A DNA stretch of 64,000 nucleotides from an uncultured Candidatus Saccharibacteria bacterium (GTDB taxonomy: Bacteria; Patescibacteriota; Saccharimonadia; Saccharimonadales; Saccharimonadaceae), in the NCBI GenBank assembly GCA_937859515.1, contig CALMAK010000005.1, positions 1 to 64,000 on the forward strand, written 5' to 3'. The notes beneath the pieces are model-generated. The model worked only from the letters and a program-made list of their open reading frames with translations, was not told where the DNA came from and searched no databases. Positions 1-64,000 of this stretch are shown piece after piece. The position numbers were made by a program, and so were the translations under genes. Position 1 is the stretch's first letter; each line of letters opens with the position of its first letter.

Positions 1-62
1 TACTATTACAGTTACTAGCAAAAAGGCAAGGTGTCAACCGATACTATCGAACGAGATTACCG

Positions 63-716
63 CTACATCACCACACGGCGTGGCTGCTTGATGCGGCGTG
101 ACTGGCCTTCAGGAATAATAAGTTTGGCGGCCTTCTCACGCAACTCGAGCGCAAGATCAGCCTGACCCGTACGCTCATAAGCGTCCGCCAGGATGTTGAG
201 AGTCTGCGGGATTGGGTCAATCTCAACAGCGCGCTCTAACGATTCAATCATTTTCTTTTTATTACCTAGCTTCTCTTGAACCTTGGCATAGGCAATGTGT
301 CGAGAAGCAAGATCATTATCAATTTCGAGTGCTTGTTCAAATGCTAATGCCGCCTTTTCATAATCACCCGTTTCAAAATAAATCAGACCGACATTGTGAA
401 GACTTGATGCACTTGGCTCAAGGCTCTGTGCGATTTCAAAACATTCAATCGCATCCTTATATTGCTGTTGTTTGACATACAGAATACCCAAACGGTTATA
501 GGCACTGGCATTACGCTCGTCAACACGTAAAATTGTCAGCAGCGCCTTTTCGGCACGTAAAAACTTGTTATCCTGCAATGACTCCTGTGCAATTGACCAT
601 AATTGGTCTAACTTTTCAGAGATTTTTGACGGAAGATCGGTCGCTACCTCGGCAATTGTTTGCTTTTGGTAGAGTACCCATGCGCCCAAGGCGGCAATCA
701 ATAATAATGCGATCAT
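63..716 (-). CDS. Membrane-anchored TPR protein
   Basis: This 217-residue protein has a hydrophobic N-terminal segment (about residues 2-16) followed by tandem tetratricopeptide repeats (about residues 50-165, with the recurring A..Y..LG..Y...G.Y..A...FE.AL pattern), and ends in a basic tail. TPR arrays are protein-protein interaction scaffolds, here probably anchored at the cytoplasmic membrane; the partner is unknown. It lies 25 bases after the delta' gene. A separate extended -10 (TGATACAAT, hexamer 728-733) lies 11 bases before the ATG, so it may be transcribed alone. AAGG lies 7 bases before the ATG. The 62 bases downstream to the window edge show nothing recognisable. Confidence 0.75.
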   Translation of the reverse strand: MIALLLIAALGAWVLYQKQTIAEVATDLPSKISEKLDQLWSIAQESLQDNKFLRAEKALLTILRVDERNASAYNRLGILYVKQQQYKDAIECFEIAQSLEPSASSLHNVGLIYFETGDYEKAALAFEQALEIDNDLASRHIAYAKVQEKLGNKKKMIESLERAVEIDPIPQTLNILADAYERTGQADLALELREKAAKLIIPEGQSRRIKQPRRVVM

Positions 717-741
717 ATTCGTACCTTATTGTATCACATTT

Positions 742-1581
742 CTATAGTAAGGCAGCAGCAAGGACAAGCCGCACATTACCGTTGGCCCCTAGTCGCACTA
801 GCACACTCTCGAGACGTTTTAGAAGCTGCAGTGTTTCATTATCAGCCGTCTTCTTCCCCGTCAGCTCTCGTCTTAATAACGCAATCATATACGAGACTAC
901 TTGAATGGCGGTGGTCCTGTCATCCTTCAATGCTTGAATAGACACGAGTCTTTCATACGAAGAACCTTGAAGAGTTGCCCGGGCCTGACGTAATTTTACT
1001 GCTTCAGCCTCTAGTAGCTCTGGAGAATGCGCTAAGTTAGTCATCAATCCCGGCAGCCCCTCGGCAATAAATAATATTTGTGATCGAGTAGTCACGTCCT
1101 TCACGCCTAATGAGTCTAACAGCGCCTCAGACTGATGACGGTTGATGCGACGAATCTGCAATTGCTGCACACGCGATAACACCGTCGGCAGCAACCGACC
1201 TGGATTATGACACAGCAAGATGAAAGACGTATTTTCAGTTGGTTCCTCCAGCAGTTTCAAGAATGCATGTTGCGCCTCGACGGTGATTGTATCGACTGCA
1301 CTAATTATGATGCACCGTGGAACTGCGGATTTCGTACGCACTACGTCATAGAGGCGTCGTATCACATCAACCGTAATACGACCTTTTTCTAGATCGACCT
1401 TTTCATTAGCTTCTGGCAAGATACGAATAGTCTGTCCTCCAGATTGGTCTGCCAAGTAGTCTGCGGCCGTGTCTAGGCCAATGCCTTCGCGACCAGTCAG
1501 CAATACTGCGTGCGATAAGTGTCGTCCGTACGCCTCAAGCTCTACCGCCGTCACTGGATTAAACAGCGGTCGTCCAGTCAT
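742..1581 (-). CDS. holB: DNA polymerase III delta' subunit-like clamp loader protein
   Basis: This 279-residue AAA+ protein resembles the delta' subunit of the clamp loader that places the sliding clamp on primed DNA. The N-terminal region carries a P-loop-like stretch (GREGIGLDT, about residues 31-39) in which the Walker lysine is replaced by leucine, as expected for delta', which does not hydrolyse ATP. The clamp-loader LLEEP motif (about residue 115) and an SRVQQL segment in the place of the SRC motif follow. Its ATG overlaps the TGA stop of the upstream pseudouridine synthase gene, so translation is probably coupled. A short DnaX/gamma paralog is the main alternative, but the dead P-loop favours delta'. 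Confidence 0.8.
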   Translation of the reverse strand: MTGRPLFNPVTAVELEAYGRHLSHAVLLTGREGIGLDTAADYLADQSGGQTIRILPEANEKVDLEKGRITVDVIRRLYDVVRTKSAVPRCIIISAVDTITVEAQHAFLKLLEEPTENTSFILLCHNPGRLLPTVLSRVQQLQIRRINRHQSEALLDSLGVKDVTTRSQILFIAEGLPGLMTNLAHSPELLEAEAVKLRQARATLQGSSYERLVSIQALKDDRTTAIQVVSYMIALLRRELTGKKTADNETLQLLKRLESVLVRLGANGNVRLVLAAALL

Positions 1582-2738
1582 ACTTGATGCACCTTATCAA
1601 GGAATTCTTGCGGCATATCAGACACAAACGTCCTTCGATCGCCACCAGGAATCGTTACCTCCAAAGATTGCGCATGAAGATATAATCGATCGGCAGGCAC
1701 ACCACCATACACCCTATCACCAACAATTGGCGTACCCAGATACTGCATATGCACACGCAGCTGATGCGTACGCCCCGTGCGCGGTCGCAGCTTGACCAGA
1801 GCGTAAGAATCGCTCGATTCGACCACCTTGTACGTTGTCTGCGCGGATTTACCGCCCGCATCAACCCTAAAGGTGCTTGGCGCGGTTGGATTACGCCCAA
1901 TCGGTAGGTCAACCAACGCCTCATCCTGCTTTGGATGGCCCGTCACCACAGCCATATATTCTTTTTTTGTCTTACGGTCGGCAAATTGCTTCTGTAACAT
2001 TACGGCCGTCTCCTCATTGCGTGCGCCAATCATAACACCACTCGTATCACGATCGAGACGATGTACAATACCAGGACGATTAGTTTCTAGACCAACTGTC
2101 GTATAGCGCCGGAAAAACTCGGCGACCGTAAATTCATCATTTAGTGCACCTTTACTGTGGGTCAAAACACCAACGGGCTTGTCAATAACAATCACGTTGT
2201 CATCTAGATAAATAATCGGCAGCTCGTGATGAGAAAAGTCAGTCTGGCGTGGCAGGTCAATCGCGATCACATCATTTTCAGTCACCTCAAACTTTGGAGA
2301 CTCCTGCACCCCACCGTTCACTTTTATATGTCCTGCACGCACATGTTTTTGCCAGGTGCTGCGTGAGGTATCGGGATATCGTTCAGCTAACTCAATATCG
2401 AGGCGCTTTTTATCAGATATTGCCACGAAAAGGTAGGTATCTTTACCCTTAAACGGCAGCCCGTAGGTCATCAGATGGTCATTTGGATTCTGGATAACTT
2501 CACCCGTCTCGTCTTGCTTGACGGTGCGTACTTGGTCAACAACCGCCTGCGTGTTATCCTCGACTGTATCATCAAATAAAATATAGTATTTTCGCTTCAT
2601 AAACCGGAATGTCACCATCGTGCTGGTCGGAATTGGGTGATAGAATGCTAGTTGTTCGATATGCCGCGGTACATGGTCGTCACCTGCCAGGTCAAACCGT
2701 CTGAGAATTGCCAACGCGTCATTAGAAGTTACTTTCAT
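1578..2738 (-). CDS. RluA-family 23S rRNA pseudouridine synthase with extra N-terminal domain
   Basis: The enzyme isomerises uridine to pseudouridine in RNA. The catalytic block HRLDRDTSG lies near residue 227, with the nucleophilic Asp in RLD. An S4 RNA-binding domain (about residues 111-165) precedes it, as in RluD. About 110 residues before the S4 domain are not part of the usual family architecture and contain many aromatic and charged residues. ATG at 2738 is preferred because AAGGGG lies 6 bases upstream; a GTG at 2741 abuts the trpS stop. It is co-directional with trpS upstream and overlaps holB downstream by 4 bases. The exact uridine target cannot be told from sequence. Confidence 0.85.
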   Translation of the reverse strand: MKVTSNDALAILRRFDLAGDDHVPRHIEQLAFYHPIPTSTMVTFRFMKRKYYILFDDTVEDNTQAVVDQVRTVKQDETGEVIQNPNDHLMTYGLPFKGKDTYLFVAISDKKRLDIELAERYPDTSRSTWQKHVRAGHIKVNGGVQESPKFEVTENDVIAIDLPRQTDFSHHELPIIYLDDNVIVIDKPVGVLTHSKGALNDEFTVAEFFRRYTTVGLETNRPGIVHRLDRDTSGVMIGARNEETAVMLQKQFADRKTKKEYMAVVTGHPKQDEALVDLPIGRNPTAPSTFRVDAGGKSAQTTYKVVESSDSYALVKLRPRTGRTHQLRVHMQYLGTPIVGDRVYGGVPADRLYLHAQSLEVTIPGGDRRTFVSDMPQEFLDKVHQV

Positions 2739-2740
2739 CA

Positions 2741-3772
2741 CTAGCCCCTTAAACCTAACGCACGCTGGACACGCAGTAATGTCGCATCTGCAACCTCACG
2801 TGCAGCGTACTCGCTGTTTTCCAGTTTTGCCAGGATAGCTGCGTCATCTACCTGCGCTAACCGCGCTTGAAAATCAGTCAAAAATGCCGCCATTTCATCA
2901 GCTACGACTTTTTTGAAATCTCCATAACGTGTCTCACCGCTAAACTCATCAGCGATATTTTGCACCATATCTCCGCGCAGTAACGCTAGTATCTGAATCA
3001 AGTTACTTATACCCGGTTGTGTGGCCGGTAGGTATGCCACCCTCGCCTGGTCGTCAGTGGTAGCACTCATAATCTTCTTATGGGCAACGACTGGGTCATC
3101 GTTAAGAAAGATTACCCCGCGACCGCTTTCATCACTTTTGCTCATTTTTTTGGTTGGATCAATCAAATCTTTGATACGCAAACCTTGCTCTTTACCGAAG
3201 AATTTATGCTGCCCAGCAACTGGTTCCGGTACTGTAAACAGATCACCAAATTTGCTATTCATACGCTCGGCAATGTCACGTGTAATCTCTAGGTGCTGTG
3301 TTTGGTCATCACCGACAGGCACATATTTAGTGTTATACAGCAAAATATCCGATGCCATTAATACAGGGTAATCAAACAGTCCGACACTGATCTGACTGTC
3401 ACCCAATTTGGCCGACTTGTCCTTGAACTGTGTCATGCGACTCATCTCGCCAAACCCTGTAAAGTTATTCAGGAGAATCGTTAGCTCGCTGTGGGCAGGT
3501 ACATAACTCTGTCGATACAGCAAGATAGTGCTGTTATCCAGTGGCAATCCTGCGGCGGTATAGACGCGTGCATTATTTATGATACTGTCATGCAACTGAC
3601 TATGATCAATTGGCGTTGTAAAGCTATGAAGATCGGGAATAAATAGGTTAATCGTGTATTCATCTGCATGGTTTTTCGCCATGTCAATCAAGGGTAGCAT
3701 TGCACCAAAATAATTACCGATATGAAGATCATTGTTGGCACGTATGCCCGTAAGAATCGTTGGTTTACTCAT
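2741..3772 (-). CDS. trpS: Tryptophan--tRNA ligase
   Basis: This class I aminoacyl-tRNA synthetase charges tRNA-Trp. The HIGH-type motif reads HIGN (residues 17-20) after GIRANNDL, and the second signature reads KMSKS (residues 209-213), both normal for TrpRS. At 343 residues it has family length. The start is supported by AAGGA upstream, and it lies 10 bases after a small ORF with which it is probably co-transcribed. Its TAG stop directly adjoins the start of the pseudouridine synthase. No tryptophan leader peptide was seen in the short upstream gap. Confidence 0.95.
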   Translation of the reverse strand: MSKPTILTGIRANNDLHIGNYFGAMLPLIDMAKNHADEYTINLFIPDLHSFTTPIDHSQLHDSIINNARVYTAAGLPLDNSTILLYRQSYVPAHSELTILLNNFTGFGEMSRMTQFKDKSAKLGDSQISVGLFDYPVLMASDILLYNTKYVPVGDDQTQHLEITRDIAERMNSKFGDLFTVPEPVAGQHKFFGKEQGLRIKDLIDPTKKMSKSDESGRGVIFLNDDPVVAHKKIMSATTDDQARVAYLPATQPGISNLIQILALLRGDMVQNIADEFSGETRYGDFKKVVADEMAAFLTDFQARLAQVDDAAILAKLENSEYAAREVADATLLRVQRALGLRG

Positions 3773-3782
3773 AATTATATCC

Positions 3783-3992
3783 TTATTGTACCATTATTAC
3801 CGCTATTCGTCCTCTTCCAAACCGCCAATACCGACATACCTGTCTGGCTGCCAAGACTCCCATTTCCGTCAACGCGTGTAATATCTCGCTTGCGGGACGA
3901 TGATCACTAAGGTCGATCAAGACACCTGCTTCGCGCAGGGTATCACTTGCCTGTTTTTCCTCTAAAATCTGGTTAATTCGTTGTTGTTCCAT
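3783..3992 (-). CDS. Small hypothetical protein upstream of trpS
   Basis: This 69-residue ORF of unknown function starts at an ATG with GAGGAG 8 bases upstream and lies 10 bases before trpS on the same strand. The first part is predicted helical and charged; the C-terminus (GRGRIAVIMVQ) is basic then hydrophobic. Supporting evidence is the good ribosome binding site and its place as first gene of the trpS unit just after a terminator. A TATATAAC stretch upstream could be its -10. It might be a leader ORF rather than a functional protein; no run of Trp codons marks it as an attenuator. Confidence 0.5.
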   Translation of the reverse strand: MEQQRINQILEEKQASDTLREAGVLIDLSDHRPASEILHALTEMGVLAARQVCRYWRFGRGRIAVIMVQ

Positions 3993-4020
3993 GAATATCT
4001 ACTCCTCTGCCATGTGTTAT

Positions 4021-4051
4021 ATAAATAAAAAGTCCGTACATGTGACGGACT
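4021..4051 (-). terminator. Intrinsic terminator after the VanX-like gene
   Basis: Arms AGTCCGT and ACGGACT (7 bp, 7-base loop) are followed on the minus strand by TTTTTATTTAT. It separates the dipeptidase gene upstream from the small ORF and trpS downstream. Confidence 0.75.
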
Positions 4052-4151
4052 GTTCGATAGCTTCTATGTTTGTTTCGTTATACAAGACACGGAGCAAGCC
4101 GCCACGTTTTTATGACGGTAAACCAGTAGTTAGCTGCTTGCATGCGTTGAA

Positions 4152-4901
4152 TCATGTGTATAGGATATCATACAATGTTGTTTTATGCCCGTAAAACGCC
4201 GCCCAGTACGTTTCGCCGTACTGATAATGCCACCATTCATGGGGATTTGGTGCAAAGCCAGCTGCGAGCATTGCCCGCAGTAACGTATGCCTATTGGACA
4301 TCTGTACATTTATTAACTGATCAGAGAAAAGAAACGCTCGTTCATCATCGGTATTCGGGGGACATCCAAAATCTATCAGTTCACCCGTACGGTGATTGCG
4401 TACATCGATATCAATCGCACCACCTGTGGTATGCGGTGGGCACAGTAGTCTCGGATCAGATACAAACGTACGTGCATGTGCTAAATGCCGATCATCCGAC
4501 CAGTCAGGGTGATCTTGCATACTCTTCTCCTGGAATACTGCCAGCAGATCCTGTTGCACGCTAGGTGGCCGATAACCTGCCTTTAGGACCAACTGCCAAT
4601 CATCGATCAGTATATCCTGCACCACCTTCAGACGCTCAAACACTCCTTGGCGTACGGAAAGTTCAAATTCGGGATGCATATCAATATAATTTCGATATGC
4701 ATCTCCCTCTAGATCACCTGCTGTCTCCCAAAACGGCTCAAGCAGGAATCCTGCGGTTCGCAGATCCGCACTCGTCACAAAACTCTCGCCTATCTCATGG
4801 CGCGCTATATCGCCAATGCGCGAACCAAATGAATAGCCCGCACGAGTAAATCCATCAAGTGTCAATGTTTCGTTAGTCGCCTCAAGAATTTGCATACTCA
4901 T
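4152..4901 (-). CDS. D-alanyl-D-alanine dipeptidase (VanX/DdpX-like, peptidase family M15D)
   Basis: This 249-residue protein carries the zinc dipeptidase signature: HTTGGAIDID (zinc ligands His157 and Asp164), EWWH (catalytic Glu222 and ligand His225) and an upstream GYRP arginine (Arg111). The family cleaves D-Ala-D-Ala, which could feed salvage of D-alanine from peptidoglycan breakdown in a parasite or symbiont, or alter wall precursors; here the role is inferred. No signal peptide is evident, so it is probably cytoplasmic. Two in-frame ATGs exist (4901 and 4895); a TATGAT hexamer (4905-4910) 9 bases before the second suggests a very short leader and start at 4895. It is monocistronic with its own terminator. 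It is not accompanied by vanA/vanH-type genes. Confidence 0.85.
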   Translation of the reverse strand: MSMQILEATNETLTLDGFTRAGYSFGSRIGDIARHEIGESFVTSADLRTAGFLLEPFWETAGDLEGDAYRNYIDMHPEFELSVRQGVFERLKVVQDILIDDWQLVLKAGYRPPSVQQDLLAVFQEKSMQDHPDWSDDRHLAHARTFVSDPRLLCPPHTTGGAIDIDVRNHRTGELIDFGCPPNTDDERAFLFSDQLINVQMSNRHTLLRAMLAAGFAPNPHEWWHYQYGETYWAAFYGHKTTLYDILYT

Positions 4902-4916
4902 ACCATCATATCATCA

Positions 4917-4950
4917 AACAAAACACCCCGCGAATAACGGGGTGTTTTGA
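4917..4950 (-). terminator. Terminator of the infA-rpsI operon
   Basis: A 9-bp GC-rich stem (AACACCCCG/CGGGGTGTT) with a 7-base loop lies 17 bases after the rpsI stop and is followed on the minus strand by TTGTTTG. It closes the nine-gene operon. Confidence 0.85.
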
Positions 4951-4966
4951 TGTTCTGCCTGGCGTA

Positions 4967-5365
4967 TTAACGCTTTGAGAACTGTTCGCGCTTACGAGCA
5001 CTGCGAAGACCGTACTTCTTGCGCTCTTTTTCGCGTGGATCGCGAGAAAGCAAGTCGGCTTTCTTCAGTGTTGGGCGTAGGTCTGGTGCATCAACCGTAA
5101 TTGCCTTGGCAATTGCCAGCTTGATTGCGTCAACCTGACCAGACGTACCGCCACCTTTTACCAAGATGGTTACATCGTACTCTTTTTGCTTTTGAGTAGC
5201 AGCAAGAGGGTCAGTGATCTCTGCAAGGTAGGTTGTATTACCGTCAAGATATTCCTTTGCAGGCTTACCGTTGATAGTAATATTACCCTTACCCTTGTAA
5301 AGACGTGCCGTAGCAGTTGCGCTCTTGCGGCGGCCGAGGCCGTAAAAGTATTTTCCTTCAGCCAT
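4967..5365 (-). CDS. rpsI: 30S ribosomal protein S9
   Basis: S9 (132 residues) sits in the 30S head; its C-terminal tail, here ending EQFSKR, reaches the P-site tRNA. The GRRKSATATARL opening and the SARKREQ end are diagnostic. It follows rplM by one base, the normal bacterial pair, and is the last gene of the operon before a strong terminator. Confidence 0.97.
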   Translation of the reverse strand: MAEGKYFYGLGRRKSATATARLYKGKGNITINGKPAKEYLDGNTTYLAEITDPLAATQKQKEYDVTILVKGGGTSGQVDAIKLAIAKAITVDAPDLRPTLKKADLLSRDPREKERKKYGLRSARKREQFSKR

Positions 5366-5366
5366 A

Positions 5367-5801
5367 TTACTTTACCTCAACTTTCTCTGGTGTCTGGGCG
5401 GTGTGATCATGATCGCTACCTGCAAATACACGAAGTCGTTTCATGCGTTCTGCTTGTAGCTTGTTCTTTGGTAGCATACCACGAACAGCAGCTTCGATAA
5501 TTCGTTCTGGGAATTTCTCACGAACTTCCTGAACACTTGCATCCTTGATACCACCTGGGAATCCAGTATGTCGGTAGTATTTCTTAGCAGTCTCTTTATT
5601 GCCAGTAAACACAGCATCCTTGGCATTGATAACGACAACGTAGTCACCAGCGTCAATATGCGCAGTATAGGTTGGCTTGTACTTACCTGTCAGGTAGGTT
5701 GCAATTTGCGTTGCGATACGACCAACTGGCGCCGTACTAGCATCAATCAGCAGCCAACGACGTTCGATCTCTGATGGTTTTTGTGAATAGGTCTTAGCCA
5801 T
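5367..5801 (-). CDS. rplM: 50S ribosomal protein L13
   Basis: L13 (144 residues) is an early-assembly 50S protein. The AGDYVVVINA segment and the MLPKNKL motif mark the family. The gene is joined to rplQ upstream by a 2-base gap, so the rplM-rpsI pair is fused to the end of the rpoA operon, a common bacterial arrangement. Confidence 0.97.
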   Translation of the reverse strand: MAKTYSQKPSEIERRWLLIDASTAPVGRIATQIATYLTGKYKPTYTAHIDAGDYVVVINAKDAVFTGNKETAKKYYRHTGFPGGIKDASVQEVREKFPERIIEAAVRGMLPKNKLQAERMKRLRVFAGSDHDHTAQTPEKVEVK

Positions 5802-5803
5802 AA

Positions 5804-6196
5804 TTATGCCTTAGCCTCCTCTTGTGGTGCAGCCTTTAGCTCGTCAACAAACTCGATAGTCGCGAGTTGCGCACCGTCACCCTTGCGGATGCGAGTACGA
5901 GTGACGCGAACATGACCGCTGTTACGTGCAGTCAGCTGCGGAGCGATCTCGTCAACCAGCTTGTTCGCGATATCGAGTGTGCTCAGTGCAGCAATAACGC
6001 GACGGCGGTTAGCAAGGTCACCCTTCTTTGCCTTTGTAATTACTTTTTCAATGTAACGCGAAGTCTCTTTCGCTTTTTCAAGCGTCGTCTCGATCTTGCC
6101 ATGCTCGACAAGACTTGAGGCGAGACCCTTCAGTAACGCGCGACGCTGATCGCGTTCGCGACCGAATTTGCGTCCTTTGTATCCGTGTCTATGCAT
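5804..6196 (-). CDS. rplQ: 50S ribosomal protein L17
   Basis: L17 (130 residues) lies near the polypeptide exit tunnel. The N-terminus (MHRHGYKGRKFGR, then LKGLASSLVEHG) is typical. The acidic C-terminal tail of about 15 residues is slightly longer than in many bacteria. It follows rpoA by 2 bases, the usual order. Confidence 0.97.
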   Translation of the reverse strand: MHRHGYKGRKFGRERDQRRALLKGLASSLVEHGKIETTLEKAKETSRYIEKVITKAKKGDLANRRRVIAALSTLDIANKLVDEIAPQLTARNSGHVRVTRTRIRKGDGAQLATIEFVDELKAAPQEEAKA

Positions 6197-6198
6197 GA

Positions 6199-7122
6199 TT
6201 AAAGTTCCAATTCCGCTAGTTTATCTTTAACTTCGTCCAAAGCTTTTGAACCAAAGCCCTTCAGTTCGCGCAAATCTTGCTCTGAAAGAGTTACAAGGTC
6301 GTGAACAGTGCGAATGTCATTGTTAATCAATGCATTTGCAGTTCGAGCAGTAAGGTTAAGTTCTTCGATTGAAGTATTTAGTTCGCTGACTTCATCTTCG
6401 TCTGATTGACCAAGAGCAGGTGCAGCTTCGACAGTTGTGCTGCCAGCAAGTGCTGTGTACTGGTTGACCAGAATGGCAGCAGCTTCCTCGAATGCCTCAC
6501 GTGGAGATACCGAGCCGTCAGTCTCGACGATAAGAACCAGCTTATCCAGGTTGGTTTCTTGACCAACACGAGTACCGTCAACTTTGTAACGTACACGAAG
6601 TACTGGGCTAAACACTGCATCCAAGGCGATGTGATCGCTGTGAACACGTGATTCTGACGATTCTTCGATCGTGCGGTAACCACGGCCAGACTCAACAACT
6701 AGGTCAATAACCACTGACCCCTTTGGATCGTCAATAGTTGCAATAACCTGATCAGGATTAACCACTTCAACATCAGCAGTTGTCTTGATGTCACCAGCAG
6801 TAACAACGCCGGCGCCTTTCTTTTCAAGGCGAAGCTCGATCGTCTCATCAGTATGAGCAATCAAGCGCACGTTCTTAAGGTTCAGCATGATGTCAACAAC
6901 ATCTTCTTTTACACCTTTTACAGTAGTAAATTCGTGTGTTGCGCCTTCGATCTTAAATGATACGATTGCGGCACCACGAATACTTGAAAGCAGTACGCGG
7001 CGAAGGCTGTTACCGAGAGTATTGCCGTATCCAGCCTGCAAAGGCTCGATAACGAACTCCGAGATGTTGGTACCTTGGTCGTTGACGCTCGCAAGTGCAG
7101 GGTTGTGAATAACTTTCGACAT
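6199..7122 (-). CDS. rpoA: RNA polymerase alpha subunit
   Basis: Alpha (307 residues from ATG 7122) dimerises to nucleate the polymerase core. The N-terminal dimerisation domain contains YGNTLGNSLRRVLLSS; after a linker near residue 230, the C-terminal domain has the two helix-hairpin-helix elements (LNLTARTANAL, LKGFGSKALDEVK) that bind UP elements and activators. ATG 7122 is chosen because AAGGAG precedes it and the protein begins at the usual point; an upstream in-frame ATG at 7158 would overlap rpsD. Confidence 0.97.
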   Translation of the reverse strand: MSKVIHNPALASVNDQGTNISEFVIEPLQAGYGNTLGNSLRRVLLSSIRGAAIVSFKIEGATHEFTTVKGVKEDVVDIMLNLKNVRLIAHTDETIELRLEKKGAGVVTAGDIKTTADVEVVNPDQVIATIDDPKGSVVIDLVVESGRGYRTIEESSESRVHSDHIALDAVFSPVLRVRYKVDGTRVGQETNLDKLVLIVETDGSVSPREAFEEAAAILVNQYTALAGSTTVEAAPALGQSDEDEVSELNTSIEELNLTARTANALINNDIRTVHDLVTLSEQDLRELKGFGSKALDEVKDKLAELEL

Positions 7123-7138
7123 ATATCTATGCTCCTTC

Positions 7139-7756
7139 TTAGCGTGAGTAGTACTCAACGATTAGTTGTTCGTTAATATCAGCCTCAGCCTCTTCACGCT
7201 TTGGCAAACCAGTGATTTCAATCTTCAGCTTTTTCTCATCAACCTTCAACCATGAAAGTGGACCAGCGTTTGCGTTAGCGATGACGTCAGCAATGTTTGT
7301 AAAGTAACCAGACTTTACGCTCTTTGGACGTACGGTGATAACATCACCAGCCTTCACGCGGATTGATGGAATGTCAACGCGGCGACCATTTAACTCAAAG
7401 TGACCATGGCCAACCAACTGACGTGCAGCGCGACGACTTGTCGCAAGACCCGATCGATACACGACGTTATCAAGACGTCGCTCAAGTAGCTGCAGGAGGT
7501 TTTCACCTGCAAGACCTTGCTGGCGGCTCGCTTCGTTCATGAGACGCGCAAACTGCTTTTCAAGGAGTCCGTATGCGCGGCGAACTTTCTGCTTTTCACG
7601 TAACTGCGTAAGGTAAAGACTTGGCTTGCCCTGACGACCATGCGCGTGCTGACCAGGAATACCACTTTTACGAGCCATGATTTTGTGTGCTTTTGGATGA
7701 AGCGCGTAACCTTCACGGCGACTTTGCTTCACAATTGGAGAAGTATCTCGTGCCAT
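7139..7756 (-). CDS. rpsD: 30S ribosomal protein S4, zinc-free form
   Basis: S4 (205 residues) is a primary 16S rRNA binder in the 30S body. The S4 RNA-binding domain (LERRLDNVVYRSGLATSRRA, about residues 95-115) is clear. The N-terminal region around SRREG lacks the four cysteines of zinc-binding S4, so it is the cysteine-free form. It lies between rpsK and rpoA as usual; in other bacteria S4 represses this operon, but no obvious S4 target structure was identified here. Confidence 0.96.
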   Translation of the reverse strand: MARDTSPIVKQSRREGYALHPKAHKIMARKSGIPGQHAHGRQGKPSLYLTQLREKQKVRRAYGLLEKQFARLMNEASRQQGLAGENLLQLLERRLDNVVYRSGLATSRRAARQLVGHGHFELNGRRVDIPSIRVKAGDVITVRPKSVKSGYFTNIADVIANANAGPLSWLKVDEKKLKIEITGLPKREEAEADINEQLIVEYYSR

Positions 7757-7759
7757 ATA

Positions 7760-8149
7760 CTAGCCCCTCCTCTGTCGTTTAGGGCGAACACCACCGTGTG
7801 GCACGCCAGTTACATCTTTAATACTGTCAACAGCAATATCAAAGGTACTCAGTGCGCGAATAGCCGCATCACGACCAAGACCAACGCCCTTTACAAATAC
7901 ATCAACCGTCGAAACGCCGTAAAGACCCTTCGCTGCTTCAGCTGCCTTTTCAGCAGCAACTTGCGATGCGTATGCTGTACCTTTTTTGCTACCACGGAAA
8001 CCTACGGCACCAGCGCTTGACGCAGCCAATGCGTTTCCTTTTTTGTCAGTAAACGTAATAATCGTGTTATTAAACGTTGCCTGAATGTGCACCTGACCAG
8101 AAGGAACTGATCGGCGCTGCTTCTTACGAGTTGTTTTTGCATCTGCCAT
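7760..8149 (-). CDS. rpsK: 30S ribosomal protein S11
   Basis: S11 (129 residues) forms part of the 30S platform near the mRNA exit. The IQATFNNTIITFTD segment and the C-terminal GGVRPKRQRRG are diagnostic. Its place between rpsM and rpsD is the standard order, with only 3 bases before rpsD. Confidence 0.97.
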   Translation of the reverse strand: MADAKTTRKKQRRSVPSGQVHIQATFNNTIITFTDKKGNALAASSAGAVGFRGSKKGTAYASQVAAEKAAEAAKGLYGVSTVDVFVKGVGLGRDAAIRALSTFDIAVDSIKDVTGVPHGGVRPKRQRRG

Positions 8150-8163
8150 ATCTCTATTCCTTT

Positions 8164-8550
8164 CTACGTCTTAGACGCTGCCTTCTTTTGTGTGCCACCA
8201 ACTGCGACCGCTTTACCCTTACGAGTTCGTGCATTCGTACGAGTACGCTGGCCGTTAACCGGGAGACCTGCCTTGTGACGCAAACCGCGATATGCGTTTA
8301 CATCTTTCAGACGCTTAATATTGTTAGTTACGAGACGTTGGAGATCGCCTTCGGTCGTATAATCAGCATCGATTATTTCGCGAAGTCGCTGTTCTTCAGC
8401 CTCGGTGAGATCTTTCACCCGAGTGGTCGGCTCTATCTTTGCCGCCGCAAGGATGTCTCGTGCAAACTTTGGACCGATGCCGTAAATATACGTCAAAGCG
8501 ATCTGGATTTGCTTTTCATTCGGGATGACTACCCCAGAAATTCGAGCCAT
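8164..8550 (-). CDS. rpsM: 30S ribosomal protein S13
   Basis: S13 (128 residues) lies in the 30S head and touches the P-site tRNA and the 50S bridge. The [15 protein letters not shown] segment and the basic ARTRKGK tail are typical. It follows rpmJ by 2 bases. Confidence 0.97.
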
Positions 8551-8552
8551 GC

Positions 8553-8669
8553 TTAACCCTGCCTTTGCTTATTCTTAGGTTTTTTCTTGTTGATGACACG
8601 AAGGCGGCCTTTACGGCGGACCAACTGGTCATCAGGACTGATTTTTTTTACGCTCGCACGAACTTTCAT
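8553..8669 (-). CDS. rpmJ: 50S ribosomal protein L36, zinc-free form
   Basis: This 38-codon gene starts [10 protein letters not shown] and ends NKQRQG, which fixes it as L36, between infA and rpsM as in most bacteria. The four zinc ligands of the classic protein (Cys11, Cys14, Cys27, His33) are Ser, Asp, Asn and Asn here, so it is a C-minus L36 that cannot bind zinc. It sits in the 50S near helices of 23S rRNA domains II, V and VI. GAGG lies just upstream of the ATG. Confidence 0.95.
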
Positions 8670-8698
8670 GAGCCTCTTAAAAATCCTTTCCGTTAAAA

Positions 8699-8923
8699 TT
8701 AATCTCGTAGGCGGAAGCTGATTCGTCCCTTTGTCAGATCGTAAGGGGTTAGCTCAACTTCAACCTTATCGCCCGGTACCAAACGAATGTAATGCTTGCG
8801 CATCTTACCGCTTATGTGGGCAATAATCGTATGACCGTTCTCCAGTTCGACCTTAAATTGAGTATTAGGCAGTGCTTCCACTACCTTTCCTTGCAACTTG
8901 ATCACTTCCTTTTGACTAGCCAT
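8699..8923 (-). CDS. infA: Translation initiation factor IF-1
   Basis: IF-1 is a 74-residue OB-fold protein that occupies the A site during initiation. [16 protein letters not shown], the [10 protein letters not shown] stretch and the GRISFR end are diagnostic. ATG 8923 is chosen from family length; there is no clear Shine-Dalgarno sequence, and a -10 lies only 15 bases upstream, so the leader is very short. It opens the operon that runs to rpsI. Confidence 0.95.
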
Positions 8924-8938
8924 AGATATCAATTGCTG

Positions 8939-8967
8939 ATTATACAGCATGTTTTGTTCTGGCACAA
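8939..8967 (-). promoter_or_regulatory. Promoter of the infA-rpsI operon
   Basis: TATAAT (8939-8944) is preceded 17 bases upstream by TTGTGC (8962-8967). The predicted start is about 8 bases before the infA ATG. It explains expression of infA independent of the sortase gene upstream. Confidence 0.6.
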
Positions 8968-9063
8968 GAGTAATTAAGAGATTTACTTCACGTCCATGAC
9001 AACCGTGAAACAAACTAATATCCCCATTGTACCAAGCACGACCGATACGTCAAGAATGAACAG

Positions 9064-9753
9064 CTAGTCTTCAACAAGGACTGCGCGCAGCATAATACGT
9101 CGATCAAATTGCTTGAACCGTGGTACCCACTTGCCATCACAGGTGATAAGATTGAGGCCTTCTTTACCAGCCTCAACTGGCTGCATCATCATTTTCATGC
9201 CAGTATCATTGACCTCTTCCAGAGGCATACTTTGATTCTCGCGCACCTCATAACGAAACTTTTCACCATCGCCACGCTCGATCAAGATAATATCACCCTT
9301 CTTCAGTGTGCCGAGTTTTGCAAATACCCCATCACGCGTGATACCACCATTATGCGCATTAATTAATACAACGCCACCACTACCTGGTGTGGCACTTTTG
9401 TCATACCACGCTGCATCACTAATATTTGCCGGAGACTTCAACATATTATTCGCATCAACGCCCATTGCAAAGGTACGTGTCTGCTTGACACCAAGAATTG
9501 GAATAGATACATACCGTGGTTGCAACGGCAACACGGTGTGATTATCAACAAGTTCCGCAGTTACCTCAGACTCGTCAACGTCAGGATCTGCCATAACGAA
9601 TGCCGGAAATGTCACCGGTAAATCATCACCAAACATATACCATCGATAGGTAAACCAGCCAGTTACAACTAATACTACCAGTAAAATGCCACTTGCTACC
9701 CACTGCCACCAACTTCGTTGGCTGCGAGTCGAGTGCTTAACGTCGAGCGCCAC
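9064..9753 (-). CDS. Sortase (class E/F-like transpeptidase)
   Basis: This 229-residue protein has an N-terminal membrane anchor (about residues 18-36) and an extracellular sortase barrel. The catalytic triad is visible: His in NAHNG (about residue 133), Cys in LITCDG (about residue 205) and Arg in FDRRIMLR near the end. Sortases attach LPXTG-type substrates to the cell wall or polymerise pilins; no substrate with a sorting signal is in the window. It lies 12 bases after secY and is probably co-transcribed with it, in the place where adk and map are found in many bacteria. The class is uncertain. Confidence 0.85.
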   Translation of the reverse strand: MALDVKHSTRSQRSWWQWVASGILLVVLVVTGWFTYRWYMFGDDLPVTFPAFVMADPDVDESEVTAELVDNHTVLPLQPRYVSIPILGVKQTRTFAMGVDANNMLKSPANISDAAWYDKSATPGSGGVVLINAHNGGITRDGVFAKLGTLKKGDIILIERGDGEKFRYEVRENQSMPLEEVNDTGMKMMMQPVEAGKEGLNLITCDGKWVPRFKQFDRRIMLRAVLVED

Positions 9754-9765
9754 CCTGCATCCTGC

Positions 9766-11178
9766 CTATTTATAGTCGTCGTACGTCACCATCAACGCAC
9801 GTGAGTTAACCTGACGCAGCGCTTCGATCGCAACAGACACAACAATTAATAACCCCGTTCCACCAATTGCAAGATTACTATTGGACACTCCTGCAAAGTT
9901 ATACAGCAGATATTCACCAGCAAATGGCATCACCGCGATAAGACCCAGCACTGTTGCGCCAAAAAGATTTAATCGATTCACTGTGCGCGAGAGATACTTC
10001 TCAGTCTGAGCACCAGGACGAACACCTTCGATAAATCCGCCTTGCTTTTGCAAGTTTTCTGAAATTTCGTTGCTGTTAAATACGATACCCGTGTAGAAAT
10101 AAGTAAATAGTATAACCAGCGCAAAGTACGCAACTGGATAGATGAATGCCTCAGCGGTCGTACCAGTAAACTCACCTGGGTTTGGTGCTTGGAACCACGC
10201 AATCAAGTTATTTGCCAACACTACCAACGCCTCGTTACCCGTCGCCAGCATCACTTGCCCAATAAATGCAGGCAGTGATAGGAATGACACTGCAAAGATG
10301 ACCGGAATCACACCTGCGGCGATCAACTTAATCGGCAAGATACTCTTTACGCCGCCATAGTTACTGTTGCCCTGCACGCGTTTGGCGTAATTAATAGTTA
10401 CCACGCGCTGTGCCTCATTGATTTTTACCAGTATATACAACACTGCTAACGACACGGTCGCCATAAAGAATATCACCCAGAACGCCAACGGGTTGACCGG
10501 AAGTGTAAACCAGCCAAAGACACTCATGCCGCCCTGAGTAGTATCAACCAGTGATGCACCCAGTGTTGAAAGTGTCTGCGGTAGCTGACTAATAATACCA
10601 GCAAAGATCATGAGGCTAATACCATTACCGACACCTTGTTCGGTAATCAACTCACCCAGCCACATCAAAATCATGGCACCAGCGGTCATCGCTGCGACAG
10701 CAACCGTCCATTCACCCAGTGTTGGATCAGTAAGAACGGTGGTATTGCCGGCGAGGACCGACTCGCGCAGGATATAAATAAACGCAATCGACTGAATAAT
10801 CGCCAACGGAAGACTGATGATACGGGTCCATTGATTAATCTTGCGGCGACCTGACTCACCGTCCTTGTGCAGTTCTTCGAGTTTTGGCACCGCTTTTGTG
10901 AGAAGCTGGGTGATGATACTGGCCGTAATGAACGGGCTGAGACCAACAAGAACGATAGAAAAGCTGGCCAGTGCACCACCAGACAACAGATTCAGGAATC
11001 CACCAAAGTCTGTTCCCCCAACGATACTGTTAATGACCTCTCGCAGCTGCGTCGGCTCCGCAAGTGGCACAGGAATGTGCGCCAAAAGACGGTACGCCAC
11101 AATAATGCCAAGAACGATCAACAGGCGCTTTTGCATATCCCTATTTTTAAACGATTTAAAGATTGTTTTCCAGTTCAT
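9766..11178 (-). CDS. secY: Protein translocase subunit SecY
   Basis: SecY (470 residues) forms the protein-conducting channel in the cytoplasmic membrane. About ten hydrophobic segments are visible, and conserved stretches such as LLSGGALASFSIVLVGLSPFITASIITQLL and GVGNGISL identify it (quoted in part). The start MNWKTIFKSFKNRDMQKR has the usual basic cytoplasmic N-terminus. It is separated from rplO by the pilin-RCC1 gene and has its own candidate promoter, so the spc operon is broken here. The sortase gene follows. Confidence 0.96.
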   Translation of the reverse strand: MNWKTIFKSFKNRDMQKRLLIVLGIIVAYRLLAHIPVPLAEPTQLREVINSIVGGTDFGGFLNLLSGGALASFSIVLVGLSPFITASIITQLLTKAVPKLEELHKDGESGRRKINQWTRIISLPLAIIQSIAFIYILRESVLAGNTTVLTDPTLGEWTVAVAAMTAGAMILMWLGELITEQGVGNGISLMIFAGIISQLPQTLSTLGASLVDTTQGGMSVFGWFTLPVNPLAFWVIFFMATVSLAVLYILVKINEAQRVVTINYAKRVQGNSNYGGVKSILPIKLIAAGVIPVIFAVSFLSLPAFIGQVMLATGNEALVVLANNLIAWFQAPNPGEFTGTTAEAFIYPVAYFALVILFTYFYTGIVFNSNEISENLQKQGGFIEGVRPGAQTEKYLSRTVNRLNLFGATVLGLIAVMPFAGEYLLYNFAGVSNSNLAIGGTGLLIVVSVAIEALRQVNSRALMVTYDDYK

Positions 11179-11239
11179 ATCAGTCTTTTCTGCCCTATTC
11201 CTTTGTTATATTTATCGCTAATGCGAACATACTTACTAT

Positions 11240-11245
11240 ATTATA
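11240..11245 (-). promoter_or_regulatory. Candidate secY -10 element
   Basis: TATAAT about 60 bases before the secY ATG; no convincing -35 was found. It would give a leader of about 55 bases. A weaker TATAAC lies nearer to the gene. Confidence 0.35.
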
Positions 11246-11345
11246 CTACAAACGCCTTATCCTCCTACACTCTATTCAAGAAGATCGCAAAAAATCATTT
11301 ATGTATATCATACTAACAGCCTAGATAGCATAGCCGTAACAAACT

Positions 11346-12917
11346 CTAAGGATACATCACCTGTGTCAACGCCTGCACCGTTGAGCCCCACTGATATAAA
11401 TTACCTTTTGTATCAAGTGCGTACGCGTAACCGCCGTTTGCATAGCCTCCAAGTGAAATTTTGCGGATCGAGGCTCCTGCAGGCAATAAGCCACCGATTG
11501 GCACTTCAACTGGAACGGTAGAGTTACTAGATGATCCGTTTCCCAACTTGTCACTCCACCCCCAGCAGTAAATCTTTTTAGATGAAGTTAGGGCACAGCC
11601 GTTATAAGATCCGGCTGCCACTCCTATGAGCGTCTCCCCTACATCCTGAACGAGGGTTGGCTGGTAACTAGCAGATGTCGATCCACCACCCTTTTGCCCA
11701 TTCGAGCCACTCCCCCAACAATACGCACGACCGTTATCAGATGAAAGTGCGCACACATGTCCACTACCAACAGAAACTTCACTAATAGATCTACCTGACA
11801 TCGCTCCTGTTGAGACACTTACGGGACGCGACACACCCCAACCGCCATCGACATCATTGCTACTTGATGGTGCTCCAGCAGCACCCCACGCATAATTCTG
11901 CCCCCAGCAATATACCCAATTATCTGAAGCTACCACACATGTAGTTCCCGTAGCCGTATACGGACCAACCCCGGCTGATAGTTTGCGCAATGTCTTTCCC
12001 GATAACGCGCCGCTCGCCACAACCGCACTTGGGCTATTAGAGTCAGCATCAGTTCCGTTCCCAAGTTGGCCATGATTGTTTGCACCCCAACAATACGCAC
12101 GATCATCATTTGAAATTGCGCAGCTGTAATAAAAGCCAACACTCACATCCTTTACGTCGCCCTGTGGCATGTCACCTGATGACACTTTAACCGGAACTGC
12201 GCTATCAACTGTTGAACCATTCCCAAGCTGGCCGCGACCATTCCTGCCCCAACAATATAGATCTGAGTTACTTGTGATTGCACACGCATGATCATACCCA
12301 GCAGAAACCTTTTTTACCTTATCACCTCCTATCAGACCAGTTCCACCAACAGGCTTAGGGGCTAGGGGCTGACTTAGCGATGTACAGAATACTGTATTTG
12401 CACGAGAGACAGCGCACATAGGCATAAGCCCCGCACCAACAGACATGTCTCTCCATGTTACGATAGTGCCTGATGCTCCGTTGTCGATAATCTCTTCACC
12501 AAACGCACATGTCCCTCTCTTCGGCTCTTTATTGCCATTCTCCGTATTCAAGAACATCGTGATTGATGGTCGCGCCTTGCTGACAGCATCAATACAATAC
12601 GTCTTATCATCACCCTCGTAGTATGTCAGCGTAACATTATCACTTTGCACAAAAATGCTCTTGGTTGTACTATTTCCATCAAAAGTGGCGCCGTCTGCAA
12701 GGGCTGGATATCCGTTGCTCCAGTTCTTTGCGCTTTCCATGGCAGCATAGACACCTTTTAGGTCATTTTTTAATTCAGTCTGCGCCACATTATCTCGCCA
12801 TGCACCGAAGGCAAAAATAGACAATGCCGCCAGGATACCTACAATGAGAATAACAACCGCTAATTCAATAATGGTAAACCCGGGTGATTTGTACGTATTT
12901 GGCAAGCTTCTATTCAT
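11346..12917 (-). CDS. Type IV pilin-like protein fused to a seven-repeat RCC1 propeller
   Basis: From ATG 12917 the 523-residue protein begins with a prepilin leader cut after KSPG, then FTIIELAVVILIVGILAALS, with Glu at position 5 of the mature part: a class III prepilin peptidase substrate that can be built into a type IV pilus. After a pilin-like region to about residue 165 come seven RCC1-type repeats (V.AG...CA......YCWG...GQLGNG), enough for a full seven-bladed beta-propeller. Six repeats carry a Cys pair spaced 9 or 10 residues apart (as in CAITSNSDLYC), suggesting one disulfide per blade; the seventh has none. It is probably an exposed adhesin or tip pilin. It lies between secY and rplO, after the rplO terminator. 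An upstream ATG at 12965 is less likely. Confidence 0.85.
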   Translation of the reverse strand: MNRSLPNTYKSPGFTIIELAVVILIVGILAALSIFAFGAWRDNVAQTELKNDLKGVYAAMESAKNWSNGYPALADGATFDGNSTTKSIFVQSDNVTLTYYEGDDKTYCIDAVSKARPSITMFLNTENGNKEPKRGTCAFGEEIIDNGASGTIVTWRDMSVGAGLMPMCAVSRANTVFCTSLSQPLAPKPVGGTGLIGGDKVKKVSAGYDHACAITSNSDLYCWGRNGRGQLGNGSTVDSAVPVKVSSGDMPQGDVKDVSVGFYYSCAISNDDRAYCWGANNHGQLGNGTDADSNSPSAVVASGALSGKTLRKLSAGVGPYTATGTTCVVASDNWVYCWGQNYAWGAAGAPSSSNDVDGGWGVSRPVSVSTGAMSGRSISEVSVGSGHVCALSSDNGRAYCWGSGSNGQKGGGSTSASYQPTLVQDVGETLIGVAAGSYNGCALTSSKKIYCWGWSDKLGNGSSSNSTVPVEVPIGGLLPAGASIRKISLGGYANGGYAYALDTKGNLYQWGSTVQALTQVMYP

Positions 12918-12944
12918 AAGTATAAGCTTATTAGATGTCTCAGC

Positions 12945-12981
12945 AAAAAGCAAACGCTCCGTCACGAAGATCGGAGCGTTT
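12945..12981 (-). terminator. Terminator of the rplF-rplO operon
   Basis: Perfect 10-bp stem AAACGCTCCG/CGGAGCGTTT with a 10-base loop, followed on the minus strand by TTGCTTTTTG. It lies 23 bases after rplO and insulates the pilin gene. Confidence 0.85.
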
Positions 12982-13004
12982 ATCGCAAGTATCGTGACAT
13001 ACGA

Positions 13005-13484
13005 CTACTTATCGACTTTTTCAGCCTCTTTGCTACTTTGCTTGATAGGTGTCGCGACCTTCTCGAAGGTACCACCTGCTTTTTTGATAGCTTCCTGTAC
13101 ACTCTTTGATGCGCCTTGCACCTTCAGGTCAACCTTTTCAGTCAACTCGCCACGTGCGATTACCTTTACCGTATGGAAAGGTGTTGCAATCAGACCAGCT
13201 TCGAACAAGGTGAAGTTGTCGGCCAACTTTCCCTTGAACACATTGAGATGATCAACGTAAACAACTTGCGCAGGCGTACGAAGGCTCTTGAAACCGCGGT
13301 TCTTTGGGATAGCTTGTGCGAGTGGGCGCTGACCACCCTGGAACATCGCACGAAGTTTCTTACCAGTACGAGAGTTCTGACCCTTCGTACCACGACCCGC
13401 CGTTTTACCGCCGCCCGCAGAAATACCACGACCAACGCGTTTGCGGTCTTTGTTGGCGCTAATTTGGAGTTCATTGTATTTCAT
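13005..13484 (-). CDS. rplO: 50S ribosomal protein L15
   Basis: L15 (159 residues) is a late-assembly 50S protein. The glycine-rich N-terminal RNA-binding arm (GRGISAGGGKTAGRGTKGQ) is diagnostic. It directly follows rpsE with a one-base overlap; the rpmD (uL30) gene that lies between them in most bacteria is absent. It is the last gene of the rplF operon. Confidence 0.97.
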   Translation of the reverse strand: MKYNELQISANKDRKRVGRGISAGGGKTAGRGTKGQNSRTGKKLRAMFQGGQRPLAQAIPKNRGFKSLRTPAQVVYVDHLNVFKGKLADNFTLFEAGLIATPFHTVKVIARGELTEKVDLKVQGASKSVQEAIKKAGGTFEKVATPIKQSSKEAEKVDK

Positions 13485-14071
13485 TACTTGTCCTCCTTCT
13501 TAGCAGCTGGCTTCTTTGACGCCTTTTTCTCAGATTTTAGCCACTGGTCACGTGGGACCAGACTACGGAGGGCCTCGATGGTTGCATAGGCGATATTCAC
13601 CTTGTTTGTCGAACCAAGACTCTTTGAAAGCATATTGCGGATACCCGTTACACCAATCACTTGACGAACAACACCGCCGGCGATAATACCGGTACCAGGT
13701 GCAGCAGGCTTGATAAGTACGCGTGCACCAGTGAACTTCACTTCAGCGTCATGCGGAATAGTATCACCCTGCAGAGGAATAGTAATGAGATGCTTTTTTG
13801 CAACATCAGTTGCCTTGGCGACTGCAGTTTGAACGTCTGCACCCTTAGCAACACCTACACCAACCTTATCTTTGTGATTACCAACAACAACCAGTGCCTT
13901 AAAGCGGAAACGACGTCCACCCTTTACAACACGAGCAACACGGTCAATGTTAATTACGATTTCCTCAAATTCCTTTGGCTCAGCGGGTGCCTGATCGCGG
14001 CGGTTGTCGCGACGCGGTCCGCGTGGGGCGCGAGAGTTAGTCTGAGGAGCTGTAGCATTTTGTTCAGCCAT
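13484..14071 (-). CDS. rpsE: 30S ribosomal protein S5
   Basis: S5 (195 residues) has the double-stranded RNA-binding-like N-terminal domain (VVKGGRRFRFKALVVVGNH, about residues 48-66) and the C-terminal domain that takes part in decoding accuracy. A basic N-terminal extension of about 35 residues rich in Arg, Pro and Asn precedes the usual start, and a Lys/Ala-rich tail follows. Such low-complexity ends are unusual in length for S5 but occur in several CPR ribosomal proteins. Confidence 0.97.
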   Translation of the reverse strand: MAEQNATAPQTNSRAPRGPRRDNRRDQAPAEPKEFEEIVINIDRVARVVKGGRRFRFKALVVVGNHKDKVGVGVAKGADVQTAVAKATDVAKKHLITIPLQGDTIPHDAEVKFTGARVLIKPAAPGTGIIAGGVVRQVIGVTGIRNMLSKSLGSTNKVNIAYATIEALRSLVPRDQWLKSEKKASKKPAAKKEDK

Positions 14072-14073
14072 GA

Positions 14074-14427
14074 TTAAAACTCCAATCCTTCCTTACGAGC
14101 AGCATCAGCAAGTGCAGCAAGACGACCAGCGTACTGGCGGCCATTGCGGTCAAACACAACTGTCGTAATCTTTGCTTTTTTAGCCTTCTTGGCAATATCT
14201 GTACCAACAAATGCAGCTAATTCAGTTTTTGTACCGGTCTTTTTTGCACCAACGGTGGTACTGGCAACCAATGTATGCTGCCGTGTGTCATCAATAATTT
14301 GCGCACTAACATGTACGTTACTGATCGTCACCGTTAGGCGTGGGCGCTCGGCAGTACCGGTCACCTTTGCGCGAACACGGTTCTTGCGTAGTGTCTTATT
14401 GAGGCTCTTCTTATCAAGACTACTCAT
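14074..14427 (-). CDS. rplR: 50S ribosomal protein L18
   Basis: L18 (117 residues) binds 5S rRNA. The RNRVRAKVTGTAERPRLTV opening and the C-terminal ADAARKEGLEF are typical. Gene order rplF-rplR-rpsE matches the spc operon. Confidence 0.97.
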   Translation of the reverse strand: MSSLDKKSLNKTLRKNRVRAKVTGTAERPRLTVTISNVHVSAQIIDDTRQHTLVASTTVGAKKTGTKTELAAFVGTDIAKKAKKAKITTVVFDRNGRQYAGRLAALADAARKEGLEF

Positions 14428-14429
14428 GA

Positions 14430-14963
14430 TTACTTACCAGCCTTTCCTGCCTTGCGAAGAATAACTTCGTCAGCATACTTAATACCCTTACCCTTATATG
14501 GTTCAGGTTTCTTTAGTGAGCGAATTTCAGCAGCCGTCTGACCAACAGCCTGCTTATCAATGCCGCTGACGATAATCGTCATCTTGTCATTAGTCACAGC
14601 TACACCTTCTGGTGCCTTGTATTTAACCTCGTGACTAAAACCGAGACTCATAGTGAGCTCGTTGTTGCTGGATGCAACACGAAAACCAACACCATTTACT
14701 TCAAGCTTCTTCTCAAAGCCCTTTGTTATTCCTTCAACAGCATTTGCAAGAAGCGCACGCTGCAAGCCATGTTGTGCCTTTGCAATACGCTCATCGTCCT
14801 TACGCGTCACGATTGCTTGTGTACCTTCGAGGGTAACCGTCACGTCGCTCAGATGTGGTACAGTCAGTTCGCCCTTAGCGCCCTTTACTGTAATAACATC
14901 TTCGCCAACCGTGATTGTCACACCTGCGGGTACGTCAATTGGTAGTTTTCCGATTCGACTCAT
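14430..14963 (-). CDS. rplF: 50S ribosomal protein L6
   Basis: L6 (177 residues) lies near the sarcin-ricin loop. MSRIGKLPIDVPAGV and the C-terminal KKPEPYKGKGIKY motif are diagnostic. In bacteria it normally follows rpsH directly; here rpsH is 6.7 kb upstream and rplF has its own promoter, so it starts a separate operon. Confidence 0.97.
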   Translation of the reverse strand: MSRIGKLPIDVPAGVTITVGEDVITVKGAKGELTVPHLSDVTVTLEGTQAIVTRKDDERIAKAQHGLQRALLANAVEGITKGFEKKLEVNGVGFRVASSNNELTMSLGFSHEVKYKAPEGVAVTNDKMTIIVSGIDKQAVGQTAAEIRSLKKPEPYKGKGIKYADEVILRKAGKAGK

Positions 14964-15074
14964 GTCTTACCTTTCGTTATGTCGCGAGCAAGCCATGGTT
15001 GATCGGGCTTCGCGCCCACCAGTGGACACTGCGCAAAATCTCCGTGATTTCACTCGCAATTTATTATCTTGACA

Positions 15075-15103
15075 ATGATACCACAGATACATACCCATTT
15101 CAA
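15075..15103 (-). promoter_or_regulatory. Promoter of the rplF-rplO operon
   Basis: TTGAAA (15098-15103), a 17-base spacer and TATCAT (15075-15080), preceded by TGG as an extended -10. It predicts a leader of about 105 bases that contains small hairpins such as GGGC-GCGAA-GCCC. It lies inside the end of the next gene upstream and explains how rplF is expressed after separation from rpsH. Confidence 0.75.
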
Positions 15104-15124
15104 GCTGTTATCCGCAAGTTTCGC

Positions 15125-15763
15125 CTACTTCCTGAACTTAGACACAATCACTAATGCCACTGCACTTGCAACTGCAATACGTGCCGCCTCAGTAGAAATG
15201 CGTTTCATTGCGACTTTCATCCTGTGACCAGGCGACTCGAGCTTGTCATCAACAAGCTGTGCCATCGCCTCATCATCAGAGGTAAGCACTTCGTTAAGAT
15301 GTGACATAGCGTGTGCCACAAAGGCTTCATGGTCGTCATCACCAACTCCTGGCGCATCATGTTCACCTAACTCAAGACAGCCGACTAATGTATGACGCAT
15401 ATTCTGAGTGACCTCCGGTGTCATTGCTTGTTCGTCAGTATATTCGGCTAATAGATCATCATGCTTTTTTGAGGTGTCAATTATCAATGTACTCACAATC
15501 TCGATATTTGCAGCACGCTGGTTGTCATTAGCCGCATTACTCATGTCGTCACCAAGTCCTACAAGCACCGTTTCAAAATTATCAATCATTTGCGTACGAG
15601 CCCTATTAATAGCACGGTACCGCGCATCTGTTGGATTTTCAAGATACCGCGCATACATGATGAGCAAAAGCGCATCGCTCGCGTCATACTCTCGAATCAA
15701 GTCAACAAAATCACGAGGCGTATCCTCAGGTGCATCAAATTTCTCAGGCTGCGGAGATGTCAT
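15125..15763 (-). CDS. Hypothetical tail-anchored protein
   Basis: This 212-residue protein is not recognised. It is acidic and mostly helical, and ends in an amphipathic then hydrophobic segment (about residues 192-208, ARIAVASAVALVIVSKF) followed by Arg-Lys, the pattern of a C-terminal membrane anchor with the bulk of the protein in the cytoplasm. It lies between rplF and the histidine phosphatase gene, inside the region that splits the spc operon. No catalytic motif was seen. Confidence 0.65.
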   Translation of the reverse strand: MTSPQPEKFDAPEDTPRDFVDLIREYDASDALLLIMYARYLENPTDARYRAINRARTQMIDNFETVLVGLGDDMSNAANDNQRAANIEIVSTLIIDTSKKHDDLLAEYTDEQAMTPEVTQNMRHTLVGCLELGEHDAPGVGDDDHEAFVAHAMSHLNEVLTSDDEAMAQLVDDKLESPGHRMKVAMKRISTEAARIAVASAVALVIVSKFRK

Positions 15764-15844
15764 TCTGTTATTATTTTATATCCATCCCCTGTTGGCAAGC
15801 ATAGACGGCTTCAAACCTCGTCCACTCACGATTGCCCAAATACC

Positions 15845-16696
15845 CTAGTCCTCAGCATCAAGATAGCGCGGAAACTGATTAACGCGAGCAGCCAAATCTA
15901 CGCCGCTAAACCGACGGTTATTTGCAAGATCTTGCCACTGGCCACCATATGGGGATTCGTCGGGCGCGTCAGGATAGACAAACCTCATCCACTGCAGCCG
16001 TGAACTAATATGCTCGGGATCTTCCGGATCGACACGGCTATAGTGCAGTGCTGAACAGTTCCGTATCTTCTGGTCAGGGTCGCTGTCAAGCGCCAGCCAT
16101 TCTTCAGGCAACATTCGTTCAAGATCAAACCGTGCCACCCACATTAATTCTCCATGCGTGACCGCTAGGACGCGCTGGCCGCTGGCTTCACGGTGCAGCG
16201 TATCAACATAATCGCGCCATCGTAGTAGCACATCAGTTGCCAGTGCCTCACCGCCATCTTTGGCCGTATATAACGGATCAACTTCTTGTCGTTCGACTGT
16301 TCGTGCAAACGCATCCTTTTGTTCTTCGCGCGATGCCGCCCCAAAGATACCCCAACTACGCTCGACCAATCGCTTGTCGTACATCCATCCTTGTGTCGCC
16401 CGACCGCCAAGATAAAGTGCTGTCTCGGTCGTGCGCACAAAGTGCGAGACGTATTTTTTATCAAATACCTCGTCTATCGGGCCACCGAACTCTGACTCCA
16501 ACCATGCCCCGGTCATCTGTGCCTGCACAATGCCGCGCTGGGCCAATCGCTGCTGCCAATCGGCTCGCTGCATAACCTGCTGTTCCGCCTCAGTCTTTAC
16601 CTTCGATTTTTGCGCAACATTTGCCTCAGATAGACCATGCCGGACTAGCACTAAATCATTCGGCATACCGCGTGTCACCTCAGGGCTTGTCTTCAT
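15845..16696 (-). CDS. Histidine phosphatase superfamily protein (phosphoglycerate mutase-like)
   Basis: This 283-residue protein carries the superfamily signature LVRHG (phospho-acceptor His20) with Asn following at SEAN, and a second histidine in VTHGELM (about residue 183). The family includes mutases and phosphatases acting on sugar phosphates, nucleotides or proteins; the 283-residue length and several insertions do not match classic dPGM, so a phosphatase is more likely. The ATG at 16696 is preceded by TACGAT exactly 6 bases upstream, so the mRNA is probably leaderless. It is divergent from the MazG-like gene. Confidence 0.8.
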   Translation of the reverse strand: MKTSPEVTRGMPNDLVLVRHGLSEANVAQKSKVKTEAEQQVMQRADWQQRLAQRGIVQAQMTGAWLESEFGGPIDEVFDKKYVSHFVRTTETALYLGGRATQGWMYDKRLVERSWGIFGAASREEQKDAFARTVERQEVDPLYTAKDGGEALATDVLLRWRDYVDTLHREASGQRVLAVTHGELMWVARFDLERMLPEEWLALDSDPDQKIRNCSALHYSRVDPEDPEHISSRLQWMRFVYPDAPDESPYGGQWQDLANNRRFSGVDLAARVNQFPRYLDAED

Positions 16697-16702
16697 AACC
16701 TT

Positions 16703-16732
16703 ATCGTACGCAATTTCTTAGGGGCAATGCAA
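16703..16732 (-). promoter_or_regulatory. Leaderless-type promoter of the histidine phosphatase gene
   Basis: TTGCAT (16727-16732), an 18-base spacer and TACGAT (16703-16708); the ATG begins 6 bases after the -10, at the expected transcription start. Confidence 0.65.
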
Positions 16733-16796
16733 ACATAGGCATCATGATTCGGTATTTTATCATAAAAATCAAACTTCTACCTCTGACGGATGCCTG

Positions 16797-16819
16797 TGCT
16801 ACACTAGAATAAAAGGAGG
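16797..16819 (+). promoter_or_regulatory. Extended -10 promoter and ribosome binding site of the MazG-like gene
   Basis: TGCTACACT forms an extended -10 (hexamer 16800-16805), with no good -35; AAAAGGAGG follows 5 bases before the ATG at 16825. It drives the two-gene plus-strand unit. Confidence 0.6.
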
Positions 16820-16824
16820 CCCTT

Positions 16825-17226
16825 ATGCCAACATTTCGCTATGCAAAATTAGTGCGTGATAATATTCCAGGTTTTCATATTGAATCTGGCCATACGTTCA
16901 CCGGACGAAAACTGAAAGGCAAAGAGTTGGTCAACGCTCTTGTGGCCAAACTGCACGAAGAAACTGACGAAGTTGACGGCGCTCTCAGCCACGACGAACT
17001 GGTCGAGGAACTGGCAGATATACAGCAAATCATCGATGATCTTTGTACCGTCAGTGGTATTAGCAAAAAAGACATGACCGCCGTCATGACCAAAAAGGCC
17101 GCACGCAAGGGTGGATTCCTGCAGGGTGAATACATCGAGACTGTCACCATGCCAACCGACGACGAATGGGTCGCCTACTGCCGCAATGCACCCGACAAGT
17201 ACCCAGAGGTAAAGGTTAGTGAGTAA
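16825..17226 (+). CDS. MazG-like all-alpha NTP pyrophosphohydrolase
   Basis: This 133-residue protein has the EExxE plus ExxD metal-binding pattern of the MazG/PRA-PH superfamily (KLHEETDEVDGAL then ELVEELADIQQ, about residues 42-68). The family cleaves NTPs or related compounds to monophosphates and pyrophosphate, usually clearing damaged nucleotides. The N-terminal KLVRDNIP motif is typical of a small clade often annotated as phosphoribosyl-ATP pyrophosphohydrolase-like, but no his biosynthesis genes are nearby, so housecleaning is more likely. Strong RBS. It overlaps the next gene by 8 bases. Confidence 0.8.
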   Translation: MPTFRYAKLVRDNIPGFHIESGHTFTGRKLKGKELVNALVAKLHEETDEVDGALSHDELVEELADIQQIIDDLCTVSGISKKDMTAVMTKKAARKGGFLQGEYIETVTMPTDDEWVAYCRNAPDKYPEVKVSE

Positions 17227-17770
17227 ACGGCCCGTCTACATCACTGGTAATGAGAACAAGGCGAAGTTCTTGGTTAAGTTACTGGGTATCGAACTGGAGC
17301 ATCACAAACTCGATCTTGATGAGATCCAATCACCAGACCCACAAGTTGTCATTGAACATAAGGTACGCCAGGCCTACGACATCTTACATCAACCAGTGTT
17401 GGTCGAGGACACCTGCATGGGTCTGGACGAGTTAGGTGGTTTGCCTGGTACATTTATTAAGTTTTTTATTGAGCAAGAGAATGGGGCCGAGAAAATCTGT
17501 CGTATGGCCGATGGCTTACCAAATCGTCGTGCCACTGCCACTGTTACTTTTGGCTATTATGATGGTGAGGAGCTGCGGTTTTTCCAAGGCGCCATCCATG
17601 GTGAGATTGCTCAGTCGCCCGGCCAACCCATCAGTGGTTTTGGCTGGGACGTCGTGTTCATACCAGATGGCTACGGTGGTACTATCCGGTCAGAGCTTAG
17701 CGGGGCTGATTATGACGAGTTGTATCTGAAGGTTAAGCCTATCGAGGCAGTGCGGGACTTCATCGCTTAA
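17219..17770 (+). CDS. Ham1/RdgB-like inosine/xanthosine triphosphate pyrophosphatase
   Basis: This 183-residue enzyme resembles the ITPase family that removes (d)ITP and XTP. It begins with the family's N-terminal strand and nucleotide loop (YITGNENKAKF), continues with VEDTCMGLDELGGLPGTF, the place of the catalytic aspartate, and has GWDVVFIPDGYGGT near the end. The start is GTG, overlapping the end of the MazG-like gene, so translation is coupled. With that gene it forms a small nucleotide pool sanitation unit. Confidence 0.85.
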   Translation: MSKRPVYITGNENKAKFLVKLLGIELEHHKLDLDEIQSPDPQVVIEHKVRQAYDILHQPVLVEDTCMGLDELGGLPGTFIKFFIEQENGAEKICRMADGLPNRRATATVTFGYYDGEELRFFQGAIHGEIAQSPGQPISGFGWDVVFIPDGYGGTIRSELSGADYDELYLKVKPIEAVRDFIA

Positions 17771-17803
17771 AAGTACGGCCCCTGACCAGAGGGCCGTACT
17801 TGT
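17771..17803. terminator. Bidirectional terminator between convergent genes
   Basis: Perfect 10-bp stem AGTACGGCCC/GGGCCGTACT with a 9-base loop; TTGTTCT follows on the plus strand and TTTTAAG on the minus strand. It serves the ITPase gene and the converging membrane protein gene. Confidence 0.8.
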
Positions 17804-17815
17804 TCTGCGGGCTAG

Positions 17816-18067
17816 TTATTTTTTGCCCGTTACCAGGCGAATCAGCCAAATCAGTACGACTGCACCGACTACGGCAACCAATAGGCTCCATATCCAGCCA
17901 GCATCGCCAAAGCCATCGGCGCCGACTAGGCTAAACAGCCACCCACCAAGGACAGCACCCAGAATACCAACAATGATATTCTTCAGTAGGCCGCCCTCTT
18001 CTTTCATGATTGCTTTGGCGATCAAGCCAGCCAATCCTCCGATTACGATCCATCCCAACCAAGTCAT
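17816..18067 (-). CDS. GlsB/YeaQ/YmgE-family membrane protein
   Basis: This 83-residue protein has three hydrophobic, glycine-rich segments (W.GWIVIGGLAGLIAK, IIVGILGAVLGGWLF, SLLVAVVGAVVLIWLI), the pattern of the transglycosylase-associated/GlsB family found in stress responses of many bacteria. The molecular function is not established. ATG 18067 is preferred because AAAGGAGG lies 8 bases upstream. Monocistronic. Confidence 0.85.
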   Translation of the reverse strand: MTWLGWIVIGGLAGLIAKAIMKEEGGLLKNIIVGILGAVLGGWLFSLVGADGFGDAGWIWSLLVAVVGAVVLIWLIRLVTGKK

Positions 18068-18139
18068 CGTACACCTCCTTTGACTTATTGTTTGTACTTC
18101 TACTATAGCATAATCAGCATCCATACACTCCACAGATAC

Positions 18140-18168
18140 TTGATTATTCTATCGTATTATAGTATAAA
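18140..18168 (+). promoter_or_regulatory. Promoter of GC-rich gene A
   Basis: TTGATT (18140-18145), 17 bases, TATAAA (18163-18168). The leader then contains the palindrome GAATTC-GCAT-GAATTC (18175-18190) before the ACGAGGAG ribosome binding site. Confidence 0.65.
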
Positions 18169-18216
18169 TATATTGAATTCGCATGAATTCACCACCTTCC
18201 AAACGAGGAGAACATC

Positions 18217-18537
18217 ATGAAAAGCATGTGGCATAGCCACTTCGCTCTCGGACGTGACGTGGTCTGTGGACTACGCAAGGGGAAGTGGACGATCGCGCTG
18301 GTCGCCGACCTTCAAGGCGATGGCTTCTACGGCTACCAACCCCTGGAGTACCACGATGAGGTGCTGAAGATCGCCGACGCCGAACCGTTCACCGACTACT
18401 GGTACGGCCCCAAGGTCTACCGGCTGTCAATCCGCGAGGCCCTCTCACTCTCGTCTGGGGTTCAAGCCCCGAACATCAAGTTCGAGCTGAGCCTCGACCG
18501 ACTTCTCGAGATGACCAACCAGTCCGTCAAGGTGTAA
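18217..18537 (+). CDS. GC-rich orphan gene A, unknown function
   Basis: This 106-residue protein is not recognised. It is a soluble, mixed protein rich in Tyr, Trp and acidic residues (FYGYQPLEYHDE, DYWYGPKVYRL). The start is well supported by GAGGAG 6 bases before the ATG and a full promoter. Its third codon positions are mostly G or C, with CTG, GCC, GAC, AAG and ATC preferred, clearly unlike the flanking genes. It ends in a nested hairpin terminator. It shares this style with the genes at 19522, 45148 and 52891, which suggests acquisition from a GC-rich donor or a distinct expression class. Confidence 0.7.
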   Translation: MKSMWHSHFALGRDVVCGLRKGKWTIALVADLQGDGFYGYQPLEYHDEVLKIADAEPFTDYWYGPKVYRLSIREALSLSSGVQAPNIKFELSLDRLLEMTNQSVKV

Positions 18538-18538
18538 C

Positions 18539-18626
18539 GAGCCGCAACCGCCACCCGTCGTGCTGGACCCCTGAACCTTTGGGGCCCAGCACGACGACGA
18601 GCAGCAGTGCGGCTCTCTTTTATTTT
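18539..18626 (+). terminator. Nested double-hairpin terminator of GC-rich gene A
   Basis: An inner hairpin (CGTCGTGCTGG at 18556-18566 with CCAGCACGACG at 18586-18596, extended by CCCC/GGGG after one mismatch) is enclosed by an outer stem (GAGCCGCA at 18539-18546 with TGCGGCTC at 18608-18615) that is followed by TCTTTTATTTT. It runs into the end of the converging IMPase gene. Confidence 0.7.
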
Positions 18627-19399
18627 CGCAAGGTTTCGCCTACGATACGCACCAACTCATCATGTACAATACCGTTACTAACGATTGCCCCCTTAAACGG
18701 CCGAGAATAATCAATTTCATTACCATCCAGTCCCGTCATCCGACCACCCGCCTCTGTGACAATTACTTGTGATGCTGCAACATCATGCGCACTAACATAC
18801 TCCTCAAGATATCCAGCAAGCCGTCCTTCTGCAATCCGTACACATTTTGCCACCGCACCATAAAATGGCGCCAGGTTTACGTGTCTATCAATGAGCGTAT
18901 CAATATACGGCGCCTCATGTCGCAACCGATACGCATCACTAATTATCCCCAGTAGTCCCATCTCAAGCGTCTGGGTATTAACGCTTAACCGACGCCCGTT
19001 ACAGTACGCTCCTTCGCCAGCCACTGCCCAATACAGTTTATCCAGCATAGGCTCATAGCAAACACCGACGACTGGACGCCCATCAATAACCAGTGCTAGC
19101 GAAAACATTGCCGTTGGCACACCCCACGTAAACGCGCTCGTTCCATCGATTGGATCACAAAACCATATTCGCCCCATACCAAATTCTACGGTGCTCTCTT
19201 CTTCGCCAATCACACCATCGTCAGGAAACACCGCCTCCAGCCTTTCAATGACAAGACGATTGATCTTTGTGTCTGCAATGGTAAGCGGAGAATGGTCTTC
19301 TTTGATTGTCATCTCTTGATTACCGTCAAAGTATTGACGCATAATTTCACCCGCCTCACGGGCAAGGCTCTTGGCTTGTTCGAGTTCATTTGTATACAT
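18620..19399 (-). CDS. Inositol monophosphatase family protein
   Basis: This 259-residue protein carries the family's metal and phosphate sites: GEEES (about residue 66), DPIDGTSAF (about residues 84-92) and the C-terminal AHDVAA. Members dephosphorylate inositol phosphates, sugar bisphosphates or PAP; the substrate here is not determined. ATG 19399 is chosen because an extended -10 (TGGTATACT) ends 7 bases upstream, giving a leaderless mRNA; ATGs at 19426 and 19462 have no ribosome binding site and the latter lies beyond the promoter. Confidence 0.85.
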   Translation of the reverse strand: MYTNELEQAKSLAREAGEIMRQYFDGNQEMTIKEDHSPLTIADTKINRLVIERLEAVFPDDGVIGEEESTVEFGMGRIWFCDPIDGTSAFTWGVPTAMFSLALVIDGRPVVGVCYEPMLDKLYWAVAGEGAYCNGRRLSVNTQTLEMGLLGIISDAYRLRHEAPYIDTLIDRHVNLAPFYGAVAKCVRIAEGRLAGYLEEYVSAHDVAASQVIVTEAGGRMTGLDGNEIDYSRPFKGAIVSNGIVHDELVRIVGETLRK

Positions 19400-19406
19400 A
19401 CCATCT

Positions 19407-19415
19407 AGTATACCA
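19407..19415 (-). promoter_or_regulatory. Extended -10, leaderless promoter of the IMPase gene
   Basis: TGGTATACT, hexamer at 19407-19412, 7 bases before the ATG at 19399. No clear -35, as is usual for extended -10 promoters. Confidence 0.6.
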
Positions 19416-19454
19416 AGGTACTCCATACCAGATATTCTTAAAAATAAGGATATA

Positions 19455-19514
19455 AAAAACACCCTCTTTCAAGGGTTGGGCTACCCAGAACAGGTTTCCC
19501 TGTTCTGGGTAGCA
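19455..19514 (-). terminator. Tandem hairpin terminator of GC-rich gene B
   Basis: First a perfect 15-bp hairpin with a GAAA tetraloop in the RNA (19481-19495 with 19500-19514), then a 5-bp hairpin ACCCT/AGGGT (19462-19466, 19473-19477) followed by TTTTTT on the minus strand. The long first hairpin is far stronger than termination needs and may protect the 3' end. Confidence 0.8.
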
Positions 19515-19521
19515 AGTGAAC

Positions 19522-20007
19522 TCAGGCAGACGTTCCGTCCGGATCAACGCACGAGGGGCGCATCTCATCGATGAGCGCCTTGATCTCGTCGAGGGTCGCG
19601 TTCGGCTGGACGACGTCGAAGTCGAGGCTGAACCGCGACATGACATCGACCGACAGACGCCCCGTCTGCTGGACCTCCTCCATGGTGCCGTGGAAGGCGA
19701 CCACACAGTGAGTCTCGAGCGGCGCGACACCGACGAAGCCCTTGTTGACGAAGTCGGCGTTGGGGATGTAGATATCCCCCAGCCCCATCATCTTGCCGAC
19801 GGCGACCATCTCGGGGATAGTCTCACCGCTGCTCCAGTTGACGAGCTCGTCGTACTCTTCGGGCACGACAGGCACAGTCTCCTGCTGCTGGGGTGCCGAC
19901 GAGGGCGTCTCGGGGTTGCGGGTGGCGTCAGCCGCCGTGCAACCGGACAGAACAACGATGACCGCCACGCAGGCCACCAGGGACAGAACCGCATTCTTAA
20001 TGTTCAC
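19522..20007 (-). CDS. GC-rich orphan gene B, putative lipoprotein
   Basis: This 161-residue protein begins with a lipoprotein signal: basic start, hydrophobic core, and the lipobox LSGC (Cys about residue 20), followed by a Thr/Pro/Ser/Gln-rich linker, so it should be tethered to the outer face of the membrane. The rest (about residues 45-155) is an acidic globular domain of unknown function. The start is GTG 20007, 7 bases after TATAAT, implying a leaderless mRNA; an ATG at 20016 overlaps the -10 and cannot be transcribed from it. The codon use is GC-rich. Confidence 0.75.
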   Translation of the reverse strand: MNIKNAVLSLVACVAVIVVLSGCTAADATRNPETPSSAPQQQETVPVVPEEYDELVNWSSGETIPEMVAVGKMMGLGDIYIPNADFVNKGFVGVAPLETHCVVAFHGTMEEVQQTGRLSVDVMSRFSLDFDVVQPNATLDEIKALIDEMRPSCVDPDGTSA

Positions 20008-20014
20008 AAAGTGC

Positions 20015-20043
20015 ATTATAACATATTACATATAATAATGCAA
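20015..20043 (-). promoter_or_regulatory. Leaderless promoter of the lipoprotein gene
   Basis: TTGCAT (20038-20043), 17 bases, TATAAT (20015-20020), then 7 bases to the GTG start at 20007. Divergent from the promoter at 20082-20110. Confidence 0.75.
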
Positions 20044-20081
20044 TACCTATTTAACATATAGTGCCTGTAGACACACTATTG

Positions 20082-20110
20082 TCGACAAACACCGTACAGC
20101 ATGGTATAGT
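20082..20110 (+). promoter_or_regulatory. Promoter of the zinc-motif protein gene
   Basis: TCGACA (20082-20087), 17 bases, TATAGT (20105-20110). The leader is about 33 bases and holds AAGGAGGTGG before the TTG start. Confidence 0.6.
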
Positions 20111-20149
20111 ATCAGGGTCCTGTTGGTCTTAGTCAAGGAGGTGGACAGA

Positions 20150-20719
20150 TTGTCCAGATTTACAATATGGCTTTCGCGCAAGATGGTAGACACCAGCATG
20201 AGGGAGCTGCTTTTGCAGACCCCTGCAACTGATGGACACTTACGGGTATCTCTCAGTACTGGCGGTGATGTCCTTCTACCCCTGAGTGGGCTAGGGGCAA
20301 TTCGTCGCATCGACGAAAATGCCGCCCTCAACAGCAGCGAAAGCGAAGCGATTCTTGAGCTCATCGAGTACTGCTGGCCAGCCGCACCTTACAGTGAGGC
20401 ACACCTGGCGCCAAGGGTAGTTCCGCTCGGCAACGGTACAACACTCTGCGACATGATCGAAGTATTTCGCGATTCCGAGGTTGCGCTGGCAATCCTGGAG
20501 TACGGACGACTTCAGAAGTGGTGGAAACTGGTATACGACCGCAATCAGCGCTGCCTGAACTGTGGTACTGAGGAAGCTCACATCGGCTGCCACTGCGTGG
20601 TTCGCCTTGATGAATTTCGCCGTCCGACGCGCCGTGCCAAGCAAAAGCGCGAACGCGAACCTCTGCTGTCGAAGTTTCGCGATTTCCTTTCACCTGATAG
20701 GGGCATTGCAATCGCGTGA
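20150..20719 (+). CDS. Hypothetical protein with a CxxC-HxxCxC putative zinc motif
   Basis: This 189-residue protein is not recognised. The start is TTG 20150, chosen because AAGGAGG lies 9 bases upstream and no ATG fits. An N-terminal alpha/beta region (to about residue 105) is followed by CLNCGTEEAHIGCHC (about residues 138-152), a likely zinc-binding knuckle, and a strongly basic C-terminus (RRPTRRAKQKRERE) that may bind nucleic acid. The base composition is moderately GC-rich. It is monocistronic, with its own promoter and terminator. Confidence 0.65.
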   Translation: MSRFTIWLSRKMVDTSMRELLLQTPATDGHLRVSLSTGGDVLLPLSGLGAIRRIDENAALNSSESEAILELIEYCWPAAPYSEAHLAPRVVPLGNGTTLCDMIEVFRDSEVALAILEYGRLQKWWKLVYDRNQRCLNCGTEEAHIGCHCVVRLDEFRRPTRRAKQKREREPLLSKFRDFLSPDRGIAIA

Positions 20720-20741
20720 CACACCTTCACGCCACGGGACT

Positions 20742-20771
20742 GGGCGCTGCTTGATTGCAGCGTCCTTTTCC
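20742..20771 (+). terminator. Terminator of the zinc-motif protein gene
   Basis: 9-bp stem GGGCGCTGC/GCAGCGTCC (one G-T pair), 6-base loop, then TTTTCCTT. Confidence 0.75.
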
Positions 20772-20779
20772 TTGGAGGA

Positions 20780-21580
20780 CTATCTCTTCTTGTGAGTTTT
20801 ATTAATACGATGCCTCATAACAAGAAAGATTACGATAAGCATCAACGCAACGGCTGATATTACACGGCCCACGACCAGTGCACCTTCATTTTCAATAGTA
20901 TAACCGCCAGGTAACCCCACCATTGCTGCAAGCACGGCCGGCCATCCCGCGGGACCGCCATGATTAAGATCCACTGCCATTGGTATAATGACAATTAACG
21001 ATCCCAGTGCCAATAACATGCCTCCCGTTGCCACCATACCTAGTCCAGCTACATCCCTATTACGAAGCGCAGCATATGCGCCCCGAACTACCATGTTTAG
21101 CGGAACCGTCACAAACAGCCATGCTAACATACCAAAAAGCAGCCCCAAGGCAATCATCAACGGCACCACCAATAAGGCGATCAACCATGGGCCGTCATTG
21201 CCCAGATGCGCAAACACCCATGGAATCGTCATGAACCATATCAAAAGTATCATTGCAGCAAACATCAACAGTTGCCTCGGCACAAATCGCTCAAACGACT
21301 TCGTTTCTTGATCTGTTGCTTTTCGCTTTTTAGTTGGTGGCAAAAAGACAATAATACTCGTTGCTAAAAATACCACCATACCAGCAATACACCCAATGGT
21401 TATCAATGTATTAATGTCAGCCTCGTATCGGTTGCCAAATGACACAGCACCGTACGGCAGTATGTACAGTGTCACCGCAGCACCAACGAGTGCTAGCAGA
21501 TTAATCACATTACAATATGTCGCCAAAAATGTCAGCTGACGTCGGCTATATACAACATTGTCTTTGACTCCTTCGTTCAT
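20780..21580 (-). CDS. Polytopic membrane protein, unknown function
   Basis: This 266-residue protein has about seven hydrophobic segments, with a basic cytoplasmic loop near residue 75 (PPTKKRKATDQ) and a basic C-terminus (HRINKTHKKR). It is not assigned to a family. ATG 21580 is preferred, as TATAAT lies 6 bases upstream, giving a leaderless mRNA; the earlier in-frame ATG at 21610 lies upstream of that -10. It sits between the GC-rich region and the rpsH terminator and appears monocistronic. Confidence 0.75.
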   Translation of the reverse strand: MNEGVKDNVVYSRRQLTFLATYCNVINLLALVGAAVTLYILPYGAVSFGNRYEADINTLITIGCIAGMVVFLATSIIVFLPPTKKRKATDQETKSFERFVPRQLLMFAAMILLIWFMTIPWVFAHLGNDGPWLIALLVVPLMIALGLLFGMLAWLFVTVPLNMVVRGAYAALRNRDVAGLGMVATGGMLLALGSLIVIIPMAVDLNHGGPAGWPAVLAAMVGLPGGYTIENEGALVVGRVISAVALMLIVIFLVMRHRINKTHKKR

Positions 21581-21586
21581 GTTTTT

Positions 21587-21592
21587 ATTATA
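21587..21592 (-). promoter_or_regulatory. Leaderless -10 of the membrane protein gene
   Basis: TATAAT ending 6 bases before the ATG at 21580; no clear -35. Confidence 0.5.
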
Positions 21593-21610
21593 TACTGCAA
21601 GTTTATACAT

Positions 21611-21646
21611 ATACTAAAATACCCCTCCAAAAGATGGAGGGGTATT
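21611..21646 (-). terminator. Terminator of the rplC-rpsH operon
   Basis: Perfect 11-bp stem AATACCCCTCC/GGAGGGGTATT with a 7-base loop, followed by TTAGTATAT on the minus strand. It closes the 15-gene ribosomal operon at rpsH. Confidence 0.85.
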
Positions 21647-21669
21647 ACATATACTTAGGCAACTATATT

Positions 21670-22071
21670 CTAATAAACCTTCAGTAGAACTTCACCGCCA
21701 AGGCGAGCCTTGTAGGCTTCCGCCCCGGTGATAACACCCTTAGATGTTGAGATTAGCACGAGACCGCGCCCACTCTTTACCTTTGGAATGTCGTCTGCAC
21801 CAACGTAGACACGGCGGCCAGGCTTTGACACGCGAGTGATTTCGTTGATAGTACTGTTCTCACCTGGCCTGTTGATCGTAACGACCAACGTATCGCGTGG
21901 TGAACCAGCTTCTACCTTGACGTCTGCAAGGTAGTTATTTTTCTTTAGTTGTTCTGCAACAACCTTCTTCAGCTTGCTTGATGGAACACGAACTTCGTGC
22001 TTGCCAACTGCTGCCGCGTTACGGATGCGGGTCAGAAGGTCGGCGATTGGGTCAGTTGATTGTAGTGACAT
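21670..22071 (-). CDS. rpsH: 30S ribosomal protein S8
   Basis: S8 (133 residues) binds central-domain 16S rRNA. DPIADLLTRIRNA at the N-terminus and STSKGVITGAEA near the end are diagnostic. In most bacteria rplF follows; here a terminator and 6.7 kb of other genes come first. Confidence 0.97.
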   Translation of the reverse strand: MSLQSTDPIADLLTRIRNAAAVGKHEVRVPSSKLKKVVAEQLKKNNYLADVKVEAGSPRDTLVVTINRPGENSTINEITRVSKPGRRVYVGADDIPKVKSGRGLVLISTSKGVITGAEAYKARLGGEVLLKVY

Positions 22072-22089
22072 ATATCTTTCCTTTCCTTC

Positions 22090-22359
22090 TTACCAACTAC
22101 TCTTTGTTATGCCAGGGATTTCACCCTTTGAGGCTTTTTCGCGGAAGTTAATACGGTTGAGACCGAACTTACGCATGTATCCGCGTGGGCGGCCACTCAG
22201 AACATCACGGTTCTTCCAGCGAGTCGGTGAACTATTACGTGGAAGCTTTTGCAGACCATCTTGGTCACCAAGTTCTTTCAGTTCAGCGCGCTTGGCTGCA
22301 TACTTTGCAATCATCTTCTTACGCTTTTCGTCGCGTGCGATCATAGATTTCTTCGCCAT
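22090..22359 (-). CDS. rpsN: 30S ribosomal protein S14, zinc-free long form
   Basis: S14 (89 residues from ATG 22359) belongs to the long, cysteine-free type: the CxxC pairs of the zinc form are absent, while [18 protein letters not shown] and the KSSW end are typical. An upstream in-frame ATG (22434) would overlap rplE and is rejected. The gene lies in standard order between rplE and rpsH. Confidence 0.96.
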
Positions 22360-22360
22360 A

Positions 22361-22936
22361 TTATCGGCCTCCCTTCTTTTCAAACGGCAAGCCAAACTTC
22401 TCCAGCAATGCGCGTGAGTTAGCTTCTGATCCATTCTTAATTGCGATCGTTACCTGCAAGCCATGAATAACCTGAGTTTCTTCAAAAGTTAGTTCAGGGA
22501 AGATTGACTGATCCGTGATGCCTAGGTTGTAGTTACCACCCTTGTCAAACTTCAGACCAACACCGTGAAAGTCACGAACGCGTGGCAACGATACGTTAAC
22601 TAGACGATCCAAGAACTCATACATACGTGCGCCACGCAATGTCACCATTACGCCAACTGGTGCACCCATGTTTGCACGAATCTTAAATCCAGCAATTGAT
22701 TTTTTAGCCAATTTCTCAACTGGCGCCTGACCAGTGATCTTTGTCAGCGTATTCTTGACAACTTCAAGATGACGCTTGTCGTCTTTGCTTTTACCCGTTC
22801 CTACGCTTACTACAATCTTCTCGAGTTTTGGCACTTGATTGATATTTTCAAGTCCTAGTTCGGCCTGTAGTTCCTTGGCATACGTATCACCGTACAAGGC
22901 TTTCAAGCGAGGAGCAGTGGTTACAGCTTTTGCCAT
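22361..22936 (-). CDS. rplE: 50S ribosomal protein L5
   Basis: L5 (191 residues) binds 5S rRNA in the central protuberance. [33 protein letters not shown] and RDFHGV are the conserved segments (quoted in part). Two bases separate it from rplX and one from rpsN. Confidence 0.97.
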
Positions 22937-22937
22937 A

Positions 22938-23258
22938 TTACTTAATCTCCTTGTTCTTTAGTGCACGCGCAACACGTGTCTTTGTGCCATCAGTGTCAAC
23001 CTTGATACCAACACGACTGGTCGTGCCAGCTTTTTCGTCAACAACAAGAGCAACTTTGCTGATGTCGATTGCAACGTGGATATCTTTTTTGCCACCGCGA
23101 GGATTTAGCTGACTTGGCTTGACGTGACGATGACCAACACCGACGCCTTCAACCAATACTGTACCCTCTTTGGCGTTAACTTTTACGACCTTACCAGTCG
23201 TGCCTTTCTTGGCACCGGCAATAATCTTTACCAAATCATCTTTGCGAATACGTGGCAT
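22938..23258 (-). CDS. rplX: 50S ribosomal protein L24
   Basis: L24 (106 residues) starts 50S assembly. The KOW motif (DDLVKIIAGAKKGTTGKVVKV, here cited for residues 6-25) and RHVKPSQ identify it. Standard position between rplN and rplE. Confidence 0.96.
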   Translation of the reverse strand: MPRIRKDDLVKIIAGAKKGTTGKVVKVNAKEGTVLVEGVGVGHRHVKPSQLNPRGGKKDIHVAIDISKVALVVDEKAGTTSRVGIKVDTDGTKTRVARALKNKEIK

Positions 23259-23259
23259 A

Positions 23260-23628
23260 CTAGAGTACCTCCGGAGCTAGGCTGATAATCTTGGCATACC
23301 CAAGGTCGCGCAGTTCACGTGGAACTGGACCAAACACACGGGTTGCCTTTGGTGTCTTGTCGTCATTAATGATTACGCAAGCATTGTCATCAAAGACGAT
23401 AGTACTGCCGTCCTTACGGCGAATCTGGTCGCGAGTGCGAACAATAACTGCCTTCTGGACAGACTTCTTCTTTACGTTTCCAGTTGGACTGGCTTGCTTT
23501 ACCGTCACAACAACGATATCGCCAACACGGGCATAACGACGCTTTGATCCACCCAATACACGGATAATCAATGCTTCTTTTGCACCACTGTTGTCAGTTA
23601 CCTTCATTCGTGATTCTTGTTGCAACAT
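23260..23628 (-). CDS. rplN: 50S ribosomal protein L14
   Basis: L14 (122 residues) forms an inter-subunit bridge. [19 protein letters not shown] and the [12 protein letters not shown] end are diagnostic. Its start overlaps the rpsQ stop by one base. Confidence 0.97.
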
Positions 23629-23918
23629 TACGCTTCAACCTCACCTTCGGTAACTTCTTCCTTTAGCTCTACTGAACCACGAGCCTTCTCAACAATTGAC
23701 GACAGAGTAAAACTCTTTGTCTTTGAGATAGGACGAGTTTCAGTGATTACTACCTTGTCGCCTTCACCTGCTTCATTGCTTGCATCATGAGCTTGGTACT
23801 TACGGTTTACAGTGTACTGCTTGCCATAAATAGGGTGAGTCTCACGACTAGTAACAGTGACGGTGATGGTACGATCGCGCTTCGCTGAAGTCACGATACC
23901 GGTCAATGTCTTGGCCAT
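23628..23918 (-). CDS. rpsQ: 30S ribosomal protein S17
   Basis: S17 (96 residues from ATG 23918) is an OB-fold 16S rRNA binder. [20 protein letters not shown] marks the start; the in-frame ATG at 24008 would overlap rpmC. The C-terminus has an acidic extension ([11 protein letters not shown]) beyond the usual end. Confidence 0.96.
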
Positions 23919-23919
23919 A

Positions 23920-24150
23920 TTATTTACTCTCCTTTTCTTGTGCCAGCTCAGCTGCGCGAATAGCAGTTGATAGACGGGCGATTTCTTTGCGGGTCTTAGT
24001 GATAACACGAGGGTTTACTAATTCACCTGCAGCATGTGAGCGCCTTGCCTCCAAGAGGTCAGTTTGCTCGGTTGCCAATTTGGCGCGTAGGTCGTCCAAT
24101 GCTGGGACCTCTACTGCCTTTTTGGTTGTCTTTGCCTTAGTATCAGCCAT
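23920..24150 (-). CDS. rpmC: 50S ribosomal protein L29
   Basis: L29 (76 residues) is a two-helix protein at the tunnel exit. LDDLRAKLATEQTDLLEARR and the NPRVITKTRKEIAR segment are typical. An N-terminal Lys/Thr/Ala extension precedes the helices. Standard order rplP-rpmC-rpsQ. Confidence 0.95.
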   Translation of the reverse strand: MADTKAKTTKKAVEVPALDDLRAKLATEQTDLLEARRSHAAGELVNPRVITKTRKEIARLSTAIRAAELAQEKESK

Positions 24151-24152
24151 GA

Positions 24153-24566
24153 TTATGCATCCTCCCGCATGATGAACTTAGTCTTTACAGGAAGCTTGTG
24201 TGCAGCTAGGCGCATCGCCTCGCGTGCAACTTCTTCTGATACACCCTTCATTTCAAACAGAACGGTGCCGGCCTTTACCTTTGCAGCAAAGAACTCTGGC
24301 TGACCCTTACCGCCACCCATCTTGAGGCCAAGTGGTTTGCGGGTTCGAGGCGTCTGAGGGAAGATGCGAATCCAAATCTTACCACCACGCTTGATGTAAC
24401 GCGTCATCGCCTGGCGAGCTGACTCGATTTGACGTGACGTAATGTCATTGTTTTCTTGCGACTGCAGAGCGAAGTCTCCAAAGGCAATGTAGTTTCCGCG
24501 AGTTGCAGAACCCTCGTTCTTACCTTTACGAACCTTTCGATACTTAGTCTTCTTTGGTAACAACAT
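24153..24566 (-). CDS. rplP: 50S ribosomal protein L16
   Basis: L16 (137 residues) contacts the A-site t[18 protein letters not shown] and [16 protein letters not shown] are diagnostic. It lies 5 bases downstream of rpsC. Confidence 0.97.
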
Positions 24567-24571
24567 ATCGA

Positions 24572-25204
24572 TTAGCTCCTTTCACCCTTATAGATCCAGA
24601 CCTTCACACCGATAATACCAACACCTGGGGCATTAGCACGTGCTGAGTGAAAGTCAATGTCGGCACGAAGCGTGTGCAGTGGCACTGATCCTTCAATCAG
24701 CTTCTCACGACGCGCCATTTCAGCGTTGTTGAGGCGACCTGCAACTTGAATACGGATACCCTTAGCACCAGCATTCATAGTATTCTGTGCAGCCATCTTC
24801 ATTGCACGGCGAAAATTACCGCGACGCTCAAGCTGGCGAGCGATATTCTCGGCAACTAGCTTGGCGCTCAATTCTGGACGCTTGATTTCTTCAATGTTAA
24901 TGCGAACTGGCAAGGTTGCGATCTTTTCGATTTGACCCTTCAGCTCAGTCACGCCTGCACCACCACGACCAATGACCACACCAGCCTTAGCTGTATGAAT
25001 CGTAATCGTCACAAGGTTTGCAGAACGTTCGATCTCGATACGACCGATGGTTGGACGAGCTTCGAATCGCTTTTCAATCAGCTCGCGAATGCGAATATCC
25101 TCAGCAAGCCACGTCGCAAAGTCTTTCTTGCCAGCAAACCAGCGTGAATTCCAGTTCTTGTGAACTTGCAGTCGGAAGCTAATTGGGTTTACTTTCTGTC
25201 CCAT
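24572..25204 (-). CDS. rpsC: 30S ribosomal protein S3
   Basis: S3 (210 residues) lines the mRNA entry tunnel. [13 protein letters not shown] opens the protein; the KH domain contains [15 protein letters not shown] (about residues 75-89); the C-terminal domain ends [10 protein letters not shown]. Start overlaps the rplV stop by one base. Confidence 0.97.
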
Positions 25205-25617
25205 TATTTAGTCTCCTTCTTTTCTGCCTTTGCAGCTGGCTTTGCGGCTGCTGCTGGCTTCTTCTTAGGTTTCTCGGTACCTGCTACTTCCACTAAGACG
25301 TTCGACGTCTTTTTCTGGAATGGTAGAGCCATACCGCGCATATGTGGCTTGAAACGCTTCAATCGGTTACCAACAGTTACTGACAATGTTGAAATAACAA
25401 GTGTCTTACCGTCGAGGCCGTGATTATTAACTGCGTTTGCCTTTGCACTCTCGATTGCCTTTTTGATAGGCAGTGCACTACGGCGCGGAACATGCTCTAG
25501 GATAACAAGTGCATCAGCAACGGTGCGATTACGAACAAGGCTCGCAACAATGCTTACCTTACGTGGCGCAAGGTCAACACCTTTGATGTAGGCGCGTACT
25601 TTAGTAGTCTCAGCCAT
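25204..25617 (-). CDS. rplV: 50S ribosomal protein L22
   Basis: L22 (137 residues) lines the exit tunnel. VRAYIKGVDLAPRKVSIVA and the beta-hairpin region around PHMRGMALPFQKKTS identify it. A Lys/Ala/Pro-rich tail of about 25 residues extends the C-terminus. Confidence 0.96.
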   Translation of the reverse strand: MAETTKVRAYIKGVDLAPRKVSIVASLVRNRTVADALVILEHVPRRSALPIKKAIESAKANAVNNHGLDGKTLVISTLSVTVGNRLKRFKPHMRGMALPFQKKTSNVLVEVAGTEKPKKKPAAAAKPAAKAEKKETK

Positions 25618-25883
25618 TACTTCTTATCCTTTCCACCGTGCTTGCGGAACTTACGAGTTGGCGCAAACTCACCGAGCTTGTGTCCAACCATATTTTCCGA
25701 AATCAACACTGGCACATGCACACGACCGTTGTGAACAGCGATCGTTCGGCCTACCATCTCTGGGGTGATCGTGCTAGCACGAGCCCAAGTCTTGATGATT
25801 GTGCGATCTTCGAGTCCAAGCGCTGCAACTTTCTTAGCAAGCTTGGCATCGACGAATGGGCCTTTTTTGAGTGATCGACTCAT
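25617..25883 (-). CDS. rpsS: 30S ribosomal protein S19
   Basis: S19 (88 residues) forms the 30S head with S13. [12 protein letters not shown] and [15 protein letters not shown] are diagnostic. Standard order rplB-rpsS-rplV. Confidence 0.97.
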
Positions 25884-25886
25884 ATA

Positions 25887-26726
25887 TTACCTCTTCCTCT
25901 TCGCATCATGGCGACTCTTAACGATTAGCTTGCCCGTGTCCTTGCGGCGGCGCGTACGGTATCCAAGAGTCAATTGACCCCATGGAGTACGTGGTGGCTT
26001 ACCACTACCGTGACGACCACCGTCACCACCACCGTGTGGGTGGTCTGCGGCGTTCATAACAACACCACGGACAGTTGGACGGATACCCTTGCGGCGGTTG
26101 CGTCCAGCAGAACCAATTTTAACGTTCTGGTGTTGGATGTTACTTACGACACCAAGGGCTGCTGTTGCTTCGAGGCGGAATCGGCGGACTTCACCAGATG
26201 GCAAACGCACCTGAGCATAGTCACCTTCTTTGGCCATCAACTGTGCTTTTGCACCAGCTGAGCGTACCATTTGCGCACCGCGACCTGGGTTGATTTCAAT
26301 CGCGTAGATCTGAGAACCAACTGGGATGTTCGCTAGTGGCATACGGTTAGAGGCTTCGATTGGGGCATCAGGACCGCTGGTAATTACCTTACCTTTGGTC
26401 ATGCTGGTATCAGCCAAAATGTAGTGATACAGACCATGCTGATCCTTTACACGTGCGATACGTGCACTACGGTTTGGATCGTATTCGATCTCCTCAACCG
26501 TAACAGTCAAACCTGCTGCCAGTTTGTGGTTCATCAGACGATAGTGACGCTTGACACCACCACCACGGTGACGAACAGTAATACGACCAGTGTTATTGCG
26601 ACCAGCGTTTTGCTTCTTCGCCTTAGTAAGGCTTTTAAGAGGCTTCTTGGTCGTAATCTGGCTGTAATCTTCGGTCGTCATCCCACGACGAGCAGGAGTA
26701 GTTGGGTTATATGCTTTTACTGGCAT
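25887..26726 (-). CDS. rplB: 50S ribosomal protein L2
   Basis: L2 (279 residues) is needed for peptidyl transferase activity and subunit joining. GRITVRHRGGGVKRHYR near residue 47 and NAADHPHGGGDGG near residue 224 mark the family; the second carries the histidine that lies near the peptidyl transferase centre. Start overlaps the rplW stop by one base. Confidence 0.97.
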   Translation of the reverse strand: MPVKAYNPTTPARRGMTTEDYSQITTKKPLKSLTKAKKQNAGRNNTGRITVRHRGGGVKRHYRLMNHKLAAGLTVTVEEIEYDPNRSARIARVKDQHGLYHYILADTSMTKGKVITSGPDAPIEASNRMPLANIPVGSQIYAIEINPGRGAQMVRSAGAKAQLMAKEGDYAQVRLPSGEVRRFRLEATAALGVVSNIQHQNVKIGSAGRNRRKGIRPTVRGVVMNAADHPHGGGDGGRHGSGKPPRTPWGQLTLGYRTRRRKDTGKLIVKSRHDAKRKR

Positions 26727-27043
26727 TACTTCTTCTCCTCTTCTGCCGGTACATCGAAGACCTGAATACTATCACCCTCGGCAAGCGTCACGTAAGCCTT
26801 CTTTGAATCCTTACGATTTGTTGTGCCTGGATAGCGGTTCTTACCGCGGCTAAAGCGAACTGCTTTACCACTTTGCACCAATGTCTTAATATTTATTACC
26901 TTCACATCAAATTGAGACTCAACTGCGTCAATAATTTGCTGCTTATTCGCATCAAGAGGCACATTAAACACATAGGTGTTTGTTGCGAGGCTCTGTGCGT
27001 AGGCTTTTTCAGTTGCACGTGGGACGATTAATAGTTGTGACAT
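26726..27043 (-). CDS. rplW: 50S ribosomal protein L23
   Basis: L23 (105 residues from ATG 27043) docks trigger factor and SRP at the tunnel exit. ATEKAYAQ and the TYVFNVPLDANKQQI segment are typical. An upstream ATG at 27103 would overlap rplD and is rejected. The trigger factor gene lies at 53882 in the same window. Confidence 0.95.
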   Translation of the reverse strand: MSQLLIVPRATEKAYAQSLATNTYVFNVPLDANKQQIIDAVESQFDVKVINIKTLVQSGKAVRFSRGKNRYPGTTNRKDSKKAYVTLAEGDSIQVFDVPAEEEKK

Positions 27044-27044
27044 A

Positions 27045-27659
27045 TTACACCTCCTCCTTTGCAACCAACCAGTCAGTAATAACCGGAATAGCCTTAGGTG
27101 CAATCACAATATGGTCAGCATTCAGGATGTGATATACGTTTAGGTATGTCGCACCCACTAGAAGAACCTGCTGAATGTTATTGGTTGCACGGATGATCTC
27201 TGGAGTCTTTTCGTCAACGACAATCAGCACCTTACGATCAAGCTTGTTATCAGCTAGGAATTTAATAACCTCTGATGTTTTACCAGTGGTCTTAACATCC
27301 TTTACAAGGATATTCTTAGCTTCGTTTGCCAATGACAATGCCTGGCGAACCGCCACGCGCTTTGACGTCTTGGTCAATTTCTTTGTATAGTTTTCGTTAC
27401 CACGAGGGCCGAAAACGATACCACCACCACGCCAGATTGGGTTACGAGTCGAACCAAATCGTGCGCGACCGGTACCCTTTTGCTTCCATGGTTTTTTGCC
27501 ACCACCGCGAACTTCACCGCGTTGCAGTGTCGTTGCGCTCGCCTGGCGGCTGTTGGCAAGGAAAGAATCATACGCAAGCTTTAGCAGCTCGTGATTCTTT
27601 ACTTCTACGTTAAATACTTCTTTCGGAAGAGTTGTCTTGGTTGTTGTAGTCTCAGCCAT
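27045..27659 (-). CDS. rplD: 50S ribosomal protein L4
   Basis: L4 (204 residues) lines the exit tunnel; in E. coli it represses its own operon. The tunnel loop with GGGKKPWKQKGTGRARFGS (about residues 50-68) is diagnostic. Whether the leader upstream of rplC binds L4 here is unknown. Confidence 0.97.
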   Translation of the reverse strand: MAETTTTKTTLPKEVFNVEVKNHELLKLAYDSFLANSRQASATTLQRGEVRGGGKKPWKQKGTGRARFGSTRNPIWRGGGIVFGPRGNENYTKKLTKTSKRVAVRQALSLANEAKNILVKDVKTTGKTSEVIKFLADNKLDRKVLIVVDEKTPEIIRATNNIQQVLLVGATYLNVYHILNADHIVIAPKAIPVITDWLVAKEEV

Positions 27660-28270
27660 TACGCTTTTCCTCCGATTACGACCAAGCCCTTACGAGGACC
27701 AGGTACTGCACCCTTAAGACCAATCAAGTTGTTAACCGTATCAACATACGCAACCTCAAGGTTCTTTACTGTCACGCGGTCGTGACCCATGCGGCCTGGC
27801 ATTTTCTTGCCCTTAAAGACCTTTTGTGGGTACATCGAACCAATTGATCCGACGCGGCGTACAACGCCGTTACCACCGTGCGACTTGGCGCTGGTGTTAA
27901 AGTTGTGTCGTTTTACGGTTCCCGCAAAACCCTTACCTTTGCTGGTACCCGTTGCATCAACAACGTCGCCCAGTGCAAACGCACTTACATCGATTTGATC
28001 ACCGACCTTAAGGTCAGTTGTCTCATCGACACGAAATTCCCGAATAAACTTCGGAGATACTTTGGCTGTTTTTGTATGACCAGCCACGGCCTTGCTCAGG
28101 TTCTTACCCTCACCATATGCTACCTGTACTGCGTTGTAACCGTCAGTCTCGACAGTCTTTACCTGAGTCACAGTCACAGGGCCAGCTTGAATAAGGGTTA
28201 CAGGAACTGCACGCCCGTCTTCGCTGATGATTTGGGTCATACCAATTTTGGTACCGAGAAGTGCTTTCAT
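27659..28270 (-). CDS. rplC: 50S ribosomal protein L3
   Basis: L3 (203 residues from ATG 28270) begins MKALLGTKIGMTQI and contains GTSKGKGFAGTVKRHNF and the conserved loop around SHGGNG near the peptidyl transferase centre. GGGAG lies 10 bases upstream of ATG 28270; a TTG at 28279 is a less likely start. It opens the 15-gene operon; rpsJ, normally before it, is separated by a plus-strand gene. Confidence 0.97.
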   Translation of the reverse strand: MKALLGTKIGMTQIISEDGRAVPVTLIQAGPVTVTQVKTVETDGYNAVQVAYGEGKNLSKAVAGHTKTAKVSPKFIREFRVDETTDLKVGDQIDVSAFALGDVVDATGTSKGKGFAGTVKRHNFNTSAKSHGGNGVVRRVGSIGSMYPQKVFKGKKMPGRMGHDRVTVKNLEVAYVDTVNNLIGLKGAVPGPRKGLVVIGGKA

Positions 28271-28418
28271 TGCCTTCAAACTCCCATTTAAAATCTCCGG
28301 TGGCGAGCGGTTTCCCTTGGGTTATTTACCCTTGGACCTTCTCATTCACGCGGAAACAAGTTGTTATTACGTAATAAGTTACCTAGCTATCGTACCACAG
28401 ATGACCACCGTTAGTCAA
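28271..28418 (-). promoter_or_regulatory. Promoter and leader of the rplC-rpsH operon
   Basis: TTGACT (28413-28418), an 18-base spacer and TACGAT (28389-28394) preceded by TGG. The leader of about 111 bases holds the palindrome TTATTACGTAATAA and a GGGT-AAATA-ACCC hairpin with repeated CCAAGGG segments; it may be a site for ribosomal protein feedback, but no known leader motif was recognised. The rest of the gap to 28571 holds only the plus-strand promoter of the next gene (TATACT at 28528-28533). Confidence 0.7.
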
Positions 28419-28571
28419 GAGCCTGCCTGTAAATTTTCACCTGACACCGCTCCGATACTTTGTACGGGTACACACCATAACTACAGACAAAAGGCACTCA
28501 ACACTATTCAAAACTAACCATATCTAGTATACTGACGGAAATACTACTATTCATTCGAGGGAGTACGCGTC

Positions 28572-28883
28572 ATGGCGGCAAAAAAACCAGCTACAAAGAC
28601 ATCAGCCACACCAAAAGCGAAGGCACCAGCAAAGACCAAGTCAACCACTACAAAAAAGCCAGTAGCACGCAAAGCAACAGTAAAAACAAACAAGAAGGCT
28701 GCTCCAGCACAGTCATTCCGCCTCAGTAGAGAGACTGAAAAATTTATCTCATCACGCATCACCATCCAGACAGTGTACTGGATCGCCATTGGTCTTGCCG
28801 TTCTTGCGATGGGTCTATTGGTCCTCAAGGCACAACTCGATATCCTTGACACACTAAATCAAATCTCTGACGGTCTGTACTAA
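28572..28883 (+). CDS. Lys/Ala-rich histone-tail-like protein with a membrane segment
   Basis: This 103-residue protein has an N-terminal half (residues 1-48) of repeated AAKKPA, TTKKP and KAT units, like the tails of histone H1-type or HctB-like nucleoid proteins, then a short amphipathic region and one transmembrane helix (about residues 73-88, YWIAIGLAVLAMGLLV). The basic tail could bind DNA, RNA or ribosomes and tether them to the membrane; this is inference from composition. GAGGGAG precedes the ATG. It interrupts the usual rpsJ-rplC junction on the opposite strand. Confidence 0.7.
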   Translation: MAAKKPATKTSATPKAKAPAKTKSTTTKKPVARKATVKTNKKAAPAQSFRLSRETEKFISSRITIQTVYWIAIGLAVLAMGLLVLKAQLDILDTLNQISDGLY

Positions 28884-28900
28884 TACTCCTCAGGTAACTA

Positions 28901-28937
28901 ATAAAAACCGCCCCTCTGTAGCGAGGAGCGGTTTTTT
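28901..28937. terminator. Bidirectional terminator between rpsJ and the Lys/Ala-rich gene
   Basis: Stem ACCGC-CCCTC/GAGG-AGCGGT with one mismatch; TTTTTT follows on the plus strand and TTTTTATT on the minus strand. Confidence 0.8.
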
Positions 28938-28953
28938 GAATGACTTTAATCAA

Positions 28954-29271
28954 TTACATGCGAATTTCTGCGTCCACACCAGCAGGGAGGCTGAGGTTTT
29001 GCAGGCTGTCGATAGTCTTTGGCGTTGCATTAGTAATGTCAATCAGACGTTTGTGAATGCGCATCTCAAACGCTTCACCACCCGTCTTATACACGTGTGG
29101 GCTCTTTACAACCGTGTATGTACTGCGACGAGTTGGTAGCGGCACAGGTCCGGCAACGGCAGCACCCGTACGGATTGCTGTGTCGATGATTTGCTTTGCT
29201 GATTGATCGATCACTTTGTGATCATACGCCTTGAGGCGAATACGGATCTTTAGTCCTTCTTCTTTTGCCAT
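28954..29271 (-). CDS. rpsJ: 30S ribosomal protein S10
   Basis: S10 (105 residues) lies in the 30S head and doubles as NusE in antitermination. [20 protein letters not shown] and the [10 protein letters not shown] segment are diagnostic. It is monocistronic here, cut off from both tuf and rplC by terminators. AAAGGAG precedes the ATG. Confidence 0.97.
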
Positions 29272-29378
29272 GAGTAAAACTCCTTTGTTGGTATCCCGTA
29301 ACCTCAGGCTCGAATCGGAATTGAGTCATCGTCTGGCCGAGTTCTCGGGATGATTAGTATTACCGATGAATTATAGCA
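29272..29378 (-). promoter_or_regulatory. Promoter and structured leader of rpsJ
   Basis: An extended -10 (TGCTATAAT, hexamer 29370-29375) gives a leader of about 92 bases. In it ATCCCG near the 5' end can pair with CGGGAT just before the ribosome binding site, enclosing further hairpins (for example CCGAG-AA-CTCGG). This could be a protein-binding leader; its ligand is unknown. Confidence 0.55.
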
Positions 29379-29390
29379 TATTTTTCCTAT

Positions 29391-29424
29391 AAAATAAAAT
29401 ACCTCCCGTAGAGGGAGGTATTTT
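29391..29424 (-). terminator. Terminator of tuf
   Basis: Perfect 12-bp stem AAAATACCTCCC/GGGAGGTATTTT with a 5-base loop, then ATTTTAT on the minus strand. Confidence 0.85.
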
Positions 29425-29441
29425 GGTAATCAGAGAACCAA

Positions 29442-30623
29442 TTACTTCGTGATACTTGTCACAACACCAGCACCAACGGTACGGCCACCTTCGCGGATAG
29501 CGAAGTTAAGACCTTGCTCCATAGCGATAGGCGCAAGAAGCTTTACCTTGAAGGTTAGGGTGTCACCAGGCATGACCATTTCCTTGTCAGCTGGGAGTTC
29601 TACCTCACCAGTTACGTCCGTTGTACGGAAGTAGAACTGTGGCTTGTAACCCTTTGAGAATGGAGTGTGGCGACCGCCTTCTTCCTTCTTCAGGATGTAA
29701 ACTTCAGCTTCAAACTCGGTGTGTGGAGTAATTGAACCTGGCTTTGCCAGCACCTGACCGCGCTCGATTTGCTCGCGCTCGATACCACGAAGCAACAAAC
29801 CAGCGTTGTCACCAGCTTGACCTTGATCAAGGTTCTTCTTGAAGGCTTCGATACCAGTTACCACTGATTTCTGTGTCGCCTTGATACCAACGATTTCAAC
29901 TTCGTCGTTCAACTTAACAATACCCTGCTCAATACGACCAGTAGCAACTGTACCACGACCCTTGATTGAGAAAACGTCCTCAATAGGCATTAGGAATGGC
30001 TTGTCAAGCTCGCGTGGTGGTTCTGGTACGTAGCTGTCAAGTGCAGCAACCAGTTCCATAACAGCATCTTCGTACTCTGTCTTACCGTCAAGAGCACCTG
30101 TTGCAGAACCCTTGATGATAGGAGCGTCTTCATCGAAGCCGTTCTTAGCAAGCAGTTCACGGATGTCCATCTCAACCAGTTCAACCAGTTCAGGATCAGC
30201 AATGTCCATCTTGTTAAGGAAGACAAGGATCTTTGGCACACCAACTTGCTTGGCAAGTAGTACGTGCTCGCGGGTTTGTGGCAATGGACCATCAGTTGCA
30301 GCAACCACAAGGATTGCACCGTCGATCTGTGCAGCACCCGTGATCATGTTCTTAACATAGTCAGCGTGTCCTGGCATATCAACGTGAGCGTAGTGACGAG
30401 TCTCTGACTCGTATTCCTGGTGTGATGAAGCGATAGTAATACCACGCTGCTTTTCTTCTGGGGCGTTGTCAATGTCTTCGTAGTTACGAGGGACGTTAAC
30501 ATCACTTGGAAGGCGCTTTGAAAGCACGTGAGTGATTGCTGCGGTAAGGCTTGTCTTACCGTGGTCGACGTGGCCCATAGTACCAACGTTGACATGAGGC
30601 TTAGTTCGATCGAAATCTGCCAT
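29442..30623 (-). CDS. tuf: Elongation factor Tu
   Basis: EF-Tu (393 residues) delivers aminoacyl-tRNA to the ribosome. G1 is GHVDHGKT (residues 17-24), G4 is NKMD, and the switch II motif reads DMPGH where most bacteria have DCPGH, a Cys-to-Met change next to the GTP gamma-phosphate loop. The rest is canonical. It is monocistronic with a strong promoter, apart from fusA and rpsJ. Confidence 0.97.
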
Positions 30624-30696
30624 TTGGATTATTTCTCCTTATTAGTAATAATTTTCGCGTGTACGTCCAGAATAGACTCCACGACGTATGAGAACC

Positions 30697-30725
30697 ATTA
30701 TACATATTTTTATGCTGTTAGTAAA
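30697..30725 (-). promoter_or_regulatory. Promoter of tuf
   Basis: TTTACT (30720-30725), 17 bases, TATAAT (30697-30702). The leader is about 67 bases and includes AAGGAG near the gene. Confidence 0.75.
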
Positions 30726-30730
30726 CAGTG

Positions 30731-32245
30731 TTATGCAGTCCGGGAGTTGATAGTCTCTACAGCCTTAAGCTCCTGCAAACGTCGGTCAATGACCTTCTCT
30801 ACAATATCAGCTGCACGGGCGTGCACTCGGTTACCGCGCGCGCCCTGCAGTTCAGGGGTAGTATTGATAAGAGAATTAAAGATAACTTGTGTTCTCGTCA
30901 TACCACCATTTTTTGCTTCACCTGTTTTCATGAGCCCCGCCTCAACAAGTCGCTGTCGTGCGGTCTTCGTTCCAATAATGTTAGATTCAGATACACCACG
31001 AATAAACGACTCTCTCATGAAGTCAAGGTCAGTCGTAAATAGACCTACAGTAATCGCTCGGTCAATAGCCTCTTCAGTCTTGGCGGTTAATGCTTGTTCC
31101 CAAGATAGTGGCTCTTGATCAGAAGTACTATCCGACACCTCGACGATATCGGACAAGTTAATCACCTCCAGTTCTTCGATGTCGTCCGGAGCGGCATCTG
31201 ATTTTGGTGCAATCTTTTGACCCTCCGTGGTACGCCATTTATCCGTGACGATATCATCACCGACAAAGCCTCGTGCCTCTTCAGAGGTATCCCCATGTTC
31301 ATCCAGCACACGATAAATACGCGTACGTCGACGCACCGCCCAATGACCACCATCCGTTCGATAACGAACGTATCGCCAGCCATATTGCAGCACTAAGCCT
31401 TCGTCGTTTAACTCTTGCTGCTTTTTGAGACCATTGCTGTGTGGACCCAGCGCAGATGTAATGCGACTACGATACCCATGATCGCCGTCTAGATCGCCGT
31501 CTACACCCGCCGCATAGCAGAATCGAATCATCTCCTCAACCGTCACCACATTACCTTGATTCTCGCGCAAGTAAAACATAATATTGTCAGACAAGTGGTT
31601 ATTCTCTACAACACGTTTTGCCTTTTCGGCCAGGCAGTTAGTGCGCTGACGATCCTCGGGAGTAACGGGAATGATATCATCAATCTGCTCGTCATCGGCA
31701 GCATCTTCGCTCATAACATCGTACAGCGCCTTAATGTCCTCGGAACTCATTCCTTGCGGAATTGGCCACGCAGGACTGGTCGCATCAAACAGTTCCTCAA
31801 TCTCGTCCATCTGGCTGCGCAGTTCAGCAAGCTTGTTCGCCTTGGCCCGCATCTCTACGGTCGTCGCTTGGTAGATCTTGTCCATTTCTTCATGACGCAT
31901 AGTCGTTAACTCTTTAGCAAGCTGCAGTCCTTGCTCGAGCTGACTTTCTGCCTGAGTCGCCTCAACCTCGGCTTCGGCAAGTGCCCGGGCACGGCGCAAA
32001 TGCTCGACACTAATCTCCTCATACGGAATGGATACTGCCGCATCAAATAGTTCTTCCATTACGGCAATTTGCTCGTCCTCAATACCCTTACGAATCGTTG
32101 ATCGAAACACCTCGGGTGCATCAATACTGCGTTCGAGATTACCGTTCAATCGAGTTGTCTCAGACAGGCGATCATTGACTTGGTCTATCTCTTCGCCATA
32201 TTGAGCTCTTGTTAGTGGCTGCTCTCCCAATGGATGTGATTTCAT
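30731..32245 (-). CDS. Large hypothetical protein with a coiled-coil N-terminal half
   Basis: This 504-residue protein is not recognised. Residues 1-150 are heptad-rich and acidic (LSETTRLNGNLERSI, EAEVEATQAESQLEQ), suggesting a coiled coil. Around residues 210-330 there are helix-turn-helix-like segments (NVVTVEEMIRFCYAAG; RSRITSALGP), which with the basic stretch VRRRTRIYRV may bind nucleic acid. Residues 385-500 form another helical domain with TARQRLVEAGLM. No catalytic motif was seen. It is probably lineage-specific. Its promoter gives an almost leaderless mRNA. No terminator was seen before the tuf promoter. Confidence 0.7.
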   Translation of the reverse strand: MKSHPLGEQPLTRAQYGEEIDQVNDRLSETTRLNGNLERSIDAPEVFRSTIRKGIEDEQIAVMEELFDAAVSIPYEEISVEHLRRARALAEAEVEATQAESQLEQGLQLAKELTTMRHEEMDKIYQATTVEMRAKANKLAELRSQMDEIEELFDATSPAWPIPQGMSSEDIKALYDVMSEDAADDEQIDDIIPVTPEDRQRTNCLAEKAKRVVENNHLSDNIMFYLRENQGNVVTVEEMIRFCYAAGVDGDLDGDHGYRSRITSALGPHSNGLKKQQELNDEGLVLQYGWRYVRYRTDGGHWAVRRRTRIYRVLDEHGDTSEEARGFVGDDIVTDKWRTTEGQKIAPKSDAAPDDIEELEVINLSDIVEVSDSTSDQEPLSWEQALTAKTEEAIDRAITVGLFTTDLDFMRESFIRGVSESNIIGTKTARQRLVEAGLMKTGEAKNGGMTRTQVIFNSLINTTPELQGARGNRVHARAADIVEKVIDRRLQELKAVETINSRTA

Positions 32246-32253
32246 AAATTATA

Positions 32254-32280
32254 ATTATAGCATATTATTTATTAATATGC
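32254..32280 (-). promoter_or_regulatory. Extended -10 promoter with an adjoining palindrome
   Basis: TGCTATAAT (hexamer 32254-32259) lies 8 bases before the ATG at 32245. Directly upstream GCATATTA/TAATATGC (32260-32267, 32273-32280, 5-base spacer) forms a palindrome in the -10/-35 spacer, an operator-like position. Confidence 0.55.
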
Positions 32281-32307
32281 AAGTATACAACTGCCCTGCC
32301 CTCACTA

Positions 32308-32345
32308 ACAAAAGAGTCGCCCTCAGCAGACGACTCATTTTGTTT
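32308..32345 (-). terminator. Terminator of fusA
   Basis: 6-bp stem GAGTCG/CGACTC with an 11-base loop, followed by TTTTGTTAG on the minus strand, 13 bases after the fusA stop. Confidence 0.75.
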
Positions 32346-32357
32346 ATACCGAAATAG

Positions 32358-34457
32358 CTATTTCGAGCGCTTTTCGATAACTTCCTGTGCTACATTTGGT
32401 GGTACTTCTTCGTACTGCGCAAGCTCCATCGTTGAAGCCGCACGACCCTGTGACATCGAACGGATGTCGTTGGTGTAGCCAAACATACTTGCAAGTGGCA
32501 CAAAACCACGAACCAGTTTGGCACCACCAGGAATGTCTTCCATCGCGTCAATGCGTCCACGACGCGCGTTAAGGTCACCGATAACATCACCCATGAACTC
32601 TTCAGGAGTCGAGACTTCTACCTTCATAACTGGCTCAAGGAGCACTGGCTTCGCTTTAGGGATACCTTCCTTAACTGCTAGAACACCGGCAAGGTTAAAG
32701 GCAAGTTCAGATGAGTCAACATCGTGATATGAACCATCGTACAATGTCGCCTTAACGTTGATCATTGGATAGCCGGCAATGACACCGCCAGTCAAGGTAT
32801 CGCGGATACCCTTCTGAACAGCTGGGCGATACTCCTGCGGCACCACACCACCCTTAATTTCATCGACAAATTCAAAGGTTTCAGCACTATCTTCTGGCAG
32901 TGGTTCAAATCGAATCCAAACATCACCGTACTGACCACGACCACCAGATTGCTTGGCATGCTTGCCCTGTGCTTCGGCAACACCACGAATTGTTTCACGG
33001 TAGGCAACTTGTGGTTCACCAACGTTTGCTTCAACATTAAATTCACGCTTCATGCGATCGATCAGAATGTCGAGGTGCAGTTCACCCATACCAGACATGA
33101 TTGTCTGACCAGTCTCTTCGTCAGTGTGAACACGAAAGGTTGGGTCTTCTTCGGCAAGACGCTGCAAGGCAATACCCATCTTTTCCTGGTCAGCCTTCGT
33201 CTTTGGCTCAACCGCAATCGATACTGGTGGTTCTTGGAACTCGATACCCTCAAGCTGGATTGGATGCGCAGGATCCGCCAGAGTTGCACCCGTAAAGGTG
33301 TCTTTGAGGCCTACGACTGCTGCGATGTCACCAGCCTTAATCTCATCAATGTCCTCACGCTTATCAGCGTGCATACGAACGATACGACCGACGCGCTCTT
33401 TGTTACCAGTTGTCGTGTTCAAAACATAGCTACCAGCTTTCAACGTACCGCTATATACACGGATAAAGATTAGCTTGCCGACAAATGGGTCGGTTGCAAT
33501 CTTAAACGCCAATGCGGCGAGAGGCTCTGAAACATCAGACTTGCGCTCTTCGACGTTGCCAGTTTTAGGGTTCTTACCCTGAGCAGCTTCGATATCAAGA
33601 GGCGATGGCAGAAAGTCAGCCACGAGGTCAAGTACTTTCTCAACAATCACACCACGACCGTCACCACCAGTAACAAGGAAGAAGTCGCCGGCAAGCACGC
33701 GCGAACGTAGTGCCGCTTTTAGCTCTTCGGTTGTAATTGCATCTTCACCTTCATCAAGGAACTTCATCATTAGTTCGTCGTCGGCTTCAACAGCATTTTC
33801 AACAAGAAGTGAGCGCGCATGCTTGGCTTTTTCCAGCATGTCAGCAGGAATCTCACCAGGAATTAATTCCTTGTCAGCATAGTCAGTATAGGTATACGCC
33901 TTCATATCAATGAGATCGACAACACCATTAATGTCCTTTTCAAAACCAATTGGAATATGAACAGGAAACGCTTGCTTGCTCAAACGATTGTGAATTGACT
34001 CAAGACTCTTCCAGAAATCACCACCAATTTGATTAATCTTGTTGATGAAACAAATACGAGGCACACCATACTTGTTTGCCTGGCGCCATACCGTTTCGGT
34101 CTGCGCCTCAACGCCCATCTTACCGTCAAAGACCGTCACTGCACCGTCAAGGACACGCAGTGAGCGCTCAACCTCAGCGGTAAAGTCGATGTGACCTGGG
34201 GTGTCAATGATGTTAATCTTGTGACCCTTCCAGAATGCTGTTACAGCAGCAGAAGTAATCGTGATACCACGTTCTTTCTCTTGCGCCATCCAGTCGGTGG
34301 TTGCACCCGCTGGGTCATCACCCTTGACGAGACCGATCTTATGGTTGATACCCGTGCGGTACAAAATACCTTCGGTTGTTGTTGTCTTACCGGCGTCAAT
34401 GTGCGCGATAATACCGATATTGCGATAGTCCTTTAGTGGGACGTCTTTTGCTGCCAT
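32358..34457 (-). CDS. fusA: Elongation factor G with an altered G4 motif
   Basis: EF-G (699 residues) drives translocation. G1 is AHIDAGKT (about residue 18), G3 is DTPGHIDFT, and the domain II-V signatures (such as [12 protein letters not shown]-like [11 protein letters not shown]) are present. The guanine-specificity motif NKxD reads NKIN (followed by QIGGDF), with Asn in place of the Asp that reads the guanine base; the underlying codon AAT is clear. The protein is otherwise full-length and has no competing fusA copy in the window. It is monocistronic, away from rpsL-rpsG. Confidence 0.95.
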
Positions 34458-34571
34458 AGCGTTGCTTGTTCCTTCTTTGATTAATAACTTAGGCTACTTA
34501 CACACATATTTAAGACCATATGAAAAATAGCGCTTTGGTGCAAGTATAACATAGATAATGGCCTTTTACCA

Positions 34572-36296
34572 CTACTGGCCAGTCCATTCCTCCATGTCTC
34601 TTTTGTACGTAATGCGATACCCTTTTGTTAGCTTGGGATCATCCATGCGGACCGCTACGACGTCTGCCGCTAGTGGTGCTACTTTGTCACCATCATTACC
34701 TGGCACCAATATCGGATCGGTCATAATTGCTGCCAGCGCAAATTCTGCTGGCTGGCTCTGGTCGACCGACGTAAACCACGCACCACGAAAATCGACAATC
34801 GTACCCCTCAGCGCCATATTATCCCCTGCATCAAAGTGGACCGTGCCCGTTACCTGATCGGGATGGTCCTTGTCCGGGAATCCAAACGTAATGTTATGAG
34901 TAAACACACAGTGACTCTCTGCCGTCTCACCACCCAGTAGATCAAACTTCTTCCCAAGAGACGGGAACATTCGTGTATGCTCAACTGTTATCTCGCCGCC
35001 ATCTACCATGCCACGAACCGTCTCAGAGTGCCTCTGAAATTCCTGCCCGATACTAATAAGACTATCTTCAATTGAGACTTCGTACCGGTCCGGTTGCTCC
35101 CTGAGGTCAAATTCGGTCGTATCAATGGTATCAACGAGGGTCACGAACTGCTCAAGCTCGGGTAAGATTGCTCGTTTGTCGCGCGCCCGGTACCACTGTA
35201 AGGCGTCTTCGTCGGAATCGAACTGCCACATCGCTGCCTTACCAAACCGTTTATGCGTGGAGCGCGAGCTCTGTACCTTCAGTTCCGGGGTGGCAGGAAT
35301 TTTACGCAGTTCAATCCCAGCATTTACTGAGCCGGGGGCTAGTTCAGTCACGATATACGATATCTTATGCGTTTTCTGGTCTATCTCAACAGCGATGACA
35401 TTGCCTCGCAGCTTTCGTTTTTTGCCCTTATGCCTCACCCACTCTCCATCGTCATCAAGGCCTTCGACCGATGCATATCCTTCAAAAATATGTCCGGCAT
35501 CGTTATCAAGATCAAGACGGGCAAACAGAAAAGCACCCAGACTTTCACGAAAGTCCGCTGGCAGGCTGAGCGTGGCAGGGATTTCAAGGCACGCCAGCCG
35601 CTTTAGCGCCAAAGCATCAGTTACAACCTCTGCCTCGTTGTCATCATACCAGCCCTCTCCCGGCAGCAATTCGAGGATTCGAGCATAGAGATCAGGATAT
35701 TGCATCATCAGAATCTGTTCAACATATTGATCCGACAATACGCTGGGACGCATATAATCAATATCATCTGGGTACATAATCAGTCCACCGGCAATTTCAG
35801 GGTCATCATGCTCTTCCTCAATCAGACGTGCCTGGTATTCAGTGCGAAATGTCATAAGGTACGAGACAGGGCTTGATTCGTCATCCTCTGATCGATCCGT
35901 ATCAATTGGACCAACACGCAGTCCGTGATCAGCCAGCCGCCAATACTCACCACGATGATCCTCTCCCTTATATAAGCCTCGTTCGCGAAAGAATGAATCA
36001 GCCAACAATTCAGACCTATCTTCTTCATTAAGCCACGGCGCAAGGCGCACTTTGCCGTATAACGACACTGAGTCATTGAAAAGCCCTATTTCCATCAAAT
36101 AGCTATTGAGCTTGCCACAACCGACACGGCTCGCATAGCTTCTTTCATCAGAATCTGTCAGATCCGTCGGCAGCTCTATCTGAGCTTGATGTACTGCCGC
36201 TATAATGCCACGCACCTTTGGATCCATTTCAAACAACCCAAGATCAGCCAGAGGATCATGCTCGCCAGGGATGTGCGGTGGCTCGAGATTTGTCAT
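34572..36296 (-). CDS. Large acidic hypothetical protein
   Basis: This 574-residue protein has no recognised domain. It is acidic and soluble, with no signal peptide or membrane segment. A Gly/Lys-rich stretch (about residues 285-300, KGKKRKLRGNVIAVEID) is the only strongly basic part. It appears to contain several alpha/beta domains and a C-terminal beta-rich part. The gene lies upstream of fusA on the same strand, 114 bases from it. It probably belongs to a lineage-specific family. Confidence 0.65.
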   Translation of the reverse strand: MTNLEPPHIPGEHDPLADLGLFEMDPKVRGIIAAVHQAQIELPTDLTDSDERSYASRVGCGKLNSYLMEIGLFNDSVSLYGKVRLAPWLNEEDRSELLADSFFRERGLYKGEDHRGEYWRLADHGLRVGPIDTDRSEDDESSPVSYLMTFRTEYQARLIEEEHDDPEIAGGLIMYPDDIDYMRPSVLSDQYVEQILMMQYPDLYARILELLPGEGWYDDNEAEVVTDALALKRLACLEIPATLSLPADFRESLGAFLFARLDLDNDAGHIFEGYASVEGLDDDGEWVRHKGKKRKLRGNVIAVEIDQKTHKISYIVTELAPGSVNAGIELRKIPATPELKVQSSRSTHKRFGKAAMWQFDSDEDALQWYRARDKRAILPELEQFVTLVDTIDTTEFDLREQPDRYEVSIEDSLISIGQEFQRHSETVRGMVDGGEITVEHTRMFPSLGKKFDLLGGETAESHCVFTHNITFGFPDKDHPDQVTGTVHFDAGDNMALRGTIVDFRGAWFTSVDQSQPAEFALAAIMTDPILVPGNDGDKVAPLAADVVAVRMDDPKLTKGYRITYKRDMEEWTGQ

Positions 36297-36349
36297 CGTG
36301 CTTTTTATCGTACCCCTGCTCGCTATTTATCTGCAAGCAAAAGCGTTAC

Positions 36350-37012
36350 TCAGAGACCCAACCCGCGCCACGCTGCATCCCAGTCATAACTACCATCGTC
36401 AATCTGCTCAATCTGAGATGCCAGCTTAGCCTGTTCTTGCGCATCAAACCTGCGCCTATGAATACGACATGCCAAAAACGCCGCCATGCCGATGCCCCTT
36501 CGGAACATGATCTGTTTGGTGACATCTCGTACGCACTTCTCCTCCCATCCTTCAATCACCTCACCCGCCGCATCGCCCATCGCCATCAACCCAAATCCCG
36601 ATATCTCAATAAGATCTTCGGCAATTTGGTGCTTATGATGCTCCTCATCGTCACCTTCAGGTGAAAACGACAACTCATCAAACATTTGTACCATATTTGC
36701 GCCTGTTGCAATGCCCCGATGCGCATGTGCCATGATCGCCAGCCCTGCCGCCGACCCATGAGTAAAGGCTTCAGTTGTCGTTAAGCGCTCATCCATACTG
36801 CCCGTTGACCGATCAACAGCCTCGATAACTAACCCCCATTGATGCGCACGTGACATATACTGACGTGTTTGTTGCAATGGCAGGGGTGCAATCTCTTCCG
36901 CTATTGCTAGTAGCATTGAATTCCTCCGACAAAACCTTGCATCAAGCGCATTCGACACACGCAAATAGTCATGAGGAGTTGGCGGAGGCGGTATATCTTG
37001 TTGCGCAACCAT
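36350..37012 (-). CDS. Hypothetical helical protein downstream of the YajQ gene
   Basis: This protein of 220 residues from ATG 37012 is not recognised. It is helix-rich with a His/Glu cluster (DDEEHHKHQIAEDLIE, about residues 119-134) and a Gly/Ala/Met-rich segment, and could bind metal. It follows the yajQ gene by 15 bases and may be co-transcribed with it. The start at 37012 is tentative, since the ribosome binding site is weak. Confidence 0.6.
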   Translation of the reverse strand: MVAQQDIPPPPTPHDYLRVSNALDARFCRRNSMLLAIAEEIAPLPLQQTRQYMSRAHQWGLVIEAVDRSTGSMDERLTTTEAFTHGSAAGLAIMAHAHRGIATGANMVQMFDELSFSPEGDDEEHHKHQIAEDLIEISGFGLMAMGDAAGEVIEGWEEKCVRDVTKQIMFRRGIGMAAFLACRIHRRRFDAQEQAKLASQIEQIDDGSYDWDAAWRGLGL

Positions 37013-37027
37013 AATACTATACAAACT

Positions 37028-37522
37028 CTAGCGATAATTGGTGTATTTCAATACAAAATCATAGTCTTGTGCATCTAATAGACGCATCGCAGCCTGTAAG
37101 TCATCTTTGCTGCCACTTGTGGCGCGCACCAGGTCACCCTGTATCTGCGTTTTGACCTTTGGCAGCTCCTCGCGCAGTAGTTTAGTAATCTTTTTGGCAT
37201 CATCTTGATCAAGACCTTGCTTGAACGGAATCTCTTGTGCTGCCTTGAGATTACTCTCAACCACTTCTTTAGTGAGGTCGAGGCTCTTAGAACTCTCGCC
37301 CCGTGCAACCAGCTTTTTACGAATAATATCAGTAATAGTGTCAAGCTGCCACGCACCTGCACCGGTAATCTTAAATCCAGTCTTGTCGCCCAACCACTCA
37401 ATTGCCGCGGGAGTTCCCTTGAAATCATACCGACTCGCGATCTCTTTTTCGACTGCTGCAAAGACGTTATTCATCTCAGCTTTGTTATATTCTGAAACGA
37501 TATCAAATGAAAATGTAGCCAT
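37028..37522 (-). CDS. yajQ: YajQ family protein
   Basis: This 164-residue protein matches YajQ from end to end: MATFSFDIVSEYNKAEMNN at the start, SRYDFKGT, and the C-terminal YTNYR. The family has two ferredoxin-like domains and binds nucleotides or RNA; some homologs bind cyclic di-GMP. Its role here is unknown. TGGTATACT lies 6 bases before the ATG, implying a leaderless mRNA. Confidence 0.9.
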   Translation of the reverse strand: MATFSFDIVSEYNKAEMNNVFAAVEKEIASRYDFKGTPAAIEWLGDKTGFKITGAGAWQLDTITDIIRKKLVARGESSKSLDLTKEVVESNLKAAQEIPFKQGLDQDDAKKITKLLREELPKVKTQIQGDLVRATSGSKDDLQAAMRLLDAQDYDFVLKYTNYR

Positions 37523-37528
37523 GCGTCC

Positions 37529-37537
37529 AGTATACCA
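37529..37537 (-). promoter_or_regulatory. Extended -10, leaderless promoter of yajQ
   Basis: TGGTATACT with hexamer at 37529-37534, ending 6 bases before the ATG at 37522. Confidence 0.6.
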
Positions 37538-38644
37538 CTACAACGTTGACTGGCGATAAAGAGGTGCAACATAGCGTGAGTCATGAAACTTTGTCCGACT
37601 CGTTACGTTACTAACAGCGTCATCGGCACCACGCTGATACAATTTGAGTAGCCGCAACACTGTTGATGATGCATGGTCGGTCATACGCACGTCCTCTGCG
37701 GTTGCAATGCCCTGATATACATTCGAAAAAGCATTGGTTGTCTCTCGCGGATCATTACGCCCGGCGATCGACAAATGCATCTTGCCTCTTACGATGAGTG
37801 CCTTATACCGCTCCCTGTCCCGCGCCGAGGCACGTGCCTTTACTTCTAACGGAATGACTTTCTTTATCCTGCCCCAGTGCTGATTCAGTATCGTCACATC
37901 ATGCGTCTGCCCTTGATGATAATACCCCGTATCAGCACGCGCCGAAGATGGTAACGGTATGTACCTCGGGTCGTCAAGATATAGCAACGTCAACAACGTA
38001 TTCGCCTCATGTATAAATCCCGTATGGCTCGCGGCCGCATTGACGTCCCGATGCACTGCAGCAAAACCTAGCTGCAAACCACTCGTCTGTGCAATGGCAA
38101 GGGTATCGACAAATGCCCGCTCACGCGTACCGTCAGTGACATTGCCGATGATAATTGACTTCATCAATGGAGCGTACGCCAAGTTCATGGCCGTTCGGTA
38201 CGACATCGCATCCTCAAAAAGATACTGCGGGGCATGTTCGTCCAGTAAATATTGCCCCATCTGAAGAGACTTCCCCCAACACTCTTCAGCCGCCCTGACG
38301 AGCTCAATCCGTCCCACTGTCGACTCGTTCTCAAGCACCAGCCCCGCCTCGGCATATGCCCACCCCGCTGCATCAAGATAGCGTGGTAGCTCTTCGTGCT
38401 GCAGTTCGTCGGCAATCTCAACCAACTCGTGGGCACCAGACTCACCAACGAATACTTTATGCATCCGAAGATACTTGTCATACGTCTCATTTTTGAGATA
38501 TCCACGATGATCGCGTAGTGCATCATATTCTTCTGGGAATTGACTGAAAGGTCGCTCGCCTGGAGACGGCAGCAGCTGTACTGTTTGGTGCGCGTCATAG
38601 CCCGGCAGTTTTGAGTCATGCGATACTGCCGAGCGTTCAATCAT
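37538..38644 (-). CDS. Hypothetical protein, 368 residues
   Basis: The protein is not recognised. It is soluble and largely helical; the central part (about residues 100-240) has Ala- and Leu-rich helices, and residues 255-300 contain a basic segment (KKVIPLEVKARASARDRERYK) that resembles nuclease or restriction-type P-E.K motifs in shape only. The gene ends 15 bases upstream of the yajQ start region on the same strand. It is divergent from the membrane protein at 38773. Confidence 0.6.
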   Translation of the reverse strand: MIERSAVSHDSKLPGYDAHQTVQLLPSPGERPFSQFPEEYDALRDHRGYLKNETYDKYLRMHKVFVGESGAHELVEIADELQHEELPRYLDAAGWAYAEAGLVLENESTVGRIELVRAAEECWGKSLQMGQYLLDEHAPQYLFEDAMSYRTAMNLAYAPLMKSIIIGNVTDGTRERAFVDTLAIAQTSGLQLGFAAVHRDVNAAASHTGFIHEANTLLTLLYLDDPRYIPLPSSARADTGYYHQGQTHDVTILNQHWGRIKKVIPLEVKARASARDRERYKALIVRGKMHLSIAGRNDPRETTNAFSNVYQGIATAEDVRMTDHASSTVLRLLKLYQRGADDAVSNVTSRTKFHDSRYVAPLYRQSTL

Positions 38645-38753
38645 TAGCGGACAATCTCCGCGATACCCCGATCGTCAACCAGTTGTTTGTTTCCCCTCAT
38701 TTAATTTTAGTTAACCATAACCTTTTGCTATGCGCAAATACTTTCTACAAAAG

Positions 38754-38768
38754 TGATACAATGAGGAA
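38754..38768 (+). promoter_or_regulatory. Extended -10 and ribosome binding site of the membrane protein gene
   Basis: TGATACAAT (hexamer 38757-38762) is followed at once by GAGGAA. The ATG at 38773 lies 10 bases after the -10, so the leader is only a few bases long and the apparent ribosome binding site may be mostly untranscribed. Confidence 0.45.
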
Positions 38769-38772
38769 TATT

Positions 38773-39513
38773 ATGAACAAGAAAGATGACAGCATGCGCC
38801 TATTCTGCTTTTCCCCGCCAGTCATGCTAGCAACTTTCTTGATTGAAATAGTGTTTGCGGTATATATTGCCTGGCGCTATAAAATGACAACTATCACACG
38901 CCTTATCATTGCTATCTTAGTGTTCTTGGCATTATTTCAGGGTGCCGAATATATGATTTGTGGCGGCCTCGGTATACCGGGTGGTACCTGGTCACGTCTT
39001 GGTTATGCATCAATCACAATGCTGCCACCACTTGGACTACATCTCATGCACCAGCTAGCTGGCAAAAAAGCTTCGGGCCTCGTGGGTGCAGCCTACGCAA
39101 CAGCCGCAGCCTTTATTATGTACTTTGTGTTTGTCGCCCAAGCGATCAGCGGTACAACATGTTACGCCAATTATGCCGTCTTTGACACTACCCAAGGCAG
39201 TACATTGCTGTATGGCTTGTACTATTACGGCTGGATGCTAGTTGCGATTGGCCTTGGCAGCCTATGGTCACGCACCCTCAAATCCAGTAAGAAGCCCGCA
39301 CTGATTTCGCTGATTATCGGTTATTTGTTATTTATTGTCCCTACCACCACCGTTAATATCATCGACCCCGCAACCCTATCGGGCATTCCATCAATCATGT
39401 GTGGTTTTGCCGTTATGCTGGCATTCATATTAACCTTGCGAGTAGCACCTGAATCAATTGCCAGGCGCGAGGATCGACATTCCTTGTTACCATTTCGCAA
39501 TCCTATTCGCTAA
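38773..39513 (+). CDS. Seven-helix membrane protein, MCFS-type/DUF6629-like
   Basis: This 246-residue protein from ATG 38773 starts near RLFCFSPPV, and has about seven transmembrane segments with a conserved-looking QGAEYM in the second or third. The early CFS and following QxxE resemble a poorly described seven-helix family (DUF6629); the match is from memory and weak. No function is known. It overlaps the end of the converging ABC transporter gene by 11 bases. Confidence 0.65.
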   Translation: MNKKDDSMRLFCFSPPVMLATFLIEIVFAVYIAWRYKMTTITRLIIAILVFLALFQGAEYMICGGLGIPGGTWSRLGYASITMLPPLGLHLMHQLAGKKASGLVGAAYATAAAFIMYFVFVAQAISGTTCYANYAVFDTTQGSTLLYGLYYYGWMLVAIGLGSLWSRTLKSSKKPALISLIIGYLLFIVPTTTVNIIDPATLSGIPSIMCGFAVMLAFILTLRVAPESIARREDRHSLLPFRNPIR

Positions 39514-41473
39514 ACTGACTCGTATATAAGGCCTCATATACCCCACCAGCCTTAACAAGGTTATTATGATTACCTTGTTCTACGATGTTGCCATCTTTCA
39601 TCACCAAAATCATATCGGCGTTACGAATTGTCGACAAACGATGGGCAATCACAAAGCTAGTGCGACCCTCAGTGAGCTTTTCCATCGCCTTTTGAATCAA
39701 TAGTTCAGTACGAGTGTCTACCGAGCTCGTAGCTTCATCCAAAATCATCATCGGCGCATCTGCCAGCATGGCACGGGCAATAGTGAGCAGTTGCTTTTCG
39801 CCCTCAGATATCGAATCAGTTTCCTCTCCAAGCACAGTATCATACCCGCCAGGCAACGTAGAAATGAAGTGATCTGCATGCGCAGCCTTAGCGGCAGCCA
39901 CAATTTGTTTGCGAGTAGCACCCAGCTTACCATAGGCGATATTATCAGCAATTGTACCATGAAACAGCCATGTATCCTGCAGTACCATGCCAAACTGTCG
40001 TCGCACATCAGAACGACCAAGATTTGCTACATCCTTCGAGTCAATACTGATAGAGCCGCTATCAAGATCATAGAAACGCATCAGCAAATTCACAATCGTG
40101 GTCTTTCCAGCCCCTGTCGGACCGACAATAGCAACCTTTTGCCCAGGCACAATACGAGCACTGAAGTCCTTAATAACTGGCTTGCCTTTGGTGTATTCAA
40201 AGTTGACGCCGTCAAAGATCACTTCGCCTTTAACATTCACAGGCAGTTTTTCGGTTGCTGCATGGTCCAGCTCTTCCGGCTCGTCGAGGAATTCAAACAC
40301 TCGCTCGGCTGCCGCTACTGTTGCCTGCAAAACATTCGCCACGTTAGCCGTCTGCATGATCGGCTGCGTGAACTGGTTCATGTATTGAATAAACGCCTGA
40401 ATACCACCAATAGAAATCCTACCGTTAAGCGCCAACCATCCACCCAACACTGCCACACCCACAAAGCCGAGGTTAGAGATAAACTGCATAATTGGCATCA
40501 TAAGTCCTGATAAAAACTGCGATCGCCAGCCATTTTCGTATAATTCGTGATTGGTTGCGTCAAACTTGCGAATAGATTTCTTCTCGCCATTGTAGACACG
40601 CATTACCGCATGTCCAGAGAAGATCTCCTCTACATGTCCATCAATAACACCCAAATTAGCCTGTTGACCCATGTAATACTTCTGTGAGAGCTTGACGATA
40701 ATACCTACCACTATCATGGTAACTGGCAAAATTACTAGTGCAAGTAGTGTTAGTTGCCAACTGATCGTCAGCATCATAATTAAGATTCCGACTATTGTCA
40801 CGATTGAGGTAATGATCTGCGTAGCACTCTGGTTAAGACTTTGTCCTATCGTCTCGATATCATTTGTAACACGACTAATCACCTCCCCAAATGGATGCTT
40901 ATCAAAATAACCCAAGGGCATCCGATTGACTTTTTGTGACAAGTCTCGGCGCATACGATATATGATCGCCTGCGTAATATTGGTCATGAGGTAACTCTGT
41001 ATATAGGCAAATACTGAACTTCCGATATAAAGGGCGATGAGCCATAGTCCAATCCCAGCTAACGCACCATAATCAATTCCTGGCCTTCCTTGCGAAAAAT
41101 CTACCGCGCCGAGCGCTACACGCTGTGCTTCGGGGATTGCATCGCGCTGTGCTGCAGGCATTTTGTCTAGCAGATCTACACCCATCGTACCAGCAGGCAA
41201 ATGAATGCCTTCGGGCAGATGCTCTGTTACTTTATCGTATGCCTGTCCGGCTACAAACCCATTAACTACTTCGTTAGTCATGTCACCAAGAATTTTTGGC
41301 GTTAACACCATGAATACAGTACTGGCGATGGCAAGAATTATAACAACTATTAGCATTACAGAGTGCGTGCGCAAGTAATCGGTCCAAATTGTCCGCAACG
41401 TCTGCTTGAAGTGTTTCGGCTTTGGTGCCGGACCTTTGCCGATCCCCATCGGTCCCCCTCGTCCCGGTCCCAT
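39503..41473 (-). CDS. ABC exporter half-transporter, consensus ATPase partner
   Basis: This 656-residue half-transporter has six transmembrane helices (about residues 30-380) and a C-terminal ATPase domain. Walker A is GPTGAGKTT, Walker B MMILDEATSSVD, the switch is AHR, but the signature is ISEGE instead of LSGGQ. It pairs with the upstream protein, as the genes overlap by one base. The complementary defects match the heterodimeric TM287/288 type of exporter with one active and one degenerate ATP site. The substrate (drug, lipid or peptide) is unknown. A Gly/Pro/Lys N-terminal extension precedes the first helix. Confidence 0.9.
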   Translation of the reverse strand: MGPGRGGPMGIGKGPAPKPKHFKQTLRTIWTDYLRTHSVMLIVVIILAIASTVFMVLTPKILGDMTNEVVNGFVAGQAYDKVTEHLPEGIHLPAGTMGVDLLDKMPAAQRDAIPEAQRVALGAVDFSQGRPGIDYGALAGIGLWLIALYIGSSVFAYIQSYLMTNITQAIIYRMRRDLSQKVNRMPLGYFDKHPFGEVISRVTNDIETIGQSLNQSATQIITSIVTIVGILIMMLTISWQLTLLALVILPVTMIVVGIIVKLSQKYYMGQQANLGVIDGHVEEIFSGHAVMRVYNGEKKSIRKFDATNHELYENGWRSQFLSGLMMPIMQFISNLGFVGVAVLGGWLALNGRISIGGIQAFIQYMNQFTQPIMQTANVANVLQATVAAAERVFEFLDEPEELDHAATEKLPVNVKGEVIFDGVNFEYTKGKPVIKDFSARIVPGQKVAIVGPTGAGKTTIVNLLMRFYDLDSGSISIDSKDVANLGRSDVRRQFGMVLQDTWLFHGTIADNIAYGKLGATRKQIVAAAKAAHADHFISTLPGGYDTVLGEETDSISEGEKQLLTIARAMLADAPMMILDEATSSVDTRTELLIQKAMEKLTEGRTSFVIAHRLSTIRNADMILVMKDGNIVEQGNHNNLVKAGGVYEALYTSQFSE

Positions 41474-43206
41474 TACGCACCCTCCCTTAGCTCATGCTCG
41501 CTCAACTGAGACTCGGCAATCTCACGGTACACCTTTGAAGTCTTTATTAGCTCGGCATGCGTGCCACGTGCAACAATCCTACTGTCGTCGAGTACTAAAA
41601 TTTGCTCGGCATGCATAATTGTGCTGATCCGCTGCGCCACAATGATCACCGTCTTTCCCTTGGTCTCTTTTTCTAAGGCGACGCGCAGTGCCGCATCGGT
41701 ACGGGTATCAAGCGCAGAAAATGTGTCATCGAACAGGTAGACGTCAGGTTTTCGTGCAATCGCCCGTGCAATCGATAACCGCTGACGCTGACCACCAGAT
41801 AAATCTGCACCGCCACGCGCGATTTCCTCATTATAAGTAGTAGGTAATGCCTCTATAAACTCCTTGGCTTGTGCAACCTCGGCCGCATGACGCACGGCTT
41901 CGTCATCGACACGTGATCCATACCGAATATTATCTGCTATTGTTCCGGAGAAGATTACTGCCTTCTGTGAAGCGTAACCAATCCGCTGACGCACATCATA
42001 CTGCAATGCTTGGCGTACATTAACACCATTAATACTGACACCCCCCTCAGTTACATCATAGAGTCTTGGAATCAAACTGATTAGTGTCGTCTTACCACTA
42101 CCCGTACCACCAATAATAGCCGTGGTCTGCCCTGCCTTCGCCACAAAGGATACATCATTCAATACTGGCTCTGCCGTATCGTTATATCGGAAGGTGACGT
42201 GATCAAAAACCACTTCACCGCCACCGGTGGGGACTTTTTGCGGCTTTTCTGGATCACGGATAGAGGACTCGCTGGCCAGTACCTCGCTAATACGGTTAGC
42301 CGAGACCATGGCGCGCGGCACAAGGAAAAATAGAAATGACAACATCAAGAACGACATCACCGCCTGCGTTGCGTACTGCATAAATGCCAGTAAATCACCC
42401 AACTGCAATACACTACTGTCTACAAATTTTGCGCCAAACCAAATAATAGCAAGTGATGTAAAGCTCATCACCAACATCATCAGTGGCTGCATGACAATCA
42501 TAGTGCGATTAACAAACAGGTTTAATGTAACAGACTCTTTATTGACTTCGTCAAACCGCTTTTCCTCGGCAGCTTCTTTGCGGAATGATCGTATGACACG
42601 AATGCCCGTCAACATCTCACGTGTCACGAGACCAAGCTTGTCAACCATCTGCTGAATCAGCTTGAACTTTGGCACTGCAATCGAGAAAAGTATTGCGATC
42701 ACAATCACCAAGCAAAAAATCGCCGATGCCATAATCCATGACATATCAGGTGACAATTGATATGCCTTGACAATTGCCCCGATACCCATAAATGGCGCGA
42801 CTAATGCCATGCGCAGCAACATTGTTAGTGTCTGTTGCAGTTGCTGCATATCATTAGTCGCACGAGTAATTAACGAAGCGGTTGAGAACTTATTGAAATC
42901 TGCCAATGAAAAATATTCAACTTTAGTAAAAAGCTCGATACGAAGGCGTCGCACAAACCCCGCAGCAATCCGTGATGCTGCATAGCTTACGCCTACCGTG
43001 CACACCCCGCCAAGCAGCGTAATGAATAGCATCCACAGACCGGTATGAAGTACTGCACCGTTATCGCCGGCAATAATACCTTTATTGATAATCCCCGCCA
43101 TGTAATCTGGCAGTGCCAGCGTTACCTGTGTCTGTCCATACACAAACGCGACCAACACCACGCACCATGGTAAATAAGGAACAAACAACTGTAGGAATCT
43201 TTTCAT
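41473..43206 (-). CDS. ABC exporter half-transporter, degenerate ATPase partner
   Basis: This 577-residue half-transporter has six transmembrane helices (to about residue 310) and an ATPase domain with Walker A GGTGSGKTT and signature LSGGQ. Its Walker B reads LFDDTFSALD, with Asp in place of the catalytic Glu, and the switch His is Gln (AQRIST), so its own ATP site is non-catalytic. TATAAT lies 9 bases before the ATG, giving a very short leader. It is the first gene of the exporter pair. Confidence 0.9.
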   Translation of the reverse strand: MKRFLQLFVPYLPWCVVLVAFVYGQTQVTLALPDYMAGIINKGIIAGDNGAVLHTGLWMLFITLLGGVCTVGVSYAASRIAAGFVRRLRIELFTKVEYFSLADFNKFSTASLITRATNDMQQLQQTLTMLLRMALVAPFMGIGAIVKAYQLSPDMSWIMASAIFCLVIVIAILFSIAVPKFKLIQQMVDKLGLVTREMLTGIRVIRSFRKEAAEEKRFDEVNKESVTLNLFVNRTMIVMQPLMMLVMSFTSLAIIWFGAKFVDSSVLQLGDLLAFMQYATQAVMSFLMLSFLFFLVPRAMVSANRISEVLASESSIRDPEKPQKVPTGGGEVVFDHVTFRYNDTAEPVLNDVSFVAKAGQTTAIIGGTGSGKTTLISLIPRLYDVTEGGVSINGVNVRQALQYDVRQRIGYASQKAVIFSGTIADNIRYGSRVDDEAVRHAAEVAQAKEFIEALPTTYNEEIARGGADLSGGQRQRLSIARAIARKPDVYLFDDTFSALDTRTDAALRVALEKETKGKTVIIVAQRISTIMHAEQILVLDDSRIVARGTHAELIKTSKVYREIAESQLSEHELREGA

Positions 43207-43228
43207 GCTCTAGATATTATACACCCCT

Positions 43229-43270
43229 GCACTAAAATATCCCCTGAAGCCTCAAGGGATATTTTAGTGC
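43229..43270 (-). terminator. Hairpin after rpsG, likely terminator
   Basis: Perfect 15-bp stem (43229-43243 with 43256-43270) with a 12-base loop; the arms contain runs of A and T, so TTTTAGTG forms the 3' arm end. It separates rpsG from the exporter genes. Confidence 0.7.
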
Positions 43271-43286
43271 GATGCGGGATACTATA

Positions 43287-43766
43287 TTATCCGCGAGCAA
43301 AGTGTGCAAAGGCGCGGTTTGCCTCTGCCATCTTGTGGGTATCTTCCTTCTTCTTGAAGGCAGCACCAGCTTCGTTATGTGCATCAACAATCTCCAGTGC
43401 GAGACGTTGTGCATATGGCATACCACTGCGGGCGCGCGCAGATTGCACTAACCAAGTAAAAGCATAGTGCAGCTGACGGTGACCAGACACTGGGAATGGA
43501 ATCTGGTAATTTGCACCACCAACACGGCGGCTCTTGACTTCGAAGTTTGGTGAAACATTCTTCAACGCTTTTTCAAATACTTCTAGTGGGTTTTCGCTAT
43601 CAAGTTTCTTAGCTGCTTGCTCGAGTGCGGTATACACTGCACGCTCGGCAGTCAATTTCTTGCCATCAAGCATACTCTTATTAATCAGACGCTGCACCAG
43701 AATGCTCTGATACTTGCGGTCTGGATTTGGTGTACGAACAAGTGATTTAGTTACTTTACGAGGCAT
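43287..43766 (-). CDS. rpsG: 30S ribosomal protein S7
   Basis: S7 (159 residues) nucleates the 30S head. MPRKVTKSL, LINKSMLDGKK and VGGANYQIPFPV are the conserved segments. It follows rpsL by 2 bases; fusA and tuf are not in this operon. Confidence 0.97.
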   Translation of the reverse strand: MPRKVTKSLVRTPNPDRKYQSILVQRLINKSMLDGKKLTAERAVYTALEQAAKKLDSENPLEVFEKALKNVSPNFEVKSRRVGGANYQIPFPVSGHRQLHYAFTWLVQSARARSGMPYAQRLALEIVDAHNEAGAAFKKKEDTHKMAEANRAFAHFARG

Positions 43767-43768
43767 GA

Positions 43769-44182
43769 CTACTTATCCTCCTTCTTTGCGCCGTACTTTG
43801 AACGGCCTTGCTTGCGCTTAGCAACACCCTGGAGGTCCAGTGCGCCACGTACGATGTGGTAACGAACACCTGGAAGATCCGGCACACGACCACCACGAAC
43901 CAAGACAACAGCGTGCTCTTGGAGATTATGGCCTTCACCACCGATGTAGGCCCAAACTTCGTGACCATTAGTCAAGCGAACACGAGCAACCTTACGGAGG
44001 GCTGAGTTAGGCTTCTTTGGCGTCTTGGTTGTTACTTTCACACAGACGCCACGCTTCAATGGGGCATCCTGGTCATAGTAACGAGTCTTGAGTGCGTTAT
44101 GAATACGGCCTAACGCTGGAGACTTTGACTTCTTGTTCGCAGTCTGGCGTGGCTTGCGCACCAATTGATTAATAGTTGGCAT
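43769..44182 (-). CDS. rpsL: 30S ribosomal protein S12
   Basis: S12 (137 residues) controls decoding accuracy. [21 protein letters not shown] and [19 protein letters not shown] are typical. After this the usual KDLPG reads PDLPG, so the lysine at the classic streptomycin-resistance site (Lys87 of E. coli) is proline; the codon CCG is clear. [11 protein letters not shown] ends the protein. Confidence 0.97.
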
Positions 44183-44341
44183 ATAAAATATGACTCCCTT
44201 GTTTTACTGATTATTTGGCCGTCGCGGCAGCAAACCACTAGACCGGATGTATAGTCGCTCGAAATGTCTTGTACACTCTTTCATTTCGACACTATACGGA
44301 AACTCACCTGTCATTATACCAATAATGGCGCGGTTTTTCAA
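44183..44341 (-). promoter_or_regulatory. Promoter and leader of rpsL-rpsG
   Basis: TTGAAA (44336-44341), 17 bases and TATAAT (44313-44318) with TGG before it: the best promoter match in the window. The leader is about 124 bases and carries AAGGGAG before rpsL. The -35 overlaps the end of the upstream gene. Confidence 0.8.
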
Positions 44342-45006
44342 GCGGCACGTTCGTGCAGCGGATAATGGTATGCATCCACAATAAGTTCCGCCAGCTGTTC
44401 TAGTTCACCGTCATGCGGTGGCAAGTCGTCAAACCCTGCCTCGGCAGCCATACGGCCAAACTCGGCATCTTCTTCTAGCTCAGCACGCGTTGCAATTGCG
44501 GCCAGCATTTGGTCGGTATCTTCAGATTGTTCGAGATCCTCAAGCTCTGACAACTGGGCATAAAGGTCAATGACTGAGAATGGGCGCGTGCGGTCTTCAT
44601 CGTCCATCTCAACCCCTTCTTTGTCTTTTGGTACCACCGTGCGACGCACACCTGTCGCATCAAGCGTATACATATATCCACCGTTAAAACTGTCATCATC
44701 AAGGTGCTCGATAACAGAAACACCGGCAGTCAACAAGCTGTGCTCGTCCTGCTGACCATGCACAAGAATATGAAGATACGATCCATCTTTCCCGTCAAGG
44801 CGGTATGACACCTCAAATACCTTTATGAATTCACCTTCGTCAAAAAGGTCGACCGAATCAACGAGGTCTGGTCGACTATATACCATCGTCTGCAAGATTG
44901 TACCCATAATGGCAGTATGATTTTGTCGCTCCTCGTCGGTCGGGTCAATCATGGTCCTTGCCGTATCAAATGGGCGAATAAAATCTAATTTGTCGCCTGC
45001 CTGCAT
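44338..45006 (-). CDS. Acidic hypothetical protein
   Basis: This 222-residue protein is very acidic and has no recognised domain. Residues 1-120 look alpha/beta (YLHILVHGQQDEHSLL), while the C-terminal 90 residues are helical and Glu/Asp-rich. TATACT lies 8 bases before the ATG, so the leader is minimal. It is probably monocistronic, although it runs into the rpsL promoter. Confidence 0.65.
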   Translation of the reverse strand: MQAGDKLDFIRPFDTARTMIDPTDEERQNHTAIMGTILQTMVYSRPDLVDSVDLFDEGEFIKVFEVSYRLDGKDGSYLHILVHGQQDEHSLLTAGVSVIEHLDDDSFNGGYMYTLDATGVRRTVVPKDKEGVEMDDEDRTRPFSVIDLYAQLSELEDLEQSEDTDQMLAAIATRAELEEDAEFGRMAAEAGFDDLPPHDGELEQLAELIVDAYHYPLHERAA

Positions 45007-45064
45007 AGTACCAAAGTATAACCACCCCTTATCCTCTACGCAAGCATAGGCAATTTACCAAATG

Positions 45065-45135
45065 AAAAGGGCTCGTGAACCGAGCTGCAAGTGGACGGAA
45101 TGTCCACGAGCCCTTGTTCACGAGCCGTATGGCTC
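45065..45135 (-). terminator. Multi-state hairpin terminator of GC-rich gene C
   Basis: Three competing pairings are visible: GAGCC/GGCTC (45122-45126, 45131-45135), an 11-bp stem GGCTCGTGAAC/GTTCACGAGCC (45116-45126 with 45070-45080) and a 9-bp stem GGGCTCGTG/CACGAGCCC (45105-45113 with 45069-45077) followed by TTTTCATT. A further hairpin GTGGAC/GTCCAC lies inside. Only the third has a U-tract next to it. Confidence 0.65.
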
Positions 45136-45147
45136 TGTTGATCGACA

Positions 45148-45318
45148 TCAGTGCCGATCGGCCCAGTACGGGTCCGACGGGTCGATCTTTCCGAAGATGG
45201 CGTGCTCATCGTCACGCCGACGCTGCTCACCAGCCTTGCGGGCGGCGCGTAGCGCCTTCTTCTCAGCCCGAGAGCTGACGAAGGTGGTGCGGCGACGGAT
45301 CTTCTTGAAAATGGTCAT
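45148..45318 (-). CDS. GC-rich orphan gene C, small basic protein
   Basis: This 56-residue protein from ATG 45318 is strongly basic in its first 40 residues (FKKIRRRTTF, AEKKALRAARK) and ends acidic with a Trp. It may bind nucleic acid or ribosomes; nothing more is known. AAGGGG lies 7 bases before the ATG. An alternative GTG at 45357 would add 13 residues. Codons are GC-rich, as in genes A, B and D. It lies directly after rpoC with its own promoter. Confidence 0.6.
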   Translation of the reverse strand: MTIFKKIRRRTTFVSSRAEKKALRAARKAGEQRRRDDEHAIFGKIDPSDPYWADRH

Positions 45319-45369
45319 TTCTGACCCCTTCTTCTTGGGGAAGTACCTGCAGAGCACAGGTATGATTTT

Positions 45370-45398
45370 ATTATAGCATAATCACAATGAAAAAGCAA
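45370..45398 (-). promoter_or_regulatory. Promoter of GC-rich gene C, overlapping the rpoC terminator tail
   Basis: TTGCTT (45393-45398), 17 bases, TATAAT (45370-45375). The -35 lies in the U-tract of the rpoC terminator. Confidence 0.7.
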
Positions 45399-45421
45399 TA
45401 CCCCGTCAAATGACGGGGTAT
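45386..45421 (-). terminator. Terminator of rpoBC
   Basis: Stem ATACCCCGTCA/TGACGGGGTAT with a 2-base loop, followed by TGCTTTTTC on the minus strand; it lies 22 bases after the rpoC stop. Confidence 0.85.
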
Positions 45422-45442
45422 GTTACCTTGGGCGCGCCCAGA

Positions 45443-48400
45443 TTACTCGGCGTCTTCTTCGCCTTCGTCCTCTTCTACGTCCTCGGTAATCGCACCAGTA
45501 CCTACAGGAATCTTGCGACCGATGATCACATTTTCCTTCAGTCCATGCAAGCGATCAGCACGACCAGACGTGGCAGCGTTGATCAATACACGTGTTGTGT
45601 CCTGGAATGATGCAGCAGACAGCCAGCTATCAGACCAAATTGATACCTTAGTGATACCAAGTAGCAACTGGGTGTACTGGACCAACTCTTTACCTTCAGC
45701 CGCCAAGATCTCATTTGCCTCAACTACAACGGCCTTACTGACAATATCGCCAGTTACAAAGCTGCTGTCGCCTGGATCCTCAACCTGAACACGGCTAAAC
45801 ATCTGTCGAACGATGATCTCAAGGTGCTTGTCAGCAACGTCTTGACCCTGTGCCGCATAGATACGCAGTACTTCGTTGATAATGTAACGTTGCGTTGCCT
45901 CGGTACCCTTTAGGCGCATGAGGTCATGCAGATTCAATGAACCAATTGTCAGGCGATCACCCGCCTCAACCAGATCATTCTTCTTAACCGTCAACTGTGC
46001 TGTACCAGGAATCTCATAGCGAACTGGCGCACTAGCGTTAGCTGCCAGAACAATGGTATCCTCGGCAATCTCGACCACACCGTCAAATGGTGCGACCAAT
46101 GGCTTAGCATCGTTATCAGCAGTGGCGAGAACGTCACCTACCTTCACGCCGCTGCCAGCCTTAACCATAACCTTGCGACCCTCTAGTGGGATACGCTCAA
46201 CGTTACCTGAAGTTGGAGTGACCTGTACGATGTACTTCTTGCCGTCTTCCCATACGTCAACGTCACCCGCCACCTCAGTAATATACGCCTGACCCTTTGG
46301 CTGACGAGCTTCAAATAGCTCTTCAACACGAGGCAGACCCTGGGTGATGTCACCACCGGCTACACCAGAGTTGTGGAAGGTACGAAGTGTCAACTGTGTA
46401 CCAGGTTCACCGACAGATTGCGCGGCAATCACACCGACAGGCTGAGCGTTGTCAACCAACTGACCGGTTGCCATGTCGATACCATAGCTACGACGTGGAA
46501 TACCACGAAGATTCTTGGTTGAAAGAACAGATTGTATCTTGACGCTGTCGATTGACTGGTCGGCATCGATACTGTCTGCAATTTCGCGAGTAATCAACTC
46601 GTCCTTCTTGACAAGGCCCGCAACATCTTCGGCAGCATAGCGACCAAAGAGGCGGTTCGCAAAGTCGATCATTGTCTCTTCAGACTCAGCACGGTAGATT
46701 GCATACCCTTCGTCATCACCTGCCACATCCTCGACAGTAAACACGTCTTGTGACACATCTACCAAACGACGAGTCAGGTACCCACTGTCCGCAGTCTTAA
46801 GTGCGGTATCGATCAGACCCTTACGCGCACCACGGGTTGCCACGAAGGCCTCAAGTGATGATAGACCTTCCTTGAATGAACTGCGGATTGGCAGCTCAAT
46901 TTCGCGGTTGGTTGCGTCTACCTGGATACCAATCATCGCGCTAGCCAGCTTGACGTTAGAGATATCACCACGAGCACCAGAGTTGACCATCACAGAAATA
47001 CTGGTATCCATATTCTTCAATTGGTCTTGCAAGAATGTTGTCACCTGATTGTCAACATTGCGCCATGCACCAACCGTAAGGTTATAGCGTTCGTCTTCAG
47101 TAATCAGACCTTGGTCATACTGTTCAGAGATCAACGCGGTCTTCGCATCACCCTCAGCGATAAATTCGCTGATTTCGGCAAAATGGAGATAGTCTTCCTT
47201 ACCTGTTGATACCGCAGCAACCGTTGCAAAACGGAATGCCAGACCCTTCATGCGGTCAGCAGTCTTGGCGGTCTCTTCGGCACCATATTTGTTAAAGATC
47301 TGAGCCAATACCTTTTTCAGTTGCTTTTTGTTCTGAACATTGTTGTCGTATGGAAAATCTGCAGGCAGAATCTCGTTGAAGAAGACACGACCCAGTGTCG
47401 TCTCACGAACTTCACCCTTTGCCAACACGCGGATTGGAGTTTGCAGTTGGATGACACCGTTGTCATAGGCCATCTCAGCTTCATATACAGAGCTAAACGC
47501 CTTAGTTGTGTCGGTCTGCGCAGCAGGCTTGTCGTATGTCAGGTAGTAGTTACCGAGCACGACATCCTGACCAATATTAAGAACTGGTGCACCATCAGCA
47601 GGCTTTAGCAAGTTGTTAGTTGCACTCATCAATTCCTTCGCTTCGCGCTGTGCGTCTTCAGAAAGCGGCAAGTGAACGGCCATCTGGTCACCATCGTAGT
47701 CGGCGTTAAATCCGTTGGCAACCAGTGGGTGGAGCTGAATTGCCTTACCCTCAACTAATTTTGGCTGGAAAGCCTGAATAGAGAGGCGGTGAAGTGATGG
47801 TGCACGGTTCAACAGAACGTACTTGCCTTCGATGACTGCGTCTAGTGCGTCCCACACCAATGCATCACCAGATTCAATCAAACGGGTTGCACTGCGGATA
47901 TTATGAGCATGCTCGCCACGAATCAGCCAGCTAATAACAAATGGCTTGAACAGTTCGAGCGCCATTTGCTTTGGCAAGCCACACTGATTAATCTTCAGCT
48001 TTGGACCAACAACAATAACTGAACGGCCACTGTAATCAACGCGCTTACCCAAAAGGTTCTGACGGAAGCGACCTTGCTTGCCCTTGAGCATATCACTGAT
48101 TGATTTGAGGCGGCGGCGCCCACCGGTTGCATTGACCGCGCGTCCACCACGAGCAGCCGAGTTGTCGATAAGCGCGTCAACTGCTTCTTGCAGCATACGC
48201 ATTTCATTGCGACGAATGACTTCTGGCGCGTTTAGGTCAATGAGCTTTTTCAAGCGGTTGTTACGGTTGATAACACGGCGATACAAATCGTTCAGATCTG
48301 ATGTCGCAAAACGTCCACCAGTCAACTGGACCATTGGACGTAGGTCTGGTGGGATCACAGGCAGAACAGTAAGTGCGAGGCTTGAAGGAGTAATACCTGC

Positions 48401-49255
48401 AGCCTGCATACCTTCGAGCACCTTGAGACGCTTCAATAGCTTCTTCTCACGCTGACCCTTAGCACCCTCAACTTCTTCAGTCAGTTCGGCAATAAGGGTT
48501 GGAAGATCAATTTCGTCGAGCAGTGCCTTCAAAGCGGTGCCACCCATACCAACGCCGATGAGTTCTTCATACTCTTCAGGCAGGTTGCGGTAATCAACTT
48601 CATTAATCAATGCACCCTTTACGAGGCTATCAAGTTGCGCTTTTTTGACGTTAAACTCATCGTTTAGCTCTTCAACTTCGCGTGATTGCTGTTCGGCAAG
48701 CGCCTTAATGTCGGCACCTTCGGCTTCAGCTTCCTTTTCATATCGCAGTTTGATTGCTACACGACCGGCTTCGGTCTGCGCTTCAAGATCAGCAAGATAC
48801 TGGTCACGGGTCGCCTCATCAACATTCAAGATGACGTAGGTAGCAAAGTAAGCAATACGCTCAAGGTTACGGACGGTAATACCAAGAAGAAGTGACATCG
48901 CACTTGGCGTACCACGCATGAACCAGATGTGTGCCACGGGTGCAGCCAGATTAATGTGCCCCATGCGTTCGCGACGAACGATGGACTTTGTTACTAGCTC
49001 ACCGTTCTTATCGATAGCTGCTTCGCGTGAACGAACACCCTTTAGCTTGTTATCATGCGGATTAATATCCTTTACTGGACCGAAAATGCGTTCACAGAAC
49101 AATCCGTCACGCTCTGGCTTTTGAGTACGATAGTTAATCGTCTCAGGCTTTGTTACCTCACCGTGGCTCCATTTCAGAATATCTGCTGGGCTGGCCACCG
49201 CAAGGCGCACTGCGTCAAAGTCTGCAATGCCGTTACTGACAACAACTCGTGACAT
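45443..49255 (-). CDS. rpoC: RNA polymerase beta' subunit lacking both zinc sites
   Basis: Beta' (1270 residues) carries the catalytic NADYDGDQMAVH loop (about residues 515-526) and GEPGTQLTLRTFH in the trigger loop region. The N-terminal zinc ribbon between ERIFGP and VRRERMGHI has none of its four usual cysteines, and the second zinc site is also lost: the segment that normally reads SCDT..GVC..CYGRD is STKNLRGIPRRSYGID, with no cysteine. The protein is otherwise canonical. It follows rpoB by one base. An acidic tail (EEDEGEEDAE) ends it. Confidence 0.97.
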   Translation of the reverse strand: MSRVVVSNGIADFDAVRLAVASPADILKWSHGEVTKPETINYRTQKPERDGLFCERIFGPVKDINPHDNKLKGVRSREAAIDKNGELVTKSIVRRERMGHINLAAPVAHIWFMRGTPSAMSLLLGITVRNLERIAYFATYVILNVDEATRDQYLADLEAQTEAGRVAIKLRYEKEAEAEGADIKALAEQQSREVEELNDEFNVKKAQLDSLVKGALINEVDYRNLPEEYEELIGVGMGGTALKALLDEIDLPTLIAELTEEVEGAKGQREKKLLKRLKVLEGMQAAGITPSSLALTVLPVIPPDLRPMVQLTGGRFATSDLNDLYRRVINRNNRLKKLIDLNAPEVIRRNEMRMLQEAVDALIDNSAARGGRAVNATGGRRRLKSISDMLKGKQGRFRQNLLGKRVDYSGRSVIVVGPKLKINQCGLPKQMALELFKPFVISWLIRGEHAHNIRSATRLIESGDALVWDALDAVIEGKYVLLNRAPSLHRLSIQAFQPKLVEGKAIQLHPLVANGFNADYDGDQMAVHLPLSEDAQREAKELMSATNNLLKPADGAPVLNIGQDVVLGNYYLTYDKPAAQTDTTKAFSSVYEAEMAYDNGVIQLQTPIRVLAKGEVRETTLGRVFFNEILPADFPYDNNVQNKKQLKKVLAQIFNKYGAEETAKTADRMKGLAFRFATVAAVSTGKEDYLHFAEISEFIAEGDAKTALISEQYDQGLITEDERYNLTVGAWRNVDNQVTTFLQDQLKNMDTSISVMVNSGARGDISNVKLASAMIGIQVDATNREIELPIRSSFKEGLSSLEAFVATRGARKGLIDTALKTADSGYLTRRLVDVSQDVFTVEDVAGDDEGYAIYRAESEETMIDFANRLFGRYAAEDVAGLVKKDELITREIADSIDADQSIDSVKIQSVLSTKNLRGIPRRSYGIDMATGQLVDNAQPVGVIAAQSVGEPGTQLTLRTFHNSGVAGGDITQGLPRVEELFEARQPKGQAYITEVAGDVDVWEDGKKYIVQVTPTSGNVERIPLEGRKVMVKAGSGVKVGDVLATADNDAKPLVAPFDGVVEIAEDTIVLAANASAPVRYEIPGTAQLTVKKNDLVEAGDRLTIGSLNLHDLMRLKGTEATQRYIINEVLRIYAAQGQDVADKHLEIIVRQMFSRVQVEDPGDSSFVTGDIVSKAVVVEANEILAAEGKELVQYTQLLLGITKVSIWSDSWLSAASFQDTTRVLINAATSGRADRLHGLKENVIIGRKIPVGTGAITEDVEEDEGEEDAE

Positions 49256-49256
49256 A

Positions 49257-52200
49257 TTACGCCTCCTCCTTAATTTCTTCTACTTCATCAATATCTTGAA
49301 TACTCATTCCGTCTTCGATGTCGCCAAACTCGTCAGCCTCGTCTAGAACAGTTTCTGTATCGTCATCATCGGCAGCGACCACTGCTGGCACTGTCTTGTC
49401 GGTAGGACCGGCTTCGGCAATTACTTCCTCGGCATCGATAACAGCGTCTTCGGACTCATCCAATAGATCGACACGCAGACCAAGGCCTTGGAGCTCCTTA
49501 ACCAAAACGTTGAATGACTCTGGTAGTTTTGGACCAACGATTTGCTCATCCTTGATAATTGATTCGTACGCCTTAGCACGTCCGTAGACATCGTCAGACT
49601 TAATAGTTAGCATCTCTTGCAGAGTTGCGGCGGCACCGTATGCTTCCAGTGCCCATACCTCCATCTCACCAAAGCGTTGACCACCGTTTTGCGCCTTACC
49701 ACCGAGTGGCTGCTGAGTCACCATAGTGTATGGTCCAGTTGAGCGAGCGTGGATCTTGTCAGACACCATGTGGTGAAGTTTGATGATATGCATCACACCA
49801 ACCGTCGTACGCTCTTCGAATGGTTCACCAGTACGACCGTCAAATAGCTGGCTCTTACCGTCGCGGGCAAATCCAGCCTTCTCCAGTTCGTCACTAATGA
49901 CACTGTCAGGCACACCATTAAACGGAGGAGTCGCCACCTTGTAACCAAGTGCGCGAGCAGCCATACCAAGGTGAGTCTCGAACAGCTGACCAATGTTCAT
50001 ACGTGAAGGCACACCAAGTGGGTTCAAAACCACGTCTACAGGAGTACCATCTTCCATGAATGGCATGTCTTCGATTGGCAGAATGCGAGCAACCACACCC
50101 TTGTTACCATGACGACCAGCCAGCTTGTCACCAACGCTAATCTTACGCAGCTGTGCAACGAAGATTTGAATCTGCATCAACACGCCGGCCTTCAATTCGT
50201 GACCGTTTTCGCGGCTAAAGATTTTAACACCAACAACCTTACCGCCACCAGCGTTGTTCATGCGCTGTGAGGTATCACGAACATCTTTGGCCTTTTCACC
50301 GAAGATAGCACGCAACAGGCGTTCTTCTGAAGAAAGCTCCTGCTCGCCCTTTGGCGTAATCTTACCGACCAAAACGTCGCCAGCTTTTACTTCCGAACCA
50401 ACCTGAACGATACCATTTTCGTCAAGGTGACGCAGTGATTCTTCAGATACGTTTGGAATATCACGGGTAACGATTTCTGGACCTAGCTTGGTCTCGCGGA
50501 CTTCAACGGTGTAGTCCTTGATGTTGATACTCGTCAAACCATCCTCTTTGACAAGACGATCGGACAAGACAATAGCATCATCCATGTTGTATCCACCCCA
50601 TGGCATGAAGGCAACAGTGAGGTCGCGGCCAAGCGCCAATTCACCATCAGCAACAGATGCACCTTCGATCAGGATATCACCCTTCTTAACCTTGTCACCA
50701 CGTGTTACGCGAGTTTTTTGGTTGATTGAACGGTCGTCGTTAGATTTAGCAAAGTGAGTTAGTTCGTACGTACGAACGCCGTCCTTGTACTTGACCTCGA
50801 CAACCTCACCGTCGGCACGAATCACTTCACCCTCACCAGATGCAACGACTAATTGACTGCTGTTGCGTGCAATATGTCCTTCGATACCAGTACCAACCGT
50901 TGGCGCCTCTGGCGTGAGAAGTGGCACGGCTTGTTTCTGCATGTTCGAACCGGTCAATGAACGGTCAATACGGTTTTTCTCGATGAATGGAACGAGTGAT
51001 GCAGTCGAACCAAGGATCTGCTTGTGCGCTGCATCCATTAAGGTGACTTCTGATGCATCTACTTGCTCTGGCAAGAGGCCGTTACGAGCAGAAACGCGCT
51101 CGTCCTTAAATGTGCCGTCAGTATTCAGCTCAGCACCAGCATCAGCGATAACCTCGTTCAGCTCTTGCGATGCGTCAAGGTAGATAACTTCATCCGTGAC
51201 TTTACCGTTCTTGACAACAAGGTATGGTGTCTCGACAAATCCGTACTCATTAACACGAGCATACGCAGCTAGGTTAAGCACGAGACCGATATTGGCACCT
51301 TCTGGTGTCTCTACCGAGCAGAGGCGACCATAGTGCGTTGGGTGGGCGTCACGAACGTCGAACCCAGCGCGTTCGCGCGAAAGACCACCAGGACCCATTG
51401 ATGACAAGCGGCGTTTGTGTGACAGTTCAGACAATGGGTTTACTTCGTCAAGCAGCTGTGACAGCTGTGAACTTGCAAAGAACTCACGAACAGCAGCAAC
51501 GACCGGGCGGGCGTTAATCAACTGACCAGGAGTTACCGTTTCAAGATCAGACATAGACATACGATCCATGGCATTTCGCTGCATGCGAAGCATACCAACA
51601 CGGAACTGGCGGGCAACCAATTCACCAACTAACTTCATGCGACGGTTCGACAATGCGTCGATATCATCGGCAGGCTCTTGCGTGTTATTAAGGCGAATAA
51701 TTTCCTTAATAATCGCCAGCAAGTCTTCGAGACGAAATACACGATTCTCAGTGGTGTTTGCCACTTCCAGACCAAGGCGCTGGTTCAACTTGTAACGGCC
51801 AACACGACTATAGTCAAAGCGCTTAAAATCAAAGAACATGCGCTCAATCATCTGACGGGCGTTGTCAACGGTTGCCAGGTCACCTGGACGAAGTCGTCGG
51901 TATGTTTCGATCAAAGCTTCGTTCGAGCCGCGCGTAGTATCCTTTTCAAGAGTTGCTTCGATGTACTTAACATCACCAGTATCAACGTCTTCAAACAACG
52001 ACTTGATCTCGCTAGTCTTACTGTAGCCAAGTGCGCGAAGCAATGTCGTTACAGGTAATTTACGGCGGCGGTCAATCTTGACGTAAATCGCACCGTTAGA
52101 TGCGGTCTCGAATTCCAACCATGCACCACGGCCTGGGATCAGTTTTGCACCATAGTAATTGCGACCTGCGGCACTATCAGCAGTGAAAAATACACCGGCG

Positions 52201-52619
52201 CTTCGGATAAGCTGTGATACAACAACGCGTTCGGTACCGTTAACAATGAACGTACCGCGTTCGGTCATCCATGGATAGTCGCCAAGATAAATCTCTTGCT
52301 CTTTCACTTCGCCGGTTACCTTGTTGGTCAACTCGACTGTTGCGTGAAGTGGTGCATCAAAAGTAATATTGTTTTCTTTTGCTTCTTTTTCAGAGACCTT
52401 CGGGTCTTGAAACGCGTACTGCTTGAAACGCAGTTCGAGCTTTTGACCTGTATAGTCCTCGATTGGGTTGATTTCTGCAAAGATCTCACCAAGACCAGTC
52501 TCGACGAATTCTCGCCAGCTGTTCTCTTGGTGCTCGATCAAATTTGGTAGCTCAAGTGCAGTGTCATCACTCGTGAAAAACACGCGACTCGAAGCCACAG
52601 AAGGCTTTGATTTTGCCAT
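49257..52619 (-). CDS. rpoB: RNA polymerase beta subunit
   Basis: Beta (1120 residues from ATG 52619) has the rifampicin region (SSQLSQLLDEVNPLSELSHKR and following, about residue 410), GGKAQNGGQRFGEMEVWALEAYGA near residue 1010 and a C-terminal acidic tail. GAGGAG lies 5 bases before ATG 52619; an in-frame ATG at 52634 has none. It forms the rpoBC operon, without rplJ or rplL upstream, which in most bacteria precede it. Confidence 0.97.
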   Translation of the reverse strand: MAKSKPSVASSRVFFTSDDTALELPNLIEHQENSWREFVETGLGEIFAEINPIEDYTGQKLELRFKQYAFQDPKVSEKEAKENNITFDAPLHATVELTNKVTGEVKEQEIYLGDYPWMTERGTFIVNGTERVVVSQLIRSAGVFFTADSAAGRNYYGAKLIPGRGAWLEFETASNGAIYVKIDRRRKLPVTTLLRALGYSKTSEIKSLFEDVDTGDVKYIEATLEKDTTRGSNEALIETYRRLRPGDLATVDNARQMIERMFFDFKRFDYSRVGRYKLNQRLGLEVANTTENRVFRLEDLLAIIKEIIRLNNTQEPADDIDALSNRRMKLVGELVARQFRVGMLRMQRNAMDRMSMSDLETVTPGQLINARPVVAAVREFFASSQLSQLLDEVNPLSELSHKRRLSSMGPGGLSRERAGFDVRDAHPTHYGRLCSVETPEGANIGLVLNLAAYARVNEYGFVETPYLVVKNGKVTDEVIYLDASQELNEVIADAGAELNTDGTFKDERVSARNGLLPEQVDASEVTLMDAAHKQILGSTASLVPFIEKNRIDRSLTGSNMQKQAVPLLTPEAPTVGTGIEGHIARNSSQLVVASGEGEVIRADGEVVEVKYKDGVRTYELTHFAKSNDDRSINQKTRVTRGDKVKKGDILIEGASVADGELALGRDLTVAFMPWGGYNMDDAIVLSDRLVKEDGLTSINIKDYTVEVRETKLGPEIVTRDIPNVSEESLRHLDENGIVQVGSEVKAGDVLVGKITPKGEQELSSEERLLRAIFGEKAKDVRDTSQRMNNAGGGKVVGVKIFSRENGHELKAGVLMQIQIFVAQLRKISVGDKLAGRHGNKGVVARILPIEDMPFMEDGTPVDVVLNPLGVPSRMNIGQLFETHLGMAARALGYKVATPPFNGVPDSVISDELEKAGFARDGKSQLFDGRTGEPFEERTTVGVMHIIKLHHMVSDKIHARSTGPYTMVTQQPLGGKAQNGGQRFGEMEVWALEAYGAAATLQEMLTIKSDDVYGRAKAYESIIKDEQIVGPKLPESFNVLVKELQGLGLRVDLLDESEDAVIDAEEVIAEAGPTDKTVPAVVAADDDDTETVLDEADEFGDIEDGMSIQDIDEVEEIKEEA

Positions 52620-52753
52620 CGTTACTCCTCGCATCAGATTGTATTATTTAGTGTTGAATCGGCCCGGAAGATTCTATCTGTAGTCGCCATCCGTCCGCTG
52701 CCACACAGACAAAAAGGCATAGATAACCACAGGTACACTACTTCTTGGTACGT

Positions 52754-52782
52754 ATTGTGGCGGATACTCGGCAAATAGTCAA
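52754..52782 (-). promoter_or_regulatory. Promoter of rpoBC
   Basis: TTGACT (52777-52782), 17 bases, CACAAT (52754-52759). The leader is about 127 bases with no recognised structure. The -35 sits next to the U-tract of the upstream terminator. Confidence 0.7.
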
Positions 52783-52790
52783 GAGGTTAC

Positions 52791-52853
52791 AAAAAAATCA
52801 GCCTCTCGGACATGCGGCCACACTAAACTGGTAGGCTACGCATGTCCGAGAGG
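52791..52853 (-). terminator. Terminator of GC-rich gene D
   Basis: Perfect 15-bp stem CCTCTCGGACATGCG/CGCATGTCCGAGAGG (52802-52816, 52839-52853) with a 22-base partly paired loop, followed by TGATTTTTTTG on the minus strand. Confidence 0.85.
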
Positions 52854-52890
52854 TCCCGGCAGAAAAGTGATGTAGAAGGACTCTAAGAGA

Positions 52891-53166
52891 TTAGTCCTCC
52901 CGAAAAAAGTCAGGACGACAGAGGAGAAATACCCCCACGAGGATGTACATGACGATCCCCGTCACCAGGGTCGTCCGTCCCCACGCGTCAGCGTAACTTA
53001 CGTTCGCCATCAAGGCCCCCACCGGAGTAAGGATCATCGATGACAAGCAGAGCGCCAACCAGCCCGGCATAATCGCCACGAGGAAAAACTTCAACGCCCA
53101 TACGACGGTGTCGCCCTTCAGGTCCCTGCGGTTCCTTCCTTCATTGTCAATCTGCGGAATACTCAT
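52891..53166 (-). CDS. GC-rich orphan gene D, small two-helix membrane protein
   Basis: This 91-residue protein from ATG 53166 has a short polar N-terminus (IPQIDNEGRNRRDLKGD), a long hydrophobic stretch (about residues 24-52) and a second helix (about residues 66-84), ending CRPDFFRED. Function is unknown. AAGGAGG lies 8 bases before the ATG and both are inside a predicted hairpin. Codons are GC-rich. It lies 54 bases after clpP and may be co-transcribed with it, as no terminator lies between them. Confidence 0.65.
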   Translation of the reverse strand: MSIPQIDNEGRNRRDLKGDTVVWALKFFLVAIMPGWLALCLSSMILTPVGALMANVSYADAWGRTTLVTGIVMYILVGVFLLCRPDFFRED

Positions 53167-53201
53167 CAAAACCACCTCCTTAGGTTGTTGGGAGGATGAG
53201 T
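53161..53201 (-). promoter_or_regulatory. Hairpin masking the ribosome binding site and start codon of gene D
   Basis: In the minus-strand RNA ACUCAUC (53195-53201) pairs with GAUGAGU (53161-53167), which contains the AUG, and CCUCC just after it pairs with the Shine-Dalgarno GGAGG (53175-53179). Both key initiation elements are sequestered. Confidence 0.55.
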
Positions 53202-53220
53202 ATTCATATTGTGACATCAA

Positions 53221-53820
53221 TTATGGGTTCTTGGCAATAACTTCATCAACAAGGCCATATACCACGGCTTCTTCAGCGCTCATCCAAAAGTCACGATCAA
53301 CGTCTTTTTCAATTTTTACGAGCTTTTGACCAGTATTTTTAGCCAGAATCTCATTGAGGCGCTTTTTAAGATAAATTCCTTCGCGCAAAGTAATCTCTTG
53401 ATCAGTAATTTTTCCGTGAGTACCACTGGATGGCTGGTGAATCATGATACGAGCATTCGGCAAGGCAAACCTCTTACCCTTCGTGCCACTACTCAGAAGG
53501 AACGCCCCCATACTAGCCTGCAGTCCGATACCAATTGTCTGTACGTCGGGTTTGATGTACTGAATCGTATCGTAAATTGCCAGACCATCATAAACACTAC
53601 CGCCTGGGCTGTTGATATATAGCTTAATATCCTTCTCTGAATCCTCGTAGGCAAGATGGAGTAGCTGCGCAACCACCAAGTTAGCTGTCGCCTCATTTAC
53701 CTCATTACCAAGAAAAATCACACGTTCGTTTAGCAGGCGACTGTAGATATCAAAAGCACGTTCGCCATCGTGGGTTTTTTCGATGACCGTTGGGACCAGG
53801 TAACTTAAGGGCTTATTCAT
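53221..53820 (-). CDS. clpP: ATP-dependent Clp protease proteolytic subunit
   Basis: ClpP (199 residues) forms the peptidase chamber used by Clp ATPases. The catalytic Ser103 (QASMGAFLL) and His128 (IMIHQPSSG) are visible, and the Asp is in the [11 protein letters not shown] region. [12 protein letters not shown] is typical. The ATG lies 6 bases after the -10, so the mRNA is leaderless, and a CIRCE-type operator covers the promoter. clpX is not adjacent. Confidence 0.96.
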
Positions 53821-53826
53821 ACTACA

Positions 53827-53865
53827 AGTATACCAAAACTAGCACTCACGTCAATTGAGTGCTAG
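53827..53865 (-). promoter_or_regulatory. clpP promoter with CIRCE operator, also the tig terminator
   Basis: TTGACG (53849-53854), 16 bases, TATACT (53827-53832) with TGG before it. The -35 lies in the spacer of TAGCACTC-N9-GAGTGCTA (53840-53864), which matches the HrcA-binding CIRCE consensus in both arms and spacing. In the tig RNA the same arms form a 10- to 11-bp hairpin followed by TTTTGG, a terminator. Confidence 0.85.
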
Positions 53866-53881
53866 TTATTCTCTGATGTTA

Positions 53882-55165
53882 TTAAGAGTTTAATTCGACT
53901 AGCTTTTCAACTGTTTTTTCAGTCAGTAGCCGATTAGCAATATCTCGCTGGACTTCTGGCTGATCAAACTGTGCTAGGGCCTCTTTGTTGTTGGCGTATT
54001 GCTGCCTGTACAGATTGATATGATCCTCGAGCTCCTTGGTTGAAGCATCAATCTTCAACTCCTTATTCAATTCTGCGAGGACCAGGCCGGCCTTGACGCG
54101 AGCTTCGGCCGCAGGCTGAACTTCTTTATCCAACCATTCCTCTTTAGTCTTGAATTTGTTCACCTCAAGATAACTATCCAATGTCATCCCCTGATACATC
54201 AGGTTCTGCAAGAAATCCTGCTCGATTGAGCGTTCCTGGTCCTTAATGAGGACCTCTGGCGTAGGGACAGTACTCTTCTCGACCAGCTCCTTCACCAGCG
54301 CATCTTTCAATTTGTCGGTCGCCTCACGTTCACGCTGTTCGGTCATTTGAGCAAGAATGTCTGCACGCAGCTCTTCAACAGAGGTAAATGGACCGCACTT
54401 TGCGGCAAATGCCTCGTCAATCTTAGGCAACACTTTTTCATTGACTGATTTCAAGGTAACGCTGAAGACAACTTTCGCACCCTTTAAATCCTTTGAATGA
54501 TAATCCTCGGGAAATTTCAGGTCAAGGTCGAATGCCTCGCCAGCCTTATGGCCCGCAACACCCTCTTCAAATCCTGGAATAAACTGGCCGCCGCCGAGAC
54601 TCAACGTAAAATCGTTGGCAGTACCGCCGTCAAAGGCAGTACCATCCTTCTTACCCACAAAGTCAATCACGACATCATCACCTGTTTTGGCAGCACGCTT
54701 GACTTCTTTCTTTTCGGCAAAGTTTTCTTGCATTCGTGTAATCAGGTCATCAATATCTTTGTCTGTTGGCTTTTCAACCTTCAGTTTTGCCTTTAACTTC
54801 TTATAATCACCAAGCTTAATCTTTGGCATTACCTCAACTTCAGCAGTAAACTCTAGTTCCTTGCCCGGAACATACTTCTTCACTTCAACTTCAGGACGAT
54901 CAAGCGCCTGTAGTTTTTCGGCCATAAAGGCATCAGCCACAGCCTTTGACAATGCATCCTCAAGTGTTTGCTGGCCAATCAATTGGGGATCAACATTCTT
55001 TGCCACAACACTCGCAGGAACTTTACCTTTGCGAAAACCTGGGACTTTCACATCTTTGGCTAATTTTGTTAATGCCACCTGCTCGGCAGTCTTTAGTTCT
55101 TCTGCGTCAACACTGATCGTCAGGATGACTTTGGTCTCTGATAGGTTCTTTACATTAGTCTTCAT
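53882..55165 (-). CDS. tig: Trigger factor
   Basis: Trigger factor (427 residues) is the ribosome-bound chaperone. The ribosome-binding signature GFRKGKVP is near residue 42, the FKBP-type domain (GDDVVIDFVGKKDG to GFEEGVAG) is near residues 160-215, and the helical arms follow. TACAAT, preceded by TGT, lies 9 bases before the ATG, giving an almost leaderless mRNA. It ends at the CIRCE hairpin that precedes clpP, so chaperone and protease genes are adjacent but separately transcribed. Confidence 0.96.
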   Translation of the reverse strand: MKTNVKNLSETKVILTISVDAEELKTAEQVALTKLAKDVKVPGFRKGKVPASVVAKNVDPQLIGQQTLEDALSKAVADAFMAEKLQALDRPEVEVKKYVPGKELEFTAEVEVMPKIKLGDYKKLKAKLKVEKPTDKDIDDLITRMQENFAEKKEVKRAAKTGDDVVIDFVGKKDGTAFDGGTANDFTLSLGGGQFIPGFEEGVAGHKAGEAFDLDLKFPEDYHSKDLKGAKVVFSVTLKSVNEKVLPKIDEAFAAKCGPFTSVEELRADILAQMTEQREREATDKLKDALVKELVEKSTVPTPEVLIKDQERSIEQDFLQNLMYQGMTLDSYLEVNKFKTKEEWLDKEVQPAAEARVKAGLVLAELNKELKIDASTKELEDHINLYRQQYANNKEALAQFDQPEVQRDIANRLLTEKTVEKLVELNS

Positions 55166-55203
55166 ACTTTGACCATTGTAACAGATGTGGGCATCTTATA
55201 CGA

Positions 55204-55229
55204 GCCTGCCATGCGGGTGCGCATGGCAG
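55204..55229 (-). other. Perfect hairpin without U-tract upstream of tig
   Basis: CTGCCATGCG/CGCATGGCAG (10 bp, 4-base loop) lies 8 bases after the stop of the 55237 gene, with no T-run. It may stabilise the 3' end of the hisS transcript or be a factor-dependent terminator. Confidence 0.5.
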
Positions 55230-55236
55230 CACCAAG

Positions 55237-55737
55237 CTATCTATGTCTCTTGAGTACAGGAAATACGCCGTTCAGCTCATGACGAGATACATGCAGGTAC
55301 TGTTTTGCCTCCGCACTACCGAGGCTAATGAGTTGCCTTCCGAACAGACTACCGAGAAAGCGATTCACCTCGACAACATCATGAAGCGTCTGCGGGATCT
55401 TCGACATCTCATCAATCATCGCCGTCACTGCCTGCTTGTTCGCGCGGACTCGATCAGTGTCTGCGTGATTGTCAGTTAATCGATATGTCCAATGTCGTCC
55501 ATCAGGAAAAGAAAAAAGAAGAGAGTATCCAACCTGCTTGCCAACCGACACTTGCAAAAAAATCGCCGCGCACGTCCGATAGTCGAGCGGGACTTTTTGC
55601 AGCGTAATCTGCTTTGTCGCTAGATCGATAGGGACAGGTCGACGAATAATTGTGATGGCGGTGAAATAGGTAGCTGCGATTATCGCTCCGAGCGCCAGAG
55701 AGACAAGCAAGAATGTTCCTATCGAATATAACAACAT
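55237..55737 (-). CDS. Hypothetical protein with an N-terminal membrane anchor
   Basis: This 166-residue protein has one hydrophobic N-terminal segment (about residues 5-30) followed by a soluble domain with a beta-rich part (YSLLFSFPDGRHWTYRLTD) and helices. It is not recognised. It starts 4 bases after the hisS stop, so it is in the hisS transcript. Confidence 0.6.
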   Translation of the reverse strand: MLLYSIGTFLLVSLALGAIIAATYFTAITIIRRPVPIDLATKQITLQKVPLDYRTCAAIFLQVSVGKQVGYSLLFSFPDGRHWTYRLTDNHADTDRVRANKQAVTAMIDEMSKIPQTLHDVVEVNRFLGSLFGRQLISLGSAEAKQYLHVSRHELNGVFPVLKRHR

Positions 55738-55740
55738 CCC

Positions 55741-57024
55741 CTATGCCTCTAAACGTCGCTCTTCACCCGTTGCGAGATTTTTTGCGCTGTAGACACCAGT
55801 CGCGACTTCATTCGCACCGACAAAGACAATTTCTTTTGCACCTTTTTTCTCGGCAGTCTTGATGAGTTTGTCAAATTTACGGCCACTAACATCTGATTCA
55901 ACAGACAACCCCTCTTTGCGAAGTTTCGCAGCAAGCTGAAACGTCTCAAGCGCCATATCACCGACTGCAGCGACATAGATATTGACGCCATCCATCAGAT
56001 CTGGCAAGAGATCGTGGCTACGCAGGAATAGTTCCGTCGTCGTCAGCCCAGGCGCAAAGCCAACAGCACTTGCGGGCTCAGCTCCAAACATACCGACCAG
56101 CCCATCATAGCGACCACCGCCGAACAGCGAGCGATTATTCTGAGGATCCGTGTCGAACACCTCAAATACTGTGCCGGTATAGTAATCCAGCCCTCGCATC
56201 AGCGTCACGTCAAAACGTGTCGATGAGATGCCAAGTGCTGCCAGCATCGCAAAAAGCTCACGTATCCGCGCGGCTGCATCACTTGCTGCGAGCCCCTCAG
56301 GTAGTGTCTCGATTGAATCAGCCGCAAATATCGCCTCAAGCTTCGCCTCGTTTTCATCTGTCCCTAAAATCTCGCGAGCCGACGCCCTAAACACGTCCGC
56401 CGGCAGCTTATTCTTGCGGTCAATCAGACGTACAAGCTGTTTACCTCGGGTCTCGTCCAGCCCAAGATACTGCCGTGTCATTGCTTCGATCAGCTCACGA
56501 CTGTTCACGCGAATCTCGTACATCGTTTCATCCGCGCCAAACGCCTTCATCAGCACGTCAGCCAGTTGTAATATTTCCGCTTCGGCTGCCACGCCATCCG
56601 CGCCAAACACGTCAGCATTCAACTGCCAAAACTCACGCTCACGCCCACGCTGCGGACGCTCATAGCGCATAAAATTAGCGATACTGAATAATCTTGCAGG
56701 ATACGCCAACTCTTGGCGGCGTGCCGCCACCATGCGACTAATACTTGGTGTCATCTCGGGACGAATCGCCACTTCGCGTCCACCTCGATCTGTGAATGCA
56801 TACGTTTGTTCATTCGCTAGCTCATCGCCACTCTTAGCGGCGTACACCTCCAGCGGCTCAAGAAGCGGCGCACCATACTCACAAAATCCAAAAGACTGCA
56901 TGGTCGCCTTCCACGTATCAAAAATATAATTCTGCACCGCTTTGTCTTCAGGATACCAGTCACGGGTGCCTTTGTATGGTTGAGGGGATAGTGTAGTCAT
57001 TGATGTCATTGTATCATTTTTCAT
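55741..57024 (-). CDS. hisS: Histidine--tRNA ligase
   Basis: HisRS (427 residues) is a class II synthetase. PYKGTRDWYPEDKA near the start, the TMRPEMT-like IRPEMTPSISR motif 2 region, the histidine-binding LMRGLDYYTG (about residue 265) and motif 3 FGGGRYDGL identify it. ATG 57024 has GGAG 7 bases upstream. A second possible start, ATG 57000, lies 7 bases after an internal extended -10 (TGATACAAT) and would give a leaderless mRNA. The leader upstream carries a histidine-rich mini-ORF and a terminator. Confidence 0.95.
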   Translation of the reverse strand: MKNDTMTSMTTLSPQPYKGTRDWYPEDKAVQNYIFDTWKATMQSFGFCEYGAPLLEPLEVYAAKSGDELANEQTYAFTDRGGREVAIRPEMTPSISRMVAARRQELAYPARLFSIANFMRYERPQRGREREFWQLNADVFGADGVAAEAEILQLADVLMKAFGADETMYEIRVNSRELIEAMTRQYLGLDETRGKQLVRLIDRKNKLPADVFRASAREILGTDENEAKLEAIFAADSIETLPEGLAASDAAARIRELFAMLAALGISSTRFDVTLMRGLDYYTGTVFEVFDTDPQNNRSLFGGGRYDGLVGMFGAEPASAVGFAPGLTTTELFLRSHDLLPDLMDGVNIYVAAVGDMALETFQLAAKLRKEGLSVESDVSGRKFDKLIKTAEKKGAKEIVFVGANEVATGVYSAKNLATGEERRLEA

Positions 57025-57043
57025 TAGTATTCTCCGTTAGTTA

Positions 57044-57074
57044 GTAAAACAAAACGCCGAAACGAGTTCGGCGT
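57044..57074 (-). terminator. Attenuator-type terminator in the hisS leader
   Basis: Perfect 8-bp stem ACGCCGAA/TTCGGCGT (57054-57061, 57067-57074) with a 5-base loop, followed by TTTGTTTTACT on the minus strand, 20 bases before the hisS ATG. Its 3' arm and loop (57055-57067) can instead pair with 57104-57116 (12 of 13 positions), inside the leader ORF. Confidence 0.8.
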
Positions 57075-57096
57075 GTATTCGAGACTATCAAGAAGA

Positions 57097-57150
57097 CTAC
57101 CGGACTCGGTTCGGCGACAAATGTGAATGATGCATCACGAAGGTAATCAT
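57097..57150 (-). CDS. Histidine-rich leader peptide of hisS
   Basis: This 17-codon ORF reads MITFVMHHSHLSPNRVR then TAG, with three His codons (CAT) among four codons. Its ATG lies 6 bases after an extended -10, so it is leaderless like many genes here; a second in-frame ATG directly precedes the His codons. It ends 22 bases before the terminator stem. This is the layout of ribosome-mediated attenuation, in which slow reading of His codons reports low charged tRNA-His. No T-box motif was found. Confidence 0.7.
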   Translation of the reverse strand: MITFVMHHSHLSPNRVR

Positions 57151-57156
57151 ATTTTT

Positions 57157-57165
57157 ATTGTAGCA
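57157..57165 (-). promoter_or_regulatory. Promoter of the hisS leader
   Basis: TGCTACAAT extended -10 (hexamer 57157-57162) 6 bases before the leader peptide ATG; no good -35. Confidence 0.6.
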
Positions 57166-57231
57166 TATTTTTATCAAAAAGTCCATATGCCGTTCATCCA
57201 AAAGCTTACGGCTTTACTTTAAATTGCAATA

Positions 57232-57765
57232 CTATACCTTGTGCGTCAAGACGTTCCGGCGCGTCCACTCGTAGAGCATAATCCCGCTTGCCACCCCTAC
57301 ATTAACGCTGCGAGTACTACCGAATTGTTCGATTGCAACCATTTTTTGGCTAGCGGTGATCATTTCTGGTGAAAGTCCAGGACCTTCTGCGCCAAATACA
57401 AGCACACAGTCACGCGGAAGTTCTGCGTCGGATAGGTCTATTGCACCCGGCTGATTGTCGACGGCAATGATCGGCCGCCGGTCCATCGACTTCACAAACT
57501 CGTCGATACTGGCATGATAATACACATGTAAATATTTGTCAGTGGCCATCGCCCCACGCTTGTTCCACTGCCGTCGGCCAATGACATGCACGGCCGCCAC
57601 GTTAAAGGCATTGGCGTTACGTACGATAGTTCCCATATTAAAATCACGCGTCAGATTCTCAACCGCCACGTGCACAGTGTGACGTGTACGATCGAGATCA
57701 GCCACAATTGCCTCTTCACTGAGGCCTTTATAGTTATCAACGAGGTTACGCGTGTCTTCTAACAT
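57232..57765 (-). CDS. TrmH/SpoU-family RNA 2'-O-methyltransferase
   Basis: This 177-residue SPOUT methyltransferase has all three motifs: FNMGTIVRNANAFNV (motif 1), LVFGAEGPGLS (motif 2) and SVNVGVASGIMLYEW (motif 3), forming the knotted SAM site. It methylates a ribose in tRNA or rRNA; the target is not determined. ATG 57765 is preferred: TATAAT ends 7 bases upstream; the more upstream in-frame ATG (57831) would overlap the divergent gene. Confidence 0.9.
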   Translation of the reverse strand: MLEDTRNLVDNYKGLSEEAIVADLDRTRHTVHVAVENLTRDFNMGTIVRNANAFNVAAVHVIGRRQWNKRGAMATDKYLHVYYHASIDEFVKSMDRRPIIAVDNQPGAIDLSDAELPRDCVLVFGAEGPGLSPEMITASQKMVAIEQFGSTRSVNVGVASGIMLYEWTRRNVLTHKV

Positions 57766-57772
57766 ATAACGT

Positions 57773-57782
57773 ATTATATACT
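57773..57782. promoter_or_regulatory. Overlapping divergent -10 elements
   Basis: Minus-strand TATAAT (57773-57778) for the trmH-type gene and plus-strand TATACT (57777-57782) for the methyltransferase share two base pairs. The start codons lie 7 and 6 bases away, only 23 bases apart, and both mRNAs should be leaderless. Confidence 0.65.
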
Positions 57783-57788
57783 GAAGAC

Positions 57789-58370
57789 ATGAAACTGCTA
57801 TCCGATCAGATTGACGAGCGCGAACTTGCAATAATTCTACGCGAACTAGAAAAGGTGCTCACCGCCGGTGTTGCTGGTGACGTGGTGGAGTTTGGTTGCT
57901 ATGTCGGCACCGCCAGTGTACCAGTGGGGCAACGATTAATGAGGACTGATAAAAAGCTATACTTATATGACTCCTTTGAGGGGTTGCCCGAAAAAACTCG
58001 TGAAGACGAGAGCCCGACTGGCGTGCAGTTTGTCGCTGGCGAATTACTCGCAACTAAAAAGCAATTGATAAAGAATTTCAAGCAAGCTCATGTACCACTT
58101 CCGGTCATCATAAAAGGATGGTTTAGCGACCTAACACCCACACACGTTCCTAACCAAATCGCCTTCGCGTACTTAGACGGAGACTACTATCATTCGGTGC
58201 TTGATCCTTTAAAACTGATCTGGGATCGCTTAGCACCAGGTGCTATCATTCTCGTCGACGACTATGCGAATGAAGCCCTGCCTGGCGCCGCCAAGGCAGT
58301 AGATGAATGGCTGCGCACTCACCCCTCTAAACTCCGTATCGAACATTCGCTAGCCATCATTACCACTTAG
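57789..58370 (+). CDS. TylF/macrocin O-methyltransferase-like SAM methyltransferase
   Basis: This 193-residue protein has the family's SAM loop GDVVEFGCYVGTAS (about residues 30-43), LYDSFEGLP (about residue 60) and the metal-binding AYLDGDYYHSV and LVDDYAN segments. TylF-type enzymes methylate sugar hydroxyls, often in surface polysaccharides or antibiotics; the substrate here is unknown. It overlaps the converging gene by 4 bases. Confidence 0.85.
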   Translation: MKLLSDQIDERELAIILRELEKVLTAGVAGDVVEFGCYVGTASVPVGQRLMRTDKKLYLYDSFEGLPEKTREDESPTGVQFVAGELLATKKQLIKNFKQAHVPLPVIIKGWFSDLTPTHVPNQIAFAYLDGDYYHSVLDPLKLIWDRLAPGAIILVDDYANEALPGAAKAVDEWLRTHPSKLRIEHSLAIITT

Positions 58371-58882
58371 CTGTCGAGCGGTTCAAGGCTAGGTCGCTCG
58401 ACTAATGCTCTCAACGACAATTGAAGGCGATCAATCCGCTGCTTGGCTGTGATATTCTCACGTAGCTGCGATCGTGAAGTTTTAGCGGCAGTTGTCATGT
58501 CACGCACATGTAAACTGCACTGCAAATCAGCGCAACATAAAAATCCTATCACATCTGAACGAGCGCGCTTTGTCTTAAAGGTAATATGTCCAGCGCGTGG
58601 CCCAGCCTGCCACGTTTTACAGAAATCACAAATGATTGGTTTCGATCGTCCTGTCGCCGCATTGCGGACAGCGCTGATTTCGTATGGCACCGCGTACAGA
58701 TGCTCGGACGATTCTATGAACAAGATTCCCGCCGTGCCATCTTTTGTGATGGCGGTGAACATATCGTATCCATCCCATGCGACGTCCATCAACGAGGCCA
58801 TGCTGAGGCGCCTCTTTAGAGCATTGCCCAGTCGCAACTGACGGACATACCTTTCAAAATCGCTCGGCGTTATGGCTCTCAT
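58367..58882 (-). CDS. EF-G-binding protein-type treble-clef zinc finger protein (FusB/FBP C-terminal-like)
   Basis: This 171-residue protein has ICDFCKTW (about residue 84) followed by LCCADLQCSLHVRD (about residues 115-128), the four-cysteine treble clef of the FBP/FusB C-terminal domain, which in FusB binds EF-G and aids its release from ribosomes. The N-terminal part is short and helical. It is one of the few zinc motifs kept in this window. The EF-G here has an unusual G4 motif, so the pairing is worth noting, but binding is inferred. CATACT lies 10 bases upstream of the ATG. Confidence 0.75.
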   Translation of the reverse strand: MRAITPSDFERYVRQLRLGNALKRRLSMASLMDVAWDGYDMFTAITKDGTAGILFIESSEHLYAVPYEISAVRNAATGRSKPIICDFCKTWQAGPRAGHITFKTKRARSDVIGFLCCADLQCSLHVRDMTTAAKTSRSQLRENITAKQRIDRLQLSLRALVERPSLEPLDS

Positions 58883-58954
58883 ATTACTAGCCAGTATGGC
58901 ATGTCATCCGTCCAATAACAATTTCAAACTAGGATTTTGATAGTTGGCAGGTAC

Positions 58955-59962
58955 TTACTGCCGCACAATCATCGCGACCGTCGCATCATCGTTATCTTTC
59001 CAATCCTCAAACGGCCATCGAATGCCGGGGTTAATCAATGATGTCAGAATGGCGCACTGCGAAAGTTTTTGGCGAGGTGGTAAATCAAGCGTACGAGCGT
59101 AGGGCTGTACGATATTACTCCATATCTCCCAGTCAAAACGTTCGCCCGTAAACAGATCGGGATTATCAAGCTCGGGACTGATGATCTCATCATGCCCAGC
59201 CAGCTGCTCTTGACGTAACCGGCCACCCAGTTCACTACCCAGTAGTCTCCTGATGTTTGCGACAAAGTTTTCATCATTCCTCCTAAGATTATCAAATAGC
59301 GGAAAATCATTGTCATGCGTTACCTCCAATTGACCTGTGTATAATAGCTCATTACCATACACCCAGTTGCCCAAGATGCCGTCGGTGCCAATATATACCT
59401 CTTTTTTCGGAGCATATGGAATGATCGCATGAAAATCAGCCATACTACGAGGTGGTATGCGACGAGTTGGCTTTCCCATATAATTTGCTGGATCTCCCCC
59501 GTCCATTCGACTAAGCTGCTGTTCGGCAATCATTTTCTCTTCATTATTTGTCGTATCATATGTCCAAATGCCCGTATCACCCACATTGGCTACCTCAAGC
59601 AGACCGTTGCGGATACGAAGCAATGCTCCCATACATAGGCTTGCCTCGGGATTCTGAGCCACCGCCTTGCCAGCCCGACGCATAACGTCCGCGCCCGAAA
59701 CATCACCATCATACACTTGATACTCGTGCCGCACTGTATCTGCCGCAGTGAGTGCTGCCTCCAGTGGCGACCCCATATCTTTTGTGCCACCCGCACCGTC
59801 AAATACGCCAATAACCCCGTACTGGGGCAATACAACAGCCGTATCCTCACCCACCACGACAATTTCGTCATCGACTTCGTATGCCTCACCGTTTACCGGA
59901 CGCCCTACCAGCGTATACTCTTCGCCACCCGCAAATACACCTTCTTTCGTCAAAAACTTCAT
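58955..59962 (-). CDS. PP2C-family serine/threonine phosphatase-like protein
   Basis: This 335-residue protein has the PPM metal motifs: GVFDGAGG (about residues 52-59), ANVGDTGIW (about residue 125), IGTDGILG (about residue 193) and the final DNDDATVAMI. It should be a Mg/Mn-dependent protein phosphatase in the cytoplasm. It is the last gene of a four-gene operon of phosphohydrolases, 9 bases after the metallophosphoesterase gene. No kinase lies in the window. Confidence 0.85.
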   Translation of the reverse strand: MKFLTKEGVFAGGEEYTLVGRPVNGEAYEVDDEIVVVGEDTAVVLPQYGVIGVFDGAGGTKDMGSPLEAALTAADTVRHEYQVYDGDVSGADVMRRAGKAVAQNPEASLCMGALLRIRNGLLEVANVGDTGIWTYDTTNNEEKMIAEQQLSRMDGGDPANYMGKPTRRIPPRSMADFHAIIPYAPKKEVYIGTDGILGNWVYGNELLYTGQLEVTHDNDFPLFDNLRRNDENFVANIRRLLGSELGGRLRQEQLAGHDEIISPELDNPDLFTGERFDWEIWSNIVQPYARTLDLPPRQKLSQCAILTSLINPGIRWPFEDWKDNDDATVAMIVRQ

Positions 59963-59971
59963 GTGTGACTA

Positions 59972-60892
59972 TTACACCTCCCGGTTGTTCGGTATCGATT
60001 CTCTTGGGATTTCAATGATTTCTCCGTCCCAATCTTGCCAAACAAACGCCGGCGCACGCGTAGGAGCGTTCAGTGTACTGGCAAGCCGTATTCGCCTCCC
60101 GTCATGCAGCGAACGCTCGTCATGCTTCTGGCGCTTGCCGCCAAGTACATGGGCGTGTCCAGATACGACCGTTTTGTCGGTATGATATATTGGCGCCGTA
60201 CTAGTTGCCAACTTCATACTGAACCACTGTGGAGGGCGGTCGTAAAAAAGCCCGTCGTCCATTTCTTTACTGACCTCATTGAGATAGTTCCGCTGCACCT
60301 CCCACGAGACGTTCGGCAACACACCAGCGTGGGTGGCAATAAACGAGTCTGTCTCAAAATACGGCGTTGCACTGGTGAGAATAGCGAGGTGCCCGGCCCT
60401 GGCCATGCGCCGCCGAAGCTCCTTGGCTGTCGTATGATCTCGACGAGAAGGATCCATACCGTACGAAACTAAAACATTCCTTTCGATAGCAGTCGCCGAG
60501 TCATTGCCCAGCCACTCCTTGGTCAGCGACTCTCTAAAACCGGGATCATTAGCACTACTACTGGCATGAAACAGCCACTCATGGTTGGCCATTGTGACTA
60601 CCGCCCGACCACCTAGATTTTTTATAATATCCAGCGTCTTAAAAACACCTTTTTCCGGATCATTAATCACCCCTTTCCTATCAAGAATATCGCCCAAAAA
60701 GACAAACCCTACATCTGGATCGTCATAATATCGGTCGACGATCGCCCCCAACACCTCATGCTCGCCGTGCATGTCAGGCACAACAACGTGACGGTCGGCA
60801 TACTGTTCACGCACCAGATGAAGCTTTGGTAGGGCTCTTTGAGGGAGCACCTCAAAATGCGAAGGTGCGATTCGCTCAAGCGCGAGACTCAT
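59972..60892 (-). CDS. Calcineurin-like metallophosphoesterase (PPP-type fold)
   Basis: This 306-residue protein has PDMHGEHEVL (DxH motif, residues 40-42), FLGDILDRKG (GDxxDR, residue 67 on), ANHEWLF (GNHE-type with Ala for Gly, about residue 98), ATHAG and SGHAH. The order matches PPP phosphatases and bacterial homologs such as PrpA. It overlaps the upstream HD gene by 17 bases. Confidence 0.85.
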   Translation of the reverse strand: MSLALERIAPSHFEVLPQRALPKLHLVREQYADRHVVVPDMHGEHEVLGAIVDRYYDDPDVGFVFLGDILDRKGVINDPEKGVFKTLDIIKNLGGRAVVTMANHEWLFHASSSANDPGFRESLTKEWLGNDSATAIERNVLVSYGMDPSRRDHTTAKELRRRMARAGHLAILTSATPYFETDSFIATHAGVLPNVSWEVQRNYLNEVSKEMDDGLFYDRPPQWFSMKLATSTAPIYHTDKTVVSGHAHVLGGKRQKHDERSLHDGRRIRLASTLNAPTRAPAFVWQDWDGEIIEIPRESIPNNREV

Positions 60893-61604
60893 TGCTACCC
60901 CCTACTTCCACATTCGAGGCTTCGACCGCCTTATAAGGGACACCTTCCTGTATGATAGCTTGAATACCCGAGTACTTCACGGCATACACAGCCAACGTTG
61001 CATATGATTGGGTTTGCATCGCAGACTCAAACCCAAGTAATCCACCAGCCAAATGCTCGGTTGTCGGCCGATCAAACGGCAACCTAACCAACCGCGCAGC
61101 AATCGCCCTCCCCATGTATCCCGCCCGCATTGCCGTCGTGTTATATCCTACATACTCAATGGCCCTAAACGTATCGCCAAGCGCTTCGTCTTCTTTATCC
61201 AAAACCTTCCATACGGTATCAGAAAGCTCTTCCCCTTCGTACTTACCAAGTAGATCTTCAGCAATCAGCCTAAAACTTGCCTGTTCGCGTCTATCGTCCT
61301 CTGCCGTCTTAAAAGGCAAAGGAATATCCCCCTCAATCGCTTCACCCCAATCATGGGTCATGGCGGTAACCAGCAAAGTGTTGGTATCTTCTTCCGAAAG
61401 ACCCTCTGCAGTGCTAAAGCGCCCAGTCAGGCGGTGGGTGTGCGGCATATGCCGCAGATTATTGACATCATCGCCCAGAACATCGACCCACGTCTGATTG
61501 TCGATATCTACTGGCTTGAAGTCGGCGAACCGTATACCACGATCAAGCGTCTGACCGTAGTCACTTCTGGAAAATATATGATGGAGTTGTTCTGGAGATT
61601 TCAT
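60876..61604 (-). CDS. HD-domain phosphohydrolase
   Basis: This 242-residue protein contains MPHTHRLTG and AMTHDWGEAIEGD (about residues 84-96), the metal-binding His and His-Asp doublet of HD-superfamily hydrolases such as 5'-nucleotidases or dNTPases. The final HD-family Asp may be in the C-terminal half. The substrate is probably a nucleotide but is not determined. It overlaps both neighbours. Confidence 0.8.
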   Translation of the reverse strand: MKSPEQLHHIFSRSDYGQTLDRGIRFADFKPVDIDNQTWVDVLGDDVNNLRHMPHTHRLTGRFSTAEGLSEEDTNTLLVTAMTHDWGEAIEGDIPLPFKTAEDDRREQASFRLIAEDLLGKYEGEELSDTVWKVLDKEDEALGDTFRAIEYVGYNTTAMRAGYMGRAIAARLVRLPFDRPTTEHLAGGLLGFESAMQTQSYATLAVYAVKYSGIQAIIQEGVPYKAVEASNVEVGGSNESRA

Positions 61605-62992
61605 GCTGCGTTCCTTACTTCAGGCGCTGCCGGATACTCCCGAATCTTCATTCCTGGCTCAAACTGCTCCCACGTCCTCTCAGCCTGAGGGCGCGGCTCG
61701 TACCATTTTCCGTTATAGAATGCCTTGTAGCCGTCATTATGGTCGATGATGACCTGTTCGACGTTAAATGCGCCGTTTCCTTCAGTGTAATGAACAACGC
61801 CGATACCGTTTTGCCAATTTTCTTGATGAGGAACAATCTCCCCATGCGTGTCCACGGCATTGTGATAACTTGGTACAGCTCCCTGTGTATTTGCTAGGCA
61901 GCCATTACTGAATGCCTGAATCACCCTGCCGCCAAGCGTTCGCATCTCCCGCTCCATGCGGTGAGTGTGGTGGAACATGACTGACTGATCGGGAAATTGC
62001 CTTAAATATTCTTGCGCGGTCGAGCCGTTGTTCTTTGACTTGTCGCCGTGAAAGGTAATCAAGCGATCATTAACGCGGTACATTGCTGCCGCGTAACCCG
62101 CGATATAATCTATATCGAGTGCCTTCAAGCCAAGTGCACGCTCAATAGATAGCAGCGGATACCCTTCTGGATCATCCGCCGGACGCACCTCTGCCAGATG
62201 CGGTGCGTGCTTCAGCAAAAATTTATCCCATCGCTCGACATGGTTTGACGATACCATTGGAATCTCTGCATTTTGGTTATCGGCACGAAGTTGCGCTAGC
62301 AATCGATGCAAGCCCAAAACGCTACGCCGAACACTGTGCGGACCCATGAAGTGTGTCGAGTCTGCATCGAAACGTCCAAGTTCGGGGAGATCAAGCTCAT
62401 CACCACCAGACACAATAACGTCCGGCTGGATATCCTTGGTAATCTGCAATGCGACGTCAATCGCCCGAGGGTCGTGCACCGGAGTAAAGCTGCCGTCACG
62501 ATGCTCACGAAGTGCATACTGTATATCTGGCAGGTCAACTAGTACTTTTTCGTGTCGTACTTTTCGTGGTTTCGACTGCGTTTTTCTAATGTTCACCGGT
62601 GGTGGAGTAATAATGAATTCTGAGAGGTCGACGTCTCGAGTTTGTGGTCGTATATCATAGCGACGGGCGCGGCTGGGAACCACCTCGATATCATTCACCG
62701 TGTGAGATTTGCCATCCTCACCAACCTCGATACGTTTCTTCTTTACCGCCGTCTCCCAATAAGAAAAACTTGCTCGCGGGACGCTGAGCAAGTCAAATGG
62801 TGTGAGACCCTGCGCATTCATATCATCAGCCAAAAGCTGCAACTCATCAAGAGGATTATCGATCTCGGGAGCATCATCAAGCGGAGTAAAGTCAAAGTAA
62901 TGCGCTAGCAGACTGGCAGTTATCGCTCGTTTTTCTTGCTGATCCTCCTGGGATGTTTCTGTTGTTGTTGGCATACGCTCTCGATTTGACAT
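61601..62992 (-). CDS. Metallophosphoesterase domain protein with N-terminal extension
   Basis: This 463-residue protein has a metallophosphoesterase core from about residue 150: DIQ, VIVSGGDELDLPELG, VSSNHVERW, ITFHGDK and FHHTHR. The DxH motif reads DIQ, with Gln in place of His. The 140 residues before it are a lineage-specific region with a Lys/Arg-rich stretch. Similar enzymes occur in phages and may act on nucleic acids or nucleotides. It is the first gene of the operon; GGGAG lies about 13 bases before the ATG. Confidence 0.75.
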   Translation of the reverse strand: MSNRERMPTTTETSQEDQQEKRAITASLLAHYFDFTPLDDAPEIDNPLDELQLLADDMNAQGLTPFDLLSVPRASFSYWETAVKKKRIEVGEDGKSHTVNDIEVVPSRARRYDIRPQTRDVDLSEFIITPPPVNIRKTQSKPRKVRHEKVLVDLPDIQYALREHRDGSFTPVHDPRAIDVALQITKDIQPDVIVSGGDELDLPELGRFDADSTHFMGPHSVRRSVLGLHRLLAQLRADNQNAEIPMVSSNHVERWDKFLLKHAPHLAEVRPADDPEGYPLLSIERALGLKALDIDYIAGYAAAMYRVNDRLITFHGDKSKNNGSTAQEYLRQFPDQSVMFHHTHRMEREMRTLGGRVIQAFSNGCLANTQGAVPSYHNAVDTHGEIVPHQENWQNGIGVVHYTEGNGAFNVEQVIIDHNDGYKAFYNGKWYEPRPQAERTWEQFEPGMKIREYPAAPEVRNAA

Positions 62993-63067
62993 ATTGCTCT
63001 TTCTCCCTTTCCTCTAGCTTCACCGTTCACTATGGCAATGATGTCGACAAATATCAGCCACTTGTTA

Positions 63068-63123
63068 TTGACTCAGGACGTGATGAGTCAACCCGTACTG
63101 ACTCGATTATGCTTGCCTTGACA
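63068..63123. promoter_or_regulatory. Palindromic operator and promoter between divergent genes
   Basis: TTGACTCA-N8-TGAGTCAA (63068-63091) is a perfect palindrome; a third half-site TGACTC lies at 63099-63104. The plus-strand -35 TTGACA is at 63118-63123, with a weak -10 (CATAGT) 19 bases on. The site is suited to control both the phosphohydrolase operon and the Nudix gene. Confidence 0.6.
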
Positions 63124-63182
63124 CCTCGGGAAAGGGTATCCTCATAGTAGATACGTAAGAATCTATCGTAGATAGGGGAGTT

Positions 63183-63914
63183 ATGGACCATCGGTTTGAC
63201 CTACACCATATTCAACGCGGCATCATCTTAAGCCTCGTCACAAGCTCCCCTCTGACATTCACCGAATTGCAACCACCTCGCATTCCAAATAATACCTTTT
63301 CGTACCACTTAAAAAAGCTTATCGAGAGTGGCTACATCGAACACGCTCCGTCGCAATCTGGCTATGTCCCTACTCGCAAAGCCCTGAAACTGGTAGCGGT
63401 CAACGGAGACCAAAAGCGTCGCGTACAGTCACCGGCACTTATCACAATGTTTTACGTTACCAATGATGAAGGTGAAGTTTTATTACTTAACCGTAACATT
63501 GACCCGTTCCAAGGTTGGTACAGCCTACCATCAGGATCCGTGCATTTTGGCGAATCGCTTGACGAAGCAGCTCGGCGCGAATTGTTCGAAAAAACCGGCA
63601 TTACGGCGGCAAAAGAGCTGCACTCAATCGGCATACTTGACTTTCAATATCGCGAAGAAGGCACGGATGATTTGTTCGTCCATGCACTGGCATTTCTTTA
63701 CAGTTTTCACTATTCCGATACAAAAATGGTCATTCATGACAAGCCAACCCGTTTTGGCCAGTTGTCATGGTCGCGTCTTGGGCGACAGCATATTCTGCCT
63801 GAGGTTATTGCGGCAAAAGAAATCGCCCAAAGTAGCGAATTTATTAAAAAATCAGTGCAATTTGTCGAGCCAGCACATATGCCAGTATTCACTCTTTCGG
63901 ACAGTCAAAAATAA
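63183..63914 (+). CDS. Winged-helix Nudix protein, possible transcription regulator
   Basis: This 243-residue protein has an N-terminal ArsR-like winged-helix domain (about residues 1-75; FSYHLKKLIESGYIEH as recognition helix) and a C-terminal Nudix domain (about residues 87-215). The Nudix box reads G-x5-E-x7-RELFEKTGI: the second Glu of the EE pair, a metal ligand in MutT, is Lys, so catalysis is doubtful. This suggests a regulator that senses a nucleotide-like ligand, such as ADP-ribose, as NrtR does with the reverse domain order. GGGGAG precedes the ATG. A palindrome upstream may be its operator. Confidence 0.8.
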   Translation: MDHRFDLHHIQRGIILSLVTSSPLTFTELQPPRIPNNTFSYHLKKLIESGYIEHAPSQSGYVPTRKALKLVAVNGDQKRRVQSPALITMFYVTNDEGEVLLLNRNIDPFQGWYSLPSGSVHFGESLDEAARRELFEKTGITAAKELHSIGILDFQYREEGTDDLFVHALAFLYSFHYSDTKMVIHDKPTRFGQLSWSRLGRQHILPEVIAAKEIAQSSEFIKKSVQFVEPAHMPVFTLSDSQK

Positions 63915-63935
63915 CCTAGTCCATCGTTATTGACT

Positions 63936-63959
63936 CAGTCGCATATGACTGCTTTTTTT
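63936..63959 (+). terminator. Terminator of the winged-helix Nudix gene
   Basis: Stem CAGTC/GACTG with a 6-base loop, then CTTTTTTT. The 13 bases GTTATTGACTCAG just before it (63926-63938) also occur in the operator region at 63064-63076. Confidence 0.75.
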
Positions 63960-64000
63960 ATATCTCTATGTGATGCTAAGAATGTATGAGCGAGCGAGGC

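Follow-up and report, generated by a model that had tools for sequence, protein, structure and literature searches.

Proteobacteria are known to control histidine genes by leader-peptide attenuation, and the same has been proposed for Firmicutes, paralogues of hisS included (PMC2965389, PMC9413887). In bacilli, histidine leader peptides are predicted ahead of hisS* and hisZ (Naville and Gautheret 2010, PMC2965389), and the his leaders of Firmicutes show no similarity to those of Proteobacteria (PMC2965389). Gram-positive bacteria have candidate his attenuators as well as HisR, a repressor of the TrpR family, with attenuators present in groups that lack HisR (PMC9413887). Leaderless leader peptides have been described for S. 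meliloti trpL (PMC7298713) and, going by a work that another paper cites, for C. glutamicum ilvBNC (PMC4046766, reference 42). We found no report, in the open-access literature, of leader-peptide attenuation in Saccharibacteria/Patescibacteria or other candidate phyla. To our knowledge, little is understood of gene regulation in the candidate phyla radiation, whose genomes are thought to have lost most of it.

The locus described here precedes hisS in a 64-kb stretch of Saccharibacterial DNA, analysed at its full length and called the window below. Its features are the following:

57232-57756, minus strand: SpoU-type methylase gene, upstream of the unit on the same strand
57157-57165, minus strand: extended -10 of promoter P1, TGCTACAAT (TG-C-TACAAT), read from the sequence
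57097-57150, minus strand: leaderless leader ORF of 17 codons, MITFVMHHSHLSPNRVR plus TAG, read from the sequence, with related leaders in 75 genomes
57142-57148, minus strand: segment 1, GATTACC, a possible and tentative protector strand against GGTAGTC (57101-57095), picked out by eye
57121-57132, minus strand: CAT CAT TCA CAT, leader codons 7-10, read from the sequence
57110-57116, minus strand: segment 2a, CGCCGAA, a copy of the terminator 5' arm that pairs with the 3' arm (fold; swap test, 0/50,000)
57098-57109, minus strand: segment 2b, CCGAGTCCGGTA, pairing with the terminator 5' arm and loop (-13.3 kcal/mol; swap test, 0/50,000)
57054-57074, minus strand: intrinsic terminator hairpin, segments 3 and 4, read from the sequence (covariation, 0/500 shuffles)
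57044-57053, minus strand: remainder of the U-tract, read from the sequence
57008-57016, minus strand: candidate promoter P2, TGATACAAT, 7 nt before the conserved hisS ATG at 57000, with like geometry at relatives' hisS with and without leader
55741-57024, minus strand: hisS, histidyl-tRNA synthetase (Pfam PF13393, tRNA-synt_His, E 3.3e-46)

A sequence-only reading of this DNA had pointed to the extended -10 (TG-C-TACAAT, 57165-57157, minus strand), to a leaderless 17-codon ORF with CAT CAT TCA CAT (ATG at 57150, minus strand) and to a terminator hairpin with U-tract 22 bases past it (57074-57054, minus strand), all of which proved exact. The ORF begins 6 nt from the -10 and stops at 57099-57097. 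Codons 7, 8 and 10 are His codons, the last of them (57123-57121) being the one found in all recognised leaders. The terminator has 8 bp, ACGCCGAA-CTCGT-TTCGGCGT, and runs into TTTGTTTTAC. The same reading had proposed that a 13-base segment of the ORF pairs with the terminator loop and 3' arm; indeed CGCCGAACCGAGT (57116-57104) faces ACTCGTTTCGGCG (57067-57055) with one mismatch, and the resulting long hairpin of ORF tail with terminator is the minimum-energy fold of the free RNA, at -30.9 kcal/mol (z -2.98 against shuffles). Pairing of segment 1 with a GGTAGTC-type strand is visible by eye in the window and, with other bases, in close relatives; it went unrecognised in short-ORF variants. 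A scan for a -10 box 5-8 nt before an ATG, an ORF of 8-40 codons and a strong terminator within 90 nt gives the unit once in the window, and the model search described below gives one copy in the window's own genome. Rfam models recognise none of this: His_leader does not reach the gathering score anywhere in the window and gives nothing in the region even at E up to 5, the T-box model has no match in either, and no other known Rfam RNA family was found at the leader.

To follow the unit in other genomes, hisS was sought in 60 relatives and the upstream regions were compared in hisS orientation. Seven relatives from the window's family, whose hisS is 57-81% identical, share with the window a related leader, promoter, terminator and complementarity (examples of the relatives' peptides are MIYQSIHHSHLLPERVG and MVTYRTQHLHMSPERVG). 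In the one other genome available for the genus, the leader ORF has three synonymous changes, one Met-to-Ile replacement and TAA for TAG as its stop, with all His codons kept. Run against 394 genomes of the family, a covariance model built from those eight leaders (R1) matched 36 loci in 35 genomes, and inspection confirmed each locus as a leader. A wider model (R2), whose terminator pairs were shifted by one column, functioned as a sequence profile and matched 60 of 393 genomes of the order, in many families. All its matches were inspected: L126 in genome G031 was rejected as false, and the others were each read individually. Altogether, models built from the window's leader and its relatives recover the element from 75 genomes within the order (Saccharibacteria), a detectable copy being present in only about 9-15% of the sampled genomes. 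Carriers include the human oral TM7 taxon 352 (L169). In a phylum-wide sample of 380 genomes, nothing credible appeared outside the order, where the only two matches were marginal and near chance level (E 0.006 and 0.01). Among 80 named hisS loci, many of them from other candidate phyla, ten carry the element. Eight of those ten either bear the name Saccharibacteria, Saccharimonadia, Saccharimonadales or TM7 or match order genomes found by the models, and none of the ten belongs to another candidate phylum. The sequence-only reading had made its case depend on conservation of the His codons and terminator in close relatives, and had suggested aligning their leaders: both features are kept, across 75 genomes, and the alignment retains the short ORF, the last His codon, the leaderless geometry, the terminator and the complementarity between ORF and terminator.

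The leaders have a common anatomy. A start could be assigned in 70 of them; in 52 of these, the -10 hexamer ends 6-7 nt before the start codon, and therefore the mRNA most likely begins at the AUG. What varies least is a His codon separated by two codons from a downstream CCG (rarely CCA, CCT or CTG), which copies the terminator 5' arm. Because the pattern used to anchor the leaders itself contains this spacing, the sequences were read by eye to confirm that it is constant; in L125, the stop codon stands immediately ahead of CCG. The last His codon is CAT in 65/70 and CAC in 5/70 of the leaders with assigned start. Ten leaders have a single His codon in the stretch examined, still three codons before the terminator-copying CCG. 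In most leaders the stop follows the last His codon by 24 or 15 bases, and segment 2b starts 12-18 nt after the first base of that codon. A ribosome with a codon in its A site has its 3' edge some 13-14 bases further on, as given by its footprint. The start of 2b thus lies about at the edge of a ribosome stalled at the last His codon.

Anatomy, conservation, co-variation and gene context, together with computed folds, lead us to read the unit, with high confidence, as a ribosome-mediated transcription attenuator that senses the charging of tRNA-His; stalling, read-through and polarity are presumed parts of this picture. Transcription would start at or beside the leader ATG, yielding a leaderless mRNA. 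With His-tRNA plentiful, the ribosome would reach the stop codon and cover segment 2, the 3' half of the ORF, so that the terminator hairpin 3:4 would form and transcription would end before hisS. Under a shortage of charged His-tRNA, the ribosome would stall in the His codons and leave segment 2 free to pair with the terminator: 2b would bind its 5' arm and loop, and 2a its 3' arm. The terminator would then fail to form, and hisS would be transcribed from P1, in addition to a basal supply from P2. It is because of the genes controlled that we infer that starvation raises read-through, and we presume that one of these paired states would arise in time to act as antiterminator. The proposed logic follows classical attenuation; the antiterminator strand here would lie within the ORF.

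Folding agrees with part of this scheme. The RNA was masked as it would be by a ribosome and the remainder folded, with a cut-off of 0.5 for the probability of the terminator. With the ribosome at the stop codon, the terminator exceeds 0.5 in 75/75 leaders. Placed at the first codon of the His cluster, the ribosome brings this value below 0.5 in 63/65 of the leaders that have more than one such codon. Placed at the last one, it leaves the terminator as the preferred equilibrium fold in most leaders (median 0.95), and antitermination there would therefore have to be kinetic. Before the 3' arm is made, the RNA can hold 2b:3, at a mean of -12.7 kcal/mol as compared with -13.4 for the terminator. 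Since the ribosome-free RNA of the window folds into the long hairpin, a protector state would have to rely on the weak segment 1. This long 2:3-4 hairpin, next to the U-tract, might itself terminate transcription.

The tail of the ORF and the terminator have changed together. For each of 75 loci, we set the pairing of segment 2 to its own terminator against its pairing to swapped terminators, and statistics were drawn from 31 leaders less than 80% alike with 50,000 permutations. In those 31 leaders, segment 2 pairs with its own terminator at a mean of -26.9 kcal/mol, against -18.0 after swapping; for 2b with the 5' arm and loop alone the values are -12.1 and -7.5, and for 2a with the 3' arm -11.3 and -9.2, with 0/50,000 permutations as good in each case, a count that is no formal probability because the 80% filter removes relatedness only partly. 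L119, with the ORF CGCCAGCTCGTGCTG and the terminator CAGCACGACGCTGGCG, shows both altered together relative to the window, and in L119-L124 the ORF codons go from CCG to CCA along with the change in the terminator. The covarying stems that the sequence-only reading had suggested looking for were found in part: the terminator stem covaries (0/500 shuffles as high), whereas the 2a:4 helix, being too invariant in the family alignment, has no significant covariation there (143/500).

The genes behind the leader go well beyond hisS, and with retention of the device in 75 genomes they support the early proposal of a tRNA-charging attenuator. The model searches use the leader only, and gene content was not imposed except at the first eight loci, which were chosen by hisS. 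Behind 76 loci we find hisS (45), hisG (16), hisD (5), hisI (2), the unassigned PWxExxKC protein (12), AstE/AspA-like acylases (8), M15 dipeptidases (6) and S66 peptidases (2), among others. Two loci have histidine-racemase relatives, with histidine racemases as their best NCBIfam matches, well under the cut-offs. At seven of the 76 none of these queries matched, in two because the contig ends. The window's own genome lacks hisG and hisD; 32 of 35 leader-bearing genomes tested have no hisD (histidinol dehydrogenase), so that the switch is mainly of service to organisms dependent on acquiring histidine.

Several arrangements deserve mention. The PWxExxKC protein and the AstE/AspA-like acylase form a conserved pair behind the His leader in L062, L068, L089, L111, L115, L119, L121 and L124, with hisS sometimes next. 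Behind a His leader, the racemase-like domain is fused to a GNAT domain in L085 and to a VanX-like M15 dipeptidase in L086, which suggests salvage of D-histidine or histidine peptides. In L060, L090, L098 and L100, a HisG-like gene stands between leader and hisS; genome G049 (L090) has no hisD, and its HisG-like protein may therefore have another role.

At ten loci (L119-L121, L123, L124, L128, L136, L141, L142 and L145), a TrpR-family gene (PF01371; a HisR/YerC relative) provides the leader through its 3' end and is followed by a similar terminator and then by acylases, hisG-hisD or hisI-hisG. There, the last 12 or so codons make up the His leader, ..HHxHLSPARAD stop, ahead of the terminator, and most of these genes have TTGACA and an operator-like ACTTTACTTTGrTAA motif upstream. 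Control of the window's hisS by such a repressor was considered and dropped, because the window's genome (G000) has no PF01371 match; other members of the order have one. In L138, L139 and L144, a small ORF with conserved Trp codons overlaps the TrpR stop (TAATG; for example MHRNIILTSFGEQGAWLSSLYTWELI), a candidate tryptophan leader peptide. In L140, the HisR-like protein ends in ..DSEHHS and is followed by a GC-rich hairpin and a synthetase-like gene; this may be a divergent form of the His-leader device.

Downstream of the terminator, hisS may have two starts, one at 57024, led by a Shine-Dalgarno GGAG, and the conserved one at 57000 with its own -10. The P2 candidate (57016-56998, minus strand) sits within the 5' end of the long hisS frame and is leaderless, with its start at 57000 rather than 57024. 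A second hisS promoter, TTGCAA-17 bases-(TGn)NACAAT-7 bases-ATG, occurs in several family genomes with or without leader; in the window it lacks a good -35. A Shine-Dalgarno sequence with an upstream start, and hence an N-terminal extension, is found at 6/8 leader-bearing hisS loci as against 0/16 without leader. From P2 and this leader-linked start, the switch probably supplements basal expression with transcription that depends on starvation. P2 may bypass the control, and since it lies past the terminator, we infer rather than observe the share of hisS transcription that passes through the switch.

Other readings of the unit must be weighed. Polarity could be reversed, or independent of the ribosome, the long 2:3-4 hairpin of stalled or ribosome-free RNA being the stronger terminator and translation to the stop leading to a weaker one. 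This hairpin does adjoin the U-tract and is far more stable than 3:4, yet histidine starvation would then turn off hisS, hisG and hisD; moreover, a near-perfect, covarying 3:4 forms once segment 2 is masked, and 2a has none of the A-U pairs by which 3:4 connects to the U-tract. We consider this unlikely. That leader and terminator mainly yield a small RNA or peptide acting in trans, with hisS expressed from P2 alone, would fit the conserved leaderless P2 past the terminator and recalls S. meliloti trpL, whose leader RNA and peptide act in trans (PMC7298713). It becomes quite improbable in the face of the Shine-Dalgarno-led start, suited to a read-through mRNA and confined to leader-bearing loci in that 6/8 to 0/16 comparison, and of leaders before hisG, hisD and racemase genes, where no P2 is described.

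The ORF might also encode a small functional peptide, metal-binding for example, that has its own terminator and merely lies beside histidine genes. Conservation of HxH-x-x-P-x-R-x-G and the ORF's own promoter and terminator would suit such a product; it would nevertheless surprise us greatly, as the residues past the last His are those encoded by the terminator-pairing codons, which are altered along with the terminator (CCG to CCA, L119-L124), length and N-terminus vary, and the ORF may form the end of a repressor gene. As for an ordinary terminator of the SpoU methylase gene next to a chance ORF, this same-strand gene does end 67 bp ahead of the promoter; conservation in 75 genomes across several gene contexts and the co-evolution test refute the idea, and we give it practically no credence.

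The attenuator reading, which we retain, has consequences. A starvation switch conserved in Saccharibacteria, human oral ones included, would make histidine supply a signal that these cells track, while the leader offers functional guesses for the unknown genes behind it. Its leaderless form of about 110 nt is a minimal example of the attenuation mechanism. We are evenly divided over a broader proposal, that of an order-wide Saccharibacterial histidine-starvation regulon built on one compact leaderless attenuator, where in some genomes the C-terminal codons of a HisR-like gene are the sensor, one mRNA encoding both the repressor and its leader. Membership of that regulon would then mark acylases, peptidases and racemases without other assignment as enzymes of histidine salvage in organisms unable to make histidine.

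How does this device compare with its counterparts? A T-box is an RNA structure that reads tRNA without any leader ORF; the T-box riboswitch on hisS of Firmicutes has target gene and signal in common with the Saccharibacterial device, which uses a leader ORF instead. S. meliloti trpL and C. glutamicum ilvBNC share translation of the leader ORF without Shine-Dalgarno, for other amino acids and in other phyla. The predicted leaders of hisS* and hisZ in bacilli are likewise His leader-peptide attenuators on a histidyl-tRNA synthetase gene, in another phylum, and are likened here by description, not by sequence. As in Gram-positive bacteria, both types of control exist in Saccharibacteria, His attenuators and a TrpR-family gene beside histidine genes; by contrast, in some Saccharibacterial genomes the 3' end of the repressor-like gene is itself the attenuator leader. 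With the enterobacterial his operon attenuator, of the Rfam His_leader type, the device shares His codons in a short ORF, an intrinsic terminator, mutually exclusive pairing and histidine genes. It differs in being compact and leaderless, in having its antiterminator strand inside the ORF, where it copies a terminator arm, and in standing often on hisS in genomes without histidine biosynthesis. The kind is known; what is new, as judged from the open-access literature, is the lineage, the compact anatomy, the forms with a single His codon and the form made of a repressor tail.
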